Shown one piece after another: positions 1 through 64,000 of a stretch of DNA of 64,000 nt. A program made the position numbers and the translations under genes. The notes under the pieces were generated by a model. That model saw nothing but the letters and a program-made list of their open reading frames with translations. It was not told the DNA's origin and did no database searches. Positions within the stretch are counted from its first letter, which is position 1. Each line of letters opens with the position of its first letter. Origin of the DNA: Pirellulales bacterium (GTDB lineage Bacteria > Planctomycetota > Planctomycetia > Pirellulales > Thermoguttaceae); NCBI GenBank assembly GCA_016931995.1, contig JAFGDS010000030.1, positions 1 through 64,000 of the forward strand, written 5' to 3'.

Positions 1-2
1 AG

Positions 3-107
3 AATCCGTTGCCGGCCGACGCGTGGCGCGTCTATCCCAGCACGGAACACATGGCCAACTTCTTCGATTGCGTGGCAAGCCGCAAGCCGTGGGGAATCGA
101 CGCGTAA
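3..107 (+). CDS. C-terminal end of a Gfo/Idh/MocA-family oxidoreductase (partial)
   Basis: Only the last 34 codons are present; the 5' end lies outside the window. The readable tail contains HMANFFDCVASRKPW, which matches the C-terminal helix of Gfo/Idh/MocA NAD(P)-dependent sugar oxidoreductases, where a HMxNFxDCVRSRKxP pattern is common. These enzymes are strongly expanded in Planctomycetes and usually act on sugars, inositols or sugar acids, often with a Tat signal. Substrate cannot be judged from this fragment. The identification rests on the C-terminal motif alone. Confidence 0.7.
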   Translation, partial: NPLPADAWRVYPSTEHMANFFDCVASRKPWGIDA

Positions 108-191
108 ACCCCACAAGCACCTCCGCGAACATCGGCGCAACTACAAACCATGACTCATAAGGCACTTGCAGAAGTTCACGTGCCATTCGTG

Positions 192-1226
192 TCAGGAACC
201 GTTATTCGTCCAATACCCCTCCTCCCCCGTGACCGGCCGGTTGAGGAAGATCGTGTAGATGAACGCCGTGTAGCCCAACACCAGCGGCATGCCGACCAGC
301 GCGATGACGAGCATCACCCAGAGCGTCGGCGGCGTGGACGAGGCGTTGTGGATCGTGAGGCTGTGGGCGAGATCCACGCGCGAGGGCACGAGCCGCGGGT
401 AGAGGCCCACGCCCATCAGACCGACCATCGAGGCGATCATCGCCGCCGAGGCCAAGAGCGTCCACACCGCGCGGCCCGCGCGATTGGCCAACGGCACGGC
501 CACCGTCGACGCCAAGAGCGCCGGCAAGAGCAGCCAGAACCACGCGCTGGCGAGGATGCCGTCCAGGAGAAACGGCGCGGTAAACAGAGTGGCGGACGTC
601 GCGGCGACGTACAACACGACGGTGGCCATCCACAGGCCGGGGATCCATCGCCGCATCCGCTCGCGTAGGGCCCCCACGGTCCGCACGGCCAGGAACGCGG
701 CCCCGTGCATGGTGAAAAGGACGAGGGTCAAGACGCCCACGAGCAGCGCGTAGGGATTCAGCAGGGACAGGAAGGGCGCCTTGACGGGTCCGGTCCCGTC
801 CAGAGGCAGCCCGCGCAGGACGTTGCCCACGGCAACGCCGAACAAGAGCGCGGCCGCGAGGCTGCCCAGGCCGAACGCGATATCCCACGCCCTGCGCCAG
901 CCGGGCCGGTCCACCTGCCCGCGGAATTCCAACGACACGGCTCGAAAGATGAGCGCCACGAGAACGAGCATCATGGCCAGGTAGAAGCCGCTGAAGACCT
1001 CGGCGTAGACGATCGGAAACGCGGCGAACAGGGCCCCGCCGGCCGTGATCAGCCAGACTTCGTTTCCGTCCCACACCGGCCCGATGGCCGCCATATGGAC
1101 GCGCCGCTCCCGTTCGTCGCGGGCCGCCAAATGCAGCACGCCCACCCCCAGATCAAACCCGTCCAACATGGCGTAGCCGGCCAGGAGCACGCCGATCAAT
1201 AAAAACCAGGCGGTATTCAGGTCCAT
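192..1226 (-). CDS. cydB: Cytochrome d-type quinol oxidase subunit II
   Basis: A 344-residue, multi-helix membrane protein of the CydB/CioB family, the second subunit of the bd-type quinol oxidase that reduces oxygen to water with quinol electrons without pumping protons. The N-terminus MDLNTAWFLLIGVLLAGYA followed by MLDGFDLGVGVL is the characteristic first-helix signature (GYxxLDGFDLG), and GPVWDGNEVWLI follows at about residues 49-60. Length is normal for the family (about 335-380). It lies downstream of cydA on the same strand, but about 400 bp of repeat-rich DNA separates the two genes, unlike the tight coupling usual for cydAB. No strong ribosome binding site is seen before the ATG. Confidence 0.96.
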   Translation of the reverse strand: MDLNTAWFLLIGVLLAGYAMLDGFDLGVGVLHLAARDERERRVHMAAIGPVWDGNEVWLITAGGALFAAFPIVYAEVFSGFYLAMMLVLVALIFRAVSLEFRGQVDRPGWRRAWDIAFGLGSLAAALLFGVAVGNVLRGLPLDGTGPVKAPFLSLLNPYALLVGVLTLVLFTMHGAAFLAVRTVGALRERMRRWIPGLWMATVVLYVAATSATLFTAPFLLDGILASAWFWLLLPALLASTVAVPLANRAGRAVWTLLASAAMIASMVGLMGVGLYPRLVPSRVDLAHSLTIHNASSTPPTLWVMLVIALVGMPLVLGYTAFIYTIFLNRPVTGEEGYWTNNGS

Positions 1227-1629
1227 GGGTCAACTCGGTTCGGGAGAAAGGAACTCACCACGGAGACGCGGAGGCACGGAGAAAGAAAAAGGGGAAGAAA
1301 CCACGGATGAACACGGATGAACACGGATGGGAAAAATGAGGCAAGGGAACCGCAGATGAACGCGGATGGACGCAGATGAGGTGGGGGCTGGGGGGATTGG
1401 GGATTTCGGGATTCCGGAATTTCAGTAGTCCCAGGTTTGCATTCACGAGTCATCCTGAGAGGAGCGCAGGATCTCGGCGGCCATGGAGATTCTTCGGTCC
1501 GCGCAGAATGACCATGTCGGGTTTCGGAAATACTTGGGACTACTGGATTTGGGGTGTCGGCCTGTCGGACCGCGGACCCCGAACTCCATTGGTGTTCATT
1601 CGCGTGCATTCGCGGTTGCCTTCCGTTCC
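1227..1629. repeat. Repeat-filled gap between cydA and cydB
   Basis: No gene is seen here. The left side carries tandem phrases such as ACCACGGATGAACACGGATG (about 1300-1330) and a CACGGAGACGCGGAGGCACGG-like stretch (1259-1283). About 1590-1617 carries the inverse phrase GTTCATTCGCGTGCATTCGC. A GGGATTGGGGATT-type G-rich stretch is at about 1385-1410. A CATCCTGAG...AGGATCTC element lies at about 1452-1475. Translation in any frame gives low-complexity peptides such as VFIRVH, so these are not genes. The same families recur at 2985-3300, 17.2 kb, 20.1 kb and 43.8 kb. Confidence 0.85.
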
Positions 1630-2973
1630 TCAATGCCCGTTTGGTGAGCCACTCGCCGGGAAACCTCGTTTGATCTTCTTGACAACCAGGAATACGTACA
1701 GCGCGCCGAGCAGGAGGTAGATCGCGCTGAACAAGATGATCGAGAAGAGCACCTCGCCGCCGGCGACGTTCGCCGAGAGGGCTTGGTCGGTTCGCAGGAC
1801 GCGGTAGACCACCCAGGGCTGACGGCCAACCTCGGCGGTGATCCATCCCAACTGGCAGGCGATCAGCGGTAGCGGGATGGCCAGCACCAGCGCCCAGAGA
1901 AACCAGCGAGCCCGTCGAAGCCGACCCAGCAGGGCCAAGAGCACGCCCAAGCCGGTCATTGCGATGAACAGCGTGCCCAGCCCCACCATCGCGTGGAACG
2001 ACAGGAACGTCAGCGCGAACGGCGGCGTCGGACGTCCCGCGGCCCGCAGGTCTTCCATGCCCGGCACGAAGGCGTCGGCGTCGCCGTGGGCCAACACGCT
2101 CAAGAGGCCCGGCAGGCCGACGGCGTATTCCAACCGGGGCGGATTGTCCCGCGGCAAGCCGACGACGACGAGCGGAGCATTTTCCGTGCCGTGGACGAGC
2201 CCTTCGATCGTGGCGAGTTTTTCCGGCTGGGTCCGGGCGACTTGCCGGGCGTGCCAATCGCCTGTGGGAAAGAGCGATGCCAACGAGAAGATCAAGCCCG
2301 CCACCAGCGCCAGCCGCAGCGTTCGCGCCGCGGCCCGATTCTCCGGGTTCTTCAACATCATCCACGCGACCACGCCGGCCATGAAAAACGCCCCGCACGT
2401 CCACGACGCGACCATCGTGTGCAGGAACCGCGGCAGGGTCGAGGGATTGAACACGGCCTCGGTGAAGCTGGTGAGTTCGGCGCGGCCGTTGCGCAGCGCG
2501 TATCCGGCGGGCGTCTGCTGCCAGGAGTTGGCCACGAGGATCCAGAAGGCCGACAGCGTCGCGCCCAGGGCGACCATCAAAATCGAGAACCAGTGCACGC
2601 CCGGCGACACCCGGCCGCGACCGAAGAGGTACAGCCCCAGGAACGTCGATTCCAGGAAGAACGCGAAGACGGCCTCGGCGGCCAGCGGGGCGCCGAAGAC
2701 GTCGCCGACGAACTTCGAGTATTCCGCCCAGTTCGTGCCGAACTGGAACTCCATGACGATGCCGGTGGCCACGCCCACGGCGAACGTGAGCCCCAGGAGC
2801 TTGCCGAAGAACGCCCCGGCCCGGGCGTAGTCCTCGTCGCCGCGTCGCCAGCCCAGCCACTCCAGCCACACGATCAGATACGCCAGCCCGATCGACAGCG
2901 GCGGGAAGAGGAAATGGAAGCCCACGGTCAGGGCGAACTGAATCCGCGAGAGCAACAGCGGGTCGAGTTCCAT
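1630..2973 (-). CDS. cydA: Cytochrome d-type quinol oxidase subunit I, short Q-loop type
   Basis: A 447-residue integral membrane protein that carries the hemes and the quinol site of a bd-type oxidase. Visible landmarks are RIQFALTVGFHFLFPP at the N-terminus with the heme b595 ligand candidate His20, FLHTMVASW in the middle with a heme b558 ligand candidate His, SFHAMVGLG with the candidate Met ligand, and GWITAEVGRQPW near residue 375. The region between helices VI and VII is short compared with the 520-residue E. coli protein, so this belongs to the short Q-loop (CioA-like) group. It is followed by cydB after a repeat-rich gap; no cydX or cydCD is nearby. The oxidase probably serves low-oxygen respiration or oxygen detoxification. 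Confidence 0.96.
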   Translation of the reverse strand: MELDPLLLSRIQFALTVGFHFLFPPLSIGLAYLIVWLEWLGWRRGDEDYARAGAFFGKLLGLTFAVGVATGIVMEFQFGTNWAEYSKFVGDVFGAPLAAEAVFAFFLESTFLGLYLFGRGRVSPGVHWFSILMVALGATLSAFWILVANSWQQTPAGYALRNGRAELTSFTEAVFNPSTLPRFLHTMVASWTCGAFFMAGVVAWMMLKNPENRAAARTLRLALVAGLIFSLASLFPTGDWHARQVARTQPEKLATIEGLVHGTENAPLVVVGLPRDNPPRLEYAVGLPGLLSVLAHGDADAFVPGMEDLRAAGRPTPPFALTFLSFHAMVGLGTLFIAMTGLGVLLALLGRLRRARWFLWALVLAIPLPLIACQLGWITAEVGRQPWVVYRVLRTDQALSANVAGGEVLFSIILFSAIYLLLGALYVFLVVKKIKRGFPASGSPNGH

Positions 2974-3312
2974 CGGTCAGTCCTTAAAGTTCACCATAGA
3001 GGCACGGAGACGAAGAGAAGAACGAAACCACAGATGAACAAAGATGAACACAGATAAACACAGATAATGGAGTTGGCGAAGGGAGCAAACCGCGAATGAA
3101 CGCGAATGGACGCAAATGGGGGTTCGGTGGTCGGGAGGACGGCCTCTTCAATCCCCAGCCCCCAGTCCCTCGTCCCCACCACATCTGCGTCCATCCGCGT
3201 TCATCCGCGGTTCTGTTACCTCTATTTCCTCCCATCCGTGTTCATCTGTGGTTTCCTTCCCTTCTCTCCGTGCCTCCGTGTCTCTGTGGTGATTTCCCGT
3301 TTTCCTCCCTTC
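2974..3312. repeat. Concentric imperfect inverted repeat between cydA and the ZIP transporter
   Basis: This gene-free stretch is built from three phrase types arranged symmetrically. Outermost: AGGCACGGAGACGAAGAG (about 3000-3017) against CTCTCCGTGCCTCCGTGTCT (about 3265-3290). Next: ACAGATGAACAAAGATGAAC (about 3030-3050) against CATCCGTGTTCATCTGTGG (about 3234-3252). Innermost: AACCGCGAATGAACGCGAAT (about 3088-3110) against GCGTTCATCCGCGGTT (about 3195-3211). The centre (about 3120-3180) holds CCCCAGCCCCCAGTCCC-like sequence. The same layout appears in part at 1252-1620. Confidence 0.85.
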
Positions 3313-4137
3313 CTATCCAAACGCCACGTCGAGGATCATCATCACGGTGAATCCGCCGAGGGTGCCCAGTGTGGCGAAGTCGCTGTAGCCGTTGGTTTGG
3401 GATTCGGGTATGAGTTCCTCGATCACCACGAAGATCATCGCTCCCGCGGCAAAAGCCAAGGCGTAGGGCAAAAGCGGCGTCGCCCAGAGGACGAGCCACG
3501 CGCCCAAGACGCCGGCGGCCGGCTCGACCATGCCCGAGGCCTGGCCGTACATGAAAGCCTTGAACCGGCTCATCCCCTCGCGCCGCAGGGGCACGGACAC
3601 GGCCAACCCCTCGGGGAAGTTTTGCAGGCCGATGCCGATGGCCAGGGCGATGCCGCCCAGGAGCAATTGCGACGTCTCGACCGGCCCGGTGGCGTGGGCC
3701 ACCGCCCCGAACGCCACGCCGACGGCGAGCCCCTCGGGAATGTTATGCAACGTGATGGCCAGGACCAGGAGCACGCTTCGCTGCCACGAGGTGTGGATGC
3801 CTTCGGCCTGCGACGTATCCAGCCCGGCGTGCAGGTGCGGCAGGATCTTGTCGATCACGTACAGCGCCAGTCCACCGGCCAAAAACCCGACCGCGGCGGG
3901 CATCCACGTCCCGTTGGACATTTCGATTGCCGGGGCCAAGAGCGACCAGAAGCTGGCGGCGATCATCACGCCGGCCGACATGCCCAAGAGGCCGTCCAGC
4001 GCCCACTGGCTGAATCGCTTGGTGACGAAGACGCAGGCCGCCCCCGTGGCGGTGACGAACCACGTGAACAAGGTGGCCAACAGGGCGAGCCAAACGACGT
4101 TTTTCCCCTGGCAAAAGTCGAGCAAGGCTTCTCGCAT
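3313..4137 (-). CDS. ZIP-family divalent metal transporter
   Basis: A 274-residue membrane protein with about eight hydrophobic segments. It carries the paired ZIP metal-site motifs: HNIPEGLAVGVAFG (about residues 131-144) on helix 4 and LQNFPEGLAVSVPL (about 169-182) on helix 5, plus EELIPES near the C-terminus. These identify the ZIP (Zrt/Irt-like) superfamily, closest in style to the bacterial GufA/ZupT group, which import Zn2+ or other divalent metals. The His of the first motif is replaced by Gln in the second (QNFPEG). No metal-responsive regulator is adjacent, and metal specificity is not inferable. Confidence 0.92.
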   Translation of the reverse strand: MREALLDFCQGKNVVWLALLATLFTWFVTATGAACVFVTKRFSQWALDGLLGMSAGVMIAASFWSLLAPAIEMSNGTWMPAAVGFLAGGLALYVIDKILPHLHAGLDTSQAEGIHTSWQRSVLLVLAITLHNIPEGLAVGVAFGAVAHATGPVETSQLLLGGIALAIGIGLQNFPEGLAVSVPLRREGMSRFKAFMYGQASGMVEPAAGVLGAWLVLWATPLLPYALAFAAGAMIFVVIEELIPESQTNGYSDFATLGTLGGFTVMMILDVAFG

Positions 4138-4470
4138 GGTCTTCTCGCAATAGCGGGGGCACGCGCGGTTGGGCGCCTGGGCGATCCGCCCAGCCAGGTT
4201 GTTCTACCGGCAGCTTCGCCCTGCCACAAGAGGCTTCGACGCCATGGGCGTTCGGCCGTCGAGGCAATCGCTCTCGATCGGCTCCGAGGGCCCCGTTTCT
4301 GCGGGCAAAAATGGGAGGACAACTTTTATTTTGGCAAGCGAGGCAAGAGGGGTGGATGTCGGCCCGCGCCCGCCAGGTGCCCACGGTACGCACATCTCGG
4401 GGCTCGGCCATGTCGCGGGCAATGCCACTCAAGCAACCCCGGACCGCGCGGAGCCGAACGCGGGCGATCT
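4138..4470. other. Gene-free gap between MDR reductase and ZIP transporter
   Basis: About 330 bp upstream of the ZIP gene and downstream of the reductase gene, both on the minus strand. I see no conserved gene, RNA or strong hairpin. The AT-rich run AACTTTTATTTTGGCAAG at about 4321-4338 stands out from the GC-rich surroundings and might be part of a promoter for the ZIP gene, but no convincing -35/-10 pair is visible. Confidence 0.5.
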
Positions 4471-5463
4471 CTACGGCGCGAGCACGATCTTGCCCGCCAG
4501 CGTGCCGGCGCCGTGAAGGGTGTTTTCCTCTTGAAGGCGATGGGCGGCGGTCGTCTCGGCCAGGGGCATCCGCCGGGCGATGTTCGCGCGGAGTCGGCCC
4601 TCGGCCAACCACCGGTTGATGTCCTCGGCACATTTCCGCTGTGCCTCGGGCGGGGCATTGAACATGGCCATGCCTAGGAGTGAGGCGTCCTTCACGTAGA
4701 ATGGCCCGACCGGAAACACCGGCCGGGCGTCTCGGCCAGCCATGAGCACCACGCGGCCGCGCGGGGCCAGGCGGCCCACGATCCGGTCGAAGTCCGGCGC
4801 GCGAAGCGTCTCGGACCAGACGTTGATGCCCTCGGGCGCGAACTCGCGGATGGCCGCGTCCACGTCGTCGCGCCGGTAGTTCACCGCGAGGTCCGCCCCA
4901 AGCTGTCGGCACGTCTGGGCCTTCTCGTCCGAGCCGGCGGTCGTGGCAACGCGAGCCCCCACGGCCTTGGCCATTTGGATGACGCAGGCGCCGACACCAC
5001 CACTACCGCCGTGGACGAAGACCGACTCGCCCGGCGCGAGCCGTGCCCGGCTAAAAAGCCCCAGATGGGCCGTGATGCCCACCAGGGCCACGGCGGCGGC
5101 CTGTTCGTCCTCGATTCCGTCGGGTGTCGGATACAACCACGTTTCGTCGACCACGGCGAACTCGGCGAACGTGCCTTGGCGGCCCAGCAAGCCCTGGTTG
5201 CTGCCCCAGACGCGCTGTCCGACGGCCAGCCGCGTCGAGCCCGGCCCGACCTCCTCGACCGTGCCGGCAAGATCGCACCCCAGGATATACGGCATCGGCA
5301 GGTTCATCGCGACCGTGCCCGCGCGAAGGTAGGTATCGATCGGATTGACCGACACGGCCCCGACGCGGACCAGGACCTGGCCCTGGCCGAGCGAAGGTGT
5401 GGGCAGTTCGCCGAACCGGATGCACTCCGGCGGGCCGGTGTGTTCGATGAAGGCGGCTTTCAT
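4471..5463 (-). CDS. NADPH:quinone reductase-like MDR-family oxidoreductase
   Basis: A 330-residue, zinc-independent member of the medium-chain dehydrogenase/reductase superfamily. The N-terminal GroES-like fold is seen in MKAAFIEHTGPPECIRFGE and LGCDLAGTVEEVGPG; the nucleotide-binding Rossmann fold carries VHGGSGGVGACVIQMAKAVGA (about residues 150-170). Catalytic zinc ligands of alcohol dehydrogenases are absent, consistent with quinone or enone reduction (QOR family). Length is typical. It stands alone, with short palindromic repeats just upstream at 5490-5585. The exact substrate cannot be assigned. Confidence 0.9.
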   Translation of the reverse strand: MKAAFIEHTGPPECIRFGELPTPSLGQGQVLVRVGAVSVNPIDTYLRAGTVAMNLPMPYILGCDLAGTVEEVGPGSTRLAVGQRVWGSNQGLLGRQGTFAEFAVVDETWLYPTPDGIEDEQAAAVALVGITAHLGLFSRARLAPGESVFVHGGSGGVGACVIQMAKAVGARVATTAGSDEKAQTCRQLGADLAVNYRRDDVDAAIREFAPEGINVWSETLRAPDFDRIVGRLAPRGRVVLMAGRDARPVFPVGPFYVKDASLLGMAMFNAPPEAQRKCAEDINRWLAEGRLRANIARRMPLAETTAAHRLQEENTLHGAGTLAGKIVLAP

Positions 5464-5489
5464 GCGGGATCTCTGCTAGGAAACCTGAG

Positions 5490-5670
5490 TACCACTGGCA
5501 ATGCCAGTGCGACGTGTGCCACGGGCTCTGCCACTGCGGAATTCACGGCATCCCACGGCACTGGCAAAGCCAGTGGCACTCCTTTTCGAGACTCGTTCGG
5601 AGGTTCAACTCGTCATCATAACCCTACGGACGGCTGGTCTACCGGGCAAGCCCGCTGGCTTGACACCGCC
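5490..5670. repeat. Cluster of CACTGGC-N-GCCAGTG palindromes
   Basis: In the gap before the acetylesterase gene there are CACTGGCAATGCCAGTG (about 5493-5510), ACGGGCTCTGCCACTG (about 5522-5537), and CACTGGCAAAGCCAGTGGCA (about 5559-5578). CCGGGCAAGCCCGCTGG follows near 5642. The same palindrome family recurs at 12715-12780, 54675-54695 and 62050-62160. No gene is visible here. Confidence 0.75.
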
Positions 5671-5741
5671 GGGGGGCTTCGATAGCCTGGGGACTGCGTC
5701 CTGCCCACTCCATTCCCCAAAACCTTCCTGGGAGTAGCATC

Positions 5742-7202
5742 ATGTTTGCGAAGCGACTCTTGCCGTGTCTGGGTCTTGTCGCGGTTCTCGCGGGCTTGGC
5801 CGCGCCAGCGACCGCCGAGATTAAGCTGCCCGCCGTGTTGGGCGACAACATGGTCCTGCAGCGTGACGTGCCCGTCCCGATCTGGGGTTGGGCCGAGCCG
5901 GGCGAAGACATTACCGTCCAGTTTGCCGGCCAGACCGCCAAAACCAAGGCCGGCGAGGACGGCCGCTGGCAGGTCAAGCTCGAACCGCTCGCCGTCGGCG
6001 AGCCGGCGGAACTAATCATCACCGGCAGCGCGAGCGGCAAGCGGACGCTGACCAACGTGCTGGTGGGCGAGGTCTGGGTGTGCTCGGGCCAGTCGAACAT
6101 GGAGATGTCCCTTCGGGCTGTCGCCAACGGCGAGGCCGAAGTGGCCGAGGCCAAACACCCGCGGATCCGCCTCTTCATGGTCGAAAACGTCGTGGCCGAC
6201 AAGCCGGCGTCGGACTGCAAGGGAACCTGGGCCGAATGCGCGCCGGCCACGGTGGGCAACTTCTCGGCGGTCGGTTACTTCTTTGGACGAGATTTGTTGA
6301 CGAAGCTGGACGTGCCGGTCGGGCTGATCGACAGCACGTGGGGCGGCACGCCGGCCGAGTCGTGGACCAGCCGCGAGGCCCTCGAAGCCAAGCCGGCGCT
6401 TGCGCCGCTGTTGAAGCGATGGGACGACGCCGTGGCCGCCGACGCCAACGCGGCCGTCTCGCCCCATCGTCCGGCCGGTCTGTACAACGGCATGATCGCG
6501 CCACTTCTGCCCTATGCCCTTCGCGGCGCGATTTGGTATCAGGGCGAGTCCAATGTTGGTCGGGCGCATCAGTATCGGACGCTCTTCCCGACGATGATCG
6601 AGGATTGGCGCAGCCGCTGGGGCCAGCCGGAAATGCCATTCGGCTTCGTGCAGATCGCGCCGTTCGATTATGGTTCCCGCGGCGCGGAGGCGGCCGCCTG
6701 CGCCGAACTGTGGGAGGCGCAGCTCATGACCGTGAAGAACGTACCGGCGGTGGGCATGGCCGTGACGATGGACATCGGCGAGCTCAAGGACATCCATCCC
6801 CGCAACAAGCAGGACGTCGGCAAGCGTCTGGCTCTCTGGGCTCTGGCCACCATCCACGGCCAGAGCGATCTGGTCCATTCCGGCCCGATCTACAAGTCGA
6901 TGAAGGTCGAGGGTGATGCGATTCGGCTTTCGTTCGACCACGCCGGCGGCGGCCTAGCCACGCTCGACGGCAAAGCGCCTTCGGAATTCACGATCGCCGG
7001 CGCGGACGAGGTCTTCCATCCGGCCGAGGCGAAGATCGACGGCGACACGCTCGTCGTTCGCGGTGGCGAGGTGAAAGAGCCGGTGGCCGTGCGTTTCGCC
7101 TGGCATCATTCGGCGCAGCCGAACCTCATCAACAAGGAGCGTCTGCCGGCCTCGCCGTTCCGCACCGACTCGTGGAAGGGCGTCACCGAGGGACGCGACT
7201 GA
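5742..7202 (+). CDS. Secreted sialate O-acetylesterase-like SGNH esterase
   Basis: A 486-residue protein with a signal peptide (about residues 1-25, ending ATA) and a SASA/SGNH-type hydrolase domain. Two family signatures are visible: VCSGQSNMEMS with catalytic Ser118, and DIHPRNKQDVGKRL, where Asp350 and His352 complete the Ser-His-Asp triad. GAIWYQGESN is a further conserved block. Family members remove acetyl groups from sialic acids or, in Planctomycetes, from acetylated plant or algal polysaccharides. The neighbouring GH106-like enzyme on the same strand suggests joint extracellular polysaccharide breakdown. It could equally be an acetylxylan esterase-like enzyme. Confidence 0.9.
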   Translation: MFAKRLLPCLGLVAVLAGLAAPATAEIKLPAVLGDNMVLQRDVPVPIWGWAEPGEDITVQFAGQTAKTKAGEDGRWQVKLEPLAVGEPAELIITGSASGKRTLTNVLVGEVWVCSGQSNMEMSLRAVANGEAEVAEAKHPRIRLFMVENVVADKPASDCKGTWAECAPATVGNFSAVGYFFGRDLLTKLDVPVGLIDSTWGGTPAESWTSREALEAKPALAPLLKRWDDAVAADANAAVSPHRPAGLYNGMIAPLLPYALRGAIWYQGESNVGRAHQYRTLFPTMIEDWRSRWGQPEMPFGFVQIAPFDYGSRGAEAAACAELWEAQLMTVKNVPAVGMAVTMDIGELKDIHPRNKQDVGKRLALWALATIHGQSDLVHSGPIYKSMKVEGDAIRLSFDHAGGGLATLDGKAPSEFTIAGADEVFHPAEAKIDGDTLVVRGGEVKEPVAVRFAWHHSAQPNLINKERLPASPFRTDSWKGVTEGRD

Positions 7203-7286
7203 CCGTTGGCTTGGCCGAGCGAGCTTTCCCTGCCCCCGTCCGCGAGAACACGGACGGGGGACAGAGGACTCTCCGCGCTTTCCCAC

Positions 7287-7413
7287 CATGCACTGCTGGG
7301 CAAGCCAGCAGTGGCGCCCGGCGCTTTCCCGCCATGCCTGCTGGGCAAGCCAGCAGTGGCGCCCGGCGCTTTCCCGCCATGCCTGCTGGGCAAGCCAGCA
7401 GTGGCGCCCGGCG
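7287..7413. repeat. Three tandem 45-bp repeats with palindromic core
   Basis: Three head-to-tail copies start at 7287 (46 bp, one extra base), 7333 and 7378; the third is intact for about 36 bp. Each contains the palindrome TGCTGGGCAAGCCAGCA followed by GTGGCGCCCGGCG. The array fills the gap between the acetylesterase and the GH106-like gene. Frames are open through it only because unit length is a multiple of three; the resulting peptides have no family resemblance. Confidence 0.9.
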
Positions 7414-7566
7414 ACGGCGGGGGGGCGCTTTTCGTATTCCGACGGGCAAACCGGCAATTTGCGTCAGTCGAGGACGGCAAGCTTGGCGCGGCGGGCTGGA
7501 CGAAACAAGAATAACGGCCAACCTCGCTCCCGCCCCCTGAAGGAACCCCGACACAGGAGATCGCCC

Positions 7567-10500
7567 ATGTCTTTCCGGATCCGCAAGCGCGTCCTTTGGC
7601 TGGTTACCGCCATCGCCGCCGGAATGGCCGCGTCACCGGCGTCTTTGCGGGCCGCCGAGCCCACGGCATGGGAGGCGGCCTTCCGCGGCCCGCCGGAAGC
7701 CGCGCGGCCCTGGGTCTACTGGTTCTGGCTCAACGAGAACATCACCCGCGAGGGCATCACGGCGGACCTCGAGGCCATGGCTCGCGCCGGCATCGGCGGC
7801 GTGCTCATCATGGAGGTGGACCAAGGCGCGCCGCAGGGCAACGTGCCCTTTGGCGGGCCGGAGTGGCGCGAGCTGTTCAAGCACGTCTGCGCCGAGGCGG
7901 CGCGGCTCGGGCTGGAAGTGAACATGAACAACGACGCGGGCTGGTGCGGCAGCGGCGGCCCGTGGATCACGCCCGAGTTGTCCATGCAACGAGTCGTCTG
8001 GACCGAGACCGAAGTCGCCGGGCCGCGGCAACTGGACCAGGTCCTGCCGGCGGCGCCCGCCGTGGAGAATTACTATCGCGACATCGCCGTGATGGCGTTT
8101 CCCACGCCGTCGGGTGACGCGCGCGTGGCCGGGCTGCCGCTAAAGTCGGCGATGGCCTCGGACTCCGTCTCCATGCCCGCCCCGGCCGACTGGCCCGCGG
8201 CGGCGGACGACGCGGTGGTTGCCCGCGACCGGATCGTGAATCTCTCCGCCAAGATGGACGCCGAGGGACGGCTCGCGTGGGACGTGCCGGAGGGCAAGTG
8301 GACGATCCTGCGGATCGGGCACACCTCGACCGGCCGGAAGAACCATCCGGCCCCGGCCTCGGGCTGCGGCCTGGAGTGCGACAAGCTCAGCAAGGAGGCC
8401 GCCGAGGCGCATTTTGCCGGCCTGATGGGCAAACTCGTCGCCGACGTCGGCCCGCTGGCCGGCAAGACGCTCGTGGCCACGCACATCGACAGTTGGGAGG
8501 TCGGCTCGCAAAACTGGACGCCCAAGTTCCGCGAGGAATTCATGCGGCTCCGCGGGTATGACCCCTTGCCCTTGCTTCCCGTCATGACCGGCTTCGTCGT
8601 CGATAGCCCCGAGGTCTCCGAGCGGTTTCTGTGGGACGTGCGGCAGACGGTCTCCGATCTTTTGGTGGCGAACTACGCCGGGCATTACCGCACGATGGCG
8701 CACCGGCACGGGCTGAAGCTCACCATCGAAGCCTACGGCGCCCCGGTCGACGAACTGGCCTATGGTGGTTGCGCCGACGAGCCGATGGGTGAGTTCTGGT
8801 CGTGGTGGTTCCCAGGCTCCGGGTTCGAGATTTCCTTCAGTTGCACCGCGATGACCTCGGCCGCCCACGTGTACGGCAATCCGATCATCGGCGCCGAGGC
8901 CTTCACCGCATGCGACACCGAGCGCTGGTTGGGCCACCCGGGCGGGATCAAGGCCCTGGGCGATTGGGCCTTCTGCGAGGGCATCAACCGGTTCGTGTTC
9001 CACCGCTACGCGATGCAACCCTGGCTCCACGTGAAACCGGGCATGTCCATGGGGCCCTGGGGCCTGCACTACGAACGGACCCAAACGTGGTGGGAGTCAT
9101 CCAAGGCGTGGCACGAGTATCTCGCGCGGTGTCAATACCTGTTGCGCGAAGGGCTCTTCGTGGCCGACGTGTGCTATCTCGGTCCGGAGGGCTCGCCGCA
9201 GTCGCTGGGCATGCAAGATCGCTTCCTCGTCAGGCCCCGTACCGAGCTGGCGCCCCGCGATCGGAACCGTTATAGCCACGACATCTGCCCGCCGGACGCG
9301 CTCCTGACGCGGATGTCGGTGAAGGACGGCCGACTCGTGCTGCCCGACGGGATGAGCTACCGCCTGCTCGTGCTGCCGGCGGCCGAGACGATGACGCCGA
9401 AGCTGCTGGGCAAGGTCAAGGAGCTGGTCGAGGCGGGCGCGACGGTCGCGGGCCCGCGACCCGTCAAATCGCCCAGTCTCGCCGACTACCCGGCTTGCGA
9501 CCGCGAGGTTGCCCGGCTGGCCAACGAACTATTTGGCGCGGACGCGCCCGAGGAGCTCGCCGGCCGCCGCGTCGGCAAGGGCTGGGTGTACTCGTGCAAG
9601 GCGTTCCAGCGCGAGGCGGACCGGGCGCGAACACCCGAGGCCTCGCTCGGCGCGGCCCGCTGGATCTGGTATCCGGAGGGCAACCCCGTCGCGGGCGTGG
9701 CGCCCGGCGCGTGCCACTTCCGCCGCGTCGTCGCGATCGACGCCCAGAGCCCCGTCAAGGCAGCCAAGCTCGTCATGACCGCCGACAACGCCTTCACTTG
9801 CTGGATCAACGGTCGCGAGGCCGGCCGAGGCGACGACCACGGGCGGGTCTACGAAACGGACGTTTCGGAACTGCTCAAGCCGGGCGACAATCTCATGGCC
9901 GTGCTGGCCACCAACGGCGGCCAAGGCCCCAACCCCGCCGGTCTGATCGGCTCGCTGGTGGTTGAATACGCCGACGGCCGCACGCAGACCTTTGGCACCG
10001 ACGGCACGTGGCAATCGGCCAAGACCGTCGCGGACGACTGGACCACCGACGCCGCCTCGGGCAACGGCTGGGCCGCAGCCAAAGTGTTGGGCCCCTTCGG
10101 CATGGCGCCCTGGCGAGGGCCCAGCCAGCGCGATCTCCAACTTTTCCTGGAAGAGGATCTCGTCGAGGCCGTGCTGGCGAAGCTCGACGTGGCGCCGGAC
10201 TTCGATTTCCAGGCCCAAAGCGGCGCGCGGAGCCTCCGCTACATCCACCGCAAGGCCGACGGCGCGGACGTGTACTTCGTGGCCAATAAGCTCGCCCGGC
10301 CGGAGAGCGCCGTCTGCGCGTTCCGCGTGCAAGGCCGGCGGCCGGAGATCTGGCGGCCGGACACCGGCCAGATCGAGCGCCCGGCCGTGTACGACGAAGC
10401 GGACGGCGTGACCCGCGTGCCGATCGTGTTCGAGCCGGCCGGGTCCGTGTTCGTCGTTTTCCGCGCCGCCCCCGCGGCGCCGTCGGCGCGGATCGCGTCC

Positions 10501-11286
10501 GTCGCCATCGAGGGCAAAACGCTTCTGGCGACGGCCTGGGATCCGGACTTCCAGTTGGCCGCCGACGGCACGCCCCGGCCCGTCGAGGATCCCGGCGTGA
10601 CGCTGGTCGCCGACGCGGCCGGCCGCCTCGCCATCCGGGCGGAGCGGTCCGGAACGTACGACGTCACGTTCGCCGACGGTTCGGCGGGTCAGATCCACGT
10701 GGACGCCGTGCCCTCGCCGATCGAGATCGACGGCGCCTGGAACGTCAAGTTCGCCTCGGGGCTCGGCGCGCCCGAGCGGGTTGTGTTCGACAAGCTCGTC
10801 TCGTGGAGCGAACGCCCGGAGGAAGGCGTCAAGCATTTCTCCGGCACGGCCGAGTACGCCAAGACGTTCATCCTCGACGCCGAGAAGCTCCGGCGGGACC
10901 GCCGATGGACGCTCGACCTGGGCAAGGTCGAGGTGATGGCCGAGGTGACGCTCAACGGCAAGAACCTGGGCGTCCTTTGGAAAACGCCCTACCGCGTGGA
11001 CGTGACCGACGCCCTGGCCGAGGGCGAGAACGTGCTCAAGGTAAAAGTGGTCAACCTCTGGATCAACCGGATGATCGGCGACGAGTCGCTGCCGGACGAC
11101 AGCGACCGCAATCCCGACGGCACGCTGAAGAGTTGGCCCAAATGGGTTCTGGAGGGCAAGCCCAGCCCCACGGGCCGGAACACGTTCACCTCCTGGCGGC
11201 TGTGGCGCAAGGGCGAACCCCTGCAGCCCTCCGGCCTGATGGGTCCCGTGCGGCTCGTGCCCACGGCGGAAAGCGTGGGCCGTTAA
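7567..11286 (+). CDS. Secreted GH106-like alpha-L-rhamnosidase family glycoside hydrolase
   Basis: A 1239-residue protein starting at the ATG behind the ribosome binding site AGGAGATCGCCC; the open frame extends further upstream only through the tandem repeats. A signal peptide covers about residues 1-30. The catalytic region begins with RPWVYWFWLNENITREG and GIGGVLIMEVDQG, a signature of the GH106 rhamnosidase family and its relatives. A beta-sandwich insertion at about residues 690-850 (starts near RWIWYPEGNP) and a C-terminal galactose-binding-like domain (VTLNGKNLGVLWKTPYRVDV) follow. The enzyme probably hydrolyses rhamnosyl or similar linkages outside the cytoplasm together with the upstream acetylesterase. 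Substrate is inferred only from family. Confidence 0.87.
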   Translation: MSFRIRKRVLWLVTAIAAGMAASPASLRAAEPTAWEAAFRGPPEAARPWVYWFWLNENITREGITADLEAMARAGIGGVLIMEVDQGAPQGNVPFGGPEWRELFKHVCAEAARLGLEVNMNNDAGWCGSGGPWITPELSMQRVVWTETEVAGPRQLDQVLPAAPAVENYYRDIAVMAFPTPSGDARVAGLPLKSAMASDSVSMPAPADWPAAADDAVVARDRIVNLSAKMDAEGRLAWDVPEGKWTILRIGHTSTGRKNHPAPASGCGLECDKLSKEAAEAHFAGLMGKLVADVGPLAGKTLVATHIDSWEVGSQNWTPKFREEFMRLRGYDPLPLLPVMTGFVVDSPEVSERFLWDVRQTVSDLLVANYAGHYRTMAHRHGLKLTIEAYGAPVDELAYGGCADEPMGEFWSWWFPGSGFEISFSCTAMTSAAHVYGNPIIGAEAFTACDTERWLGHPGGIKALGDWAFCEGINRFVFHRYAMQPWLHVKPGMSMGPWGLHYERTQTWWESSKAWHEYLARCQYLLREGLFVADVCYLGPEGSPQSLGMQDRFLVRPRTELAPRDRNRYSHDICPPDALLTRMSVKDGRLVLPDGMSYRLLVLPAAETMTPKLLGKVKELVEAGATVAGPRPVKSPSLADYPACDREVARLANELFGADAPEELAGRRVGKGWVYSCKAFQREADRARTPEASLGAARWIWYPEGNPVAGVAPGACHFRRVVAIDAQSPVKAAKLVMTADNAFTCWINGREAGRGDDHGRVYETDVSELLKPGDNLMAVLATNGGQGPNPAGLIGSLVVEYADGRTQTFGTDGTWQSAKTVADDWTTDAASGNGWAAAKVLGPFGMAPWRGPSQRDLQLFLEEDLVEAVLAKLDVAPDFDFQAQSGARSLRYIHRKADGADVYFVANKLARPESAVCAFRVQGRRPEIWRPDTGQIERPAVYDEADGVTRVPIVFEPAGSVFVVFRAAPAAPSARIASVAIEGKTLLATAWDPDFQLAADGTPRPVEDPGVTLVADAAGRLAIRAERSGTYDVTFADGSAGQIHVDAVPSPIEIDGAWNVKFASGLGAPERVVFDKLVSWSERPEEGVKHFSGTAEYAKTFILDAEKLRRDRRWTLDLGKVEVMAEVTLNGKNLGVLWKTPYRVDVTDALAEGENVLKVKVVNLWINRMIGDESLPDDSDRNPDGTLKSWPKWVLEGKPSPTGRNTFTSWRLWRKGEPLQPSGLMGPVRLVPTAESVGR

Positions 11287-11578
11287 CTTCTGGTCCGATC
11301 GCGGCTCTTTTGGGGACCTCGCCATCGCCGATGCCCGGATGGCCTCGCGTCTGCGCGGATATTCCGGCGCGTGCCCGCGTCGGCAAGACGTTACCTGGCG
11401 TGCATCGTCGGAAGAAATTGCCTCTTCGGAAAAAGGGGACTATTTTGCCGCGAATGAGTGATTTCTGGCGGCACGACAACCGATAGAAGGGGGTGCAGTC
11501 GGGCTCATGCCCCCACTCGATGGGATGTCGGCACTCGGCAAGTGGGCAGTCGTTGCTTTATCGAGATCGGAGGTTGAG

Positions 11579-12115
11579 ATGTCCGGTATTGGAGGTGTGG
11601 GAAGCAACGGCAGTGCCAGTAGTTATATCAATGAGCTAGCGGCGCTCCGCATTCAGTCGCAAGAGACAGAACGCCGAGCGGAGATGGAAGCTCAGCTTGA
11701 CCAGGCCCTTGCCTCGGCCGGGGTGAGCGAAGACACCCGCAAGGCCATCGAGGCCGATCTCGCCGCGGCCTTCGAGACGCAGATGGCGTCCGGGTCGTTC
11801 CCGCCGGACCCCGAGGAGATGAAGGCGACAATCGACGGCATCTTCGAGAAGTACGGCCTTAACGCCGAGGACTTCATGCGTCCGCCGGCGCCACCGGCCG
11901 GCTACGGCATGGGCGGGCCGCCGATGGGCGGGCCGCCGATGGGCGGTGGCGAGACCGCATCGACCGACAGCACGGAGGACGACCTGCTCCAGCAGTTGCT
12001 CGACTACCTCGAGAAGTTGAACGCCAACTCCCAGGGCGAAGACACGAGCACGCAAGCTGCCACCATGTCGCAGAAGATACTTGACGCCCTGTTCGGCTTC
12101 GACCAAGAAGCGTAA
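11579..12115 (+). CDS. Gly/Ser/Pro-rich small protein of unknown function
   Basis: The chosen start is the ATG behind GAGATCGGAGGTTGAG, giving 178 residues. The N-terminus MSGIGGVGSNGSASSYINE is followed by a charged helical region (about 25-90), a GMGGPPMGGPPMGGG tandem (about 108-122) and an acidic helical C-terminus. No catalytic motif or membrane segment is seen. I do not recognise a named family; similar Gly/Ser-start proteins with a helical pair occur in Planctomycetes and sometimes resemble EF-hand-like surface proteins, but no calcium loop is visible here. Function unknown. Confidence 0.75.
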   Translation: MSGIGGVGSNGSASSYINELAALRIQSQETERRAEMEAQLDQALASAGVSEDTRKAIEADLAAAFETQMASGSFPPDPEEMKATIDGIFEKYGLNAEDFMRPPAPPAGYGMGGPPMGGPPMGGGETASTDSTEDDLLQQLLDYLEKLNANSQGEDTSTQAATMSQKILDALFGFDQEA

Positions 12116-12284
12116 CGGGCCCGAAAAGGCGTGGGACGCGCGCTAGCGCGATCTGGTCGTTCTCGCATCGGTTGTCGCTGATTGCGCGCAGGCACGCATC
12201 CGCATGCCGAAGCCCCGAGTCCCATCGCGTCGCCGCCAGCGGCGGGCTCCGCACGTCCACGGTAAGCGTCGACACGGCGCCTAC

Positions 12285-12545
12285 CTAGCCGAAGAACTGC
12301 CCAAACAGGTCCGCCTCCGGCCAATCGCGGATCGTGCCAACCGTTTCGCGCACGAGCGGGTCGACCAGCGCGGCGAATTGGCGGCCGCGGTCGTCGTCGT
12401 CGCTGTTGAAGAGGGTGACCCAGTTCGTGCCGTTCGACTCGCACACCAGGTTGGTGGACGACCCGGCCAAGAGGCCGCCGTGCCACTTCGAGTACCGGCC
12501 GGGCGAGCGGACGTCCGGGCGAACGTTCCAGCCGCAGGCGTAGTA
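12285..12545 (-). pseudogene. Remnant of a serine beta-lactamase-like hydrolase (C-terminal part only)
   Basis: Reading the minus strand from about 12545 to the stop at 12285 gives YYACGWNVRPDV, then SKWHGGLLAGSSTNLV, NWVTLFNSDDD and LVDPLVRETVGTI. That is the C-terminal end of class C beta-lactamase-like serine hydrolases, where the HGG motif is the KTG equivalent and precedes the last strands. A stop codon lies upstream at 12588-12590, and the N-terminal two thirds, including the SxxK nucleophile region, are absent. This is therefore a decayed fragment, not a functional gene. A TTG start near 12470 is formally possible but would cut the conserved domain. Confidence 0.8.
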
Positions 12546-12711
12546 GGTCGCCCGGGGTTGCCGCGCAGGCTGCGCCGCAACACTGGGCTAACCTATGGAA
12601 GCCCTTCGGGCTCTATGGACAACCTTGCCCCACGGGGAAGGAGAATCCGAATGCCCCACCACCCAACATTCGAATCTTATGACGCAGCCACGACGTGGTT
12701 AACGGCGTAGA

Positions 12712-12790
12712 GTGGCACTGGCTTTGCCAGTGATGGCATTACGTTGATTGTCTTTGTACTGGCAGAGCCAGTGGCACACGAACTTTGCGA
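12712..12790. repeat. CACTGGC/GCCAGTG palindrome pair
   Basis: GGCACTGGCTTTGCCAGTG (about 12713-12731) and TACTGGCAGAGCCAGTGGCA (about 12757-12776) face each other in the gap between the hydrolase remnant and the PAP2 gene. They belong to the family seen at 5490-5585, 54675 and 62050-62160. The PAP2 gene stops nearby at 12822, so the element might act in transcription termination, but no U-run is present. Confidence 0.7.
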
Positions 12791-12821
12791 GTGGGTACCA
12801 CTGCCGTCCAAGCCGCCGGTC

Positions 12822-14036
12822 CTACCGCCGCCAGATGAGCATCGCGCCGAGTGTATCCGGCTCGGCGATCGGCACGAACGAGACGCAGCCGTCGCCGGCC
12901 TCGGTCTGGTCGACGCCGCGGCAGGCGACATAGGCCAGCCACCAGCCTAGGCACGCCTGCGACAGGTAGTGCGAGTCGTCGTTCACCCGCGACCACGCCG
13001 GCAGGGCCGAGAGGATGTAGAGCCCTGCTCGGGGCAGCGCGCGGTCGCACATCCGCGCGGCCGTGATGAAGGGCACCGCGCCGATGAAGGCGTGGCCGCT
13101 CACCGCGTTGTTGTCCTCGAACGGCCGCCACATCGACTCGTGGCTGGTCTCGCCCGGCCGCGATCCGCCCAGGCCGTACTGCATGAAAAGCATTGGGGGA
13201 ACGCCAACGAGGTAGCCGCGGGTGGTCCTCATGCCGAACTCGCCCACCGTGCCGTAGACCGGCACGTCCTCGAGCATCTTGCCCGCCAAGCCCAAGCCCG
13301 CCCACGCGGGGATGAAGATCTCGCCCTCGCCAAACGTCTTCCAGAACGACGAAAAACGGTTCGTGTCGCGGGAGCGGACGTCGTCTTGATACCAGTCGCG
13401 GAAGTCGTGGTCGAGCGACGTGTTGGCCAAGAGGCTCGCGCCCGCCACGGAATAAAGCAGGTCGCACGCCACGGGCCAGGTGTAGAAATTGCGGTAATCG
13501 CCGCGGACGTCGCGGCAGGTCTCCCGCCAGAGGTTGGCCCCGCGGACCGAGAGCCGTTCGGAGAAGCTCGACCCGCGCGACGGCGCGCCGAATCCGCCCG
13601 GATTCAACCCAAAGGGCTCCTGACGCGCCGTCTCATCCGCCAACCCGCCACACGCGGCCGGGGCGCCGGGCGCGGAGTTCCAAAAAACGCCGGCCGGCAC
13701 CACGCCCGACACGCCGGGCAGTCGAACCATCGCCGGCCCGGGGCGGGTCGGAATCGGCTCGGCGGCGAAAGTGGGACCGGGGCCTATCTCGCGCGTTGGC
13801 CCCGGCGGTTCGTCCCGCGTCCACGACGGCTCGCGCACGACCGGCGGTGGCTCGCTGGCGGCCAGCGCCTTCGGCGCGGACCGCGCGGCGGGGGCGAAAA
13901 CCCATCGCGGGCCGCAGCCGACCGCGACGGTCAAGGCGAGAATCATCGCCGCGGCGGCGGTCGTTCGCAGGGCGCGCACCGGTAGTCGATCCCCCCTCGA
14001 CCCGGCGGTTCGGCGCGGATCCACCTCGGCGCGCAC
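12822..14036 (-). CDS. PAP2-superfamily phosphatase with N-terminal lipoprotein-like signal
   Basis: A 404-residue protein. The N-terminus has basic residues, a hydrophobic stretch and TVAVGCGP, which resembles a lipobox and suggests export and possibly lipidation. A Pro-rich segment covers about residues 55-145. The C-terminal half holds PAP2 features: NAVSGHAFIGAVPF (the SGH motif) and AWSRVNDDSHYLSQACLGWW (the SRxxxxxHxxxD-like block, with Gln in place of the usual Asp after HYLS). PAP2 enzymes remove phosphate from lipid phosphates or undecaprenyl pyrophosphate, or act as acid phosphatases. The gene is divergent from the next one. Confidence 0.82.
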   Translation of the reverse strand: MRAEVDPRRTAGSRGDRLPVRALRTTAAAAMILALTVAVGCGPRWVFAPAARSAPKALAASEPPPVVREPSWTRDEPPGPTREIGPGPTFAAEPIPTRPGPAMVRLPGVSGVVPAGVFWNSAPGAPAACGGLADETARQEPFGLNPGGFGAPSRGSSFSERLSVRGANLWRETCRDVRGDYRNFYTWPVACDLLYSVAGASLLANTSLDHDFRDWYQDDVRSRDTNRFSSFWKTFGEGEIFIPAWAGLGLAGKMLEDVPVYGTVGEFGMRTTRGYLVGVPPMLFMQYGLGGSRPGETSHESMWRPFEDNNAVSGHAFIGAVPFITAARMCDRALPRAGLYILSALPAWSRVNDDSHYLSQACLGWWLAYVACRGVDQTEAGDGCVSFVPIAEPDTLGAMLIWRR

Positions 14037-14278
14037 CTGGGGCGCGGATGTGAACTCCGACCGGCGCGGCGGGCAGAACCGGCGGCTGGGCGTGCCGGTT
14101 GCGGGCTGCTGGCCGCGCCGAGAGAACCTGGGTCGGTGTGGTTAGTGGCCCGCCAGAAGCCATCCGCGGCGGGCTGATACAGTTCATCGGATCGACACGA
14201 CAGCTACATGAACTACGCCCCCTACCCCAGGAACAACCGGAACAACCCGCAAACCTTAGCAGGTGTTTCGCACTGGCA

Positions 14279-14306
14279 TTGACACGATGCGACCGTACCC
14301 TACAAT
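14279..14306 (+). promoter_or_regulatory. Sigma-70-type promoter upstream of the DUF4153/4173 gene
   Basis: TTGACA at 14279-14284 and TACAAT at 14301-14306 are separated by 16 bp. The -35 matches consensus exactly and the -10 matches five of six bases. It faces the membrane-protein gene starting at 14496, giving a leader of about 180 nt. The rest of the 14037-14495 gap between the divergent genes shows nothing else I recognise. Confidence 0.5.
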
Positions 14307-14495
14307 CGGGGGTCGCTTAGGTAGCCGACGGCAAAATGTCATTCCCGCAGTAGAATGCGGTTCGGCGAGGGAATATCCGCGACTCCACGTGACTCAACAG
14401 GTGTAGACTGCGTGCGGCCGCTATCGCCGTTTGCCTCATCTTGCCAATCCTGTCCATTTCCACAGAACCTTCGGGAGCCAGAGGAGTCCCGTCCC

Positions 14496-16046
14496 ATGTC
14501 CTCCGTCGATGAGCGAACCAAGACGCCCGTTCGAGGGATCGAGCTGGCGGCCCTGTTGGCGCTGGTGGTGGTCTGCGACCTGACGATCTACCGCGGGCAG
14601 GGTTTCGCGGGCTACGGGGCGCTTTTCGTCGCGGCGCCGATCCTTCTGGCCCTGGGCATCTACCGGCCGCGTTTGGGGCGAGACGTTTGGATCACCGGCG
14701 CGCTCGTGGCCGTGTTGTCGGCGAAGCTCGTCTGGTGCGGCTCGTGGCTGGCGGTCGCGGCGGGCTTCGTGCTGATCGCCGGTCTGGCCGCGGCCCTGGC
14801 CGGGCAGCGGCCCTACGTGCTCACCGTGGCGGTGTTCGCCTCGCAGACCGTCTACGCCGGCTGCGATGGGTTGAATCAATATGGGCGGCGGATGGCCGCG
14901 CTGGGCGCGGGGCGGACCGGGGCCAGGTGGCTCAATGTCGCCTTGCCCCTGGCCGCCCTGCTCGTCTTTGGCATGATCTTCGTCGTGGCCAACCCGAACG
15001 TACTCGAGGTGGTTTCCGCGCGGATCGCGGCAATGCTGGCCGACCTGCGCGAGTGGCTCCTACACTTCTCGACGCTCGAAGTGGTCTTCTGGATCGCCGT
15101 GGCGTGGATCGGCATGGGCCTTCTGCGTCCGATCGTCCGGGACTGGGCCGTCCGCGCCGAGGTGCTCGGCGACGAGCCGGACGCGCTGTCCGAGGCGCCG
15201 CTTTTCGCCCCGCTGCGGAACACGCTGGCCACCGTGATCGTCCTGTTCGCGGTCTATCTCGTGTTCGAGTTCTGGACTCTCTGGTTCCACGAATTCCCCG
15301 AGGGCTTTTACTATTCCGGCTACGCCCACGAGGGCGCGGCGTGGCTCACGTTCGCGCTGGCCCTGGCCACGGCAATTCTCTCGCTCACGTTCAGCGGCCG
15401 CACGCTCCGCGATCCGCGCCTTGGGCAGCTTCGCCGGCTGGCGTGGACCTGGTCCGCGCAGAACTTCCTCTTGGCCGCTGCGGTGTACAACCGCCTGGGC
15501 ATCTACGTCGGCTTCAACGGGATGACGCGGATGCGGATCGTCGGCTTCTTGGGCATCACGGCCGTGGTGGTGGGCTTCGCCCTGGTGCTCTGGAAGATCG
15601 CCCGCAGTCAGAGCTTCGCCCTGTTGATCCACCGCCACCTGTGGACGGTCGCCCTGGCGGTGTACGTCTACGCGATCCTTCCGGTGGACCCGATCGTGGT
15701 GAACTACAACGTTGGGCGGATCCTCGCGGGCGATCTGAAGCCGTCCGTGCAGATCACCGAGCACCCGATCACGGCCGACGGCGTGGTGTATCTCACGCCG
15801 CTTCTGGACTGCCCGGACGAGAAAATCCGCGAGGGTGTCCGCGCGCTCCTGTCCATCCGCCAAGAGGAGGCCGAGCAGACGGTCGAGCGGAGCGCCTCAC
15901 TCGGCTGGACGGCCTTTCAACTCTCCGACCGCTGGGCCCTAAACCATCTCCGCGCCGGCGGCGCCGAGTGGAACACCTTCCCCACCCCCGAAGCCCGCCG
16001 GGAGGCGTATGACGCGTTCAAGGCGTACGCGTATCGGTGGTATTAA
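14496..16046 (+). CDS. DUF4153/DUF4173-type polytopic membrane protein
   Basis: A 516-residue protein from the ATG at MSSVDERTK; the frame is open further upstream but without a family match, and AGAGGAG lies a suitable distance before this ATG. There are about ten hydrophobic segments between residues 25 and 400 and a soluble C-terminal region (about 405-516) containing DGVVYLTPLLDCPDEKIREG. Blocks such as EFPEGFYYSGYAHEGAAWLT and VYNRLGIYVGFNGMTRMR match the DUF4153/DUF4173 group of uncharacterised bacterial membrane proteins. No biochemical role is established. It converges on ilvE, with a long perfect inverted repeat between them. Confidence 0.8.
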   Translation: MSSVDERTKTPVRGIELAALLALVVVCDLTIYRGQGFAGYGALFVAAPILLALGIYRPRLGRDVWITGALVAVLSAKLVWCGSWLAVAAGFVLIAGLAAALAGQRPYVLTVAVFASQTVYAGCDGLNQYGRRMAALGAGRTGARWLNVALPLAALLVFGMIFVVANPNVLEVVSARIAAMLADLREWLLHFSTLEVVFWIAVAWIGMGLLRPIVRDWAVRAEVLGDEPDALSEAPLFAPLRNTLATVIVLFAVYLVFEFWTLWFHEFPEGFYYSGYAHEGAAWLTFALALATAILSLTFSGRTLRDPRLGQLRRLAWTWSAQNFLLAAAVYNRLGIYVGFNGMTRMRIVGFLGITAVVVGFALVLWKIARSQSFALLIHRHLWTVALAVYVYAILPVDPIVVNYNVGRILAGDLKPSVQITEHPITADGVVYLTPLLDCPDEKIREGVRALLSIRQEEAEQTVERSASLGWTAFQLSDRWALNHLRAGGAEWNTFPTPEARREAYDAFKAYAYRWY

Positions 16047-16085
16047 GTAGCGGCGTAATGGCGCGAAAAGGTGGAGCAAACAACT

Positions 16086-16166
16086 GTAGGGTGGGTCGAG
16101 CGCAGCGAGCCCCACCAACCAAATACGTCGGAATCGGTGGGGCTCGCTGCGCTCGACCCACCCTAC
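16086..16166. repeat. 31-bp perfect inverted repeat between convergent genes
   Basis: The left arm (16086-16116) begins GTAGGGTGGGTCGAGCGCAG; the right arm (16136-16166) is its exact reverse complement, with a 19-bp spacer. It lies between the convergent stops of the DUF4153/4173 gene (16046) and ilvE (16183), where a long RNA stem could stop transcription in both directions. No U-run follows. The sequence resembles intergenic elements common in environmental Planctomycete genomes rather than a classic terminator. Confidence 0.9.
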
Positions 16167-16182
16167 GTCTCCGCGCCCGCCG

Positions 16183-17040
16183 TCAACCCCTGGTAACCGC
16201 CTTGAACCGCTTCATCAAATCGCGGGTGATCGGTCCCGGCGCGCCGGGGCCGATGGCGCGGCTGTCGACTTTCACCACGGGGACCACTTCGGCGGCCGTG
16301 CCGGTCAGGAAGCATTCGTCGGCGATGTAGACGTCGTGCTTCGTGAGCGGGACCTCGCGGACGTCGATGCCGGCCTCGCGGGCAAGGTCGATGACCACCT
16401 GGCGGGTGATCCCTTCGAGGATGCCGGCCTCGTTGGGCGGCGTGGAGAGCCGGCCGCCGCGGATGAGGAAGATGTTGTCGCCCGTGCACTCGGCCACCTC
16501 GCCCTTGTGGTTGAGCATCAAGGCCTCGATGCACCCGGCCTGCAAGCCCTCGATCTTCGCCAGGATGTTGTTCAGATAGTTGAGCGACTTCACCCGCGGG
16601 CTCAGCGCGGCCGGATGGTTGCGGACGGTGCTGACCGTGATGATCTCCAGGCCCTTCTCGTACAGCTCGTCGGGATAGAGCGCGATGTGGTCGGTGATGA
16701 TGATCACCTGTGGATGGCTGCACCGGTTCGGGTCGAGCCCCAGCGTGCCCGCGCCGCGGGTGACCACGACGCGGATGTAGCCGTCCTGGATGCCGTTGGC
16801 GCGGAGCGTGTCGCGGATGGCCTGGGCGAGGTCGGCCTTGGTCATGGGGATCGTGAGCCAGATCGCCTTGGCCGAGTCCCAAAGCCGGTCCAGGTGCTCG
16901 TCGAGCCGGAAGACCTCGCCGCCGTAGCTGCGGATGCCCTCGAATACCCCGTCGCCGTAAAGCAGCCCATGATCGTAGACGCTCACCCGGGCCTCGTCCT
17001 TGTCGAACAGCGTTCCGTTGATGAAGACCTTCAGCGCCAT
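16183..17040 (-). CDS. ilvE: Branched-chain amino-acid aminotransferase
   Basis: A 285-residue PLP enzyme of fold type IV that transfers amino groups between glutamate and the keto acids of Leu, Ile and Val. Seen in the sequence: YDHGLLYGDGVFEGIRSYGG (about residues 22-41), the PLP-binding lysine Lys151 in SPRVKSLNYLNN, the EVAECTGDNIFLI block, and ADECFLTGTAAEVVPV. Length and motifs are typical of short bacterial IlvE. D-amino-acid transaminase is a relative but the SPRVKSLNYLNN and GTAAEVVPV combination favours IlvE. It is monocistronic here. Confidence 0.94.
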   Translation of the reverse strand: MALKVFINGTLFDKDEARVSVYDHGLLYGDGVFEGIRSYGGEVFRLDEHLDRLWDSAKAIWLTIPMTKADLAQAIRDTLRANGIQDGYIRVVVTRGAGTLGLDPNRCSHPQVIIITDHIALYPDELYEKGLEIITVSTVRNHPAALSPRVKSLNYLNNILAKIEGLQAGCIEALMLNHKGEVAECTGDNIFLIRGGRLSTPPNEAGILEGITRQVVIDLAREAGIDVREVPLTKHDVYIADECFLTGTAAEVVPVVKVDSRAIGPGAPGPITRDLMKRFKAVTRG

Positions 17041-17451
17041 GGGCGTTCCGTGGGTTGGAGTCGGGGGTGGGAAGAAGACGCTACTTCATTCTAGGCTTTG
17101 GCCGGGAAGGAGGTAGAGGGAGGACCGGCGTGCCGCAGAGACAGTCCCCTATCCCTCCGGGAGAGGGGACTGCCTGGGCTGACGGATGCCTGTGGCACAG
17201 CCGCCCTCGGCTGTGCAAAGTGCCGCCCCGGGGCCGTCACGCACTGCGGGAGTGTCATTCTGAGCGCAGCGAAGAATCTCCGATGCACTGCGACTGACTA
17301 TGGGGAGAGGATGCTCTCGCTCTCGTGGCACGGGAGATCCATCGTTTCGCTCAGGATGACGATGGCGGGCCGCTGGGGATGACGACCACCGGCTTCCCAG
17401 GCAGACGCCCGCGCCCGCCCCCGGTCGCGACGCCTTCTAGTCTCTGTTAGC
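17041..17451. repeat. Repeat-rich divergent gap between ilvE and mutS
   Basis: Four dispersed elements are seen. An imperfect hairpin AGTCCCCT...AGGGGACT lies at about 17144-17172. A single copy of the GTGGCACAGCCGCCCTCGGC element (17191-17210) is also present as a full inverted pair at 33594-33661. CATTCTGAGCGCAGCGAAGA (about 17262) and an inverse partner TTTCGCTCAGGATGACGATG (about 17344-17363) form a further loose inverted pair. No gene is seen. Confidence 0.75.
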
Positions 17452-20091
17452 ATGGGGGGCATGACCGCGCCGACGACCCCCATGATGCAGCAGTATCAAG
17501 ACGCCAAGAAGGCGTGCCCAGGGGCGCTCTTGCTGTTTCGCATGGGTGATTTCTATGAGATGTTTTACGATGATGCGAAGCTCGCCGCCAAGACGCTCGG
17601 GCTGGCACTGACCAGCCGCGACAAGGGCGACAACCCGATCCCCATGGCCGGGTTTCCCCACCATCAGCTCGACAGCTACCTGGCCAAGCTGATCGCGGCG
17701 GGCCATCGCGCGGCCGTGTGCGAACAGGTCGAGGACCCCAAGTTGGCCAAGGGCCTGGTCCGCCGCGAGGTGACCCGCGTCGTCACGCCCGGCACGGTGA
17801 CCGACGAAGCCCTGCTCGACCCTCGACGGAGTAACTACCTGGCGGCGGTCGCCCCGGGCGCGTCGGACGACGGGCCGGTGGGCTTGGCCTGGGTCGAGCT
17901 CTCGACCGGCCGGTTCGTCGCGGCGGGGTTCGACGCCCGGGCGATTTCCGACCAACTCGCCCGGATCGCCCCGGCCGAGTGCCTTTTGGCCGAAGACGCG
18001 CCCGCCCTAGCCGGCTGGCTCGGCGAACAAAGCATGCTCACGCGGCGTCCGGGGTGGGCCTTTGGCCACGACGCGGCAGCGAAGGCGCTGGCCCAACACT
18101 TCGGCACGGCCACGCTCGAAGGATTCGGCTTCGACGATCGGCCCGAGGATGCCCAGGCGATTCGGGCGGCGGGCGCCGTGCTCGATTATTTGGTTGAGAC
18201 CCAGCGGGGGTCGCTTGCGCACGTCGACCGGCTCGTGCCGTATCGCGTCTCCGGCACGATGGAGATCGACGAGGCCAGCCGGCGGAGCCTGGAACTCGTC
18301 CGCACGCTGCGCGACGGGCGCCGCGAGGGATCGCTCCTGGCCGTGCTCGATCGCTCCGTCACGGCGATGGGCTCGCGGATGATGGCCGACTGGCTGGCCA
18401 ATCCGCTTGTGGAAATCGAGCCCATCGGCCAGCGGCTCGACGCGATCGAGGAGCTGGTTGCCGAGCCCTCGCTGACCGAGGCGATCCGGGCGATCCTGCG
18501 TCGCGTGTACGACGTCGAGCGGCTGCTGGCCCGCGTGTCTACCGGCCGCGCCAGCCCGCGCGATCTGCAATTCCTCGGCCGGACGTTGGGCAGTCTGCCG
18601 GAGCTAAAGGACCGGCTTGCCGGCCGGCAAAGCGCGCTTCTAGCCCGGCTTTGCGACCAGATCGACCCGTGCCAGCCGCTTTGCGAGAAGCTCGCCGCCG
18701 CGCTGGCCGACGAGTGTCCGCTGAACTGCCGCGACGGCGGGTTCATCCGCCCGGGCTACCACGAGGCCCTCGACGCCCTGCGCGAGCTGGCCACCGGCGG
18801 CAAGCAGTGGATCGCCCGCTACCAGGCGCGGGAGATCGAGCGGACCGGCATCGCCAGCCTCAAGGTCGGCTTCAACAAGGTGTTCGGTTACTACCTCGAG
18901 GTGACCAACACCCACGGCCACAAGGTTCCGCCCGAGTACATCCGCAAGCAGACGCTCAAGAACGCCGAGCGCTACATCACGCCGGAACTGAAGGAATACG
19001 AGGAGAAAGTGCTCACGGCGGACGAGCGCGCGAAAGAGCTCGAATACGAGTTGTTCGTGGGTCTGCGCGAGGCGGTGGCCGCCGAGCGGCGGACAATGCA
19101 GGCCACGGCGGCGGCGCTCGGGCAGCTCGACGTATTGGCGGGCCTGGCCGAGCTGGCCCGGCAACGCGGCTACTGCCGGCCCGAGGTGGTTGAAGCGCCG
19201 GTGCTGGCCATTGCCGACGGCCGCCACCCGGTGCTCGATATCCTCCAGCCCGAAGGCACGTTCGTGCCCAACGACGCGATGGCCTCGGACGAGGACGGGA
19301 TGATTCTGCTGATCACCGGGCCGAACATGGCCGGCAAGAGCACGTACATCCGGCAGGTCGCGCTTTTGACGATCATGGCCCAGATGGGCAGCTTCGTGCC
19401 GGCCCGGCAGGCGCGGATCGGGCTGGCCGACCGCGTGTTCGCCCGCGTGGGCGCGAGCGACGAGCTCGCCCGGGGACAGAGCACCTTCATGGTCGAAATG
19501 ACCGAGACCGCCCGGATTTTGAACAACGCGACGCGACGCAGCCTCGTTATTCTCGACGAAATCGGCCGGGGCACGAGCACGTACGACGGCATTTCGCTCG
19601 CCTGGGCGGTGATCGAGCATCTCGACGCCCATCAGGCGTGCCGCACCCTGTTTGCCACGCACTACCACGAGCTGACCGATCTGGCGCGGGTGCTCGCGCG
19701 GGTGAAGAACCTCAACGTGGCCGTGCGGGAATGGCGGGACGAAGTGGTCTTCCTGCACAAGATCGTCGAGGGCGCGGCCGATAAGAGCTACGGGATCCAC
19801 GTCGCCCGGCTGGCCGGCGTGCCGCGCGAGGTGATCGAGCGGGCCAAAGAGATCCTCGCCACGTTGGAGGACGAGCACCTCGACTCGACGGGCCGCGCGA
19901 AGATCGCCCGACCCGCCGCGTCGAAATCCGCCGACGTCCAGCTCACCCTCTTCGCCCCCGCCGAGCACCCGCTTCTGGACGCGGTGCGCCGGCTGGACCT
20001 CGACGCGACCACGCCGCTGGACGCCCACCGGCACATCCAGCATTGGCAAGAGACGCTGGCCGCCGAGTCGAAGAAGCCGCGGGGGAAATAG
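17452..20091 (+). CDS. mutS: DNA mismatch repair ATPase MutS
   Basis: An 879-residue MutS1 protein that recognises base mismatches and small loops and starts methyl-independent or directed repair with MutL. The N-terminal mismatch-reading motif is FRMGDFYEMFYDDA (Phe-X-Glu). The ATPase carries the Walker A GPNMAGKSTYIRQ (about residues 623-635), the Walker B region LVILDEIGRGTSTYDG, and THYHELTDL. The C-terminal KPRGK tail follows a dimerisation-like region. Translation may start at this ATG or at the in-frame ATG nine bases later. mutL is not in the window. Confidence 0.97.
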   Translation: MGGMTAPTTPMMQQYQDAKKACPGALLLFRMGDFYEMFYDDAKLAAKTLGLALTSRDKGDNPIPMAGFPHHQLDSYLAKLIAAGHRAAVCEQVEDPKLAKGLVRREVTRVVTPGTVTDEALLDPRRSNYLAAVAPGASDDGPVGLAWVELSTGRFVAAGFDARAISDQLARIAPAECLLAEDAPALAGWLGEQSMLTRRPGWAFGHDAAAKALAQHFGTATLEGFGFDDRPEDAQAIRAAGAVLDYLVETQRGSLAHVDRLVPYRVSGTMEIDEASRRSLELVRTLRDGRREGSLLAVLDRSVTAMGSRMMADWLANPLVEIEPIGQRLDAIEELVAEPSLTEAIRAILRRVYDVERLLARVSTGRASPRDLQFLGRTLGSLPELKDRLAGRQSALLARLCDQIDPCQPLCEKLAAALADECPLNCRDGGFIRPGYHEALDALRELATGGKQWIARYQAREIERTGIASLKVGFNKVFGYYLEVTNTHGHKVPPEYIRKQTLKNAERYITPELKEYEEKVLTADERAKELEYELFVGLREAVAAERRTMQATAAALGQLDVLAGLAELARQRGYCRPEVVEAPVLAIADGRHPVLDILQPEGTFVPNDAMASDEDGMILLITGPNMAGKSTYIRQVALLTIMAQMGSFVPARQARIGLADRVFARVGASDELARGQSTFMVEMTETARILNNATRRSLVILDEIGRGTSTYDGISLAWAVIEHLDAHQACRTLFATHYHELTDLARVLARVKNLNVAVREWRDEVVFLHKIVEGAADKSYGIHVARLAGVPREVIERAKEILATLEDEHLDSTGRAKIARPAASKSADVQLTLFAPAEHPLLDAVRRLDLDATTPLDAHRHIQHWQETLAAESKKPRGK

Positions 20092-20474
20092 GATTCGCCG
20101 CGCTGGGACGAAGGGAAAGGGGAGTTCACCACGGAGACACGGAGGCACGGAGAGGAGATACGACAACCTCCCCTCTCCCGCCTCGCGGGAGAGGGGTCGC
20201 ACGGTGAGGGGACCTTCGCGCCCCACGAACCGTCGGGTCTCCGCCCGCGCGCCGTTCCCGCCACCCTTTCGCGCTTTCGTTCTTTCGCGCTTTCGTGATT
20301 CTCTGGGATCGACGGTGCCCAGCCGATCCACGCTTGCGGTGCTCGGCAACGGATTGTGCCGACGGGATCACGAGCGCACGAAAGGACGAAAGCACGAAAA
20401 CGTGAAAGTCACGAAGGGTGGGGCGTATCCGCCCGAACTTGCATCGGTTCGTGGCGTCGCGCAGCGCGAGTCTC
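20092..20474. repeat. Gap downstream of mutS with two inverted phrase families
   Basis: A copy of the CACCACGGAGACACGGAGGC family lies at 20128-20147, followed by CCTCTCCCGCCTCGCGGGAG at about 20169-20190. Then TTTCGCGCTTTCGTTCTTTC (about 20266-20285) faces its inverse CACGAAAGGACGAAAGCACG (about 20377-20396). The inverted phrases pair over about 40 bp each with a roughly 75-bp spacer. No protein gene is seen in the interval. Confidence 0.75.
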
Positions 20475-20894
20475 TCAAAACCGCGACAGGTCGGCGCCCA
20501 ACAGGCCGACGCGATGGCCGTTCGTCTGGAGGATCTTGGTGGCCTTGCCGTTGATGCCGAGGAGCACCAACAGGCCCAGAAGCGGCACCAGGACGAGCAG
20601 GCCGAGGACGACGCCGACCACGACGTTGTAGACCTTCATGGAAAGCAGGACGATGAAGATGAACCCGGCAAGGGACACCATCAGAAAGCCCATGCCGGCC
20701 AGAAACTCCAAGAGCGGGGAGCCTAGCGACGCGGCGTTGAAGACGAGCGCCGCGTACGCAAGGAGCTGGAAGAGAATGCAGACGATGATTCCCTTCTGGT
20801 AGATGGCGACGCTTCGCACGTCCTCGCGTCGGCCGCTTCGCACGCCCATGGCCCGGGCGAACTCCGGCGGAGACTGAAAGGGATTTTCGCTCAT
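20475..20894 (-). CDS. Small membrane protein of unknown function
   Basis: The start is set at MSENPFQSPPE, giving 139 residues; the frame is open further upstream but the NPFQSP opening is typical of small Planctomycete proteins. A charged N-terminal third (residues 1-35) is followed by three hydrophobic segments (about 42-64, 70-90, 93-118). No catalytic motif is seen. It converges with mutS and sits directly downstream of a frameshifted gene on the same strand. I do not recognise a function. Confidence 0.65.
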   Translation of the reverse strand: MSENPFQSPPEFARAMGVRSGRREDVRSVAIYQKGIIVCILFQLLAYAALVFNAASLGSPLLEFLAGMGFLMVSLAGFIFIVLLSMKVYNVVVGVVLGLLVLVPLLGLLVLLGINGKATKILQTNGHRVGLLGADLSRF

Positions 20895-20959
20895 GCTTGT
20901 CCTCGCGAATGAGAGGGACGTCTTGACGATGGGTGTGGCGGTGACAATCGCGCGAGAAC

Positions 20960-21573
20960 TCACATCGTCGCGTCGCTCTTGCCTTGCTCTTCGACGACGA
21001 GATCAAGCCGATTCTGAGCATTCAATTGAACACGCTGCAACAGACCATCCTGACTCACCCAATAGCGTATGGCCTTGGGGCGGTTGTCCGGCTCATAGAG
21101 GAGGAAGAGCGTCCAAGGATTCTCGGACGCGGACGCCCGTTGATCCGGTCCGGCACATTCCAGGATCCGAGGCGTGGCCTTTACTTCTTGGAGCGTCACG
21201 CCGTCGCTGCGGCCCGCGTGGAGACGCACTTCCTTGGTGGATAGCAAGTGGGCGCGGGCGTGAACGCTCTCGCCTCGATATTCAATTCAATGAACCGGAC
21301 GCCGTCCGGCAAGTACGTCCGCGTCACATTGACGAATTTGACCAGACCCTCCTTCGATTCGCACGTGAGCGTCATGCGGCCGACGGACTGCTCGCTCGAC
21401 GGATCGCCACCGGGCTTGCAGTAGATCATGGAATACGTGCGCGTACCCCACGCGTTGAGCCCATCCACGTTCAGGTGTTGCTCGGCGAGCGGCGCTGCTG
21501 CCGGAGCGTCCGCGAAGCCCGCCCCAGGAAGACCGAGAAGAACAACGGCAAATGCGGCGCGCGCGTGTCTCAT
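20960..21573 (-). pseudogene. Secreted hypothetical protein interrupted by a 5-bp tandem duplication
   Basis: Two minus-strand frames make one protein. The first (21573 down to about 21291) has a signal peptide (residues 1-21) and runs to LPDGVRFIEL. The second continues with ESVHARAHLLSTKEVRLHAG down to the stop at 20960. At the junction the DNA reads TTCAATTCAA (21281-21290), a 5-bp tandem repeat. Deleting one copy restores a continuous reading VRFIEYRGESVHARAHLLST. The repaired protein would be about 203 residues. Function is unknown; no domain is recognised. The lesion may be a real recent mutation or a sequencing error. Confidence 0.8.
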
Positions 21574-21656
21574 AACGAGGTCTCCGTCAGGTCAACGTGT
21601 CGTGGCTGGTTGCGAAGCCGCAAGCGGCTCCTTGGTCCCGCGGTAACGCGCCGCAA

Positions 21657-21708
21657 CCCCAATCCCCAATCCCCAATCCCCAATCCCCAATCCCCAATCC
21701 CCAATCCC
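21657..21708 (-). repeat. Seven-fold heptamer AATCCCC, G4-prone on the transcript strand
   Basis: CCCC followed by six AATCCCC units and a final AATCCC abuts the pyrC stop codon (21709-21711). On the minus strand, and thus in pyrC mRNA, this reads as repeated GGGGATT, with at least six G4 tracts spaced by ATT, ideal for a G-quadruplex. It lies exactly where a terminator would be expected. Related GGGGATT stretches occur at about 1385-1410. Confidence 0.9.
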
Positions 21709-22995
21709 TCATCCCTTCCACCGAAACTTCACGCGTCCGCCGACGAGGACCACGTCGGCGCGGCCTTGGAGCTGCCAGCCGGCGAAGGGGGTGTTGCGGC
21801 TTTTCGAGCGGAATCGGGCGGGATCGACGGTCCAGCGGACCTCCGGGTCGATGATCGTCACGTCGGCGTCGGCGCCCACGGCCAGCGTGCCTTTGGGGAT
21901 GCCGAGGATCCGGGCGGGGTTGATCGTCATCTTCGCCAGGGCGGTGGACCAATCGAGGTGGCCCGGCGCGATCAATCGCGTGATGACCAGGCCCAGCGCC
22001 GTCTCGAGCCCGACGATGCCGAACGGGGCGCGGTCGAGCTCCTGCATCTTCTTCTCGGGCGCGTGCGGGGCGTGGTCCGTGGCGATCACGTCGATCGTGC
22101 CGTCCTTCAGGCCGTCGATGCAGCCGGTGACGTGGCCCTGACCGCGCAGCGGCGGGTTCATTTTGAAGTTCGCGTCGAACGTGCGGAGGCACTCGTCGGT
22201 GAGCGTGAAGTGGTGCGGGGTCACCTCGGCCGTGACGCGCACACCTCGGGCCTTCGCCCGGCGTACGGCATCCACGCTGCCGCCGGTTGAAACGTGCATC
22301 ATGTGCAGGCGTCCGCCGATCGCCTCGGCCAGGGCGATGTCGCGGGTGGTCATCACGTCTTCGGCGGCGGGCGGGATTCCGCCCAACCCCAGCACCAGCG
22401 CGGTCAGCCCGTCGTGCATCACGCCGCCCTGCGTGAGCTCGGGGATCTCGGCGTGGCTCAGCACGGGCTTGTCGAACATGAGGCAGTACTCGAGCGCGCG
22501 GCGCATGAGTTCGGGGTCGGACACGGGCGCGCCGTCGTCGCTGAAGGCCACGGCGCCGGCCTGGACCAACTGGCCGATCTCGGCCAGCTCCTTGCCCTGG
22601 CGATTCTGACTGACGCAGCCGATCACAAACACGTTGGCGTTGTCGGCCCGGGCGGTTTGGCCGCGAATGAACGCGACGGTGCCCTGGGTGTCGATGGGCG
22701 GGTCGGTGTTGGGCACGCAGGCGATGGAGGTGAACCCGCCGGCCAGCGCGGCGGCCGTGCCGGTGGCGATCGTCTCGTCCTCCTCGCGCCCCGGCTCGCG
22801 CAGATGCACGTGCATGTCGATGAGCCCCGGCGCGACGATCTTTCCCACCGCGTCGATCACCTCATCCGCCCGGCCCTTGTCGGCCGGAACGTCCAAGGCG
22901 GCGATCTTGCCGTCCTCGACGAGGAGGTTCATCACCCGATCGATCTTCTGGCTGGGATCGATGACGCGGCCGTTTTGGATAAGGATTCGAGGCAT
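21709..22995 (-). CDS. pyrC: Dihydroorotase
   Basis: A 428-residue amidohydrolase that closes carbamoyl-aspartate to dihydroorotate, the third step of UMP synthesis. Metal ligands are visible in DMHVHLREPG (His62 and His64), with VLSHAEIPEL, MMHVSTGGSVDAVRRAK and VIATDHAPHAPEKK (catalytic Asp) further on. The position of the carboxylated lysine in many amidohydrolases reads AVAFSDDGAPV, as in class I bacterial dihydroorotases that use Asp instead. Length is typical. pyrB lies upstream on the same strand, separated by a restriction-modification pair and a small gene. Confidence 0.95.
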   Translation of the reverse strand: MPRILIQNGRVIDPSQKIDRVMNLLVEDGKIAALDVPADKGRADEVIDAVGKIVAPGLIDMHVHLREPGREEDETIATGTAAALAGGFTSIACVPNTDPPIDTQGTVAFIRGQTARADNANVFVIGCVSQNRQGKELAEIGQLVQAGAVAFSDDGAPVSDPELMRRALEYCLMFDKPVLSHAEIPELTQGGVMHDGLTALVLGLGGIPPAAEDVMTTRDIALAEAIGGRLHMMHVSTGGSVDAVRRAKARGVRVTAEVTPHHFTLTDECLRTFDANFKMNPPLRGQGHVTGCIDGLKDGTIDVIATDHAPHAPEKKMQELDRAPFGIVGLETALGLVITRLIAPGHLDWSTALAKMTINPARILGIPKGTLAVGADADVTIIDPEVRWTVDPARFRSKSRNTPFAGWQLQGRADVVLVGGRVKFRWKG

Positions 22996-23016
22996 GGGCG
23001 TGTTGATTGAGGGGTT

Positions 23017-23268
23017 TCAGGTACGGAAACGCGCTGCGTGCTCTTTGAGAAAGTCCCAAGTGGATTGCGGCCATGGGTCGGGCTTAACGTCGGGCAGGCC
23101 CGCGGCCAGACGGCTCTGGCGAAGGGCCGCGGCGGCTTCACAAGCCAATTCCATCAACTGGCCCCGTTCGCGCATACTCAGCGACCGCAGCCGCGTCATG
23201 CCCGCGCGTTCTGCTTCGGCATGCGCCGCAATTTGAGCATCCTGCGCTCGGTTCGGCTCAGGAGCCAT
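23017..23268 (-). CDS. Small conserved-looking hypothetical protein upstream of pyrC
   Basis: 83 residues, highly charged and helical, starting MAPEPNRAQDAQIAAH and containing RSLSMRERGQLMELACEAAA and DPWPQSTWDFLKEHAARF. Its stop is 21 bp before the pyrC start, so it may be co-transcribed with pyrC. No catalytic motif or membrane segment is present. I have a general impression of related short proteins in Planctomycete genomes but no function. The high-GC base use matches pyrC rather than the restriction-modification genes upstream. Confidence 0.6.
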   Translation of the reverse strand: MAPEPNRAQDAQIAAHAEAERAGMTRLRSLSMRERGQLMELACEAAAALRQSRLAAGLPDVKPDPWPQSTWDFLKEHAARFRT

Positions 23269-23365
23269 GTTAGGGCAATTCCGCAGTCATGGTCTTTGGG
23301 GCAACATGCGAAGGATCGAGACGTCTTTTGACACATACTCGCAATGCGACAATCGCGCGCGGGAA

Positions 23366-24550
23366 CTATGCTCCGGCAACACTCGGTGCAGGTTTCACTC
23401 GTGGATTCTTGCCGTGCGACTTCTCCAACAAAAACAAGAATTCTCGATTCGGGATGCTCGCGTCACGAACCCAAGCATTGGTCCATTTCATGTGAGCCAT
23501 GACGTTGCATTTGTAGTCCATCTCGACGACGTCGACAAGCGTGCCGTTTTTCTGGAGTACTTCGTTGAGTTCTTCGGCGGTGGCGCGTCCGCCGGAACTG
23601 TAAGACAGGACAATCCATTGTGCTCGGGTCTCTCGAATCAGTCGGTCGATCGCATCCAGAGCCAGGAAGCGTCCGGTAACCGCGTTTCTTCGGAATTCCT
23701 CGAATACAGATGAAGCAACGGTGTCCGCCGTGTCCTTTCGTCGCGCGGCTTTGCCAAACAATTCTGGTCGGTCGTTTAGTATGATCGTTGTCCACACGTG
23801 GTAGTACGAAGCGTATCTCACGCGAGAGGGAGGCATTTTCTCATTATTCGAACCGTAGGGCGGGTCGTAGTAGGCCAGATCGACGTCCAGATCGGCCAAC
23901 GCGAAAACGTCCTTCCGCGTGACGCGGTGCGGTTGCGCGTTGACGAATACGCGAGGCACTTCGAGATGCAGTTGGCCGAAAGACCTCGGAGACCAATCCC
24001 GCAAGTAGGAGACGTAATGCCCAAGCGTGCTGTCCACGCGGTCCAACGCGAGAATGAGGCTGGTCAAGGCCACCGCCTTCTCGACGGGAGAAAGCGCCAG
24101 GCGGTCAATCTCCTCGCGGATGGCGTCGAGCTTGCGCGTATTGTGGATTTGCCACGGCTTCTTGAGGCCATCGTTCTGTCTGGCGCCGTCATCACTTGAC
24201 CGGCCGCCATAATTCTCGGTGAACCAGCCATCCCGTGGCGCCACCCCGTTAAGATGCTCTATCAAGCCGGAATATGTGGTTCGCGTCCGACAATTCAGAA
24301 GATAGCACGTTCCGAAAACCTCAGACCACACGGCCGTGTCATTCGAGACAATTTGATATCCCTGCCTCGCCATCGCCTGAGAAACCCGAGTCGTCCCGGA
24401 AAAGCCGTCGAGAACGCTCTTCGCCCCCGTCTTCTTCGCCAGTCCGAGAATGTGAGGAAGGAGCTTCCGCTTGGAGCCGGCATACTTGATGCCCTCGGTT
24501 ATGGGAGCATCGACGACGGAACCTTCGAACAACGACAACTGTTCGGTCAT
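23366..24550 (-). CDS. D12-class N6-adenine DNA methyltransferase
   Basis: A 394-residue protein from the ATG at MTEQLSLFEG; the frame is open upstream but overlaps the endonuclease gene. D12-class landmarks are seen in order: motif X KYAGSKRKLLPHI (residues 22-34), motif I VLDGFSGTTRVSQAM (46-60, SAM binding), and motif IV AYYDPPYGSN with DPPY at 229-232 for adenine-N6 transfer. It overlaps the upstream endonuclease gene by ATGA, so the two are translationally coupled. It would protect host DNA from that endonuclease; the target sequence is unknown. Lower GC than neighbours supports horizontal acquisition. Confidence 0.9.
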   Translation of the reverse strand: MTEQLSLFEGSVVDAPITEGIKYAGSKRKLLPHILGLAKKTGAKSVLDGFSGTTRVSQAMARQGYQIVSNDTAVWSEVFGTCYLLNCRTRTTYSGLIEHLNGVAPRDGWFTENYGGRSSDDGARQNDGLKKPWQIHNTRKLDAIREEIDRLALSPVEKAVALTSLILALDRVDSTLGHYVSYLRDWSPRSFGQLHLEVPRVFVNAQPHRVTRKDVFALADLDVDLAYYDPPYGSNNEKMPPSRVRYASYYHVWTTIILNDRPELFGKAARRKDTADTVASSVFEEFRRNAVTGRFLALDAIDRLIRETRAQWIVLSYSSGGRATAEELNEVLQKNGTLVDVVEMDYKCNVMAHMKWTNAWVRDASIPNREFLFLLEKSHGKNPRVKPAPSVAGA

Positions 24551-25398
24551 TTGGCAAGTCCAGCAAGCTTCTTCAGTCGAGACAGATCTTCCTTGATCTT
24601 CTCCAGCGCCGAGACGTGTCCCGCCTCGGTCGAGACGAGCGCATGGGAGAACAACTGTACGAGAACCTTGTTGTGCGAGTAGTCGATCCAACCGTTGGTG
24701 ACGCTGTCGAAGTACTTCAATGCGTTTCTGGTGTGGGTCCAAAGGCCGCGCTGAAGCGCATTGGCGGCCGCGCCTCCATATCTGACTTCGCAGACATAGT
24801 CACCATCGGCATCGTAGAACCTGTACACGGGATGTTTTCGCCCCCGCCGGGTTGTCTCACGCACAATGCGGGCCGTCGCCTGACGAGCACGGGCACCATC
24901 GAACACGAGGATGTTACACCGTTGAGCACTCTCGTCATAAATGAGCGGGAGGATGTTCAACATCGTAAGGGCAGAAAAAGCAGAATCGTCGAGAATCCGT
25001 CCGATCTCGGTCCTGTTCACAATATTGTCGCTGGCTTCCTGCTCAAGCCGAGGGAACATTAAGCATGCTTTGTCCGTTGACAACTGAAGAGGTCCGTCCC
25101 CATAGGCTTTCAAACTGACGGGGAACTCGGCTTTTGTGATCTCGTTGATGATCGTGATGTCTTCTTCCTGGGACTTCGCTCGATAAAGATCCTTCCCAAC
25201 GTGAATAGAGCGAAAGTCGTACATGTACTGATTGATGAACTCGGCAATCGCAATCTCCGCTAAGTCACCGTGCGTCTTGTTGCCGATCAAACGCATCGTG
25301 AAGATGTTGCTCAGCGTCGTGGTGATCAACATCGGCTGCTTGCTGGCCAGCAGCTTGAGCCGTTTTCGGAAGTCACGGTATGCTGATGCTGTGTCCAT
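24547..25398 (-). CDS. Putative type II restriction endonuclease
   Basis: A 283-residue protein immediately upstream of, and overlapping by ATGA with, a DNA methyltransferase. Position, size and an EEDITIINE...EFPVSLKAYGD stretch (Asp80, Lys97) fit a type II endonuclease; the Asp and SLK could serve as a relaxed PD-(D/E)XK site with Ser in the middle acidic position. I do not recognise a named Pfam restriction family. The gene has a single 60-base sample at 52% GC against about 75% in pyrC. Alternative: a methyltransferase-linked DNA-binding protein of another type. Confidence 0.7.
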   Translation of the reverse strand: MDTASAYRDFRKRLKLLASKQPMLITTTLSNIFTMRLIGNKTHGDLAEIAIAEFINQYMYDFRSIHVGKDLYRAKSQEEDITIINEITKAEFPVSLKAYGDGPLQLSTDKACLMFPRLEQEASDNIVNRTEIGRILDDSAFSALTMLNILPLIYDESAQRCNILVFDGARARQATARIVRETTRRGRKHPVYRFYDADGDYVCEVRYGGAAANALQRGLWTHTRNALKYFDSVTNGWIDYSHNKVLVQLFSHALVSTEAGHVSALEKIKEDLSRLKKLAGLAK

Positions 25399-25458
25399 CT
25401 ATCTCTCTATACCAGTCGCAGAGACTCTGTTCATACTGCGCAACGCTGTCCAACAAAC

Positions 25459-26436
25459 TCATGCGGGATCGGTTGTCCCCCCCTCCCTCCCCAACAGCAG
25501 CCACAGCACCGCCATGCGGACGGCCAGGCCGTTGGTGACTTGTTCGAGGATGGCGGAGTGGGGGCCGTCGGCCACTTCGGGCGTGACCTCCACGCCGCGG
25601 TTGATCGGACCCGGGGCCAGGATCAGGATGTCGTCCTTCGCCCGGGCCAGCCGGTCGGCGTTCATCGCGTACAGGTGGGCGTACTCGCGGACCGAGGGGA
25701 ACGGCCGGGTGGTCTGCCGCTCGAACTGGATCCGCAAGAGATTGAGCACGTCCACCCGCGGAACGATCTCGTCGAGACTATACGAATACTCCACGCCGAT
25801 CTCCGCCCAGCGGGGCGAAACGAGCGTGGACGGGCCGCAGACGATCACGTGGGCGCCGAGCTTCTTGAGACCCCAGATGTTCGACCGAGCCGTGCGGCTG
25901 TGGGCGATGTCGCCCACCATGGCCACGGTCAGGCCCGCGAGCCGTCCGCGGCGCTGGCGGATGGTCAGGATATCGAGCAGCCCCTGCGTGGGATGTTCGT
26001 GGGGCCCATCGCCGGCGTTGATGACCGCCGCTTTGAGATTCTGCGCCAGCAATTGCGGCGTGCCCGGCGTGCGGTGGCGCACCACCACGGCGTCCACGCC
26101 CATCGCCTCGATGTTTTTGGCCGTGTCGATCACGGTCTCGCCCTTCGACAGGCTGCTGGTCGAGGCCGAGAAGTCCACCACGTCGGCCCCGAGCCGCCGG
26201 GCGGCCAGGGAGAAACTCGTCCGCGTGCGGGTGGAGTTTTCGAAGAAGAGGTTTACACACGTGCGACCCCCTAATACGGGGTGTTTTTTTTGACCGGCCG
26301 CCATCCGATCGCGGAACACCTGGGCGGTGTCCAGGATCGTGGTGATTTCCTCGGCCGTAAGTTCTTCCAGGCCAAGGAGATGATGCCGCGTCCAGCTATC
26401 TGGAACACGGCCGAGATCCAACCTGGGAGCGGACAT
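25459..26436 (-). CDS. pyrB: Aspartate carbamoyltransferase catalytic subunit
   Basis: A 325-residue transcarbamylase that joins carbamoyl phosphate and aspartate, committing carbon to pyrimidines. Start is set at [11 protein letters not shown]; longer frames upstream run through repeats and have no homology. Carbamoyl-phosphate binding is visible in [20 protein letters not shown] (about residues 67-86), and substrate loops in [28 protein letters not shown] and [13 protein letters not shown]. Length is typical of the catalytic chain; no pyrI is present. It is the first gene of the interrupted pyrB-pyrC cluster. Confidence 0.95.
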
Positions 26437-26572
26437 CGATTCCAGCACCTCGTCGGGACAATTCGGACCGCCACAGCCGCCTTTGCGCAAACCGCCGGGC
26501 AGATTGTACGGCAAGACGCCCCCGAAGGGAACCATCGCGGCAGGTGGGCAGAGAATGCCGGTTGCCCAGAAG

Positions 26573-26622
26573 GGGACAGTCCCATTTTTGTGGCCTCCTG
26601 CCACAAAAATCGGGACAGTCCC
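26573..26622. repeat. Nested GGGACAGTCCC / ATTTTTGTGGC hairpin upstream of pyrB
   Basis: Two copies of the palindrome GGGACAGTCCC (26573-26583 and 26612-26622) flank an exact 11-bp stem ATTTTTGTGGC (26584-26594) with GCCACAAAAAT (26600-26610) and a 5-base loop. It lies about 140 bp upstream of pyrB (minus strand), in the divergent gap before the histidine kinase gene. It may be a dispersed repeat or part of the pyrB leader; no attenuator-like leader peptide is visible. The rest of 26437-26799 holds no gene I can support. Confidence 0.75.
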
Positions 26623-26799
26623 CCGCCGTACACGCCGGGGCTTGACGGGCAGGCACGGGGCGGCGGAGACTAACCTATTCTTTCTAGGGTATTCGGTTCT
26701 GCAGGAGCCTTGCCCTCCCGGAAACCTCGTCGCGCGCTGGCTTGGATGCCCGGCGCACGACTCGTGGGCAGGGGCCGGCGTGGCTGGGGAGAATGGCCG

Positions 26800-29253
26800 A
26801 TGGACGCGCCGCGGGCGGCGGATGTTTCGGCTCCGAGGCGGCGTCTGGGTAACCGGGCGCAATTGGCGATGGTCGCGTGCCTGGGCGTGGCCGTCAGCCT
26901 TGCGGTTTTCGTCGCCTTCCGGCGCGCGGAGCGCGAGAGTCTTCGCGAGCGTTTCCTTGCCCACGTCCTACCCCGCGTTGAAGCCGTCGAGCAGGCTTTC
27001 GACGATGGTGCCTGGACGCTTCACGTTCTCCAGGCGTTTTTCGACGGATCGGTGTCCGTTGATCGCGACGAGTTCGCGACTTTCGTGCGGCCGTTGTTGA
27101 GGGACAACCGCGTGGTGGTGGCGCTGGCATGGGCGCCGCGGATTTCCCACGACCGGCGCGCCGCCTTCGAGGCGGAAGCTCGCAAGGCCGGCATCGCGCA
27201 GTACCACGTCGTCGAGCGCCTGGGGGATGGGCGGATCGTCCCGGCGGCGCATCGCCGACGCTACGTCCCCATCAGTTATCTTCAACCGCGTGCGGGCAAT
27301 CAAGCCTGTATGGGATTTGATCTGGCGTATCATCCGGCGAGCTCCGCCGTGGTCGAGCATCTCCACAAACGGCACCAGGTGGAGCTTACGCCTCCGGTGG
27401 CGTCGAGTGCCTTCGCCGGCGCGCCTACGGTCGTCTTGGCCTTGACGCCTGTGTTGGAACGGGAAAACGTCGAACCCGCGGACGCATTGGGATCGTCGGC
27501 CGTTCGCGGCTATTTGGTCGCGGCATTTGACGTCGATGCTCTGCTGCGAGAGGCGCTGAGGCTGCTTGAGCCGGTTGGCATCGACGTCCAGGTGAACGAC
27601 GTGACGTCTCCCGACCGTCCGCACCGCGTCGGCGCGTTTCTCAGCCCCTTGCCAGTGCCAGAGGGTGAGCCTCGCCAACCAGACGGCACTTTGGGGCACA
27701 CGGCTGTGGTCGCGGTCGGCGGTCGCAGGTTGCACGTCAAATGCACGGCGACTCAGGCGTTCATAAAGCACAACACGAAGCCCTATTCCTCGACCGTGCT
27801 CGGCGTCGGCCTGTTCGTAACGGCCCTGTCGACGCTTTACGTTCGCCACCATCTTGCCCGCACGACCATCGTCGAGGCGATCGTCCGGCGCCGCACGGCG
27901 GAGCTGACCGCGGAGGTGGCCGAGCGCAAGCGGGCCGAGGCGGAGCTGGCCCAGCACCGCGATCATCTCGAAGACCTGGTGATGGCGCGGACGGGCGAGC
28001 TTGCCCGGGCCAACAACGAGCTCCAACAAGAGATTGCCGAGCACAAGGAATCCGAGGAGCAGTTGCGCCACCTGCGGAATCTCTTGAGCAACATCATCAA
28101 CTCGATGCCTTCGGTACTGGTGGGCGTGGACGCCCAGAGCCACGTGACCCAATGGAACCGCGAGGCCGAGCGGTTTACGGGCGTGGCAGCCGCGGATGCC
28201 CTGACGCGGCCGCTGGTTGACGTGTTTCCCCACATGGCCAACCACGTCGAGCAGATCCAACGGACCCTTGGCGGCAACCGCCAGCCGCAAAGCCCCGGAC
28301 ACGTGGTGTGGTCGGACAAGGACCAGATCCACCAGGGCGACCTGACCGTCTATCCGCTCGTGGACAACGGCGTCGCCGGCGCCGTGATCCGCCTGGACGA
28401 CGTAACCGAGCGCGTCCGGATCGAGGAGCTGATGGTTCAATCGGAAAAGATGCTTTCGGTGGGCGGTCTGGCCGCCGGCATGGCCCACGAGATCAACAAT
28501 CCGCTGGCCGGCATCCTGCAGAACGTCCAGGTGGTGATCGACCGGACGTCGGCCGATCTCCCGGCCAACCGCGAGGCGGCCGCCGCGTGCGGCACGACGC
28601 TGGAGACGGTGCGCGCCTACATGGAGCGGCGAGCCCTGACGCCGCTCTTGGAGGCCATTCGGACGTCGGGCCAGCGCGCGGCCCAGATCGTCGCCAACAT
28701 GCTCAACTTCGCCCGAAAAAGCGACCGGGCGTTCTCGTCGCACGACCTGGGCGAGCTGCTCGATCAGACGATCGAACTGGCCGCCAGCGACTACGATCTG
28801 AAGAAGAAATACGACTTCCGCGGGATCGAGATTGTCCGCCAATACGATCCGGCGTTGCCTTCCGTGCCCTGCGAGAGAACGGAAATCCAGCAGGTTGTGC
28901 TCAACCTGCTGCGCAACGGCGCGTATGCGATGGCCGACGGGACGCGGGATGGCCAGCCACCTTGTTTTGTTGTGCGGACCAGCCGCGACGGCGACATGGC
29001 GCGGATCGAGATCGAGGATAACGGCCCCGGCATGTCCGACGACGTCCGCCGGCGCGCGTTCGAGCCTTTTTTCACAACCAAGGGCGTGGGCGAGGGGACT
29101 GGTTTGGGGCTCTCGGTGTCGTATTTCATCGTGACGGAGAATCACCACGGCTCGATGCACGTGGAATCGGCGCCCGGCGGTGGCGCGACGTTCGTCATCC
29201 GTCTGCCGCTTCGGGCGAGTCGGGGGCTGGCGGCGGTTGAGGCGGCTCCGTAG
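26800..29253 (+). CDS. CHASE-PAS sensor histidine kinase
   Basis: From the ATG at [10 protein letters not shown] the protein has 817 residues; an ATG 90 bases upstream is possible. A first membrane helix (about 20-40) is followed by a CHASE-type extracytoplasmic sensor domain (about 50-300, with [16 protein letters not shown] and [10 protein letters not shown]), a second membrane helix (about 335-355), a coiled coil, a PAS domain (about 430-540), a phosphoacceptor helix [12 protein letters not shown] (His563) and a HATPase domain with [10 protein letters not shown] and [12 protein letters not shown]. The ligand is probably extracellular, as for CHASE domains. No response regulator is adjacent, so its output partner is unknown. 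Confidence 0.92.
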
Positions 29254-29257
29254 GCGG

Positions 29258-29332
29258 GTGCCATGGCCACGCTTGCGTGGCCATGGCACTGCGTTTCTCG
29301 GCAAGACATGCCCACGGCAAGCGTGGGCATGG
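29258..29332. repeat. 32-bp palindrome plus a second CATGCCCACG hairpin
   Basis: GTGCCATGGCCACGC at 29258-29272 pairs perfectly with GCGTGGCCATGGCAC at 29275-29289 across a TT spacer. Just downstream, CATGCCCACG...CGTGGGCATG (about 29308-29332) forms another hairpin. The pair sits in the tail-to-tail gap between the kinase stop (29253) and the GNAT gene stop (29344) and may act as a terminator for both. A closely related arrangement occurs at 56690-56765. Confidence 0.9.
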
Positions 29333-29343
29333 CGCCCGAAACG

Positions 29344-30504
29344 CTACGCTTGTTCGGGACGTTCTCCGGCGGCCTCGGGCTGGCCCGCGTGTTCTCGCGG
29401 CCTTCTTCGCAGACGGCGCACGACCGATCGGACGGCGCGATAGCCGATCCAAAGGATCCGGCTGCCGACGCGTCGCGGGGCGACGACAACCCGCGCGATG
29501 GGGTAGGCGCCGGTGGCCCAGGACGCCAGCGCGTCGGTCGGCGGACCCTGGAAATCGACGGCCCGGACGGCCGGGTCGGCGTGGCACGAGCGGATGATGA
29601 ACTCCCGCAGGAGGTGCCCCGGCCCATAGACGCGGTACGCCGGATCGTAGCCCACCTTGAACGAATGGTAGACGCCCTTGCCCATCCAACCCAGCTCGAA
29701 GGCGATGGTCTGGTCTCGGTACATAAGCCGGGCCAGGCGCAGGTCGCCCCAGGCAGCCAATTGGCGGGCTTGGCGGAGGTAGAACTCGAACATGCCGGGC
29801 GAGCGGAGGACGGATCCGCCCGCGGCGCCTTTCCAACCCCGATCCTCGAGCTCGAAGACGTCGCGAAGCGGCTTCTCCAGTTCCGTCTCGTCAAAGACGC
29901 CGTCAAACGAGAATTCCACGGCGCCCCGCTTCTCGAGGCTGCCAAGGTCGCGCCGGAGGTTCCGCCGGAGGTTCTTCGAGCGGGTTTGGAGATAGGATTC
30001 GTAGTCGCCGTCAGTCGCGACCACGCCGACCGTCCATCGATGATGCACGTCCACCGCCAGGCCGCGGCGTCGAAAGGCCGTCAAACAGGCCTGCCAGTGC
30101 GGCGTCTCGACCGGCGCCATATCGAGCCATGCCAGAGGCCAGGGCAGCCGGTTGATCCCCTCGACAAGGAGGTCTAGGGCCTCGTCGGACCCGGCGGCCG
30201 GGTCCAGCAGCAACTCGCCGTTGGGCGACCAGTAGTTCATCGTCAGACCGCCGACCGGCATCCACCGGAGTGCGCGCTGGCCCGCCAGCGGCAGCGCCGC
30301 CACCATCCGGCCATCCCGCTCCACGACCAATAACCGCAATCTCGTTCCGATCGAGAACCACTCGATCCAATGGGCGACGAGCGTCGCCCGCGCGGTCGGA
30401 ATGGTCACGCCCGAACGGTTCCATAGATCGTCCCACTCGGCCGCGCGGCGGCGGAGCTGTTCGGTCGAGTCAAGCTGGGACAACGTCAATCGGGACATGG
30501 GCAA
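29344..30504 (-). CDS. GNAT-fold acyltransferase of the CelD/BioF2-like group
   Basis: A 386-residue protein with a duplicated GNAT fold as in the Acetyltransf_6/CelD family. The first half shows RLRLLVVERDGRMVAALPLA (about 55-75); the second half shows a conserved R-rich helix SKNLRRNLRRDLGSLEKRG and DLRLARLMYRDQTIAFELGW with YRVYGPGHLLREFIIRSCH. Members transfer acyl or aminoacyl groups in exopolysaccharide or peptidoglycan-related pathways. The C-terminus is Arg-rich (RRLRRRPREH). No partner gene is adjacent, so a function in polysaccharide decoration is only a guess. Confidence 0.83.
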   Translation of the reverse strand: MPMSRLTLSQLDSTEQLRRRAAEWDDLWNRSGVTIPTARATLVAHWIEWFSIGTRLRLLVVERDGRMVAALPLAGQRALRWMPVGGLTMNYWSPNGELLLDPAAGSDEALDLLVEGINRLPWPLAWLDMAPVETPHWQACLTAFRRRGLAVDVHHRWTVGVVATDGDYESYLQTRSKNLRRNLRRDLGSLEKRGAVEFSFDGVFDETELEKPLRDVFELEDRGWKGAAGGSVLRSPGMFEFYLRQARQLAAWGDLRLARLMYRDQTIAFELGWMGKGVYHSFKVGYDPAYRVYGPGHLLREFIIRSCHADPAVRAVDFQGPPTDALASWATGAYPIARVVVAPRRVGSRILWIGYRAVRSVVRRLRRRPREHAGQPEAAGERPEQA

Positions 30505-30731
30505 GTATGCGTCCGTCGTGTTCCGCCGGATATGCCGTTTTCTGCCGGGGGGAGCGTCTCGTCAAGGGGTACAGCCCGCAGAATCGCCCTAACCGGCCCC
30601 TTGCCGGGCGGACCACCGGCGATCCCACGGCCCGACGACCTATAGTGCAAAGGCAGGGCAGGTAGTGAGACGGGGCCGCCGCCCGCGACGCGGCACGGAG
30701 TATTCGAGACAGGTCCGAGGGGAGGCTCGAC

Positions 30732-31520
30732 ATGAAGGCGGCCGGAGTCACGCTTGCGTGCGGATTGGTCTTCGCAACGGTTCTCTCCGTCGCGTTCTTC
30801 TACGCCTATCAGCCGATGATCGACTCGCCCACTCCAAGAAAGGAGCTGCTCGTGTATGCCACGGTTTCGACAACCAAACCGGTGGGCGAGATTGCCCGCG
30901 TGATCGAGCAGCAAGAGAACTGCCGGATCATTGTCACCAAGGGGGGGACGGGCAACCTGCTTCGCGCAATCGAGGTGAATCAAGTCGGCGATCTGTTCCT
31001 GCCCGGCTCCGACTCGTACATCAAGTCGGCCATGGAGAAAGAGCTGGTTACCGAGGAGGTCTTCGTTGGCCACAACCAGGCCGTGATGATGGTGCGGAAG
31101 GGCAACCCAAAAAAGATCACGAACGATCTGGCAAACCTGGCCGATCCGCAATACTACGTCGTCATCGGCGATCCGGGCAGCGGGGCTATTGGCCGCGCGA
31201 CAAAGGAGATACTGGAGAAGCGAGGTATTTTCGAGCAGGTGTCCCAAAACGCGCGGCAATGGACCACCGACTCCAAGGAACTCATCAAGGTGCTCAAGGA
31301 CAAGGAAGCGGACCTGGTGGTGAACTGGCGCGCCACGGCGACCTGGCCGGAGAACGCTCCCTACGTCGACGTTTTGCCGATCGGGGATGAGTACGTTCCG
31401 AGGAAGCGGCTGGCGCTCGGGCTGTTGAAGTACTCTCGCCACCCGGACGTCGCGAGGAAATTCATGGAATACGCCGCCTCGGAGAAAGGCCAAGCCCTTT
31501 TCCGGCGGTACGGCCTCTGA
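30732..31520 (+). CDS. ModA-like periplasmic substrate-binding protein, membrane-anchored
   Basis: 262 residues with an N-terminal hydrophobic segment (about 5-27) that is likely an anchor or signal, followed by a type II periplasmic binding-protein fold. Shared features of the molybdate/tungstate/phosphate-binding group include [40 protein letters not shown], and [18 protein letters not shown]. There is no ABC permease or ATPase nearby. Only 20 bp separate its stop from the histidine kinase gene, so it is probably the ligand-binding partner of that kinase rather than part of an importer. The ligand is unknown. Confidence 0.88.
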
Positions 31521-31540
31521 CTCGAACGCGGAATCGCACG

Positions 31541-33550
31541 ATGGGCGTCAGCTTGGACCGCGAAAGCTTTCGTGAGCCGATCGTCAAGTGGGTTCTCCTG
31601 TTGGTGGCCCTCTTTTTCGGCGCCATCCTGCTGTTGTTGGCGAACTCGTCGGCCAACGAGAGCTACCTCCGCAGACACCAGGCCCTCGTCGATCAACAAC
31701 GGTCCAAACGCGATCTCGGCATGGTCATCGAGAAAAACCTCATGTTGGTCGGCTACAACCTGCACGAAATGGCCGACGCCGCGGACGAGCGGGAAGTCTC
31801 GTTTCTTCAGGAGGACGTCCGAAAGGAGGTTACCCTCATCGAGCAGGCGATGGCCGTGCTTTCGCAAGGCGGGGAGCTCGAAACGCGGCTTCTGACCAAC
31901 TTCGGCGACGTGGACGAGATTCGCGAACGGATCGCCTATTCCCGCCCCAGCGACGAGGGAATCACCATCGAGGTGATCGAGCTGGCGCCGCGGGTGGTGA
32001 ATCTGCAGAACCAGGCCAAGGACTTGGCGCGGCTCGTGCGACAGCGACTCGCCGCCAAGTCCGACGGCGAGAGCCGCGAGGCCCGGGACGACGTGGATTT
32101 CCGCCTGAAGACCACGATGGCGTCGCTTCTGCGCGCGCGGGAAACCTCGAACAAAATCTACTACGACACAACCCGCCAACTCGGCGTGCTCGAAAGCGTG
32201 AAGCGGCGCGCCACCGAGCGCTTGCGCTGGGTCACGTTCCTGGCGACGACCGTGCTGACCGGGTTTCTCGTCACCGCCGGCGCCGTCACGCTCTGGCACG
32301 TCGCGCGGCTGTTGGCCACCCAACGCCAGGCCGAGGACGACCTGCTGCGAACCACGCGCACACTCCAAACCATCATCGAGTCCGTCCCGCTCGGAATCGT
32401 GATCGTGGGACGCGACAAACGGGTCCGGCGCGCGAATCAATCGGCGCTCCGCATGATGGCCTACGAATCGCTGGACGACATCGTGGGCAAGAGGTGTCAC
32501 GCGACGCTCTGCCCCGCCGGGCGGCAAAGCTGCCCGATCCTGGACTTGCACCAGAGGATCGACACGTCCGAACGGATCCTCATCACCAACGACAAACGGC
32601 AGGTTCCGATTCTCAAGACCGTCATCCCGATCGTCATCGACGACGAGGAGGTCTTGCTCGAGGCCTTCCTCGACATCACGGAACGCAAACGCGCCGAACA
32701 GGAGCTCAAGGAGTACGCCGAGGCGCTGCGGCAATCCAATATCAAGGCCGAGACCGCCAACGCGGCAAAAAGCGAGTTCCTCGCCAATATGTCGCACGAG
32801 CTCCGGACGCCCTTGCACGGAATCCTCAGCTTCGCGTCGTTCGGATTGCGGAAGATCGAGACCGCCAAGCCGGAGTCGCTGCGGGACTATTTCAAGTCCA
32901 TCCAACAGAGCGGCGAAGTGCTCTTGGCGCTCATCACCGACCTGCTGGATCTGGCGCGACTGGAGTCGGGCAAGAGCGTCTTGGAGCGAGAACGCTTCAA
33001 CCTGGCGGACGTGATCGCCGGCGTCGTCGAAGAACTCCGGCTCGTGGCGACCGAACGCGATCTGGTGATCGACTTCCCGACGCCGGATTGCGACACGATT
33101 CTCGTGGCGGATTCCGCCAAGGTGGCGCAGGTGGTCCGAAACCTCTTGAGCAACGCCTTGAAGTTCTCGCCCGACGGCGGAACGATCCTCATCGAGGTCG
33201 CCCGACGCGACGCGCTCCTGACCGTCTCGGTCCAGGACCAAGGCGTCGGCATTCCCGAACAGGAGTTGGAGGCGGTTTTCGACAAGTTCATCCAATCGTC
33301 GAAAACCAAATCGGGGGCCGGGGGCACCGGCCTGGGATTGGCCATCTGCCGCGAAATCATCCACGCCCACCACGGGCGGATCTGGGCAGAGAACGGCCTC
33401 TTCGGCGGCGCCTGCTTCACGTTCGAGGTGCCCGTCCTCGCGACGGAGCCCGAGCCCACCCAAACCCCGGCCTTCCCGTCCAACCTCCTATCGGACCCCG
33501 CGATCCCGTCGGCCGATGCGTTGGTCGAAACCCCCGGGGCAAGCGAATGA
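31541..33550 (+). CDS. Sensor histidine kinase paired with a binding protein
   Basis: A 669-residue kinase. Membrane helices at about 16-36 and 231-253 enclose a long helical extracytoplasmic region, as in sensors that read a binding protein. A PAS domain (about 270-385) carries a [20 protein letters not shown] cysteine cluster. HisKA follows with [19 protein letters not shown] (His419), then HATPase with [13 protein letters not shown] and [13 protein letters not shown]. The C-terminal tail is Pro-rich. The upstream gene ends 20 bp before this start. No receiver domain or adjacent response regulator is present, so the output is not visible. Confidence 0.92.
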
Positions 33551-33593
33551 AGCGGTCGGTTGTCGCATGGGCCGATCCGTCAGTCGCAATCTA

Positions 33594-33661
33594 CCCTGTG
33601 GCACAGCCGCCCTCGGCCGTGCTGGGCAATTTGCACAGCCGAGGGCGGCTGTGCCACAGGG
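33594..33661. repeat. 29-bp inverted repeat of the GTGGCACAGCC family
   Basis: The arms begin at 33594 and end at 33661; each holds the 20-base core GTGGCACAGCCGCCCTCGGC or its inverse. One mismatch is present (CGGCCGTGC on the left, GCACAGCCG on the right) and the spacer is 10 bp. A single arm of the same element lies at 17189-17216. It sits just after the kinase gene (stop 33550) and before the small gene at 33884. The rest of 33551-33883 shows no gene. Confidence 0.9.
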
Positions 33662-33883
33662 GGATCGTTACCTCATCCGTTCCATCAGGCGTGATGGAGC
33701 ACCCATGCGATAGCCCTGCCTCGGGAGGCAGTCGAGCCAGGTCGGATTCACCCGAACACGTCCACGGCGCCGAGCCCCCCCGCCAAACGGGAATCTTGGC
33801 CTAGCACGCATGGGTGGTCGCCCTTACCAATACGCGATGGTTGGGCTACACTGGCCGCGATTGTCACGGCCTGGAGACCCGCA

Positions 33884-34249
33884 ATGATCCCCGAACGGAT
33901 TGACGCGCTTCGCCACGAGTACACGGACCGATACGTCGTTGTGGTCCCCAATGGTCCCAATCTGGCGCGATTCCACGACAAGGTGGGCCGGGTGGCAACA
34001 ATCACCGCGGAAGGTCGCGCTCTCGTCCAGTTCGATGGCGCGGATCGCGCCCGCTACGATCTGGAACTGGACTTCCTGAAGGTCGTCGACCGGCCAATCC
34101 CGGCCCCAAAGGCGGAGCCAGGGCAACCCGAACGTGACGTTGGGGCAAAGAAGGCCGACTCCCAGACCGAAGATACCAAGGGGGATCTGTCCGCGTTGGA
34201 GCGCGCCCGGCTCGAACGCCCCCCCGAGCCCCGCGATCGCAACCCGTAG
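33884..34249 (+). CDS. Small protein with a KOW/SH3-like opening, function unknown
   Basis: 121 residues. The N-terminal 70 residues (RYVVVVPNGPNLARFHDKVG, ALVQFDGADRARYDLELDFL) look like an SH3/KOW-type beta barrel; the C-terminal 50 are charged and low-complexity (EPGQPERD, SALERARLERPPEP). Similar short proteins seem widespread in Planctomycetes, but I know of no assigned role. It is followed 24 bp later by a Coa1-like gene on the same strand, so the two may be co-transcribed. A possible promoter TTACCA-17-TACACT lies about 35 bp upstream. Confidence 0.7.
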   Translation: MIPERIDALRHEYTDRYVVVVPNGPNLARFHDKVGRVATITAEGRALVQFDGADRARYDLELDFLKVVDRPIPAPKAEPGQPERDVGAKKADSQTEDTKGDLSALERARLERPPEPRDRNP

Positions 34250-34273
34250 CACCCCATATCGGAGGTCGTGGCC

Positions 34274-34753
34274 ATGGCCGTCGTCGAACCCGTTGTCGTG
34301 GAGGACCGGCCGAAGCGCGGGTGGTTCGGACGCAATTGGTGGTGGGTGCTCCTGCTTGGGCTTGTGGGCGTGGTCGTCGTGTGCGGCGGTCTCTGCACGG
34401 GCGTCTTCTTCGCTGGCTTGGCAACGGTCAAGGACAGTCCACCGTATCAAATGACGCTCGATCGCGTCCGCGCCGAGCCGCGGGTCGTCCAGCGGTTGGG
34501 CGAGCCGATCGAGGACGACTTCATGCCCACTCAGGCCGACGTGGACGAGAGGCCAAACGGAGGCACGGCCCGGTTGCGGTTCGGCGTCTCCGGCCCCAAG
34601 GGCGCGGCCGAGGTGTCCAGCGAGTCGCGGATGATCGGAGACACCTGGGGGCTGGTCCGCGTCGAGGTCACGTTTGAGGACGGCGAGCGGATCACCCTCG
34701 ACACGTCCGCCGGCGGTGCTGAGGGTCTCGACGCCCCGCTTTGGAAACCGTGA
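34274..34753 (+). CDS. Membrane protein with Coa1-like domain
   Basis: 159 residues. The start is set at the ATG nine bases after the ribosome binding site GGAGG; an earlier in-frame GTG at 34268 is too close to it. A single hydrophobic helix (about 22-45) is preceded by a basic, Trp-rich stretch (RNWWWVLLLG). The C-terminal domain YQMTLDRVRAEPRVVQRLGEPI followed by GTARLRFGVSGPKGAAEV fits the cytochrome oxidase complex assembly protein 1 (Coa1) family, which in bacteria is found on many small membrane proteins of unknown function. No oxidase genes are adjacent, so oxidase assembly is not implied. Confidence 0.75.
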   Translation: MAVVEPVVVEDRPKRGWFGRNWWWVLLLGLVGVVVVCGGLCTGVFFAGLATVKDSPPYQMTLDRVRAEPRVVQRLGEPIEDDFMPTQADVDERPNGGTARLRFGVSGPKGAAEVSSESRMIGDTWGLVRVEVTFEDGERITLDTSAGGAEGLDAPLWKP

Positions 34754-34759
34754 TCCTCG

Positions 34760-34798
34760 TTCTCCCCTCTCCCATTGGGAGAAGGATTCGGGGATGAC
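34760..34798. terminator. Hairpin in the convergent gap between the Coa1-like gene and glgC
   Basis: CTCTCCCATTGGGAGAAGG (about 34770-34788) forms a short stem (CTTCTCCC/GGGAGAAG type on either strand) between the stops at 34753 and 34803. It belongs to the CTCTCCC-type dispersed family, but its position between convergent genes makes a shared terminator plausible. No U-run is present, so rating is low. Confidence 0.4.
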
Positions 34799-34802
34799 GG
34801 CA

Positions 34803-36110
34803 TCACGGGCGCGCCACCGCGCGGCGCGAGAAATGAGGCGGCTCGGCCAGAGCGTCGCGGGTCTCCGCCTGGTCGACCGACGCGTGGTAGTTTTCTATTC
34901 CATCGGCCTTCGCGATGACCACCACGCCCCGGTCGGTGACGGTGAAGCCTCGCTGTCGGTCCAACTCGTGGTCGTAGCCCACCTCGAAGCCGGCCGGAAT
35001 GGACACGTCCTTGTCGATGATCGCCCTGCGGATCTTGGCGTGTCGGCCGATATCGACGCCGCCGAAGAGGATCGACTCGTCGACGCGGGCGTAGCTGTTG
35101 ACGCGGACTTTCGTGCCCAGGATCGACCGCCGGACCTGGCCGCCGGAGACGATCGATCCGACGCACACGATGCTGTCCATGGCGTGGCCCCGACGGTCTT
35201 CGGCGGCAAAGACGAACTTGGCCGGCGGTAGGTTGGGCTGATAGGTCCTCAGCGGCCATTGGTCGTCGTAGATGTTCAATTGAGGGTCGACCGCCACCAG
35301 GTCCATGTTCGCCTCGTAGTAGGCGTCGAGCGTGCCCACGTCGCGCCAGTAGGCGCTTTCCTTGCGATTCTCGTCCAGAAACGGGTGGGCGAACACGCGG
35401 TGCGTCCGGATGATCGACGGGATCACGTCGGCCCCAAAGTCGTGCGAGCTGCCCGGCCGCGTGGCGTCCTGGCAAAGCTGCTCGAAAAGGAATCGCGTCG
35501 TGAAGACGTATATCCCCATCGAAGCGTAACAGTACCCGGGGTCGCCGGGAATCGGCTTCGGGTCGGCTGGCTTCTCCTCGAACCCCACCACGCGATCGTC
35601 CGCGTCGATCTCCATGACGCCGAAACGATACCGCGCCTCCGCGATCGGAACCCGCAAGGCGCCGATCGTGAGATCGGCGCGATGGTCGACGTGCGATTCG
35701 ACCATCTTCCGGTAGTTCATCTTGTAAATGTGGTCGCCGGCCAGAATGACCGTGTGCCGCGTGTGCTCCTTCTCCATCGTGTAAATGTTCTGGTAGACCG
35801 CGTCGGCCGTGCCGCGATACCAGTGCTCGTCGATCCGTTGCTGCGGCGGCACCACGTCCGTGAATTCGCCCAGTTCGCGACAAAAGTAGTGCTGCCAGCC
35901 GAGTTGGATGTGGCGGGCGAGGCTGGCCGCCTTGTATTGGGTCAGAACCAGGATCTTCCGGATGCCGCTGTTGAGGCAGTTGGACATCGAAAAGTCAATG
36001 ATCCGGTATGCCCCTCCAAAGGGTACCGCCGGCTTGGCTCGATCGCGCGTGAGCGGGTCCAATCGCACCCCTTTCCCGCCCGCCAAGACCACCGCCAACG
36101 CGTCCTTCAT
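34803..36110 (-). CDS. glgC: Glucose-1-phosphate adenylyltransferase
   Basis: A 435-residue ADP-glucose pyrophosphorylase; it makes ADP-glucose from ATP and glucose-1-phosphate, the committed step of bacterial glycogen synthesis. The start is set at [14 protein letters not shown], behind GAGGTAACC; the open frame extends upstream but without homology. Nucleotide and substrate loops are visible: [20 protein letters not shown] (about 9-28), [34 protein letters not shown] and a left-handed beta-helix C-terminus ([20 protein letters not shown]). It fits with glgX at 45987. No glgA is present. A matching promoter lies 46 bp upstream. Confidence 0.96.
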
Positions 36111-36155
36111 GGTTACCTCGCGGCCATCGAGAGTATCCCTTCCCATCCAACGCTC

Positions 36156-36183
36156 ATTGTATCGGTTTCCTGGTCTTTGTCCA
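36156..36183 (-). promoter_or_regulatory. Sigma-70-type promoter of glgC
   Basis: On the minus strand TGGACA (36178-36183) and TACAAT (36156-36161) are separated by 16 bp, 46 bp upstream of the glgC start. Both hexamers match consensus in five of six positions. The spacing and -10 sequence equal those of the promoter at 14279-14306, which makes a shared housekeeping pattern plausible. No operator-like dyad is evident. Confidence 0.5.
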
Positions 36184-36834
36184 AAAAGAGGCGAGCCCCA
36201 AAAAGTCATGCATAAACGCCATAGGCTTCCTTGAATTCCTATCATGCGCATTCTTCGGCCCCGACAACCTAGTGCCGCCGCGGGACCGACCCCCGGCGGG
36301 GACGCGCGGTCGGCGCCTTCCGGGCATCCTTGCGAGCGGGTATGGATTGTTCCGAGGGAAACGGTTGCCGGGCCAAGAACGAAGCCGCGTACCCGCGAAG
36401 TCGAGGTATGGCCGTCATCGCGTGTCTGCCCTGCCCTTGGGGAGGGGGTGGGGTAGCGGCTTTCATGGGCCAAGACGCAAGAGACGTCTCTCGCGCCATC
36501 AACTTCGATCCTTCCCCTATCAAGAGGGGTGACGAAGCCGCGTTCGCGCCGTCCCGCCGCACGGTCGTCCGAGCCGTGTCGGACCCGCCGCTCCACCGCT
36601 TCCCCCCCAGCGCCACAGCGCCCGCACGCCGGCGAATCGGAGCGCGGACACGCCCCCGAGGCGGAGGCGCTCCGCGCCGGGCCGGAGTTTGCTTTAAGTC
36701 CAAACGAAACCTAGGCTTCAGTATCCGGAGCGGCTCGGTGCATCCCCCCTTGCGGGCCATGAGCGTGGGGTGGCGATGTCGCTGTACGGCTCTTTAAGAC
36801 CTGTCTGCTTTTGCGCCTTTGCCGCGGTCGCCCA
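36184..36834. other. About 650 bp without a supported gene between glgC and the GGDEF gene
   Basis: This divergent gap shows frames that stay open only because of high GC content and have Arg-rich, low-complexity translations. A stretch near 36425-36535 has the CCTTGGGGAGGGGGTGGGGT and CCCTATCAAGAGGGG style of dispersed elements. I see no conserved motif, RNA or strong hairpin. It may hold the GGDEF gene promoter; CTTTAAGACC at about 36791-36800 is AT-rich but not a clear promoter. Confidence 0.5.
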
Positions 36835-39177
36835 ATGACTGAGCTCCAGGGTCCCCAACCACAACACGACCCTTCCTGGGCACCGGGCGATCCTTCCGTG
36901 CCGATCGGTCCATGGACTCCTCATCTGGACGCGCTGCTGCAGGAACTTGAAGACGTCACGGTCCGCGCAACCGCCGCGCCGGCGGTGGCGCCGGGGCTCG
37001 ACAACCAGTTGCCCCAGGTTCGGCTCGGCGTCGCATCCAGCCTGTTCACGGCGCTGCATTGCAAGCATCCGCCGACGGCGGCGCACGTGCTGAGGGTGGC
37101 GTTGACCGCGTCGGGTTGGTGCGTCAAGCTCGGGCTTTCCGACGCCGAGCGGGACAGGGTCGAGGTGGCCGCGCTGTTGCACGACGTGGGCGTGATCGGC
37201 ATCCCCGACCGGATTCTCCAGAAGCCCAATCCGCTGACGCCCGAGGAAGTGCTCATTATCGAGCAGACGCGTCAGATGAGCGTGGAGATTCTCCGCGGCG
37301 CGTGCGCGGAGCCGGCGATTCTCGAGATTATCCAGAACGTGCCCGCCCGCTTCGACGGCGCCAAACCCGGCTACACGCTCAGCCGCGAGGATATTCCGCT
37401 GGGCGCGCGGATGATCGCCATCGTCGAGTCGTTCGACGCGATGACCAGCGAGCGCGTATTCCGACCGGCCATGTCGCAGGAGGCGGCCGTGGCGGAGCTC
37501 TTCAAGTGCGCCGGCGCGCAGTTCGACCCCGAGCTGGTCCGCGCGTTTGTCGAGTTGCAGAAGTGCGACCAGAACGCCCTGCGCGAGGCCACGGCGAGCC
37601 GGTGGATTCAGAGTCTTGGCTCCGAGGCGGCCGACGCGTGTTGGCGGCGCGCGCCCAGACCGGCGCCGCAGGGCATCCCCGACGCCGAGTGCCTCTTCCG
37701 GATGCGGCTCCTGGACAACATGCACGACGCGGTGATCTTCGTCGACGCCGCGCTGGCCCTCACGTTTTGGAATCACGGAGCGGAACGGATGACGGGCATC
37801 TCGGCCCGGAGCGTGCTGGGACGCCAGTGGTCGGCCGATCTGTTGAACCTCCGCGACGAGCGCGGTCAGACGATTGGCGACGTCGAATGCCCCGTCGTTT
37901 GCACGATCCACTCCGGCGTGCAGTCCCTGCGTCGGCTGACGGTTCTGGGTCGAATCGGCAGGCCGGTTTCCGTGGACGCGCACGTCATCCCCGTTCTGGC
38001 CGAAGACGGCGTCGGCGTGGGCGCCGTCCTCCTGCTGCACGACGCCTCGTCGGAGATCTCGCTCGAGGAGCGCTGCCACAACCTGCACGAGCGCGCCACC
38101 AAGGACCCGCTCACGCACGTGGCCAATCGAGCCGAGTTCGACCGCGTCCACGAGATGTTCGTTGTCGCCCACCTCCAGCGGAAACGCCCCTGCAGCCTGA
38201 TCATCTGCGACCTGGACTGGTTCAAGCAGGTGAACGACACGTACGGGCATCAGGCCGGCGACGACGTGATCAAGAGCCTGGCCGGCGTTCTGAAAAACTC
38301 CTGCCGCGCCGGAGATCTCGTGGCTCGCTACGGCGGCGAGGAATTCGTCATGCTCTACGCCGAATGCGACAACGCCACCGCCGCCGCGCGGGCGGAGCAC
38401 ATCCGCAAAACCTTCAGCGAGATCGCGCACGCCAGGATGGACGACCGCTCGGTCACCGCTAGTTTCGGCGTGACGGAGATCCAGCCGGGCGACACGGCCG
38501 AGACGATGCTCCGCCGGGCCGACCGCGCCCTCTTGCTGGCCAAATCGAAGGGCCGCAACACCGTGGTCCAACTGGGCACCGGATCGGTGGGCTCCGACCG
38601 GCTCGACGACGACGCCCCGTGGAACGTCCCGCCGCCGGCCGGCGAAATGCTCTTCGAGCAGCACCTGGTCACGTCCGTGCCCATGACCGTGGCCGTGGAA
38701 AAGCTCCGGGGTTTCGTGGCCGACCACCAGGCCGCCATCACGGAGATCAACCACAACAACCTTCAATTGGAAATCGACCATCAGGGCGCCCCTCCGCCGC
38801 GGCGCCGCGGCGACCGGCCGACGACGTTCGTGATCGGATTGCGATTCGAGGAAGAACACGCCGACCGAACGGCGGGCAACACGCCGCCCGGCGCGCCGAC
38901 CTCGCGCGGGACCCCCCGCACGCGGATCCACTTCACCATCGCGCCGCGTTCCGACCGCGACCGGCGGCGCGGCGACATCCTCGATCAGGCCCGCGACATC
39001 CTCGTCAGCTTCCGGTCCTATTTGATGGCCAGCGAGGAAGGGGGCGGTCTTGGGGGCGAGGGGGACAAGGACAAGGCGGTCAGCAAACCGCCCTTGGACG
39101 CGTATCGCATCGGCCCCACCCGACGCGCCGCCGGCCGCCTTTGGAATCGAATCTGGAGGTTCTTCGTCCGGGGGTAA
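36835..39177 (+). CDS. GGDEF diguanylate cyclase with degenerate HD-GYP and PAS
   Basis: 780 residues from the ATG at MTELQGPQPQ; an ATG 24 bases earlier is possible and no clear ribosome binding site separates them. An HD-GYP-like domain covers about residues 75-250: HVLRVA and LLHDVGVIGIPDRIL (His116, Asp117) are kept, but the HDxGK lysine, the mid-domain His and the HHExxDGxGYP motif read IQNVPARFDGAKPGY, so metal ligands are missing. A PAS domain follows (about 300-420). The GGDEF domain carries RYGGEEF (residues 498-504) with an active-looking signature. A Pro/Arg-rich C-terminal region ends the protein. It likely makes c-di-GMP, with the HD-GYP part acting as sensor only. Confidence 0.88.
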   Translation: MTELQGPQPQHDPSWAPGDPSVPIGPWTPHLDALLQELEDVTVRATAAPAVAPGLDNQLPQVRLGVASSLFTALHCKHPPTAAHVLRVALTASGWCVKLGLSDAERDRVEVAALLHDVGVIGIPDRILQKPNPLTPEEVLIIEQTRQMSVEILRGACAEPAILEIIQNVPARFDGAKPGYTLSREDIPLGARMIAIVESFDAMTSERVFRPAMSQEAAVAELFKCAGAQFDPELVRAFVELQKCDQNALREATASRWIQSLGSEAADACWRRAPRPAPQGIPDAECLFRMRLLDNMHDAVIFVDAALALTFWNHGAERMTGISARSVLGRQWSADLLNLRDERGQTIGDVECPVVCTIHSGVQSLRRLTVLGRIGRPVSVDAHVIPVLAEDGVGVGAVLLLHDASSEISLEERCHNLHERATKDPLTHVANRAEFDRVHEMFVVAHLQRKRPCSLIICDLDWFKQVNDTYGHQAGDDVIKSLAGVLKNSCRAGDLVARYGGEEFVMLYAECDNATAAARAEHIRKTFSEIAHARMDDRSVTASFGVTEIQPGDTAETMLRRADRALLLAKSKGRNTVVQLGTGSVGSDRLDDDAPWNVPPPAGEMLFEQHLVTSVPMTVAVEKLRGFVADHQAAITEINHNNLQLEIDHQGAPPPRRRGDRPTTFVIGLRFEEEHADRTAGNTPPGAPTSRGTPRTRIHFTIAPRSDRDRRRGDILDQARDILVSFRSYLMASEEGGGLGGEGDKDKAVSKPPLDAYRIGPTRRAAGRLWNRIWRFFVRG

Positions 39178-39263
39178 CCATAGGCATGACGTATAGTTAA
39201 GTTGGGGGAAGTCGCGCCCCGCTGGACGCGACTCGGCAGGTGCAGAGGAACAGGGAGCGGGTC

Positions 39264-41363
39264 ATGGCACGCATCGGCGCGTCGCTCTCGGGCATCGAAC
39301 TCGTCTTGCTCAACCGGCTGAACGAAGCCAGCACGGCCGCCACGCTCAACAGCCTTCATTTGGCCACGGGCAAGCTGATCAACTACCCCCGCGACAATCC
39401 CACCAAGTTCATGCAGATCTCCGCGTTTCAGTCGCAGTTGAGCACGGTGGCCGCGACGATGGACAACGTCACCCAGGCCGCGAGCCTGTTCTCCCAAACG
39501 CAAACCACGATGTCGGCGATGGAGACGCTGCTGGGCAACGTCCGCACCGAGCTGTTAAAAGATGAGGCCCGCACCCTCACGCCCGCCGAACGGGCCGAGG
39601 CCCAGGCCAAGATCGACCAATACCTCGCGGACTTCGAGGCGCTGGTCGGCACGAGCATCGACGGGCGGCGTCCGTTGAACGGCTCGGCCAACTTCAATAT
39701 CCAGGGGCGCAATTACAGCCAGGTGTCGAATCTGACGGTGTACTCCACCGCCGGCGACGGCCCCGTCGTCACCGCCGAGCCCGCCCGGCTGTTCTACGCC
39801 GGAACCGACCGGTACGCCGCCGCCAACGCGACCATCCGCGTGACCGGCGCCCAGGGTTACTCCGGCGAGATCATCATCACCACCGACGACACGCTGGAAG
39901 ACGTCGCCGCTCTCATCAACGCCGAAAGCGACACGACCGGCGTGCTCGCGTCCGTCTCGGACAACACCCTGACGATGCAAAGCAGCACGAGCGGGTCCAG
40001 CGCCGAGGTGATCGTCGCGACGATCGCGGGCACGTTCACGACGACGGGCGGCGTCGCTCCCGGCGTGGCCTACGGCAAGAGCACGACCTACGGCGGCACG
40101 CCCGCCATCTCCGGCTACGTCACCCGCGCCGCCACCCAGGCCGAACTGGCCTACACCGGCTCGGGCAGCAACCCCGGCGCCAACGCCGCGATCACGATCA
40201 CCGGCAATCTCGGCAGCACGACCATCGAGGTGCTCACGACCGAAACGATGACCCAAACGGCCGAGAAGATCAACAACGACAGCCACAAGACGGGCATCAC
40301 CGCCGCCGTCTCGACCGTCGGGGCCAACGAAGTCATCACCTTCACCACCGTCGATTATGGCACGAACGCGACGATCGACATTGCGGTCGATTCGGGCACG
40401 TTCGCCGTGACCGGCGGACACGGCAACGGCTCGGCCAGCGGCGACGACGCGGCGGCCGTGATCAACGGATTCACCTATACCGGCGGCACGTCGGCCGCGC
40501 CCGCCGAACTGCGACACCGCGAGAAAACGGCCGAATTCGCCGATCCCGCGACCATCCAGGTGACGGGCAACCTCGGCACGTCCGGCAACATCGTGATCGG
40601 CGCCACCGACACGTTCCAAGACGTCGCCGATCTGATCAACGCCGAGACCGGCGCGACCGGCGTCCACGCCTACGTCGACGAGAACGACCTCGTCCTGCGG
40701 AGCGTGACCACCGGCGACGACGCCGAGGTGAGCATCGCCGTGATCGTTGGCCCGTTCACCACCGTCAGCGGCACAACCAGCGACACCGGCGAGGACGCCG
40801 TGACGGGAAACTCGAACGTGCGGGGCAACCGCTTCGCCGTCAGCAACGCGGGCTTCCGGTTCGACATCGAATTCGCGCCCGACTTCCTCTACGCCTTCGA
40901 CTCGATGACCATCGACGGCGGCGGGCTCACGTTCGCGCTGTCCACCAGCCTCGCCCATCGCTCGACCATCGCCATTCCTGGGTTGCAGCCCGAACTGCTG
41001 GGCGGACTCAGCGGCAAGCTGAGCCAGATCGCCACCGGCGGGGCCTATTCGGGCCTGGACGGCAACACGTCGCGGGCGATCCGCATCCTCGACGAGGCCA
41101 CCGCGCAATTCACCCGCGCGCAGGGCTCGGTCGACGGCTTCCATAACGCCCAGGTCACCAGCGCCTCGAATCTCCTGTCGGCCATGCAAGACGACATCGA
41201 CGACGCGATCGACCAGACCGACGGCTTCAACGAGGAAGAAGAGCTGGTTCTCCTTGCCAAAAACGAGGCCCTGGTCCAGAACGCCATCGCCTCGCTGGCC
41301 ATCCTTGGCCAGCAGCGCGCCAGCCTCGTCGATCTGCTCAAACAGATCGCCGGACTGCTTTGA
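39264..41363 (+). CDS. Flagellin-like protein with flagellin IN repeats
   Basis: 699 residues, starting behind CAGGGAGCGGGTC. The N-terminal D0/D1-like helices (about 1-130: ELVLLNRLNEASTAATLNSL, LATGKLINYPRDNPTKFMQI) and C-terminal helices (about 600-699: LDEATAQFTRAQGSVDGFHN, ILGQQRASLVDLLKQIAGLL) resemble flagellins or hook-associated FlgL. The middle holds at least three flagellin-IN-type beta units (AITITGNLGSTTIEVLTTET, TIQVTGNLGTSGNIVIGATD). Such units typically coat the outer filament. No other flagellar gene is in the window; the distant glnA or cheB do not form a motility cluster. Filament subunit or hook-associated protein are both possible. Confidence 0.82.
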   Translation: MARIGASLSGIELVLLNRLNEASTAATLNSLHLATGKLINYPRDNPTKFMQISAFQSQLSTVAATMDNVTQAASLFSQTQTTMSAMETLLGNVRTELLKDEARTLTPAERAEAQAKIDQYLADFEALVGTSIDGRRPLNGSANFNIQGRNYSQVSNLTVYSTAGDGPVVTAEPARLFYAGTDRYAAANATIRVTGAQGYSGEIIITTDDTLEDVAALINAESDTTGVLASVSDNTLTMQSSTSGSSAEVIVATIAGTFTTTGGVAPGVAYGKSTTYGGTPAISGYVTRAATQAELAYTGSGSNPGANAAITITGNLGSTTIEVLTTETMTQTAEKINNDSHKTGITAAVSTVGANEVITFTTVDYGTNATIDIAVDSGTFAVTGGHGNGSASGDDAAAVINGFTYTGGTSAAPAELRHREKTAEFADPATIQVTGNLGTSGNIVIGATDTFQDVADLINAETGATGVHAYVDENDLVLRSVTTGDDAEVSIAVIVGPFTTVSGTTSDTGEDAVTGNSNVRGNRFAVSNAGFRFDIEFAPDFLYAFDSMTIDGGGLTFALSTSLAHRSTIAIPGLQPELLGGLSGKLSQIATGGAYSGLDGNTSRAIRILDEATAQFTRAQGSVDGFHNAQVTSASNLLSAMQDDIDDAIDQTDGFNEEEELVLLAKNEALVQNAIASLAILGQQRASLVDLLKQIAGLL

Positions 41364-41730
41364 GCCGTTTGTAAACTCTTCAAAGCCGGTCGAGCCCGGG
41401 ACTATTTTGGGCTGCGCGGAAGATCGTTCGTAAGTCGTTGAGGCGAAAGCGATTGCCGCGTTTTTCCCAGGCGATCTGGCGCGATGCGCCGTTTTGGCAC
41501 GCGCCGTGCTCATGTGTCATGGCATGAAGCCAAAGACCGTTTGACCCAGGGAGCCTCGGCCGATCGCGCCGGCCGGGGCTCCGCGGTCAACGATATCCAT
41601 TCAACGCCACCGTGAATCTAAGGTTACCCTCGCTCCAACCGAGCGTTTCATCCCACCCACGGGATCACCAGTTTTTCACGGTCAAAGGGCCCGGTCGGCT
41701 GCCCGCACAGCCCACCGGGCCCTTCTGTTT
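41364..41730. terminator. Tail-to-tail gap with two hairpins; strong stem at 41685-41724
   Basis: AAGGGCCCGGT (41685-41695) pairs exactly with ACCGGGCCCTT (41714-41724) across 18 bp, six bases from the propeller-cytochrome stop at 41731. A second stem, GGAGCC...GGCTCC with CGGCCG...CGGCCG (about 41548-41580), lies farther left. Neither is followed by a long U-run (CTGTTT on the plus strand), so efficient rho-independent termination is uncertain. The rest of the gap, which includes the flagellin-like gene's downstream side, shows nothing else. Confidence 0.6.
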
Positions 41731-43617
41731 CTACAACGACAGGATGTAGGCGATCAGATCGTCTAGTTCGGCGGGGGTGAGGGCCTCGGCGTGGCCGTGG
41801 CGACCGCCGAGACCATGCTGGGTGAGGGCGTCGCGGAGCGTCCGGGCGCGGCCGTCGTGGTAGTAGGGCGCGGTGCGGAAGGCTTCGATCAGCCCCGGCG
41901 TGTCGTAACGCCCGTCGGGATCGCCGCGGCCGGCCGTGCCCACGTCGTGCATCTTCATGTCGGTGAACAGCGGCGCGGGGTGACACGCCGCGCAGCCGGC
42001 CTTGCCCTCGAAGAGAACCTGGCCGCGGGCGGCCGCCTCGGCCATTCCCGGCGCGTTCGGATTTTTCTCCGGCTCGAGCGACTCGACGTACGCGAGCAGG
42101 TCGTCGACGTCTTTCGGTTCGGGTACCACGAGGTGACTGCCGATGACGCCGGTTCTCATGCACTCGCGGGGATCGGGCCGCGTCGCGCGGCGGTTGTGCG
42201 GGGGCGTTCGGTGCGAAAGCACGAGGCTGATCACGTCCTTGCCGTTGCCGATGCCGTCGCGCATGAAATCCCAGGGCAGACCATCCACGCGGCCGTCGTC
42301 CGGATGGCACGACGCGCAACCATGCCAGCTTTGGAAGCAGCGCCGGGCGTCGTGGAAGTAGATTTCGCCGCGCCGAGCGGCATCCGGCTCGACCTGCGGA
42401 CCGATCGGCATCGTCCGTTCGAGCCGACCGCTGGCGGCGTCCAACTGGCCAATCGTCCCGCTGAAGTAGTTGGCCACGAAGACGCGCGATCCGTCGGGCG
42501 AGAGGGCCAGCCCTCGCGGGCCGTTTCCGCCGGTCGAAAACCGGCTGATGGCCCCGGCCAGGTATAGCGCCGTCAGGTCGTTTTCCAGCCGCGCGCGAGC
42601 GTTAAGATCCTTGCCGATTTGGGTCCAAATGTTGTCGCGCGTGCCGTCGCGCAGCGCGGCCAGCTCGGATGGAATCTTGCCAGCGAGCAGATCGTGAACG
42701 CGGCCCATCTCGATCCGCGAGACTTCGTGGACTCCAGAATGCGTGATCCACAGCCGCGCGCCGTCGGCCGAACAGGTTATGGCCCAAGGGTCGGCGGCTC
42801 CCGCCGTCAGATCGTCCAGCAGGAGCGTCACCGGTCGCGTCGCGGTCGCCACGTCGATGATGCTCAGGGCGTACGTGTGAACCCAGCCGCGCTCGAGTTG
42901 GGTTATCGGCAGGTTGAACCGCCCGAGGGCGTGGATGACGTAGGCCCAGCGGCCGTCGGGACTCGTGCACGCGCCGGCGACCATGGTCGAGCCAGGCGGC
43001 AGGGCCACGGTTGCCGCCGATTCCAAAGAGCCCAAGTCCAAGAGGCTCACCACCGCGCCGAGCGCCGGGTTGGTGCCCTCGCCATCCGGCAGAAGGTTGG
43101 CGACGATCGCCCGGGCGCCGTCGGGAGTGACGGCGACGGACGCCGGATCGCGCACCACGGGAATCTGCTTGATCTCGAGGCGTTGGGCCAGATCGACCAC
43201 GGACACCGTGTGATTGCCCCGGTTGCACGTGAGCAAACGCTGGCCATCGGGCGTCAAGGCGACGTCGACCGGCCATGGACCAACCGCGATTCGCCCGGTC
43301 ACGGCACGGGCGGCCGTGTCGATCACCGCCACGGCGTGCGCCGTCCGCTCGGCCACGAAAAGCGTCTTGCCGTCGGCCGAAAGGGCCAAGCCGCACGGCT
43401 GACCGGCCACGGCGATCTCGGCGGCGGGTTTGCCGGCGGCCGCGTCGAGCACGACCACCGCGCAGGCCGTCTTGTCGGAAACGAAAAGCACCTGTCCGTC
43501 GGGCGAAACGGCCACGTCCAAGGGCGACCGGTACACCGGCCGGGGCGCCGGCTCGATGGCGCCGACGGGCGTCGCCAGGACGATCGCAAGAAGCCCGATG
43601 GCGTGGCATGTTCGCAT
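41731..43617 (-). CDS. Periplasmic beta-propeller protein with two c-type heme sites
   Basis: 628 residues from the ATG behind GAGGAGAAACGTCTG. A signal peptide covers about 1-22 (ending VGA). Residues about 30-400 form a YVTN-type propeller with repeating AVSPDGQVLFVSD and LSADGKTLFVAERTAHAVAV. The C-terminal third is cytochrome c peroxidase/MauG-like, with CASCH at 434-438 and CAACH at 542-546, plus DVISLVLSHRTPPHNRRATR and PGLIEAFRTAPYYHDGRART. Together these suggest a periplasmic diheme electron carrier or peroxidase with a propeller platform. The propeller-plus-diheme combination is common in Planctomycetes. Substrate unknown. Confidence 0.9.
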   Translation of the reverse strand: MRTCHAIGLLAIVLATPVGAIEPAPRPVYRSPLDVAVSPDGQVLFVSDKTACAVVVLDAAAGKPAAEIAVAGQPCGLALSADGKTLFVAERTAHAVAVIDTAARAVTGRIAVGPWPVDVALTPDGQRLLTCNRGNHTVSVVDLAQRLEIKQIPVVRDPASVAVTPDGARAIVANLLPDGEGTNPALGAVVSLLDLGSLESAATVALPPGSTMVAGACTSPDGRWAYVIHALGRFNLPITQLERGWVHTYALSIIDVATATRPVTLLLDDLTAGAADPWAITCSADGARLWITHSGVHEVSRIEMGRVHDLLAGKIPSELAALRDGTRDNIWTQIGKDLNARARLENDLTALYLAGAISRFSTGGNGPRGLALSPDGSRVFVANYFSGTIGQLDAASGRLERTMPIGPQVEPDAARRGEIYFHDARRCFQSWHGCASCHPDDGRVDGLPWDFMRDGIGNGKDVISLVLSHRTPPHNRRATRPDPRECMRTGVIGSHLVVPEPKDVDDLLAYVESLEPEKNPNAPGMAEAAARGQVLFEGKAGCAACHPAPLFTDMKMHDVGTAGRGDPDGRYDTPGLIEAFRTAPYYHDGRARTLRDALTQHGLGGRHGHAEALTPAELDDLIAYILSL

Positions 43618-44015
43618 CAGACGTTTCTCCTCGGGCAAGTCGGCGGAGGGCACTTTGGGGTAGGCAAGGGGCAACGGCCGTGCCGGCGATCCCGCGCCAC
43701 GGACAGTCCGAGTGGTTCCCGTGGAAAACGCGTTGGCGCCGGCATGGCGCGCGGGGAAAATGGGGCCCCGTTAATCTCCAGACTACGCGGGACACGCCCG
43801 CTTGTCCAGGATCAGTGGTTCCAAATCCGCCACCGCACGTCATCCTGAGCGCGGCGAAGGATCTCGGTGGCAAGGCAGATTCTTCGCTTCGCTCAGAATG
43901 ACGGTATCGATTGCCTCCGAGATTTGGAGCTACTGAGGATCCCCAGGGGGCGCCCCCCCCTTCGGAGGCCAATGGAGCTATCTTGAGGTCGCGTTGCCCG
44001 GCCACCGTCGGCAAG
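43618..44015. repeat. Gap with CATCCTGAG-type repeat elements
   Basis: No gene is seen. CATCCTGAGCGCGGCGAAGG (about 43840-43859) and an inverse partner CTTCGCTTCGCTCAGAATGA (about 43882-43901) belong to the same family as the elements at 1452-1475 and 17262-17365. A stretch rich in Gs and Cs follows to the glnA terminator. Confidence 0.7.
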
Positions 44016-44063
44016 AAAAAAACGTGGGCGCCGCACCCGCGCGATCGCGCGGGCGCGACGCCC
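44016..44063 (-). terminator. Intrinsic terminator of glnA
   Basis: On the minus strand a long GC-rich stem is immediately followed by seven Us (complement of AAAAAAA at 44016-44022). The stem includes the perfect 18-bp palindrome CCCGCGCGATCGCGCGGG (44036-44053) and extends through outer arms GGGCG (44026-44030) and CGCCC (44059-44063). It starts 29 bp beyond the glnA stop codon at 44092. Confidence 0.85.
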
Positions 44064-44091
44064 CAAGCGCCATGCCCGTCGCCGAGGCGGG

Positions 44092-45507
44092 CTAGATGTC
44101 GTAATACATGCAAAACTCGAAGGGATGGGGGCGGAGCCGCATGGCGTCCACTTCGTTCTCCATCTTGTACCAGATCCACGTGTCGATCACGTCCGGCGTG
44201 AACACGTCGCCGCGGAGCAAGAATTCGTGATCCGCGCGAAGCGCCGCCAGCGCCGCTTCGAGCGACGGGGGCGTGGTCGGCACGTTGGCCAGCTCCTCCG
44301 GCGCGAGGTCGTAGATGTCCTTGTCCAGCGGCTCGCCCGGGTCGATCTTGTTCTGAATCCCGTCGAGCGCGGCCATGAGGATGGCGGAGAAGGACAGGTA
44401 CGGATTGCAGCTTGGGTCGGGGCAGCGGAACTCGATGCGTTTGGTCTTCGGGTTGGCGCTGTACATCGGGATGCGGATGGCCGCCGAGCGATTCCGCTGC
44501 GAGTAGGCCAGATTCACGGGGGCCTCGTAGCCGGGTACGAGCCGCTTGTAGCTGTTGGTCGTGGGGCAACTGAACCCGAGGATCGCCGGGGCGTGCTTCA
44601 ACAGCCCGCCAATGGCGTACAGCGCGGCGTCGCTCAGGCCCGCGTAGCCGCCGCCGGCGAAGATGGGCTCCTCGCCCTTCCAGATCGAGATGTGGGTGTG
44701 CATGCCCGACCCGTTGTCGCCGAAGAGCGGCTTGGGCATGAAGGTGACGGTCTTGTTGTGCCGGGCGGCGACGTTCTTGACGATGTACTTGAACATCATC
44801 ATTTTGTCGGCCATCTCGACGAGCTTATCGAACTTCAGGTCGATCTCGGACTGGCCGCCCGTGCCCACCTCGTGGTGCTGGCACTCGACCTCGAGCCCGC
44901 AGTCGAGCATGGTCTGCATCATCTCGTTGCGGAGGTTCATCAACTGGTCGGCGGGCGGGACGGGGAAGTAGCCTTCCTTGTACCGCAGCTTGTAGCCGAG
45001 ATTGGGCTTCTCGACGCGGCCGCGGTTCCACTGGCCTTCGATGCTGTCGATTTCGTAGAACCCGCCGTTGGGCTGCTGGTCGAACCGGATGTCGTCGAAG
45101 ACGAAGAACTCGGCTTCTGGCCCGATGTAGCAGGCGTCGCCCACGCCCGTGCTCTTCAGGTAGTTGATGGCCTTTCGGGCGACGTTGCGCGGGTCGCGGG
45201 TGTAGTCCTCGCGGGTAATGGGGTCCTGGATGTTGCAGATCATCGAGAGGGTGGGCAGCTCGGTGAAGGGGTCGAGCGTGGCCGTTTCGGGCTGGGGCAC
45301 GACGAGCATGTCGCTCTCGTTGATGGCCTTCCAGCCGCGGATGCTCGAACCGTCGAAGCCCAGGCCGTTCTCGAAGACGTCCTCGTCCAGCGCGGCGGCG
45401 GGGATCGTGAAGTGCTGCCAGAGGCCGGGGAAGTCCATGAAACGCATGTCGATTGCTTTGACGTCCTTCTCCCGACAGAGAGCCAATACCTTTTTGGGAG
45501 TCACCAC
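44092..45507 (-). CDS. glnA: Glutamine synthetase type I
   Basis: 471 residues, the size of bacterial GSI. It joins ammonium and glutamate at the cost of ATP. Family motifs include [10 protein letters not shown] (about 50-59), [29 protein letters not shown] and [18 protein letters not shown]. Tyr399 sits in DIYDLAPEE at the position of the adenylylation tyrosine (Tyr397 in Salmonella GSI-beta), so covalent control by GlnE is likely. The gene stands alone with a strong terminator; no ntr or PII gene is adjacent. The upstream gap (45508-45986) has an AT-rich stretch with TATTAT on the minus strand that could be its -10. Confidence 0.97.
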
Positions 45508-45986
45508 CCCCTCCTTTCCAACAAGAGACTTCGTTTCACGGTCCCGCGGCCCGGCGCCGACGGGTCAGCTTTTTCCGCCGGCTGTTCGGACGGCGAAGAA
45601 TGACTTCGTTTAAGCAAACATAATACCGGATTTGGCGTGCCTCAAGAGCGCGATCAACATAAGATATTGGCGAAAAAGCACTTAACGAGAAAAGCCGGTT
45701 TCCGCATTTCCACGGAGGGCCGGTTGCCGTTGCCTGCATAACGGGCAACGCACGACTATATTTCGGGCATGGCGGGGCATTTCCTTCACGAAAGGACGGC
45801 ACTCGCGCCGAGCAAACCCCCCGATTGAACCAGAATCCGGCACTTGGAATCCGGGGTTTCGGCGAGGCGGGCTAGACCGCAAGGCGGCGGGCTTCCGAAA
45901 AGGAATAGGAGACATCGTCTCCCAGCGGGACGAGTGCGCCGCGAGAAGATATTGCATACAATGTAGACCACGCAAGCCGCCTGAGC
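45508..45986. other. Divergent gap between glnA and glgX
   Basis: About 480 bp without a supported gene. On the minus strand TATTAT (45620-45625) about 113 bp upstream of glnA is a plausible -10; the -35 region reads TCTTGA at the best spacing, a weak match, and I do not see a sigma-54 site. Toward glgX the sequence is ordinary, with AGAAGATATTGCATACAATG at about 45944-45963 that includes TACAAT and could be a -10 for glgX. Confidence 0.45.
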
Positions 45987-48143
45987 ATGTCCCTCGATTT
46001 GAATCAGTGGTTTCCCGGCGACGTCAGTTTTTTCGCGGGCCGCTCTCGCGAGGCCCAGCCCATGTTCGAGCGACCGCCCTCGCTGAAGTTCACGCACCCG
46101 CTGCCGTACGGGGCCATTTGCCACGACGACGGCGTGCAGTTCGTCGTGGTCAGCCGGTCGGCCCAGGCGATGCGGGTGTTGACGTACGACCGCGTCGACG
46201 GGCGCGAGCCGTCGGAGGTGATCGACTTCGATCCGTCGCTGAATCGTTGGGGCGACATCTGGAGCATCTTCGTGCCGGGGATGGGACCGGGGCAGTTGTA
46301 CCACTTTCAGGCGGATGGACCGCACGCGCCGGAGCAAGGGCACCGCTTCGACCCGACCGCACGGCTGATCGACCCCTACGCCACGGCGCTGGCGGGCAAC
46401 TTTCTCCCGTCGGACGACGGCATTGTCCGGCCGCCCAAATGCGTGGTGGTCGATAACGAATTCGACTGGCAAGGAGACCGGCACCTCCGGCGCGACCTGT
46501 CGGAGACGATCATCTACGAGCTGCACGTCCGGGGGTTCACGAAGGCGAAGTCCAGCGGCGTGCGTCATCCGGGCACGTACTTGGGGTTGATGGACAAGAT
46601 CCCCTACCTTCAATCGTTGGGCGTGACGGCCGTCGAGCTCATGCCCGTCCACGAGTTTCCCGTCCTCGACTGTCTGGGCCAGAAGCCTGCCCGACCGAAC
46701 TACTGGGGTTACGATCCGATCGCGTTTTTCTCGCCGCACCGGGGCTACGCGGCGGGCAGCGAGCCGGGCTGCCAGGTCCGCGAGTTCAAGGAGATGGTCC
46801 GCGCGCTGCATCAGGCCGGGATCGAGGTGATCCTCGACGTGGTGTTCAACCACACCGCCGAAGGGAACCACGAAGGCCCCGTGTTCGCGTTCAAAGGCCT
46901 GGAGAACCGCGTCTACTACATGCTCAACCCGGACGGGACGTACAAGAACTACTCTGGCTGCGGCAATACGCTCAACGGCAACCACCCGATCGTCCGCGAG
47001 CTGATCTTCCATTGCCTGCGCCATTGGGTGCACAACTATCACGTGGACGGTTTCCGCTTCGACCTGGCGTCGATCTTGAGCCGCGATCGGCAGGGGCATC
47101 TGGTGCCCAATCCACCCGTGGTCGAGTCGATCAGCGAGGATCCGCTGCTGGCCGACACGAAGATCATCGCCGAGGCGTGGGACGCGGCGGGGGCCTATCA
47201 GGTGGGCACGTTTGGCCAGCTTCGTTGGGCGGAGTGGAACGGCCGCTACCGCGACGACGTCCGCCGATTCTGGCGGGGCGATCCGCACCTGACCGGCGCG
47301 ATGGCCACGCGCCTGGCCGGCTCCAGCGACCTGTATCAACCCGGCGGACGGCGGCCCTACCACAGCATCAACTTCATCACGTCGCACGACGGCTTCACGC
47401 TCAACGACCTGGTAAGCTACAACGAGAAGCACAACGAGGCCAACGGCGAGGACAACCGCGACGGCGACAACAACAACTTCAGCTACAATTACGGCGTCGA
47501 GGGTCCCACGCGGCGTCAAGCCGTGGAGCGCGTCCGCGTGCGGCAAATCAAGAACCTCATGGCCACGCTGTTGTTGAGCCAAGGGGCACCCATGTTGTGG
47601 GCGGGCGACGAATGCCGTCGGACGCAACGCGGCAACAACAACGCGTACTGCCAGGACAACGCCATCTCGTGGTTCGACTGGCAGTTGACCAAGCGTCACG
47701 AGGGGCTTCGGCGGTTCTGTCGGGAGCTGATCGCATTCCGCCGCGCGGAATTGACGATCCGGCAGACGAATTTCTTGAGCGGCCAGCCGCAGCGACCCGG
47801 CGGCCTGCCCGACGTGAGTTGGTACGGGCCCGACGGACGGCCCGTCGATTGGGATCGCGATGCCCCGTCGCTGGCATGCCTTTTGGCGGCGGCGCCCCGC
47901 GTGGAGAAGGCGACGCGACCGAACCACCACGTGCTGACTTTGTGTCACGCGGGGACGGAGCCGCGGCGATTCGCGCTGCCGCCCTTGGCCAGACGGATTG
48001 CGTGGCGGACGTTCATCGACACGGCGGCCGATCCGCCGCACGACGTCTTTCCCGATCTGGACGGTCCCAAGCCGCCGGACAACGGCGAGCTGCTGCTCGG
48101 GCCGCGGTCGTTGGCGTGCTTCGTCGCGCCGGACGTTTGGTAG
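45987..48143 (+). CDS. glgX: Glycogen debranching enzyme (isoamylase-type)
   Basis: 718 residues; GH13 glycogen debranching enzyme that cleaves alpha-1,6 branches, here probably of phosphorylase-limited glycogen. N-terminal CBM48-like region (about 20-140), then the TIM-barrel: VILDVVFNHTAEGNHEGP, VDGFRFDLASILSRD with nucleophile Asp359, IIAEAWDAAGAY with acid/base Glu396, and NFITSHDGFTLNDLVSYNEK. The DNRDGDNNNFSYNYG block is typical of GlgX/isoamylase. Length is normal. glgC lies 10 kb away on the other strand, so the glycogen genes are dispersed. The start may be this ATG; no clear ribosome binding site is seen. Confidence 0.95.
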   Translation: MSLDLNQWFPGDVSFFAGRSREAQPMFERPPSLKFTHPLPYGAICHDDGVQFVVVSRSAQAMRVLTYDRVDGREPSEVIDFDPSLNRWGDIWSIFVPGMGPGQLYHFQADGPHAPEQGHRFDPTARLIDPYATALAGNFLPSDDGIVRPPKCVVVDNEFDWQGDRHLRRDLSETIIYELHVRGFTKAKSSGVRHPGTYLGLMDKIPYLQSLGVTAVELMPVHEFPVLDCLGQKPARPNYWGYDPIAFFSPHRGYAAGSEPGCQVREFKEMVRALHQAGIEVILDVVFNHTAEGNHEGPVFAFKGLENRVYYMLNPDGTYKNYSGCGNTLNGNHPIVRELIFHCLRHWVHNYHVDGFRFDLASILSRDRQGHLVPNPPVVESISEDPLLADTKIIAEAWDAAGAYQVGTFGQLRWAEWNGRYRDDVRRFWRGDPHLTGAMATRLAGSSDLYQPGGRRPYHSINFITSHDGFTLNDLVSYNEKHNEANGEDNRDGDNNNFSYNYGVEGPTRRQAVERVRVRQIKNLMATLLLSQGAPMLWAGDECRRTQRGNNNAYCQDNAISWFDWQLTKRHEGLRRFCRELIAFRRAELTIRQTNFLSGQPQRPGGLPDVSWYGPDGRPVDWDRDAPSLACLLAAAPRVEKATRPNHHVLTLCHAGTEPRRFALPPLARRIAWRTFIDTAADPPHDVFPDLDGPKPPDNGELLLGPRSLACFVAPDVW

Positions 48144-48538
48144 CCGGCCGCGCAATGGCAAGTCTTGTCGGAAGCGCGGGTTGCGCCGACGGCATCGGGA
48201 GGCGGAAAGGCGAGGATGGCCGGATTCGGCGCTTGCCTTTTGCCGGAGGGACTGCTAGGATGAAGTCCGAGCTCTGGTGGTCCTCTGCCATGCTCGTGTT
48301 GTCGATGCGACATTTTTGGAGAGCCGATACGTTACCCATTGGGTGCCTGTGTTTTTCAGACCCCGGCCGCGTGTATAGCCTTGAACTGGCCGCTTAGGCA
48401 GCCGGACGGGGATCACACAAACCGGGTTCCGGGTCACCCCCTTCACGATCACGGGTTCTCGCACGTTGCGTCGCCACGGCATTGCGGTGGAGGGCCACCC
48501 TTTTTTCTTGAGGCCGTGGATGGCCGGGAGCCGTCGCG
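48144..48538. other. Gap between glgX and larE
   Basis: 395 bp with no gene I can support. It holds AT-rich patches (GACATTTTTGGAGAGCCGAT, about 48310-48329) and GATCACGGGTTCTCGCACGT, but no strong hairpin, RNA or conserved coding pattern. A promoter for larE may lie here but I cannot place one. Confidence 0.45.
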
Positions 48539-49468
48539 ATGTCCCCCGCCGAGTTGCCCGACCCGCTTCGCGACCCGCGAGAACGGCTCGTTGCGCTCCT
48601 TCGCGGGTTGGGTAGTTGCGGCGTGGCGTTTTCGGGCGGGCTGGATAGCACGGTGCTGGCCAAGGCGGCCGTCGTGGCGCTGGGCGATCGCGCCGTCGCG
48701 CTGACGGCCGCGAGCCCTAGCATGCCGTCGGGCGAACTGGACGCGGCCGCCGCCGTCGCGCGGCGGATCGGCATCCGCCACGAGGTTCTCGAGACGGACG
48801 AACTGTCGGATCCGGACTACCGGGCGAACACGCCCGAGCGGTGCTACTTCTGCAAGTCGCGGATTCTCCGCGAGATCCGCGCGGCCGCCGCGCGGCTGGG
48901 CCTGGCCGCGGTCGTCGACGGAACCAATGCCGACGATCTGGCCGAGGATCGTCCCGGCCACCGCGCGGCGCAAGAACAGGACGTGCGCAGCCCGCTGGCC
49001 GAGTGCGGCTTGACGAAGGACAACCTGCGGGCGTTGGCGGCCGCGTGGGGGCTGCCGGTGTGGGATAAGCCGGCCTCGCCCTGCCTGAGCAGCCGGATCG
49101 CCTTCGGCGAGGAGATCACCGCGCCGCGGCTGGCGATGATCGACGAGGCGGAGGCGTTTCTGCGGCGGTACGGCTTCCGGCCGCTTCGGGTGCGGTATCA
49201 CCGGGGCGATCTGGCCCGGATCGAAGTGCCGTCCGACGCGTTGGCGAGGCTGGCGGACGAAACCTTCCGGCGCGAGGTGGTGTCCGTGCTGAAGTCGCTG
49301 GGGTTTTGTTACGTCTCGCTCGATTTGGAAGGCTTCCGCAGCGGAAGCCTGAACGAGGGTCTTTGGCCCTCGGCGGCGCGATCAGGAAGTGATGGCGACC
49401 AGCAGCAGGAGCACGGCCAGAAAGACGCCGGCGCCGACGACGGCCCAAACCCACGTGGGCAGGTTTGA
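48539..49468 (+). CDS. larE: ATP-dependent sacrificial sulfur transferase LarE family protein
   Basis: 309 residues. The PP-loop FSGGLDSTVLAKAAV (residues 31-45) binds ATP. ERCYFCKSRIL and VVDGTNADDLAEDRPGHRAA are typical of LarE. KPASPCLSSRIAFGE holds Cys182, at the position of the single sulfur-donating Cys176 of the Lactobacillus enzyme. In the known pathway LarE adds sulfur to the nickel-pincer nucleotide cofactor after LarB carboxylation. LarB, LarC and LarA are not in the window. The C-terminal ~35 residues (SGSDGDQQQEHGQKD) exceed the family length and overlap the end of the convergent kinase gene. Confidence 0.9.
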   Translation: MSPAELPDPLRDPRERLVALLRGLGSCGVAFSGGLDSTVLAKAAVVALGDRAVALTAASPSMPSGELDAAAAVARRIGIRHEVLETDELSDPDYRANTPERCYFCKSRILREIRAAAARLGLAAVVDGTNADDLAEDRPGHRAAQEQDVRSPLAECGLTKDNLRALAAAWGLPVWDKPASPCLSSRIAFGEEITAPRLAMIDEAEAFLRRYGFRPLRVRYHRGDLARIEVPSDALARLADETFRREVVSVLKSLGFCYVSLDLEGFRSGSLNEGLWPSAARSGSDGDQQQEHGQKDAGADDGPNPRGQV

Positions 49469-50887
49469 CCTCTGGGCCCGCGGCGACGGCTGCGCGCGAA
49501 GCCGCTGGATGGCCGGGGAATCCTGTTCGGCCAGGAAGGCGGGGAGGCGTTCGTCCTCGATCGACGCCTCCATCGGATCGCGCAACGGTTTGAGCTTGGC
49601 GGCCTCCGCGGGAGGCGTCACCTCAATGGGCGAGCCGCGAAACGTGCCGCTGCTTGAATGCCGACTCTTGAGTGTCGAATGATCGCGGCTCGAAAGCGTC
49701 TCGCCCAGGCGTCGGGCCGATCCACCGGCCGACGAAGGGCCGCCCCCGCCGCCGGGGTACCCCGCGCGCTGTGGCCCCGCCGCGCCGGCAGGGCCCTGGC
49801 GAACCGCGGCCAGGCGCTCGGCGACCGTGGATTCCTGCGCCTTCTCGTAGCCGTGGACGACGAGCCATTTCGTCAGGATCCGCGCCACGTCGGCCGCGGA
49901 CTGGAACCGAGCGGCCGGCTTCTTGGCCATCATTTTGGCCAGGATTCGCAAGAGGTCGATAGGCGCGTCGGCCCGCTCCTTGCGGACGTCGGGCGGCGGG
50001 TCCTTCTGATGCGACATGATCCGCTGCGGGAGCGTGCCGTCGGGATATGGCGGATGACCGGTCAACAGGTAGAACAACGAGCAGCCCAGGCTGTATATGT
50101 CGGCCCGGGCGTCCACGCCGTGCGAATCCAGGGCCTGCTCCGGCGCGAGGTAGTCGGCCGTCCCCAGCACGTTCTCGTCGTAGGCCACGGTGAGCGAGGC
50201 CTTGTCCTCGTCGGAAAACTTGGCCAGGCCCAGGTCGAGCAGCTTCACGGTGTTGTCGCGATCCACGAGCAGGTTGGCCGGCTTCACGTCGCGATGGATG
50301 AGACCCGCGGCGTGGGCGTGCGCCAGTCCAATGGCCGCCTGGCGGATGTAATCGGCCGCGACGTGATAGGGGAGCGGGCCGTTCCGCTTGACCAGCACCT
50401 GCAAGTCGCTTCCTTCGACATACTCCATTACGAGGTAGTGAAGATTGTCGTCGTTGTCCACGTCGTACGCCCGGACGATGTTTCGATCATCCAGGGCCGC
50501 GGCGGCCTGGGCCTCACGATGGAACCGTTCAAGGTACGAGCTGTCGTCGACGCGGGCCTTCGGCAGCACCTTGATCGCCACGCGGCGTTGCATCAACTGA
50601 TGCTCGGCCAGATAGACGCTGCTCATTCCGCCCGTGCCCAGGTGATCCAGCAGCTTGTACTTGCCGAGGAAGAATCCCTTGTGCCGGCCTTCGAGCAGCT
50701 TGTCGGCTTGCCATTGCGTCAGCAGGCCCACATCGACCAGGTGGACCGCGACCCGGGCGGCGTTGGTGACCGGCTCGCCGCCGTTCTGTCGGTTCAGGTC
50801 CGCCATCGCCTGATCGAGCCGTTGGCGGTCAACCAACTGGCTCGCGACAACCAGGTCGAGGAAGGCGTCTACTCGGAGCTTGGCCAT
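49382..50887 (-). CDS. Membrane-anchored Ser/Thr protein kinase (Pkn/Hanks type)
   Basis: 501 residues from MAKLRVDAFLDLV. A short N-terminal region (1-70) precedes the kinase: LGTGGMSSVYLAEH (ATP loop, about 78-91), VAIKVLPK, LIHRDVKPANLLVD (catalytic loop) and LLDLGLAKFSDED with the DLG variant common in Planctomycetes. NVLGTADYLAPEQALDSHG is the activation loop end. A low-complexity Gly/Ser/Pro linker and one C-terminal helix (VVGAGVFLAVLLLLVAI, about 480-497) follow. The kinase probably phosphorylates cytoplasmic or envelope proteins; partners are unknown. Longer upstream frames have no homology. Its tail overlaps larE by 87 bp. Confidence 0.92.
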   Translation of the reverse strand: MAKLRVDAFLDLVVASQLVDRQRLDQAMADLNRQNGGEPVTNAARVAVHLVDVGLLTQWQADKLLEGRHKGFFLGKYKLLDHLGTGGMSSVYLAEHQLMQRRVAIKVLPKARVDDSSYLERFHREAQAAAALDDRNIVRAYDVDNDDNLHYLVMEYVEGSDLQVLVKRNGPLPYHVAADYIRQAAIGLAHAHAAGLIHRDVKPANLLVDRDNTVKLLDLGLAKFSDEDKASLTVAYDENVLGTADYLAPEQALDSHGVDARADIYSLGCSLFYLLTGHPPYPDGTLPQRIMSHQKDPPPDVRKERADAPIDLLRILAKMMAKKPAARFQSAADVARILTKWLVVHGYEKAQESTVAERLAAVRQGPAGAAGPQRAGYPGGGGGPSSAGGSARRLGETLSSRDHSTLKSRHSSSGTFRGSPIEVTPPAEAAKLKPLRDPMEASIEDERLPAFLAEQDSPAIQRLRAQPSPRAQRSNLPTWVWAVVGAGVFLAVLLLLVAITS

Positions 50888-51411
50888 GTCGACTCCGCGC
50901 AGACGCAAACAAGAACGCCGACGCCCGACGGCGAGGCGGGTAGCCCGCCCGCGGCTGCGGGGCCGCAGTCTGTTCGCGCCGCAAAGGTGAAATCGACCAA
51001 AAGGGAAACGTGACGAGAGAGCCCGCCGACGCGAACTCCATCCCTTCTCTACATCTTCCACCCTACCACGGCCTCTGGGAAAATACCAGCCTTTTTGTCC
51101 GTAAAGCGTGGCAGCGTAATCACTTTGCCGTGTCGGGACAATCGACGACGAACACCTTTTCCGGACCACGACCGAGGACGCGATGTTTCGCGACGCAAGG
51201 TCCCTCAAGTCCTTTGATGCCAAGGAGATCCTTCGCTTCGCCTGGCGACGAGGCCCCAATCCGGTCGCCCTTTGGACCCGGGCGTCCGGCCACGGACGGG
51301 AATCGGTCACCTTCCCCCCGGCCGGGTGCATCGCGGCGAGCAGGAACCATTGGCGGAGGTCTCGCCGAACGGGTGTCTCCTCCGCGAGGGCGAGTGCGCC
51401 GTCAGGCAGAC
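50888..51411. other. Gap between the Ser/Thr kinase and cheB
   Basis: About 520 bp between the kinase start and the cheB stop; both genes are on the minus strand. No conserved gene, RNA or strong hairpin is seen. ATCCTTCGCTTCGCCTGGCG (about 51229-51248) resembles the CATTCTGAG/ATCCTTCGC repeat families loosely. Any promoter for the kinase gene should lie here but is not obvious. Confidence 0.5.
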
Positions 51412-52527
51412 TCAGACGCCGGCGGTGCTTGCCGCCACGGGCCAAAGGCGTCCGATCTGGCGGCGGAGGGTCGTGGCCGCCTCGTCCAGGGCGAACTGCT
51501 GGTCGACGTGCCCCTGGAGAAACGCCACCTTGTTCATGCCGTAGACGTCGCTGGTGGGCTCGTCTTGCCCGAGCACGTAGCCGCCGACCTCGCGGATGCG
51601 TCGGCAGCCCTCGACGCCGTCGCGTCCCATGCCGGTCATGATGACCCCGAGACACCGACCGGGAAACACTTCGGCGGCGCAAGTCATCATCACGTCCACC
51701 GAGGGCTTGTGACCGCTGACGGGCGGCCCGTCACGCAGCGCGACCTTCACCTGGTCCCCGTGGCGGACAAGGTGCAGATGGATTCCACCTGGGGCAATGA
51801 GCGCGTGGTTGGGTAGAAGCGGGTCCCCTTCCGATGCCTCGCGGATGAACAGTTCGCTTTGCGCGTCGAGCCGCGCGGCCAGCGGCCGGGTGAATCGGGC
51901 GGGCATGTGCTGCACGACGACGATGGGGGGCATCGGCGGCCGCAACGCCTGAAACAGCGCGGCCAACGCCGGGGGACCGCCCGTCGAGATACCCACCACC
52001 ACGCATTTGTCCACCCAGGGACGCGGACAATCCGTCGAGACGTGTTTCGCGGCCTTGGCGCGGGCGGCCGCGCGGCGTTGTTTTCGATCGCGGCGGATTC
52101 GGAGTATCCGGCGCACGTCCGCGCCCGACGCCGTGCGGATCTTCCGTATCAATTCGACGCCAAATGTCTCCGAAACCTCGGCATGGGACGTTGGCTTGGC
52201 CACGTAGTCGATGGCGCCGCGGTCGAGCGCCTCGAGCGTGATCTCGCAGCCCAGCCGAGTCAGGGCGCTGACCATGACGACGGGCACGGCCCGTTGGGCC
52301 AGCATGGCGTCCAACGCGGCCAAGCCGTCCATGTTGGGCATCTGGACGTCCAGCGTCACGACGTCGACGTCCTGTGTCTTGAGGATTTCGAGGGCCTCGC
52401 ATCCGTCGCGGGCCGTGCCGGCCACCTCCATGCCGTCGGCGGCGCCGACGAAGTCGCGGATCATCTCGCGGATGACCGCCGAGTCGTCGACGACGAGGAC
52501 GCGTATGGCGCGCTTGTCGGTGCTCAT
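51412..52527 (-). CDS. cheB: CheB-type protein-glutamate methylesterase response regulator
   Basis: 371 residues from MSTDKRAIRV; longer frames upstream lack homology. Receiver domain: RVLVVDDSAVIREMI (residues 9-23) and phosphoacceptor Asp60 in VVTLDVQMPNMDG. Methylesterase domain: VVVGISTGGPPALAALF with catalytic Ser181, VVVQHMPARFTRPLA (His), and VIMTGMGRDGVEG (Asp). It removes methyl groups from chemoreceptor glutamates and deamidates glutamine. cheA, cheR, cheW and receptor genes are not in the window, so it is an orphan here. It is divergent from the hemerythrin gene. Confidence 0.95.
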   Translation of the reverse strand: MSTDKRAIRVLVVDDSAVIREMIRDFVGAADGMEVAGTARDGCEALEILKTQDVDVVTLDVQMPNMDGLAALDAMLAQRAVPVVMVSALTRLGCEITLEALDRGAIDYVAKPTSHAEVSETFGVELIRKIRTASGADVRRILRIRRDRKQRRAAARAKAAKHVSTDCPRPWVDKCVVVGISTGGPPALAALFQALRPPMPPIVVVQHMPARFTRPLAARLDAQSELFIREASEGDPLLPNHALIAPGGIHLHLVRHGDQVKVALRDGPPVSGHKPSVDVMMTCAAEVFPGRCLGVIMTGMGRDGVEGCRRIREVGGYVLGQDEPTSDVYGMNKVAFLQGHVDQQFALDEAATTLRRQIGRLWPVAASTAGV

Positions 52528-52769
52528 CCCGTTTCGCCGCATGAGGCCTGCCCACTTTTCCGCCGGCGCCAGTCCAATACTGAACCCTAGCACGCAGTCC
52601 CCCCCGGACGCCTACCCCCCCTGCCATCGCTTCCTTCCTCGACCCGCACAACCGGACCAATCGGACCGGCCGGCGTCCCGGCATTTGACAAGACGCCGTT
52701 CCGGACCGATCAACGGTATAGACGCTTGGTGGCGTGGGCGGGCAGGACATGACTCGCGGGGGTTCCCTC

Positions 52770-53222
52770 ATGCGGATCCTTTGGAACGAAACCCTTCGGA
52801 CGGGAATCCCCGATATCGACCGGCAGCACCAGGAGTTCTTCCGCCGGACGGGCGAATTCTACCAGCGCGCGGCCAAGCACCGCACGCGGGAGGAGATCGT
52901 CGAGATGCTCGACTTCCTGACGCGGTACGCCCACGAGCATTTCCGCGAAGAGGAACGCTGGATGGACCTCCACGGGTGTCCGGCCGCCGAGCAGAACCGC
53001 GTCGAGCACGAGGAGATCGTCGAGACCGTGGCCACACTGCGGGAAATGCTGCGGGAGGAAGGTTCCACCGAAGGCGTCGCGCACGTCATCGAGCAGAGGC
53101 TCCTCGATTGGCTGGCGGAACACATTGCCCGGGTAGATGCGCAACTGCGCGACTACGCGCCCCAGACATCCGTTCCGGCCGGGGAGGACGCGCCGGGGCC
53201 GGGCGGGTTTCACGCCGGGTAG
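52770..53222 (+). CDS. Bacteriohemerythrin
   Basis: 150 residues from the ATG at MRILWNETLRTGIPDID. Diiron ligands fit the hemerythrin pattern: IDRQHQEFF, YAHEHFREEERWM, NRVEHEEIVE and LAEHIARVD. Bacteriohemerythrins reversibly bind oxygen and occur as carriers or as sensor domains; this one is a single domain with a short Pro/Gly-rich tail. Being divergent from an orphan cheB suggests, but does not show, a role in oxygen sensing or supply. ATGs 21 and 36 bases upstream are possible starts; none has a clear ribosome binding site. Confidence 0.93.
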   Translation: MRILWNETLRTGIPDIDRQHQEFFRRTGEFYQRAAKHRTREEIVEMLDFLTRYAHEHFREEERWMDLHGCPAAEQNRVEHEEIVETVATLREMLREEGSTEGVAHVIEQRLLDWLAEHIARVDAQLRDYAPQTSVPAGEDAPGPGGFHAG

Positions 53223-53465
53223 TGGCCAGGGGTGGCCCCCTTGTCCTTCATGCTGTCGATTCAATCGACACGCCTGGTGATTTCTTCGACACGTCGAGCA
53301 GGATCCGCGGGCTAGTAATAGCGGTAACCTGTTGTCGGGTCAGGTCTTCCGAACGAACCAGCGCGCGTCGGTTTGTCGGCACTGCTTTTGCTCCCCTCGG
53401 TTGTGGGGCCGCACGCTTCGCGGCTCGGCGTGTGTCTTCACCGGGGTCGGAAACGAGGAGAGACC

Positions 53466-54638
53466 ATGGGCTACTCCCCACCGTCGAGGATGGAACGGCG
53501 GCTGTCGCGTCGCGAGTTCAACGTGTTGGCGCCCGGCGCGATGGTCTCCGCCGCGTGGTTGTCGGCCGGAGCGTGGGGTCGGGCGGACGAGCCGGCGGCG
53601 ACGGCCGGACCGGACCCGAAGGAGTACACCGCGACGGTGGATCGCGGCGTGCGGTTTTTAGTCGGGCGGCAGTTGGACGACGGGTCGCTCAGCGCCCAGC
53701 TCGGCATCGGGCCGACCGCCCTGGCGGCGCTGGCCCTGTTGCGGTTGGGCCGGTCGCCGAACGATCCGCGGGTGGCCCGGACGCTGGCGTTCATCATGGA
53801 GTACACCCAGGAGAGCGGCGGGATCCACGCCCCGGCCAGCCGGTTCTCGAACTACGAGACGTGCGTGGCCCTGGTCGCGCTGCGCGAGGCCAATCGCGAC
53901 GGCCGATACGACGAGGTCATGAAGCAGGCCGACGCGTTTTTGCGCGACGGGATCATCGACGAGGCCGATGGGAAGGAGAAATCCGATCCGGCCTACGGCG
54001 GCGCTGGCTACGGGCGGGGCTCGCGGCCCGATCTTTCGAACACGGCGTATCTCGTCGACGCCCTCCGGGCCGCCGGCGCGGATCCCAAGGACGAGGCCCT
54101 CCAGAAAGCCCTCGCCTTTGTCTCCCGCTGCCAAAATCTCGAAGGTCCGCATAACACGACGCGTTTCGCCGCGAAGATCAACGACGGCGGATTCTACTAC
54201 ACGCCCATGGAGAGCCGGCAGGAGGGAACCCGCGAACTGCCCGGCGGAGGACTGCGCAGCTACGGCGCGATGACGTACTCGGGTCTGAAGAGCATGATCT
54301 ACGCCGGCGTGGACCGCGACGATCCGCGGGTGAAGGCCGCCGTCGCGTGGATCCGCAAGCACTACGATCTGTCGAGCAATCCCGGCATGGGCACGGCGGG
54401 GCTGTACTACTACTACCACACGCTGGCCAAGGCCCTGGACGCGCTGGGCGAGGATCCGTTCGAGGACGCCCAGGGCGTGAAGCACGACTGGCGGCGCGAG
54501 CTGGTCGACGAGCTTGCCCGGCGGCAGCAGGCCGACGGGTCCTGGGTGAACGACAACGGCCAATGGATGGAGAGCGACCCCAACCTGGCCACGGCCTTCG
54601 CCCTCTTGGCCCTGTCGTACTGTAAACCGCGGACCTAG
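53466..54638 (+). CDS. Secreted prenyltransferase/squalene-cyclase-barrel protein
   Basis: 390 residues, starting behind GAGGAGAGACC. The N-terminus ERRLSRREFNVLAPGAMVSA is a twin-arginine-type signal (RREF), so the protein is probably exported folded. The rest is an alpha/alpha-toroid of the prenyltransferase/terpene-cyclase repeat type: VDRGVRFLVGRQLDDGSL, NYETCVALVALREANRDG, LSNTAYLVDALRAAGADP, NDGGFYYTPMES, and RQQADGSWVNDNGQWMES. No catalytic DXDD of squalene-hopene cyclases is present. These proteins are abundant in Planctomycetes and their role is unknown; a non-enzymatic scaffold is possible. Confidence 0.85.
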   Translation: MGYSPPSRMERRLSRREFNVLAPGAMVSAAWLSAGAWGRADEPAATAGPDPKEYTATVDRGVRFLVGRQLDDGSLSAQLGIGPTALAALALLRLGRSPNDPRVARTLAFIMEYTQESGGIHAPASRFSNYETCVALVALREANRDGRYDEVMKQADAFLRDGIIDEADGKEKSDPAYGGAGYGRGSRPDLSNTAYLVDALRAAGADPKDEALQKALAFVSRCQNLEGPHNTTRFAAKINDGGFYYTPMESRQEGTRELPGGGLRSYGAMTYSGLKSMIYAGVDRDDPRVKAAVAWIRKHYDLSSNPGMGTAGLYYYYHTLAKALDALGEDPFEDAQGVKHDWRRELVDELARRQQADGSWVNDNGQWMESDPNLATAFALLALSYCKPRT

Positions 54639-54667
54639 TGTATCGATTCACGCTGTTGGGGTCTTAT

Positions 54668-54695
54668 TCGGTGAGTGCCACTGGCTCTGCCAGTG
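54668..54695. repeat. Single CACTGGC palindrome before the DUF1559 gene
   Basis: GTGCCACTGGCTCTGCCAGTG lies at about 54674-54694, between the prenyltransferase-barrel gene and the DUF1559 gene, in the same family as 5490, 12712 and 62050. It may sit in the leader of the DUF1559 gene (start 54741). Confidence 0.7.
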
Positions 54696-54740
54696 CGGGG
54701 TTCCACGGGATTTTTGGGGCTGGCACGGGGGAGAGATAGG

Positions 54741-55760
54741 ATGGCGAGGCATCGGAAACGGACTTCTGCCGGGTTCACGCTGGTCGAGCTCTTGGTGGTC
54801 ATCGCGATTATCGGCGTTTTGATCGCGCTTCTGCTGCCGGCGGTGCAGGCGGCGCGCGAGGCGGCGCGGCGGATGTCGTGCGCCAACAACATGCGGCAAT
54901 TGGGCCTGGCCCTGCAGGGCTACGTGGCCGCGCACGACATCTTGCCGAATTCGGGCTGGCCGGACACCGCGCACGGCTACCCAACGGATTATTCGCCGCT
55001 GGCCAAGATGTTGCCGTATTGCGAACAGGAAAGCCTCCAGGACTTGATCGATTTCACCGTCTATCCCGGCGGCAAGTTCGGATTGGTTCCCGACCTGTAC
55101 GACGTCGCCCGGATGGCCGTCCCCGTGTTCTTGTGCCCTAGCGACCCGGAGGAGCCGGTCCACGAGATAACGTCTGGCTCCGCGACCGTCCTATTCGCGG
55201 GCACGAACTACGCCTTTAGCGCGGGCAGCGGGACGGACGGGGTGACGAATCTGGCGGCCTCCACGCCCAACGACGGTCTCTCCTGGACCGGCGCCGAAGT
55301 GCGATTGAAGGACGTCGCGGACGGCACGAGCCACACCATCGCGCTGGCGGAGTCGTTGCGGGGGCCGGGCGGCAAGCTGGCGGCGACGGAGGAGACTCCG
55401 GACGTTCAGGTTTATCGCGCCACGCCGTGCTCCGTGGCCCTGGCGGAGGCGGCCGAGGCGGGCGGGCTCGAGGCGTTGCTGCCCAGCGTCACGGGCTGGG
55501 ACGGCAACCGCCTGACCACGTGGCTGGAGAGTGGCATGCCCACCGGCCCATTGATGAACGGCCGTTTCACGCCCAACAGCCCCATCCCCGACCTGACAGT
55601 TGGCTCGGCGCGGCTTTGCGGCGCGCGAAGCCGTCATCCCGGCGGGACCAATGTGAACATGGTCGATGGGAGCGTCCGTTTCATCGAGGACACGGTCGAC
55701 CCGGTCACGTGGCACGCGCTTTGGACCCGCGACGGCGGGGAACTCGCGCGGGAGTACTGA
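54741..55760 (+). CDS. DUF1559 protein with type IV prepilin leader
   Basis: 339 residues. The prepilin motif [19 protein letters not shown] (about residues 9-27) is cleaved after Gly by prepilin peptidase, so the protein enters a type II secretion or pilus-like system. The following [20 protein letters not shown] and [20 protein letters not shown] are typical of the DUF1559 family, which is hugely expanded in Planctomycetes and of unknown function. C-terminal [21 protein letters not shown] is the family's end motif. Chosen start: the ATG after GAGAGATAGG. Pseudopilin or surface protein are both plausible. Confidence 0.92.
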
Positions 55761-55788
55761 GAGCCTTGACTCAAATTGACGAAATGTA

Positions 55789-55868
55789 GCCTTGTGGGAG
55801 GCGACTCCCGTCGCCGATGGACCAAAGCCCCAGCTTCGATCGGCGACGGGAGTCGCCTCCCACAAGGC
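55789..55868. repeat. 30-bp perfect inverted repeat before the ABC transporter
   Basis: Arms at 55789-55818 and 55839-55868 are exact inverses over 30 bp, separated by 20 bp; the core reads GTGGGAGGCGACTCCCGTCG. It lies in the 124-bp gap between the DUF1559 stop and the ABC ATPase start. A related partial element lies at 62160-62250 upstream of mntP. Confidence 0.92.
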
Positions 55869-55884
55869 ATCTCAAAGGATACTC

Positions 55885-56661
<777 letters not shown>

Positions 56662-56687
56662 CAACGATCTCGATATTGACTCGGGTG

Positions 56688-56766
56688 CCATGCCCACGCT
56701 TGCCGTGGGCATGTGAATCATGTGAACGCCAAGTCCGGCATGGCCACGCAAGCGTGGCCATGGCAC
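56688..56766. repeat. CATGCCCACG/CCATGGCCACG hairpin pair between ABC subunits
   Basis: Between the ATPase and permease genes (gap of 134 bp) are GCCATGCCCACGCTTGCCGT (about 56690-56709) and GGCATGGCCACGCAAGCGTG (about 56738-56757). They resemble the pair at 29258-29332 in inverse arrangement. The insertion separates two subunit genes that are usually adjacent. Confidence 0.8.
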
Positions 56767-56794
56767 CCAGCGCCGCGCCGGCGGAGGTGCGGGA

Positions 56795-59700
56795 ATGAGG
56801 ATTGCCTCGAAGCTGGCGCTGGCGTACGCGTGGCGGCATCCGGGCCGGATGGCGCTCACGTCGTTGGCGATGATCGCCTCGGCGTGCATCGTGGTTTGGG
56901 TGGTCAGCGGCTACGACGCGCTGACCTCGCAATTCGGCGAACAGGCGACGGAGTACCTTGGGCGATACGACTTCTTCATCGTGCCCGAGGATCCGAACGA
57001 CGCGTCGATCGACGCGGACCTGGTCGCGGCGTTGCGGGAAGATCCGGCCGTGGCGGAAGTCGCGCCGGTCGCGCAGGTCGAGACGCGGTTGGTCAATCTG
57101 AACGCCAAGCCGGGCGGTCCTCGTGGTCAACGCGGCCCCGGCGGACCGGGCAAGCCGCTTGCGGCTTCGCAAACCAAGGGCGCCGGCCCGGGCGGCCGGC
57201 GCGCGCCGGGGCGTCCGGGCTTCCCCATGTTTGGAGGCTCGCCGATGCTCGTGGGCACGGACGCCGAGAATCCGCCGCACCCGCTGGTCGAGGGCCGTTG
57301 GATCGACGTCGCGCACCCCGAGGCCCGCGGCGCCGTGATCGGCACGGGCACGGCCCAGCGGATGCAACTGAAGCTCGGCGACGAGGCGCTGGTGATCTTC
57401 GGCCCGAAGGAGTATCGCATCGTCGTGGCGGGCCTCATCGACGAAGGCCCGTCGCACATGGGCATGGGCCGCTCGATGCGCCCGCCGGCGGCGGAAACCC
57501 CGCGGACCGGCATCGAGGCCGGGCCGGCCTCGTCGGCAATTTATGTGCCGATGTCCCTGGCCCTGCACTTCACGCGGGGCCAGGCGAAGATCAACCTCGT
57601 CAACATCCGGTTGACGCCGGAGGCCAAGCGGCGGGCGGCCCGGTTCCGCGGCGACTGGGAATGGCGCGTCGCCAAGGCTCGGCCGGCCACTTCGATGCTC
57701 GGCGTCGAGGATATCCGCGCGGGCATCGAGGAAGGCATGATGGCCCGCCGCGCCCGACAAGAGGCCTGGGCCGCCACCGGGCTCTCGCTTTTGGCCGCGC
57801 TTTTCATCATCTTCACCACGCTGAGCATGGGTGTGACCGAGCGGGTACGGCAGTTCGCCGTGATGCGGGCCGTCGGGCTTTCGCGCGGGCAAGTGGCCCG
57901 GGTCATTGCCGTCGAAGGAGTAATTTTGGCGCTGATCGGCTGGGGCGGCGGGCTGGTGGCCGGTTGGGGGCTTTTGTCCGTGGTCAGCCGCTCCCGGACG
58001 GGCTTGTTCTCTAGCGGCGCGTCGCTGGGCGGCTGGTGCGTCCTGTTGACCGGCATAAGCGCCTTGGGCGGCGCGATGGCGGCCTCGATTCTTCCGGCGT
58101 GGCGCGCCACGCGCGTCGAGCCGCTCGAGGCCATGTCGCCACGCCGGACCGCGCGGCCCGGCCTGGCGTGGACGACGGCGTTGGGAATCTGCGGACTGGC
58201 CTTGATCGCCGTCAATCCGACGCTGGTTTACGTCGCGTCGGAATCCATGTCCGGCGACAGCGACAGGCTCTACGCCATCCATGCCGCCGTCGGCTGCACG
58301 AGCATGGCCGTGGGGTTTCTGCTCCTGACGCCGGCAACCATCTTGATCGCCGAAGCGGCGCTGGGGCCGCTAGTGGCTCGGCTCTTGGGGCTCGCGCCGC
58401 AACTGCTCCGCATGCAGCTCGGCGGCAACCTGTGGCGGACGCTCGGCACCACTGCGGCGCTGACCGTGGGCCTGGGGCTCTTCGTGGCCATGCAGATCTG
58501 GGGCTACTCGATGCTCGAGCCCTTCAAGCCGGGCGATTGGGTGCCCGACATGTTCGTGGCCATCCAAAGCGGCGGACTTCCCGAGTCGGAACTCGCCGCG
58601 ATCCGCGCCCTTCCCGGCATTCGCGGCCGGCGGTGCATCCCGCTGGCCGTCGAGCAGCCGAAGCTGGCCGCGGACATCACGGGGAGCGAAGGCCACGAGT
58701 CGGTGATCCGGCAGAACAACGTGATCGTGGTCGGCCTCGATCCCCAGGTGGCCCTGGGCGGGACCGACCCGCTCTTGAAGGTCCGCTTCGTCGAAGGCGA
58801 TCCGGAGGAAGCCATCGCCAAGTTGAAGCAAGGCCGCAACTGCATCGTGCCAGACCATTTCCTTCGGGCAACGAAGCTCTCGCTGGGCGATCGATTCTCG
58901 ATGGCGCCGCCCAACGCGCCGTCGAAGCGGGTGGAATACACCATCGTCGGCGCGGTGTCGCTGCCCGGCTGGCACTGGATGACGAAGTTCTCGGGCCTCC
59001 GGCGACGCGAGGGCCGTTCGGCGGCGCTGGTGTTCGCGGATTACGACGCCGTCCGGCGCGATTTCGAGCTGAACCAGGTCAATTTCCTCTGGATGGACGT
59101 GGACGAGGCCTACGGCGCGAAGCACATGCCCGAGGCCCGCAAGGTGGCCGAGCGACTCCAGCAGGAGGCGGCCCAGCGTTCCTTCGGCGGTCCCGCGGGC
59201 GGTCCGCCGAGGATGGTGGTCAAGGAAACATTCGACGCCAGGCGGGCCGCCGTGCTTTTGGTGGGCGACGCCCTTCGGCCGATCGTCGAGCGCTACCTGG
59301 GCGAAGACCAACCGGTCAACGCGCAGGGGATATGGCCCGTGGGCGCGACGATGTTCGGCCAATCCGTGCGCGCAAGCACGCCGGCGCAGGTGGACGCCTT
59401 CATCACGGTACGGGCCAGCGGCATGATTTGGGCTTCGTGCTATCTGCCCCTGGTGACGCTCTTGGTCACTTCGCTCGGCGTGGTGAACACCGTCATGGCG
59501 TCGGTCCGCGCTCGGCGATGGGAGTTTGGCGTTCTCCGGTCGCAGGGCGTCACGCGGTCCGGCCTGGTCCGCATGATTCTGGCCGAAGGCCTTCTGATCG
59601 GACTGATCACTTGCCTGTTGAGTCTGGGGTTCGGCGTCTTTTCCGGCTGGTGCGGGACGGGCATCTCGCAATACGTCAGCTTCTTTGGCGGCCTGGCGCC

Positions 59701-59845
59701 GCCTCTGGTGATTCCGTGGGCGCAACTGTCGATTGGCTTCGGCACGACCATGGGATTGTGTCTACTGGCGGCCCTGTGGCCGGCCATTGTGACCGGCCTG
59801 ACCGAGCCCTTGCGGCTCTTGCAGGCGGGAAGATCGGCGATGTGA
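56795..59845 (+). CDS. FtsX/MacB-type ABC permease with repeat-derived insertion
   Basis: 1016 residues, long for a MacB-type permease (usually about 650) because two FtsX-like halves are present. A first membrane helix (about 21-42), an extracytoplasmic region (about 45-310), then membrane helices near 328-350, 377-400 and 420-440. The second half repeats this (from about 540) and ends with three helices (about 880-1010). Residues about 100-150 are Gly/Pro-rich (GGPRGQRGPGGPGKPLAASQ), and the DNA at 57153-57172 matches a dispersed palindrome seen at 21610-21629, so part of this loop seems to come from an inserted repeat. It forms a transporter with the upstream ATPase. Confidence 0.9.
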   Translation: MRIASKLALAYAWRHPGRMALTSLAMIASACIVVWVVSGYDALTSQFGEQATEYLGRYDFFIVPEDPNDASIDADLVAALREDPAVAEVAPVAQVETRLVNLNAKPGGPRGQRGPGGPGKPLAASQTKGAGPGGRRAPGRPGFPMFGGSPMLVGTDAENPPHPLVEGRWIDVAHPEARGAVIGTGTAQRMQLKLGDEALVIFGPKEYRIVVAGLIDEGPSHMGMGRSMRPPAAETPRTGIEAGPASSAIYVPMSLALHFTRGQAKINLVNIRLTPEAKRRAARFRGDWEWRVAKARPATSMLGVEDIRAGIEEGMMARRARQEAWAATGLSLLAALFIIFTTLSMGVTERVRQFAVMRAVGLSRGQVARVIAVEGVILALIGWGGGLVAGWGLLSVVSRSRTGLFSSGASLGGWCVLLTGISALGGAMAASILPAWRATRVEPLEAMSPRRTARPGLAWTTALGICGLALIAVNPTLVYVASESMSGDSDRLYAIHAAVGCTSMAVGFLLLTPATILIAEAALGPLVARLLGLAPQLLRMQLGGNLWRTLGTTAALTVGLGLFVAMQIWGYSMLEPFKPGDWVPDMFVAIQSGGLPESELAAIRALPGIRGRRCIPLAVEQPKLAADITGSEGHESVIRQNNVIVVGLDPQVALGGTDPLLKVRFVEGDPEEAIAKLKQGRNCIVPDHFLRATKLSLGDRFSMAPPNAPSKRVEYTIVGAVSLPGWHWMTKFSGLRRREGRSAALVFADYDAVRRDFELNQVNFLWMDVDEAYGAKHMPEARKVAERLQQEAAQRSFGGPAGGPPRMVVKETFDARRAAVLLVGDALRPIVERYLGEDQPVNAQGIWPVGATMFGQSVRASTPAQVDAFITVRASGMIWASCYLPLVTLLVTSLGVVNTVMASVRARRWEFGVLRSQGVTRSGLVRMILAEGLLIGLITCLLSLGFGVFSGWCGTGISQYVSFFGGLAPPLVIPWAQLSIGFGTTMGLCLLAALWPAIVTGLTEPLRLLQAGRSAM

Positions 59846-59868
59846 TGCGGTGCAAACACGTCCGACTT

Positions 59869-60201
59869 CTACGTGTCACGACGCTCTACCGGCGTTCCTA
59901 CGTTTTCGAACCTGTTTCGTGTCATGTGGAGTCGCGCCTTATTCGGTACGCTGATACCCGTGCCGCAGTTCCTGAACGTGCAGTCTGTAACTGAGATGAG
60001 ACCAGAAGCCGAATCCGAGGTCAATGGTGATTCAGCTTGTTGCACGTGGTCGCCGCGCGCCACCGAGAAGGAGCTAATCACGCGAATCGCACGGAAGCCA
60101 CATGCTGTACAGTAGATCTCGCAGTCACGATTGTCAATGCTGCGTAGCTCCTCAAACACCTTCGCGCAACTCGTGCAGCGGTATTCATAGAGCGGCATCA
60201 T
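59869..60201 (-). CDS. FmdB-type zinc ribbon fused to a beta-helix-like tail
   Basis: 110 residues. The N-terminus MMPLYEYRCTSCAKVFEELR with DCEIYCTACGFRAI is a FmdB/CxxC regulatory-type zinc ribbon with four cysteines (residues about 9, 12, 31, 34). The C-terminal half, about residues 70-105, contains TDCTFRNCGTGISVPNKARL and MTRNRFENVG, the NxxFxNxGxG pattern of right-handed parallel beta-helix rungs. The join is unusual. Lower GC than neighbours and a HEPN-like gene 5 bp upstream mark a transferred segment. Function unknown; a metal-binding regulator is one possibility. Confidence 0.75.
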   Translation of the reverse strand: MMPLYEYRCTSCAKVFEELRSIDNRDCEIYCTACGFRAIRVISSFSVARGDHVQQAESPLTSDSASGLISVTDCTFRNCGTGISVPNKARLHMTRNRFENVGTPVERRDT

Positions 60202-60206
60202 TCCAC

Positions 60207-60704
60207 CTATGCGTATACGTCCATGCCGACAATGTAGGGAGGGAGCCCTCCCGCGTGCTTTCTAAGGAATGCTGCCATATTCCTCTGATAGTTGGAGGAC
60301 CCCGACTCAACCTGCATCCACTTTCGGACTCCGTGGATCACGTCCATGCAAAACTGAGAAAGATCCACATTCAACGCATCATTGAGGACATTGTTATGAA
60401 GGAAGCTGTTGCGTTCCGACGGAGCCAGGAACAGAATCCTCTGGTACCCAAGACCAGGGTCCTCCGCACGCCCTTGGTGAAGCGCAATACAACGGAACTT
60501 ATAACACGTGGCACCTTTCAGATTCCCGCCGTACATCGGTGATACAAAATCATCAAACCATTTTGTGTACTTCGCGCCAGTCGCTCTTCCATTCGACGAC
60601 GATATTGCACCACAGATATCTGGCAATGCTAGGCAACAAAACAGCGCTAAATAGAAACTGCCAGAGTCGCATGCGGCTTCAATTTGTTCGAGAAACTCGT
60701 CCAT
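60207..60704 (-). CDS. HEPN-like protein with RX4H motif
   Basis: 165 residues, helical. It contains CYKFRCIALHQGRAE, where RCIALH matches the RX4-6H motif of HEPN RNase domains, and the surrounding pattern YLALFCCLALPDICGAISSS plus ATGAKYTKWFDDFV resembles a recurring family of small HEPN-like proteins seen in genomic islands. HEPN proteins often act as toxins, antiphage RNases or accessory subunits. A single 60-base sample is 47% GC. It is 5 bp upstream of, and co-directional with, the zinc-ribbon gene. Catalysis is inferred only from the motif. Confidence 0.75.
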   Translation of the reverse strand: MDEFLEQIEAACDSGSFYLALFCCLALPDICGAISSSNGRATGAKYTKWFDDFVSPMYGGNLKGATCYKFRCIALHQGRAEDPGLGYQRILFLAPSERNSFLHNNVLNDALNVDLSQFCMDVIHGVRKWMQVESGSSNYQRNMAAFLRKHAGGLPPYIVGMDVYA

Positions 60705-60988
60705 GGCCTACGTAGCGACATGGCCGCGATGAGATACCGGGGATGAATCAGCCAATCCGGGCCGCCTCATCCCCCATTTCCTGGTTTCTGGGACAACCTA
60801 AGTCTAACAGTAATGGGGGAAAAGGGCAATCTCCGGTCGATGGCCACGACTTACGACACCGTGACCTCCGCGCGTTGCCCAAATGCGCACGGTAAGCGTA
60901 GGTATGGCACCCTGCAATCGCAGCGGATGCTCCCCTCACCCCCACCCCCTCTCCCGCAGGCGGGAGAGGGGAGGTGTGGATGCCGGCG
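60705..60988. other. Gap downstream of the transglutaminase gene
   Basis: No gene is supported. The end holds CACCCCCACCCCCTCTCCCG and GCAGGCGGGAGAGGGGAGG, a CTCTCCC-type dispersed hairpin just before the transglutaminase stop (60989), which could stop its transcription. AACGCGCACGGTAAGCGTAG-like text at about 60885-60905 recalls the CCACGGCAAGCG family. Confidence 0.5.
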
Positions 60989-61948
60989 TTATTGCCCCAC
61001 TACCTCGCGGACGAATTTCACCTGGGGCTTGCCGCCGGTGGCAGCGCCGGTGACGCGCTCGGGCAGATAGCGGACGAATTCGCGGCGGTTGTCGGGCAGG
61101 CGAAACCAGTCGCCCTTTTGTAGAATCGGACGCAACTCGGGAATGCCGCCGAACGACCGCGTGCCGGCCGCTTGGCACGGGAACCAGTGGCCGCGGCCCT
61201 CCTTGTCCTCGAGGTAAAACTCGGGGTAGCAGTGGCCGGGCACCCACACGGTTCGGGCCGGGATGTCCTTGGCGCGGAGAATCGCGATGAACAGCGACGT
61301 AAGCTCCTCGCAATCGCCCGTGCGATCCCTTAGCGCCGCGACGGCGGTTTTCAGGTCGCCGTTTTTGTATTCGATGTTGTCGCGGACCCAGTCGTAGACG
61401 GCCTCGACCTGCTTCCACGCCGTCTCTTCCTTGACGCCGATCTCGCGGGCCAGGGCGCGGATCTTGGGACTGCGCGATTCGATGTATGGGTTTGCGTTGA
61501 GGAACATCCGCACGTCGACGGGCAGCTTCTTCGGGTTGGGAAGGACGTACTCGCCGGTCTTATCCTCGTCGGGCGGAAGCTGGGCGTGGCGGGTGATCTC
61601 GAACGTGACCAGGGCATTGGCCGTCTGACCGTCGGGTAGACTGCCGATCCGGATCACCATGAGCTTCGGGTTGCCGGCCACGGTCTCGTAGCCGATCTTC
61701 GCGGCGGGCGAGACGTCCTCGTCGACGAGCGCGACCTTTTGCTCGGGCCACTCGACGGGCACCGGCACGTAGCCGACCATGCCGCGGCACGTTCCGCCGC
61801 TGGCGGTGACGATCATGCCGGCCTTCCAACGTTGGGTTTGCGATTCGCCGAGGGTCGCGCCGCCGGCGTCTCCTTCTTTGAATTGTGCCCAAACGGGGCT
61901 CGCCCACGCGGCCAGCCCTAAAACGACCCCGATCAAGGCGTGTCGCAT
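60989..61948 (-). CDS. Exported transglutaminase-like cysteine peptidase-fold protein
   Basis: 319 residues from MRHALIGVVLGLAAWASPVW, a signal peptide with cleavage after VWA. The transglutaminase core is seen in VYDWVRDNIEYKNGDL, TGDCEELTSLFIAILRAKD (nucleophile Cys) and WVPGHCYPEFYLED (His). The usual third Asp is not obvious, the region reading GHWFPCQAAGTRSFGG. Such proteins act as periplasmic proteases or crosslinkers on cell-envelope proteins; many remain untested. It is followed on the plus strand by mntP with a 320-bp divergent gap. Confidence 0.88.
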   Translation of the reverse strand: MRHALIGVVLGLAAWASPVWAQFKEGDAGGATLGESQTQRWKAGMIVTASGGTCRGMVGYVPVPVEWPEQKVALVDEDVSPAAKIGYETVAGNPKLMVIRIGSLPDGQTANALVTFEITRHAQLPPDEDKTGEYVLPNPKKLPVDVRMFLNANPYIESRSPKIRALAREIGVKEETAWKQVEAVYDWVRDNIEYKNGDLKTAVAALRDRTGDCEELTSLFIAILRAKDIPARTVWVPGHCYPEFYLEDKEGRGHWFPCQAAGTRSFGGIPELRPILQKGDWFRLPDNRREFVRYLPERVTGAATGGKPQVKFVREVVGQ

Positions 61949-62269
61949 CGGAAATTCCTTCCCACCTGTTGCAGAACCCGGATATGCCCGATACTTCCAT
62001 TGTAGCCCAGTCCGGCCGGTCGTGCCCATTGGAGGGGACGAATTGGGGGGCAGAGTGCCACTGGCTTTGCCAGTAGCCCCCAAACCCGACGGTGCCACTG
62101 GCTCTGCCAGTGTCGTGCGGATCGGGCGGGCCCCGCACGGGCAGAGCCCGTGGCACACGGGGCGGGCGGCGACGGGAGTCGCCTCCTCCAGGCGTCGGTC
62201 CCATCGGATCGCGGGACGGTTGGCGTCGCGAGGCGACTCCCACACCAGCGGATCGAGCGGAGGTGGACC
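61949..62269. repeat. Repeat-rich divergent gap before mntP
   Basis: CACTGGCTTTGCCAGTAGCC (62059-62078), CACTGGCTCTGCCAGTG (about 62095-62111) and CGGGCAGAGCCCGTGGCAC (about 62139-62157) belong to the CACTGGC family. GACGGGAGTCGCCTCC (62169-62184) and GAGGCGACTCCCAC (about 62230-62243) match the arms of 55789-55868. I looked for a Mn2+-responsive yybP-ykoY riboswitch because mntP follows and did not recognise one. Confidence 0.7.
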
Positions 62270-62830
62270 TTGGGCACGTGGGAGCTGTTGGGAATCGCCG
62301 TCGGGTTGGCGATGGACGCCTTTGCCGTGTCGGTCGCGGCGGGGGTGACGCTCTCCAACGTCACCCCGCGGCACACCTTCCGGCTGGCGTTTCACTTCGG
62401 CCTTTTCCAGTTCCTGATGCCCGTGCTGGGCTGGCTGGCCGGCGCGCGCCTGGCCGGGCAAATCCAGGCGTTCGACCATTGGGTCGCCTTTGGGCTCCTG
62501 GTCTTCGTGGGCTCGAAGATGATGCTCGGCGCACGCCGCGCCGAGGGCCAGGACGACCCGGCCGATCCGACGCGAGGGCTCATGCTGGTCACGCTCTCCG
62601 TGGCCACGAGCATCGACGCCTTGGCCGTGGGGCTTTCGATGGCGTTTTTGCGGATCTCCATCTGGATGCCCGCCGTGGTGATCGGGCTGGTCGCGGCCAC
62701 GCTGAGCACCGTGGGGATCCAATTTGGCCGGCGGCTGGGATCGCGGGTGGGCCAGGCGGCCGAGCTGATCGGCGGCGGCGTGCTCCTGGCGATCGCCGTG
62801 CGAATTTTGCATGCGCACCTAGGCGCATGA
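62270..62830 (+). CDS. mntP: MntP-type manganese exporter
   Basis: 186 residues. The start is a TTG (LGTWELLGIAVGLAMDAF) chosen because GGAGGTGG lies six bases before it; no ATG or GTG is better placed. Six hydrophobic helices cover the protein. MDAFAVSVAAGVTLSN and SVATSIDALAVGLSMAF are the paired signatures of the MntP (DUF204) family, which pumps Mn2+ out of the cytoplasm. Regulation by a Mn2+ riboswitch is common for mntP but was not seen upstream. Confidence 0.92.
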   Translation: MGTWELLGIAVGLAMDAFAVSVAAGVTLSNVTPRHTFRLAFHFGLFQFLMPVLGWLAGARLAGQIQAFDHWVAFGLLVFVGSKMMLGARRAEGQDDPADPTRGLMLVTLSVATSIDALAVGLSMAFLRISIWMPAVVIGLVAATLSTVGIQFGRRLGSRVGQAAELIGGGVLLAIAVRILHAHLGA

Positions 62831-63180
62831 TCTCCCGCGTGGGGTAATCCCCCTGTATCGAGGGGTCATCGGTCGGTAGTCTTTTCCTGGCCATGGCCGG
62901 ACCGGTCGCCATCGCCAGCTTTGGTGGATTCCTGGGATGCCACTTCCCGGGGGCCGAGCTAGATTCTTGAGGGGTCGGACCCGGCCAAAGACGGGTGCGG
63001 GACCTCCCGTCATCCCGCGAACGGGACCCGGCGCGAAGGCGACGGCATCCTGGGCGCGGCGAACACCAGGCAGATCGCCGCGAAAGATTCCGCCGGGGGC
63101 ACACTCCGTTCGCGCAGGGTAAGAGGCCACGTCGGGGCAGTTCGCCTCGCGGAGGAAGATGGGATCCGGGGGCAGGCGCC
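62831..63180. other. Gap between mntP and the next signalling genes
   Basis: 350 bp with no gene I can support. ACGGGTGCGGGACCTCCCGT (about 62991-63010) is a weak inverted stretch. No promoter with consensus hexamers is seen; the gene at 63181 has AGAAGATGGGATCCGGGGGC as its leader end, with GGGGG near the right distance from the ATG. Confidence 0.4.
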
Positions 63181-63924
63181 ATGTACGATCTGAACGTCTT
63201 TTCGATCACGGAGATGACGAACTGCTGCGCGGTGCTGCGCCGCCTGGGGAAGGAGGCGCAGTGCATGGAGGAGGCGGCGCGGCGGGTGGTGGACCATTTA
63301 CAGGAAAGCCTGGTGGACGGGCCGGATGGGCCGCGGGCGATGGTCCTCACGCGGCTGTTCAAAACGCACCCCTACAACGATCTGGACGACGACCTGCGGG
63401 CGTCCGCCCGAGGCGTGCTGGGCGGGGCAGAACCGTCGCCGGATACGCCGTGCCTGACGCTTCTGGCCAGCCGGGGCCAGCGGCCCGAGTGGAATGGGCG
63501 GGAGCATTCGGCGGGCCACAAGGCGATCCCGCTTCCCAGCGCGGAATTGGTGCGGCAGTTCCCGATGGTGTCGAATCTGGTCCGCCAATTTGGCCTGGAG
63601 ATCAATAGCGTTTTGCAGCCCGACCCGAGCTGCCTCGCCGACCTGGACAAGACGACGTACAACGTCTTCCACGTGCCGGAGGCGCTTGGCAGCCCGTTCA
63701 TCCCGGCGCAGGACGACTTCGTGGTTCCGCTGGGTGTGCAATCGGTGATCGGGTTTGGCGGGGTGTTTCCCTCGGGGTGTCTCTTCGCGATCATCATGTT
63801 CTCCCGCGTGAGCGTTCCGCGGGAGACGGCGGATCTGTTCAAGCCGATGGCGCTGGCGGTGAAGGTGGCGCTTTTGCCCTTTGTCGGCGCGGTGTTCTGC
63901 CCAACGGTCTGCCAAGACGGATAG
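63181..63924 (+). CDS. Unknown protein found beside sensor kinases
   Basis: 247 residues, beginning MYDLNVFSITEMTNCCAVL. FKTHPYNDLDDDLRASARG, SAGHKAIPLPSAELVRQFP and VFHVPEALGSPFIPAQDDFV are strongly patterned, conserved-looking blocks, and VIGFGGVFPSGCLFAIIMFS plus FKPMALAVKVALLPF suggest a GAF-like alpha/beta fold. I recall this sequence style upstream of histidine kinases in several phyla but cannot name a domain. It ends nine bases before the start of the next gene, so the two are probably co-transcribed and functionally linked. Confidence 0.8.
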   Translation: MYDLNVFSITEMTNCCAVLRRLGKEAQCMEEAARRVVDHLQESLVDGPDGPRAMVLTRLFKTHPYNDLDDDLRASARGVLGGAEPSPDTPCLTLLASRGQRPEWNGREHSAGHKAIPLPSAELVRQFPMVSNLVRQFGLEINSVLQPDPSCLADLDKTTYNVFHVPEALGSPFIPAQDDFVVPLGVQSVIGFGGVFPSGCLFAIIMFSRVSVPRETADLFKPMALAVKVALLPFVGAVFCPTVCQDG

Positions 63925-63932
63925 GATTGATT

Positions 63933-64000
63933 ATGGCCGAGACGTACATTGAGCACGACGAGGTCGAGAACCTGCGCTGCCAGGTGGGCGCGCTCGAGGA
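63933..64000 (+). CDS. 5' end of a signalling-type gene (partial)
   Basis: Only 22 codons are in the window: MAETYIEHDEVENLRC followed by QVGALE. The helical, acidic opening is consistent with a coiled-coil-starting kinase or regulator. Because the upstream gene of this type usually precedes a histidine kinase, a sensor kinase is likely, but no domain is visible. Confidence 0.5.
   Translation, partial: MAETYIEHDEVENLRCQVGALE

Follow-up and report, generated by a model that had tools for sequence, protein, structure and literature searches.

The concentric inverted repeat at positions 2985-3300 of the window (the whole stretch of 64,000 nucleotides analysed here) probably consists of three or more stacked, gene-less relics of selfish inverted-repeat elements, each lying within the arms of the previous one and all within an intergenic gap. 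Its three layer types, A, B and C, are the arm pairs of gene families encoding GxxExxY proteins, and we regard the nest as the remains of a variant form of such elements that is not described in the literature searched.

Make-up of the nests and order of their layers

An inverted-repeat search of the window resolved 2985-3300 into three concentric inverted pairs whose layers face inward (Table 1). The outermost, layer A, consists of tandem 8-bp units CACGGAGR preceded by TTCACC, the middle layer B of tandem 10-bp units CACGGATGRA preceded by AACC, and the innermost of the three, layer C, of the 10-bp phrase CGCGGATGRA, i.e., the layer B unit with CGC for CAC. The paired segments are 79% complementary in A (2991-3018 with 3265-3292, including a perfect 12-bp core), 89% in B (3020-3046 with 3233-3259) and 88% in C (3088-3121 with 3179-3212). 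The 316-nt strand folds into one long hairpin of -170.9 kcal/mol, a stability reached by 0 of 100 dinucleotide shuffles (mean -106.9 kcal/mol, z = -11.5). Pairing and folding thus confirm the three phrase families mirrored around a centre that the first-pass annotation had described. The 7-bp units of the single central arm are of the phrase type found around S23-like genes of the same genome (the arms of L215).

The nest is intergenic, between the cydA-like gene and the transporter gene, and does not lie in a 23S rRNA helix. From their sequences, we take the neighbouring genes to be those of cytochrome bd oxidase subunit I (cydA), cytochrome bd oxidase subunit II (cydB) and a ZIP-family metal transporter. 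Neither the open reading frames nor a family search revealed a GxxExxY gene inside either nest of the window, and the nest is therefore read as a relic and not as an intact element. The second nest, at 1252-1620, has A, B and C arms in this order on its left, only a C-type arm on its right (B and A arms are absent there) and more repeats inside, and the segment 1250-1402 matches part of 2985-3300 at 80%; the earlier remark that part of the same order appears here was borne out.

Table 1. Positions of nest layers and neighbouring genes in the window
Feature	Position	Strand	Basis
cydB-like neighbouring gene	192..1226	-	ORF
Second nest, layer A left arm	1255..1282	+	direct reading, phrase scan
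Second nest, layer B left arm	1299..1330	+	phrase scan, inverted-repeat search
Second nest, layer C left arm	1348..1379	+	phrase scan
Second nest centre, G-rich tandem stretch resembling one S23-type arm	1380..1416	+	direct reading
Second nest, further inner inverted repeat (arms 1418-1436 / 1532-1550) around TCATCCTGAG...CTTCGG repeat	1418..1550	.	inverted-repeat search; inner repeat by direct reading
Second nest, C-type right arm	1586..1617	-	phrase scan, inverted-repeat search
cydA-like neighbouring gene, flanked by the two nests, one on each side	1630..2973	-	ORF
Layer A left arm, TTCACC and degenerate 8-bp units CACGGAGR	2991..3018	+	inverted-repeat search, phrase scan
Layer B left arm, AACCACAGATGAA..., 10-bp units	3026..3066	+	inverted- and direct-repeat search, phrase scan
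Layer C left arm, AACCGCGAATGAACGCGAATGGACGCAAATG	3088..3121	+	inverted-repeat search
Central single arm, 7-bp units AATCCCC AGCCCCC AGTCCCT CGTCCCC	3150..3177	-	read directly in sequence
Layer C right arm	3179..3212	-	inverted-repeat search
Layer B right arm	3233..3259	-	inverted-repeat search
Layer A right arm, ending in GTGGTGA	3265..3292	-	inverted-repeat search
ZIP-family-like metal transporter, neighbouring gene	3313..4137	-	ORF

The phrases recur throughout the genome (5.43 Mb), in which the 10-bp pattern had 379 matches compared to 5 for its reversed control. With two mismatches allowed, the 8-bp pattern had 516 matches against 313 in the control, a high background, and one-mismatch matching was therefore used for the cluster counts. 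Order and orientation were counted in fetched stretches of this genome, mostly picked for holding phrases, so that the counts address order and orientation (for which they are unbiased) and not abundance. Orientation was convergent in 71 of the 72 clusters with at least two phrases; where layers shared a side, A was the outer one relative to a 10-bp layer in 40 cases and the inner one in a single case, and B lay outside C in all 26 cases. Counted by locus, the layer order was followed 21 times versus once (p = 1e-5). Order and orientation, for which genome-wide randomness had been named as the opposite outcome, are clearly non-random. Layer A and a 10-bp layer occurred together in 23 clusters; a rough calculation, in which element number and intergenic share were assumed, gives 0.3-2% for random landing inside an A element. 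Left and right arms were more alike within than between loci in layer C only (p = 0.004; A, 0.32; B, 0.18).

Cluster centres also hold other recurrent repeats: an inverted repeat of the GTCATCCTGAGCGAAGCGAAGGATCT type (window 1440-1530, L015, L021, L032, L036, L045, L049, L093) and a GTGCCACTGGC...GCCAGTGGCAC repeat (L031, L052, L091).

Genes between the arms

In two wide-centred clusters, a GxxExxY protein is encoded between the arms, and these genes are clear members of TIGR04256 / PF13366 (PDDEXK_3; E 1e-44 and 3e-41). The family search identified six GxxExxY loci in the genome (protein of ~120 aa), and tandem short-unit arms adjoin all six genes, in inverted arrangement at five of them. 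The arms are the A phrase at C28:21000, the C phrase at C33 (C33:8134) and the E phrase (CGCGGAG) at C46, whereas phrases that are not cluster phrases occur at C28:1886 (CGCGGAGACGCCAAG) and C77 (CACGAAAGGACGAAAG, the gene being frameshifted); at C141 the arms are C-like (CGCGAATGAACGCGAATA) and the downstream arm is direct, not inverted. Flanking of GxxExxY genes by the B phrase was seen only outside this genome, at loci such as L232 from other members of the phylum. The arms of the window nest therefore have GxxExxY-flanking counterparts for every layer, A and C in the same genome and B in other genomes. Beside the C141 gene lies an inverted-repeat copy that is gene-less but retains the first codons of the gene, which suggests that gene-less forms derive from internal deletion.

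The PD-(D/E)XK catalytic residues D69, E79 and K81 are invariant in five GxxExxY proteins of this genome. The AlphaFold2 model (pLDDT 85.8; one of five models was confident) had its nearest match in the Cas4-like SSO0001 (Z 9.5), followed by restriction enzymes and Holliday-junction resolvases, matches that are evidence for the fold and not for the function. The predicted PD-(D/E)XK fold would fit an active nuclease. A TnsA-like identity of one GxxExxY protein was discarded because the Pfam match was weak and below the cut-off, and the PADLOC defence models gave no match for two GxxExxY proteins.

We compiled 110 GxxExxY loci; at least 80 came from species-representative genomes of Sphingomonadales, Verrucomicrobia, Chloroflexi, Geobacter, Bacteroidota, Cyanobacteria, Gemmatimonadetes, Acidobacteria and others, and 30 more from the same phylum. 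The 250 bp upstream were compared with the reverse complement of the 250 bp downstream (score of at least 12), and in the control the downstream 250 bp were reversed without complementing (a direct-repeat control was confounded by tandem and nested copies). Among the matches listed, an inverted arm pair was present in 103 of 110 loci compared to 3 of 110 controls, i.e., the gene lies between arms across phyla. Arms of 8- or 10-bp units, as called by a motif detector and likewise among the matches listed, pointed inward on both sides at 78 of 108 loci and outward on both sides at 12, with about 5% in distant control stretches.

The arm phrase follows the protein lineage. A second GxxExxY subfamily, recognised by homology to the C33 protein, has 10-bp GATG arms. 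Of the 124 proteins placed on a tree, 26 form one clade (SH-aLRT 99), 25 of which have 10-bp arms, and 8/9-bp (GAG/AAG) arms occur in 94 of the remaining 98 rows. Unit lengths come from an automatic call, and calling noise may explain some of the exceptions. Arm type changes 5 times on the tree, compared to 25.9 after shuffling (0 of 500 shuffles as low). The family is present in 185 of 392 sampled genomes of the phylum, of which 120 have both gene and 8-bp phrase, 65 the gene only, 21 the phrase only and 186 neither; the odds ratio of 16 is reliable for direction only, because these related genomes are non-independent. Viral contigs yielded a single GxxExxY match, which makes phages an unlikely main home for the family. 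In Sphingomonas and relatives (L107-L113, L117-L120, L122, L123), a GxxExxY element occupies a constant site between fabD-like and fabG-like genes (by sequence presumably fabD and fabG), and such an element can thus also be inherited for long times.

Genes for S23-like four-helix-bundle proteins also lie between inverted short-unit arms (GGGATTT, GTCTGGT, TAGTTGT and others; L213-L215, L218, L260-L288). The genome contains six S23-like genes (TIGR02436), four of them clearly flanked by inverted tandem arms with other phrases, and phylum-wide an inverted arm pair was found at 25 of 28 S23-like loci versus one control, mostly with 7-bp units. These loci widen the element class and weaken the case for the encoded protein as the necessary mobiliser: S23-like proteins are non-nucleases and occur in arms of the same design, so the protein between the arms need not mobilise them.

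Orthologous gaps in congeners

We compared the cheD-cheC and cusB-cusA gaps in 11 genomes of one genus in the window's phylum. The cheD-cheC gap is without arms in G089, G141 and G411, contains a GxxExxY gene between CACAAAG arms in G377 and G401 and a decaying, internally deleted GxxExxY copy in G347. In G335, G412 and G236, an S23-like gene (broken in places) is accompanied by a residual outer right arm, in G068 it is present without this arm, and around the S23-like gene of this gap no outer left arm is visible; G172 retains a gene-less two-layer remnant.

The cusB-cusA gap is empty in G335, the first gene's stop overlapping there with the start of the second. A GxxExxY gene with ACCGCAGAG arms is present in G236, G377, G068 and G141, and a different one with AAACCACAGATT arms in G401, G411 and G347. 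The AAACCACAGATT-arm element is internally deleted in G172, reduced to a gene-less nest in G089, and in G412 a GIY-YIG gene is nested inside it. A comparison by eye of empty and filled cusB-cusA sites, which belong to different species, showed no target-site duplication. At L294, in the same gap, the GIY-YIG gene has its own inverted repeat (GTCATTCCCGCATGC...GCATGCGGGAATGAC) within the GxxExxY remnant.

The comparison of orthologous gaps, proposed with the first-pass annotation, thus revealed empty, filled, replaced, internally deleted and nested states at two gaps, and elements decay there to gene-less arms. Inverted ends together with internal deletion of a gene-bearing parent were seen at L224, at L296 and in the inverted repeat beside the C141 gene. 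Nesting in the congeners (an S23-like gene before a residual outer arm in cheD-cheC, a GxxExxY remnant occupied by a GIY-YIG gene in cusB-cusA) supports central insertion.

Origin of the nests and related systems

An intact element has about three tandem 8-10 bp units as its left arm, then a single GxxExxY gene of ~125 codons and finally that arm in inverted orientation. The nuclease may recognise the tandem units of its own arms and nick or cut DNA, upon which host repair or replication would copy the element to another gap. Insertion might favour the middle of a hairpin already present, and landing there would yield the fixed outside-to-inside order, with A arriving in a first wave, B in a second and C in a third. 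Once the gene is lost, the arms would remain; these can form a hairpin and may be harmless in an operon. That the nuclease drives insertion is an inference. A more general proposal, which we regard as possible and somewhat short of probable, is that these are phylum-spanning mobile elements free of a transposase, in which one small PD-(D/E)XK nuclease recognises its own inverted tandem arms, spreads the element into gaps, prefers the centres of resident copies and leaves ordered nests that record successive invasions layer by layer.

The first-pass annotation had suggested growth either by successive insertion into the centre or by copying as a unit, and only the former is supported, by the fixed layer order and by the nesting in the relatives' gaps. 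If complete nests were copied ready-made, with their order fixed once, the recurrence of A, B and C in this order at several loci would be accounted for, as would the 80% match between the two nests of the window. As the main route this is very unlikely, because one- and two-layer loci are common (many with A alone, B alone or C alone), inter-layer spacers look unrelated by eye and elements are nested within elements at single gaps of congeners. Service at the RNA level, in which hairpins of intergenic transcripts are kept as terminators, stabilisers or RNase III sites, would be in line with the stable 316-nt hairpin, with the cutting of hairpins of 23S rRNA intervening sequences (IVS) by RNase III (PMC4990558) and with a heptanucleotide-repeat family of Geobacter that was interpreted as regulatory RNA (PMC2700814). 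We regard it as improbable, since congeners differ in the presence of elements at one and the same gap, an Rfam scan of the window gave no match, and left and right arms of A and B within a locus match no better than the family consensus, which indicates that the phrase and not the pairing is kept.

A different possibility is that the proteins are passengers: an unrelated transposase or reverse transcriptase would move the arms in trans, and the GxxExxY, S23-like and GIY-YIG proteins would merely bind the arms or their transcript. Three unrelated proteins within similar architecture are what would be expected in this case, and the mobility of the S23-bearing IVS stem-loops is unexplained (PMC4990558). 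A shared mobiliser would, however, require neither that the arm phrase tracks the GxxExxY lineage nor that phrase presence tracks the gene, and we consider passengers rather unlikely.

Compared with known systems, the relics of inverted-repeat elements in the window resemble REP/REPIN sequences, which comprise many dispersed gene-less inverted pairs and few copies flanking one cognate RAYT gene, in that gene-less inverted pairs occur along with few gene-flanking copies. However, the protein here has a PD-(D/E)XK fold (PF13366) instead of an HUH Y1 transposase, no Y1 gene was found in the arms, and the arms are tandem 8-10 bp units, not palindromes. As in MITEs, there are gene-less, internally deleted derivatives of a gene-bearing parent whose inverted ends they match, but the gene-bearing copies encode only the PD-(D/E)XK-fold protein and no transposase, and the arms are internally tandem. 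The closest precedent is the S23-bearing 23S rRNA IVS, a selfish stem-loop bounded by inverted repeats that replaces the loop of an existing hairpin, carries one small gene and decays (PMC4990558). The nests differ in lying between genes and in having arms built of short tandem units, and the gene is mostly of the nuclease type; the S23-like copies found in the cheD-cheC and cusB-cusA comparisons are not in rRNA genes either. Similar, too, are multicopy intergenic repeats of Geobacter metallireducens, of which one family has four heptanucleotide repeats and one has ends forming inverted repeats, but they are read as regulatory or left without assigned function, and the passages considered make no link to GxxExxY or S23-like genes (PMC2700814).

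In the literature searched, no paper ties GxxExxY, TIGR04256 or PF13366 to inverted tandem arms or dispersed repeats (one mentions a CRISPR-like locus in which a reverse transcriptase has a GxxExxY gene as its neighbour), and as far as that literature goes, the association of the gene with inverted arms has not been described before. The GxxExxY family, widespread across phyla and with no role described in these papers, thereby gains a testable one, namely to be encoded by a small selfish element. If the proposal is true, the CACGGAG and CACGGATGAA repeats, which are widespread in intergenic DNA, would be arms of GxxExxY elements, and nest order could be read as a relative clock of invasions. 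The match between phrase and lineage supplies protein-arm pairs on which the possible recognition of tandem DNA units by a very small nuclease can be studied.

Elsewhere in the window, partnerless single A and C phrases occur at 20130-20153 and 22662-22679, and a tandem repeat of ~45 bp (translated CWASQQWRPALSRHA) at ~7288-7440 forms the opening of a long reading frame.
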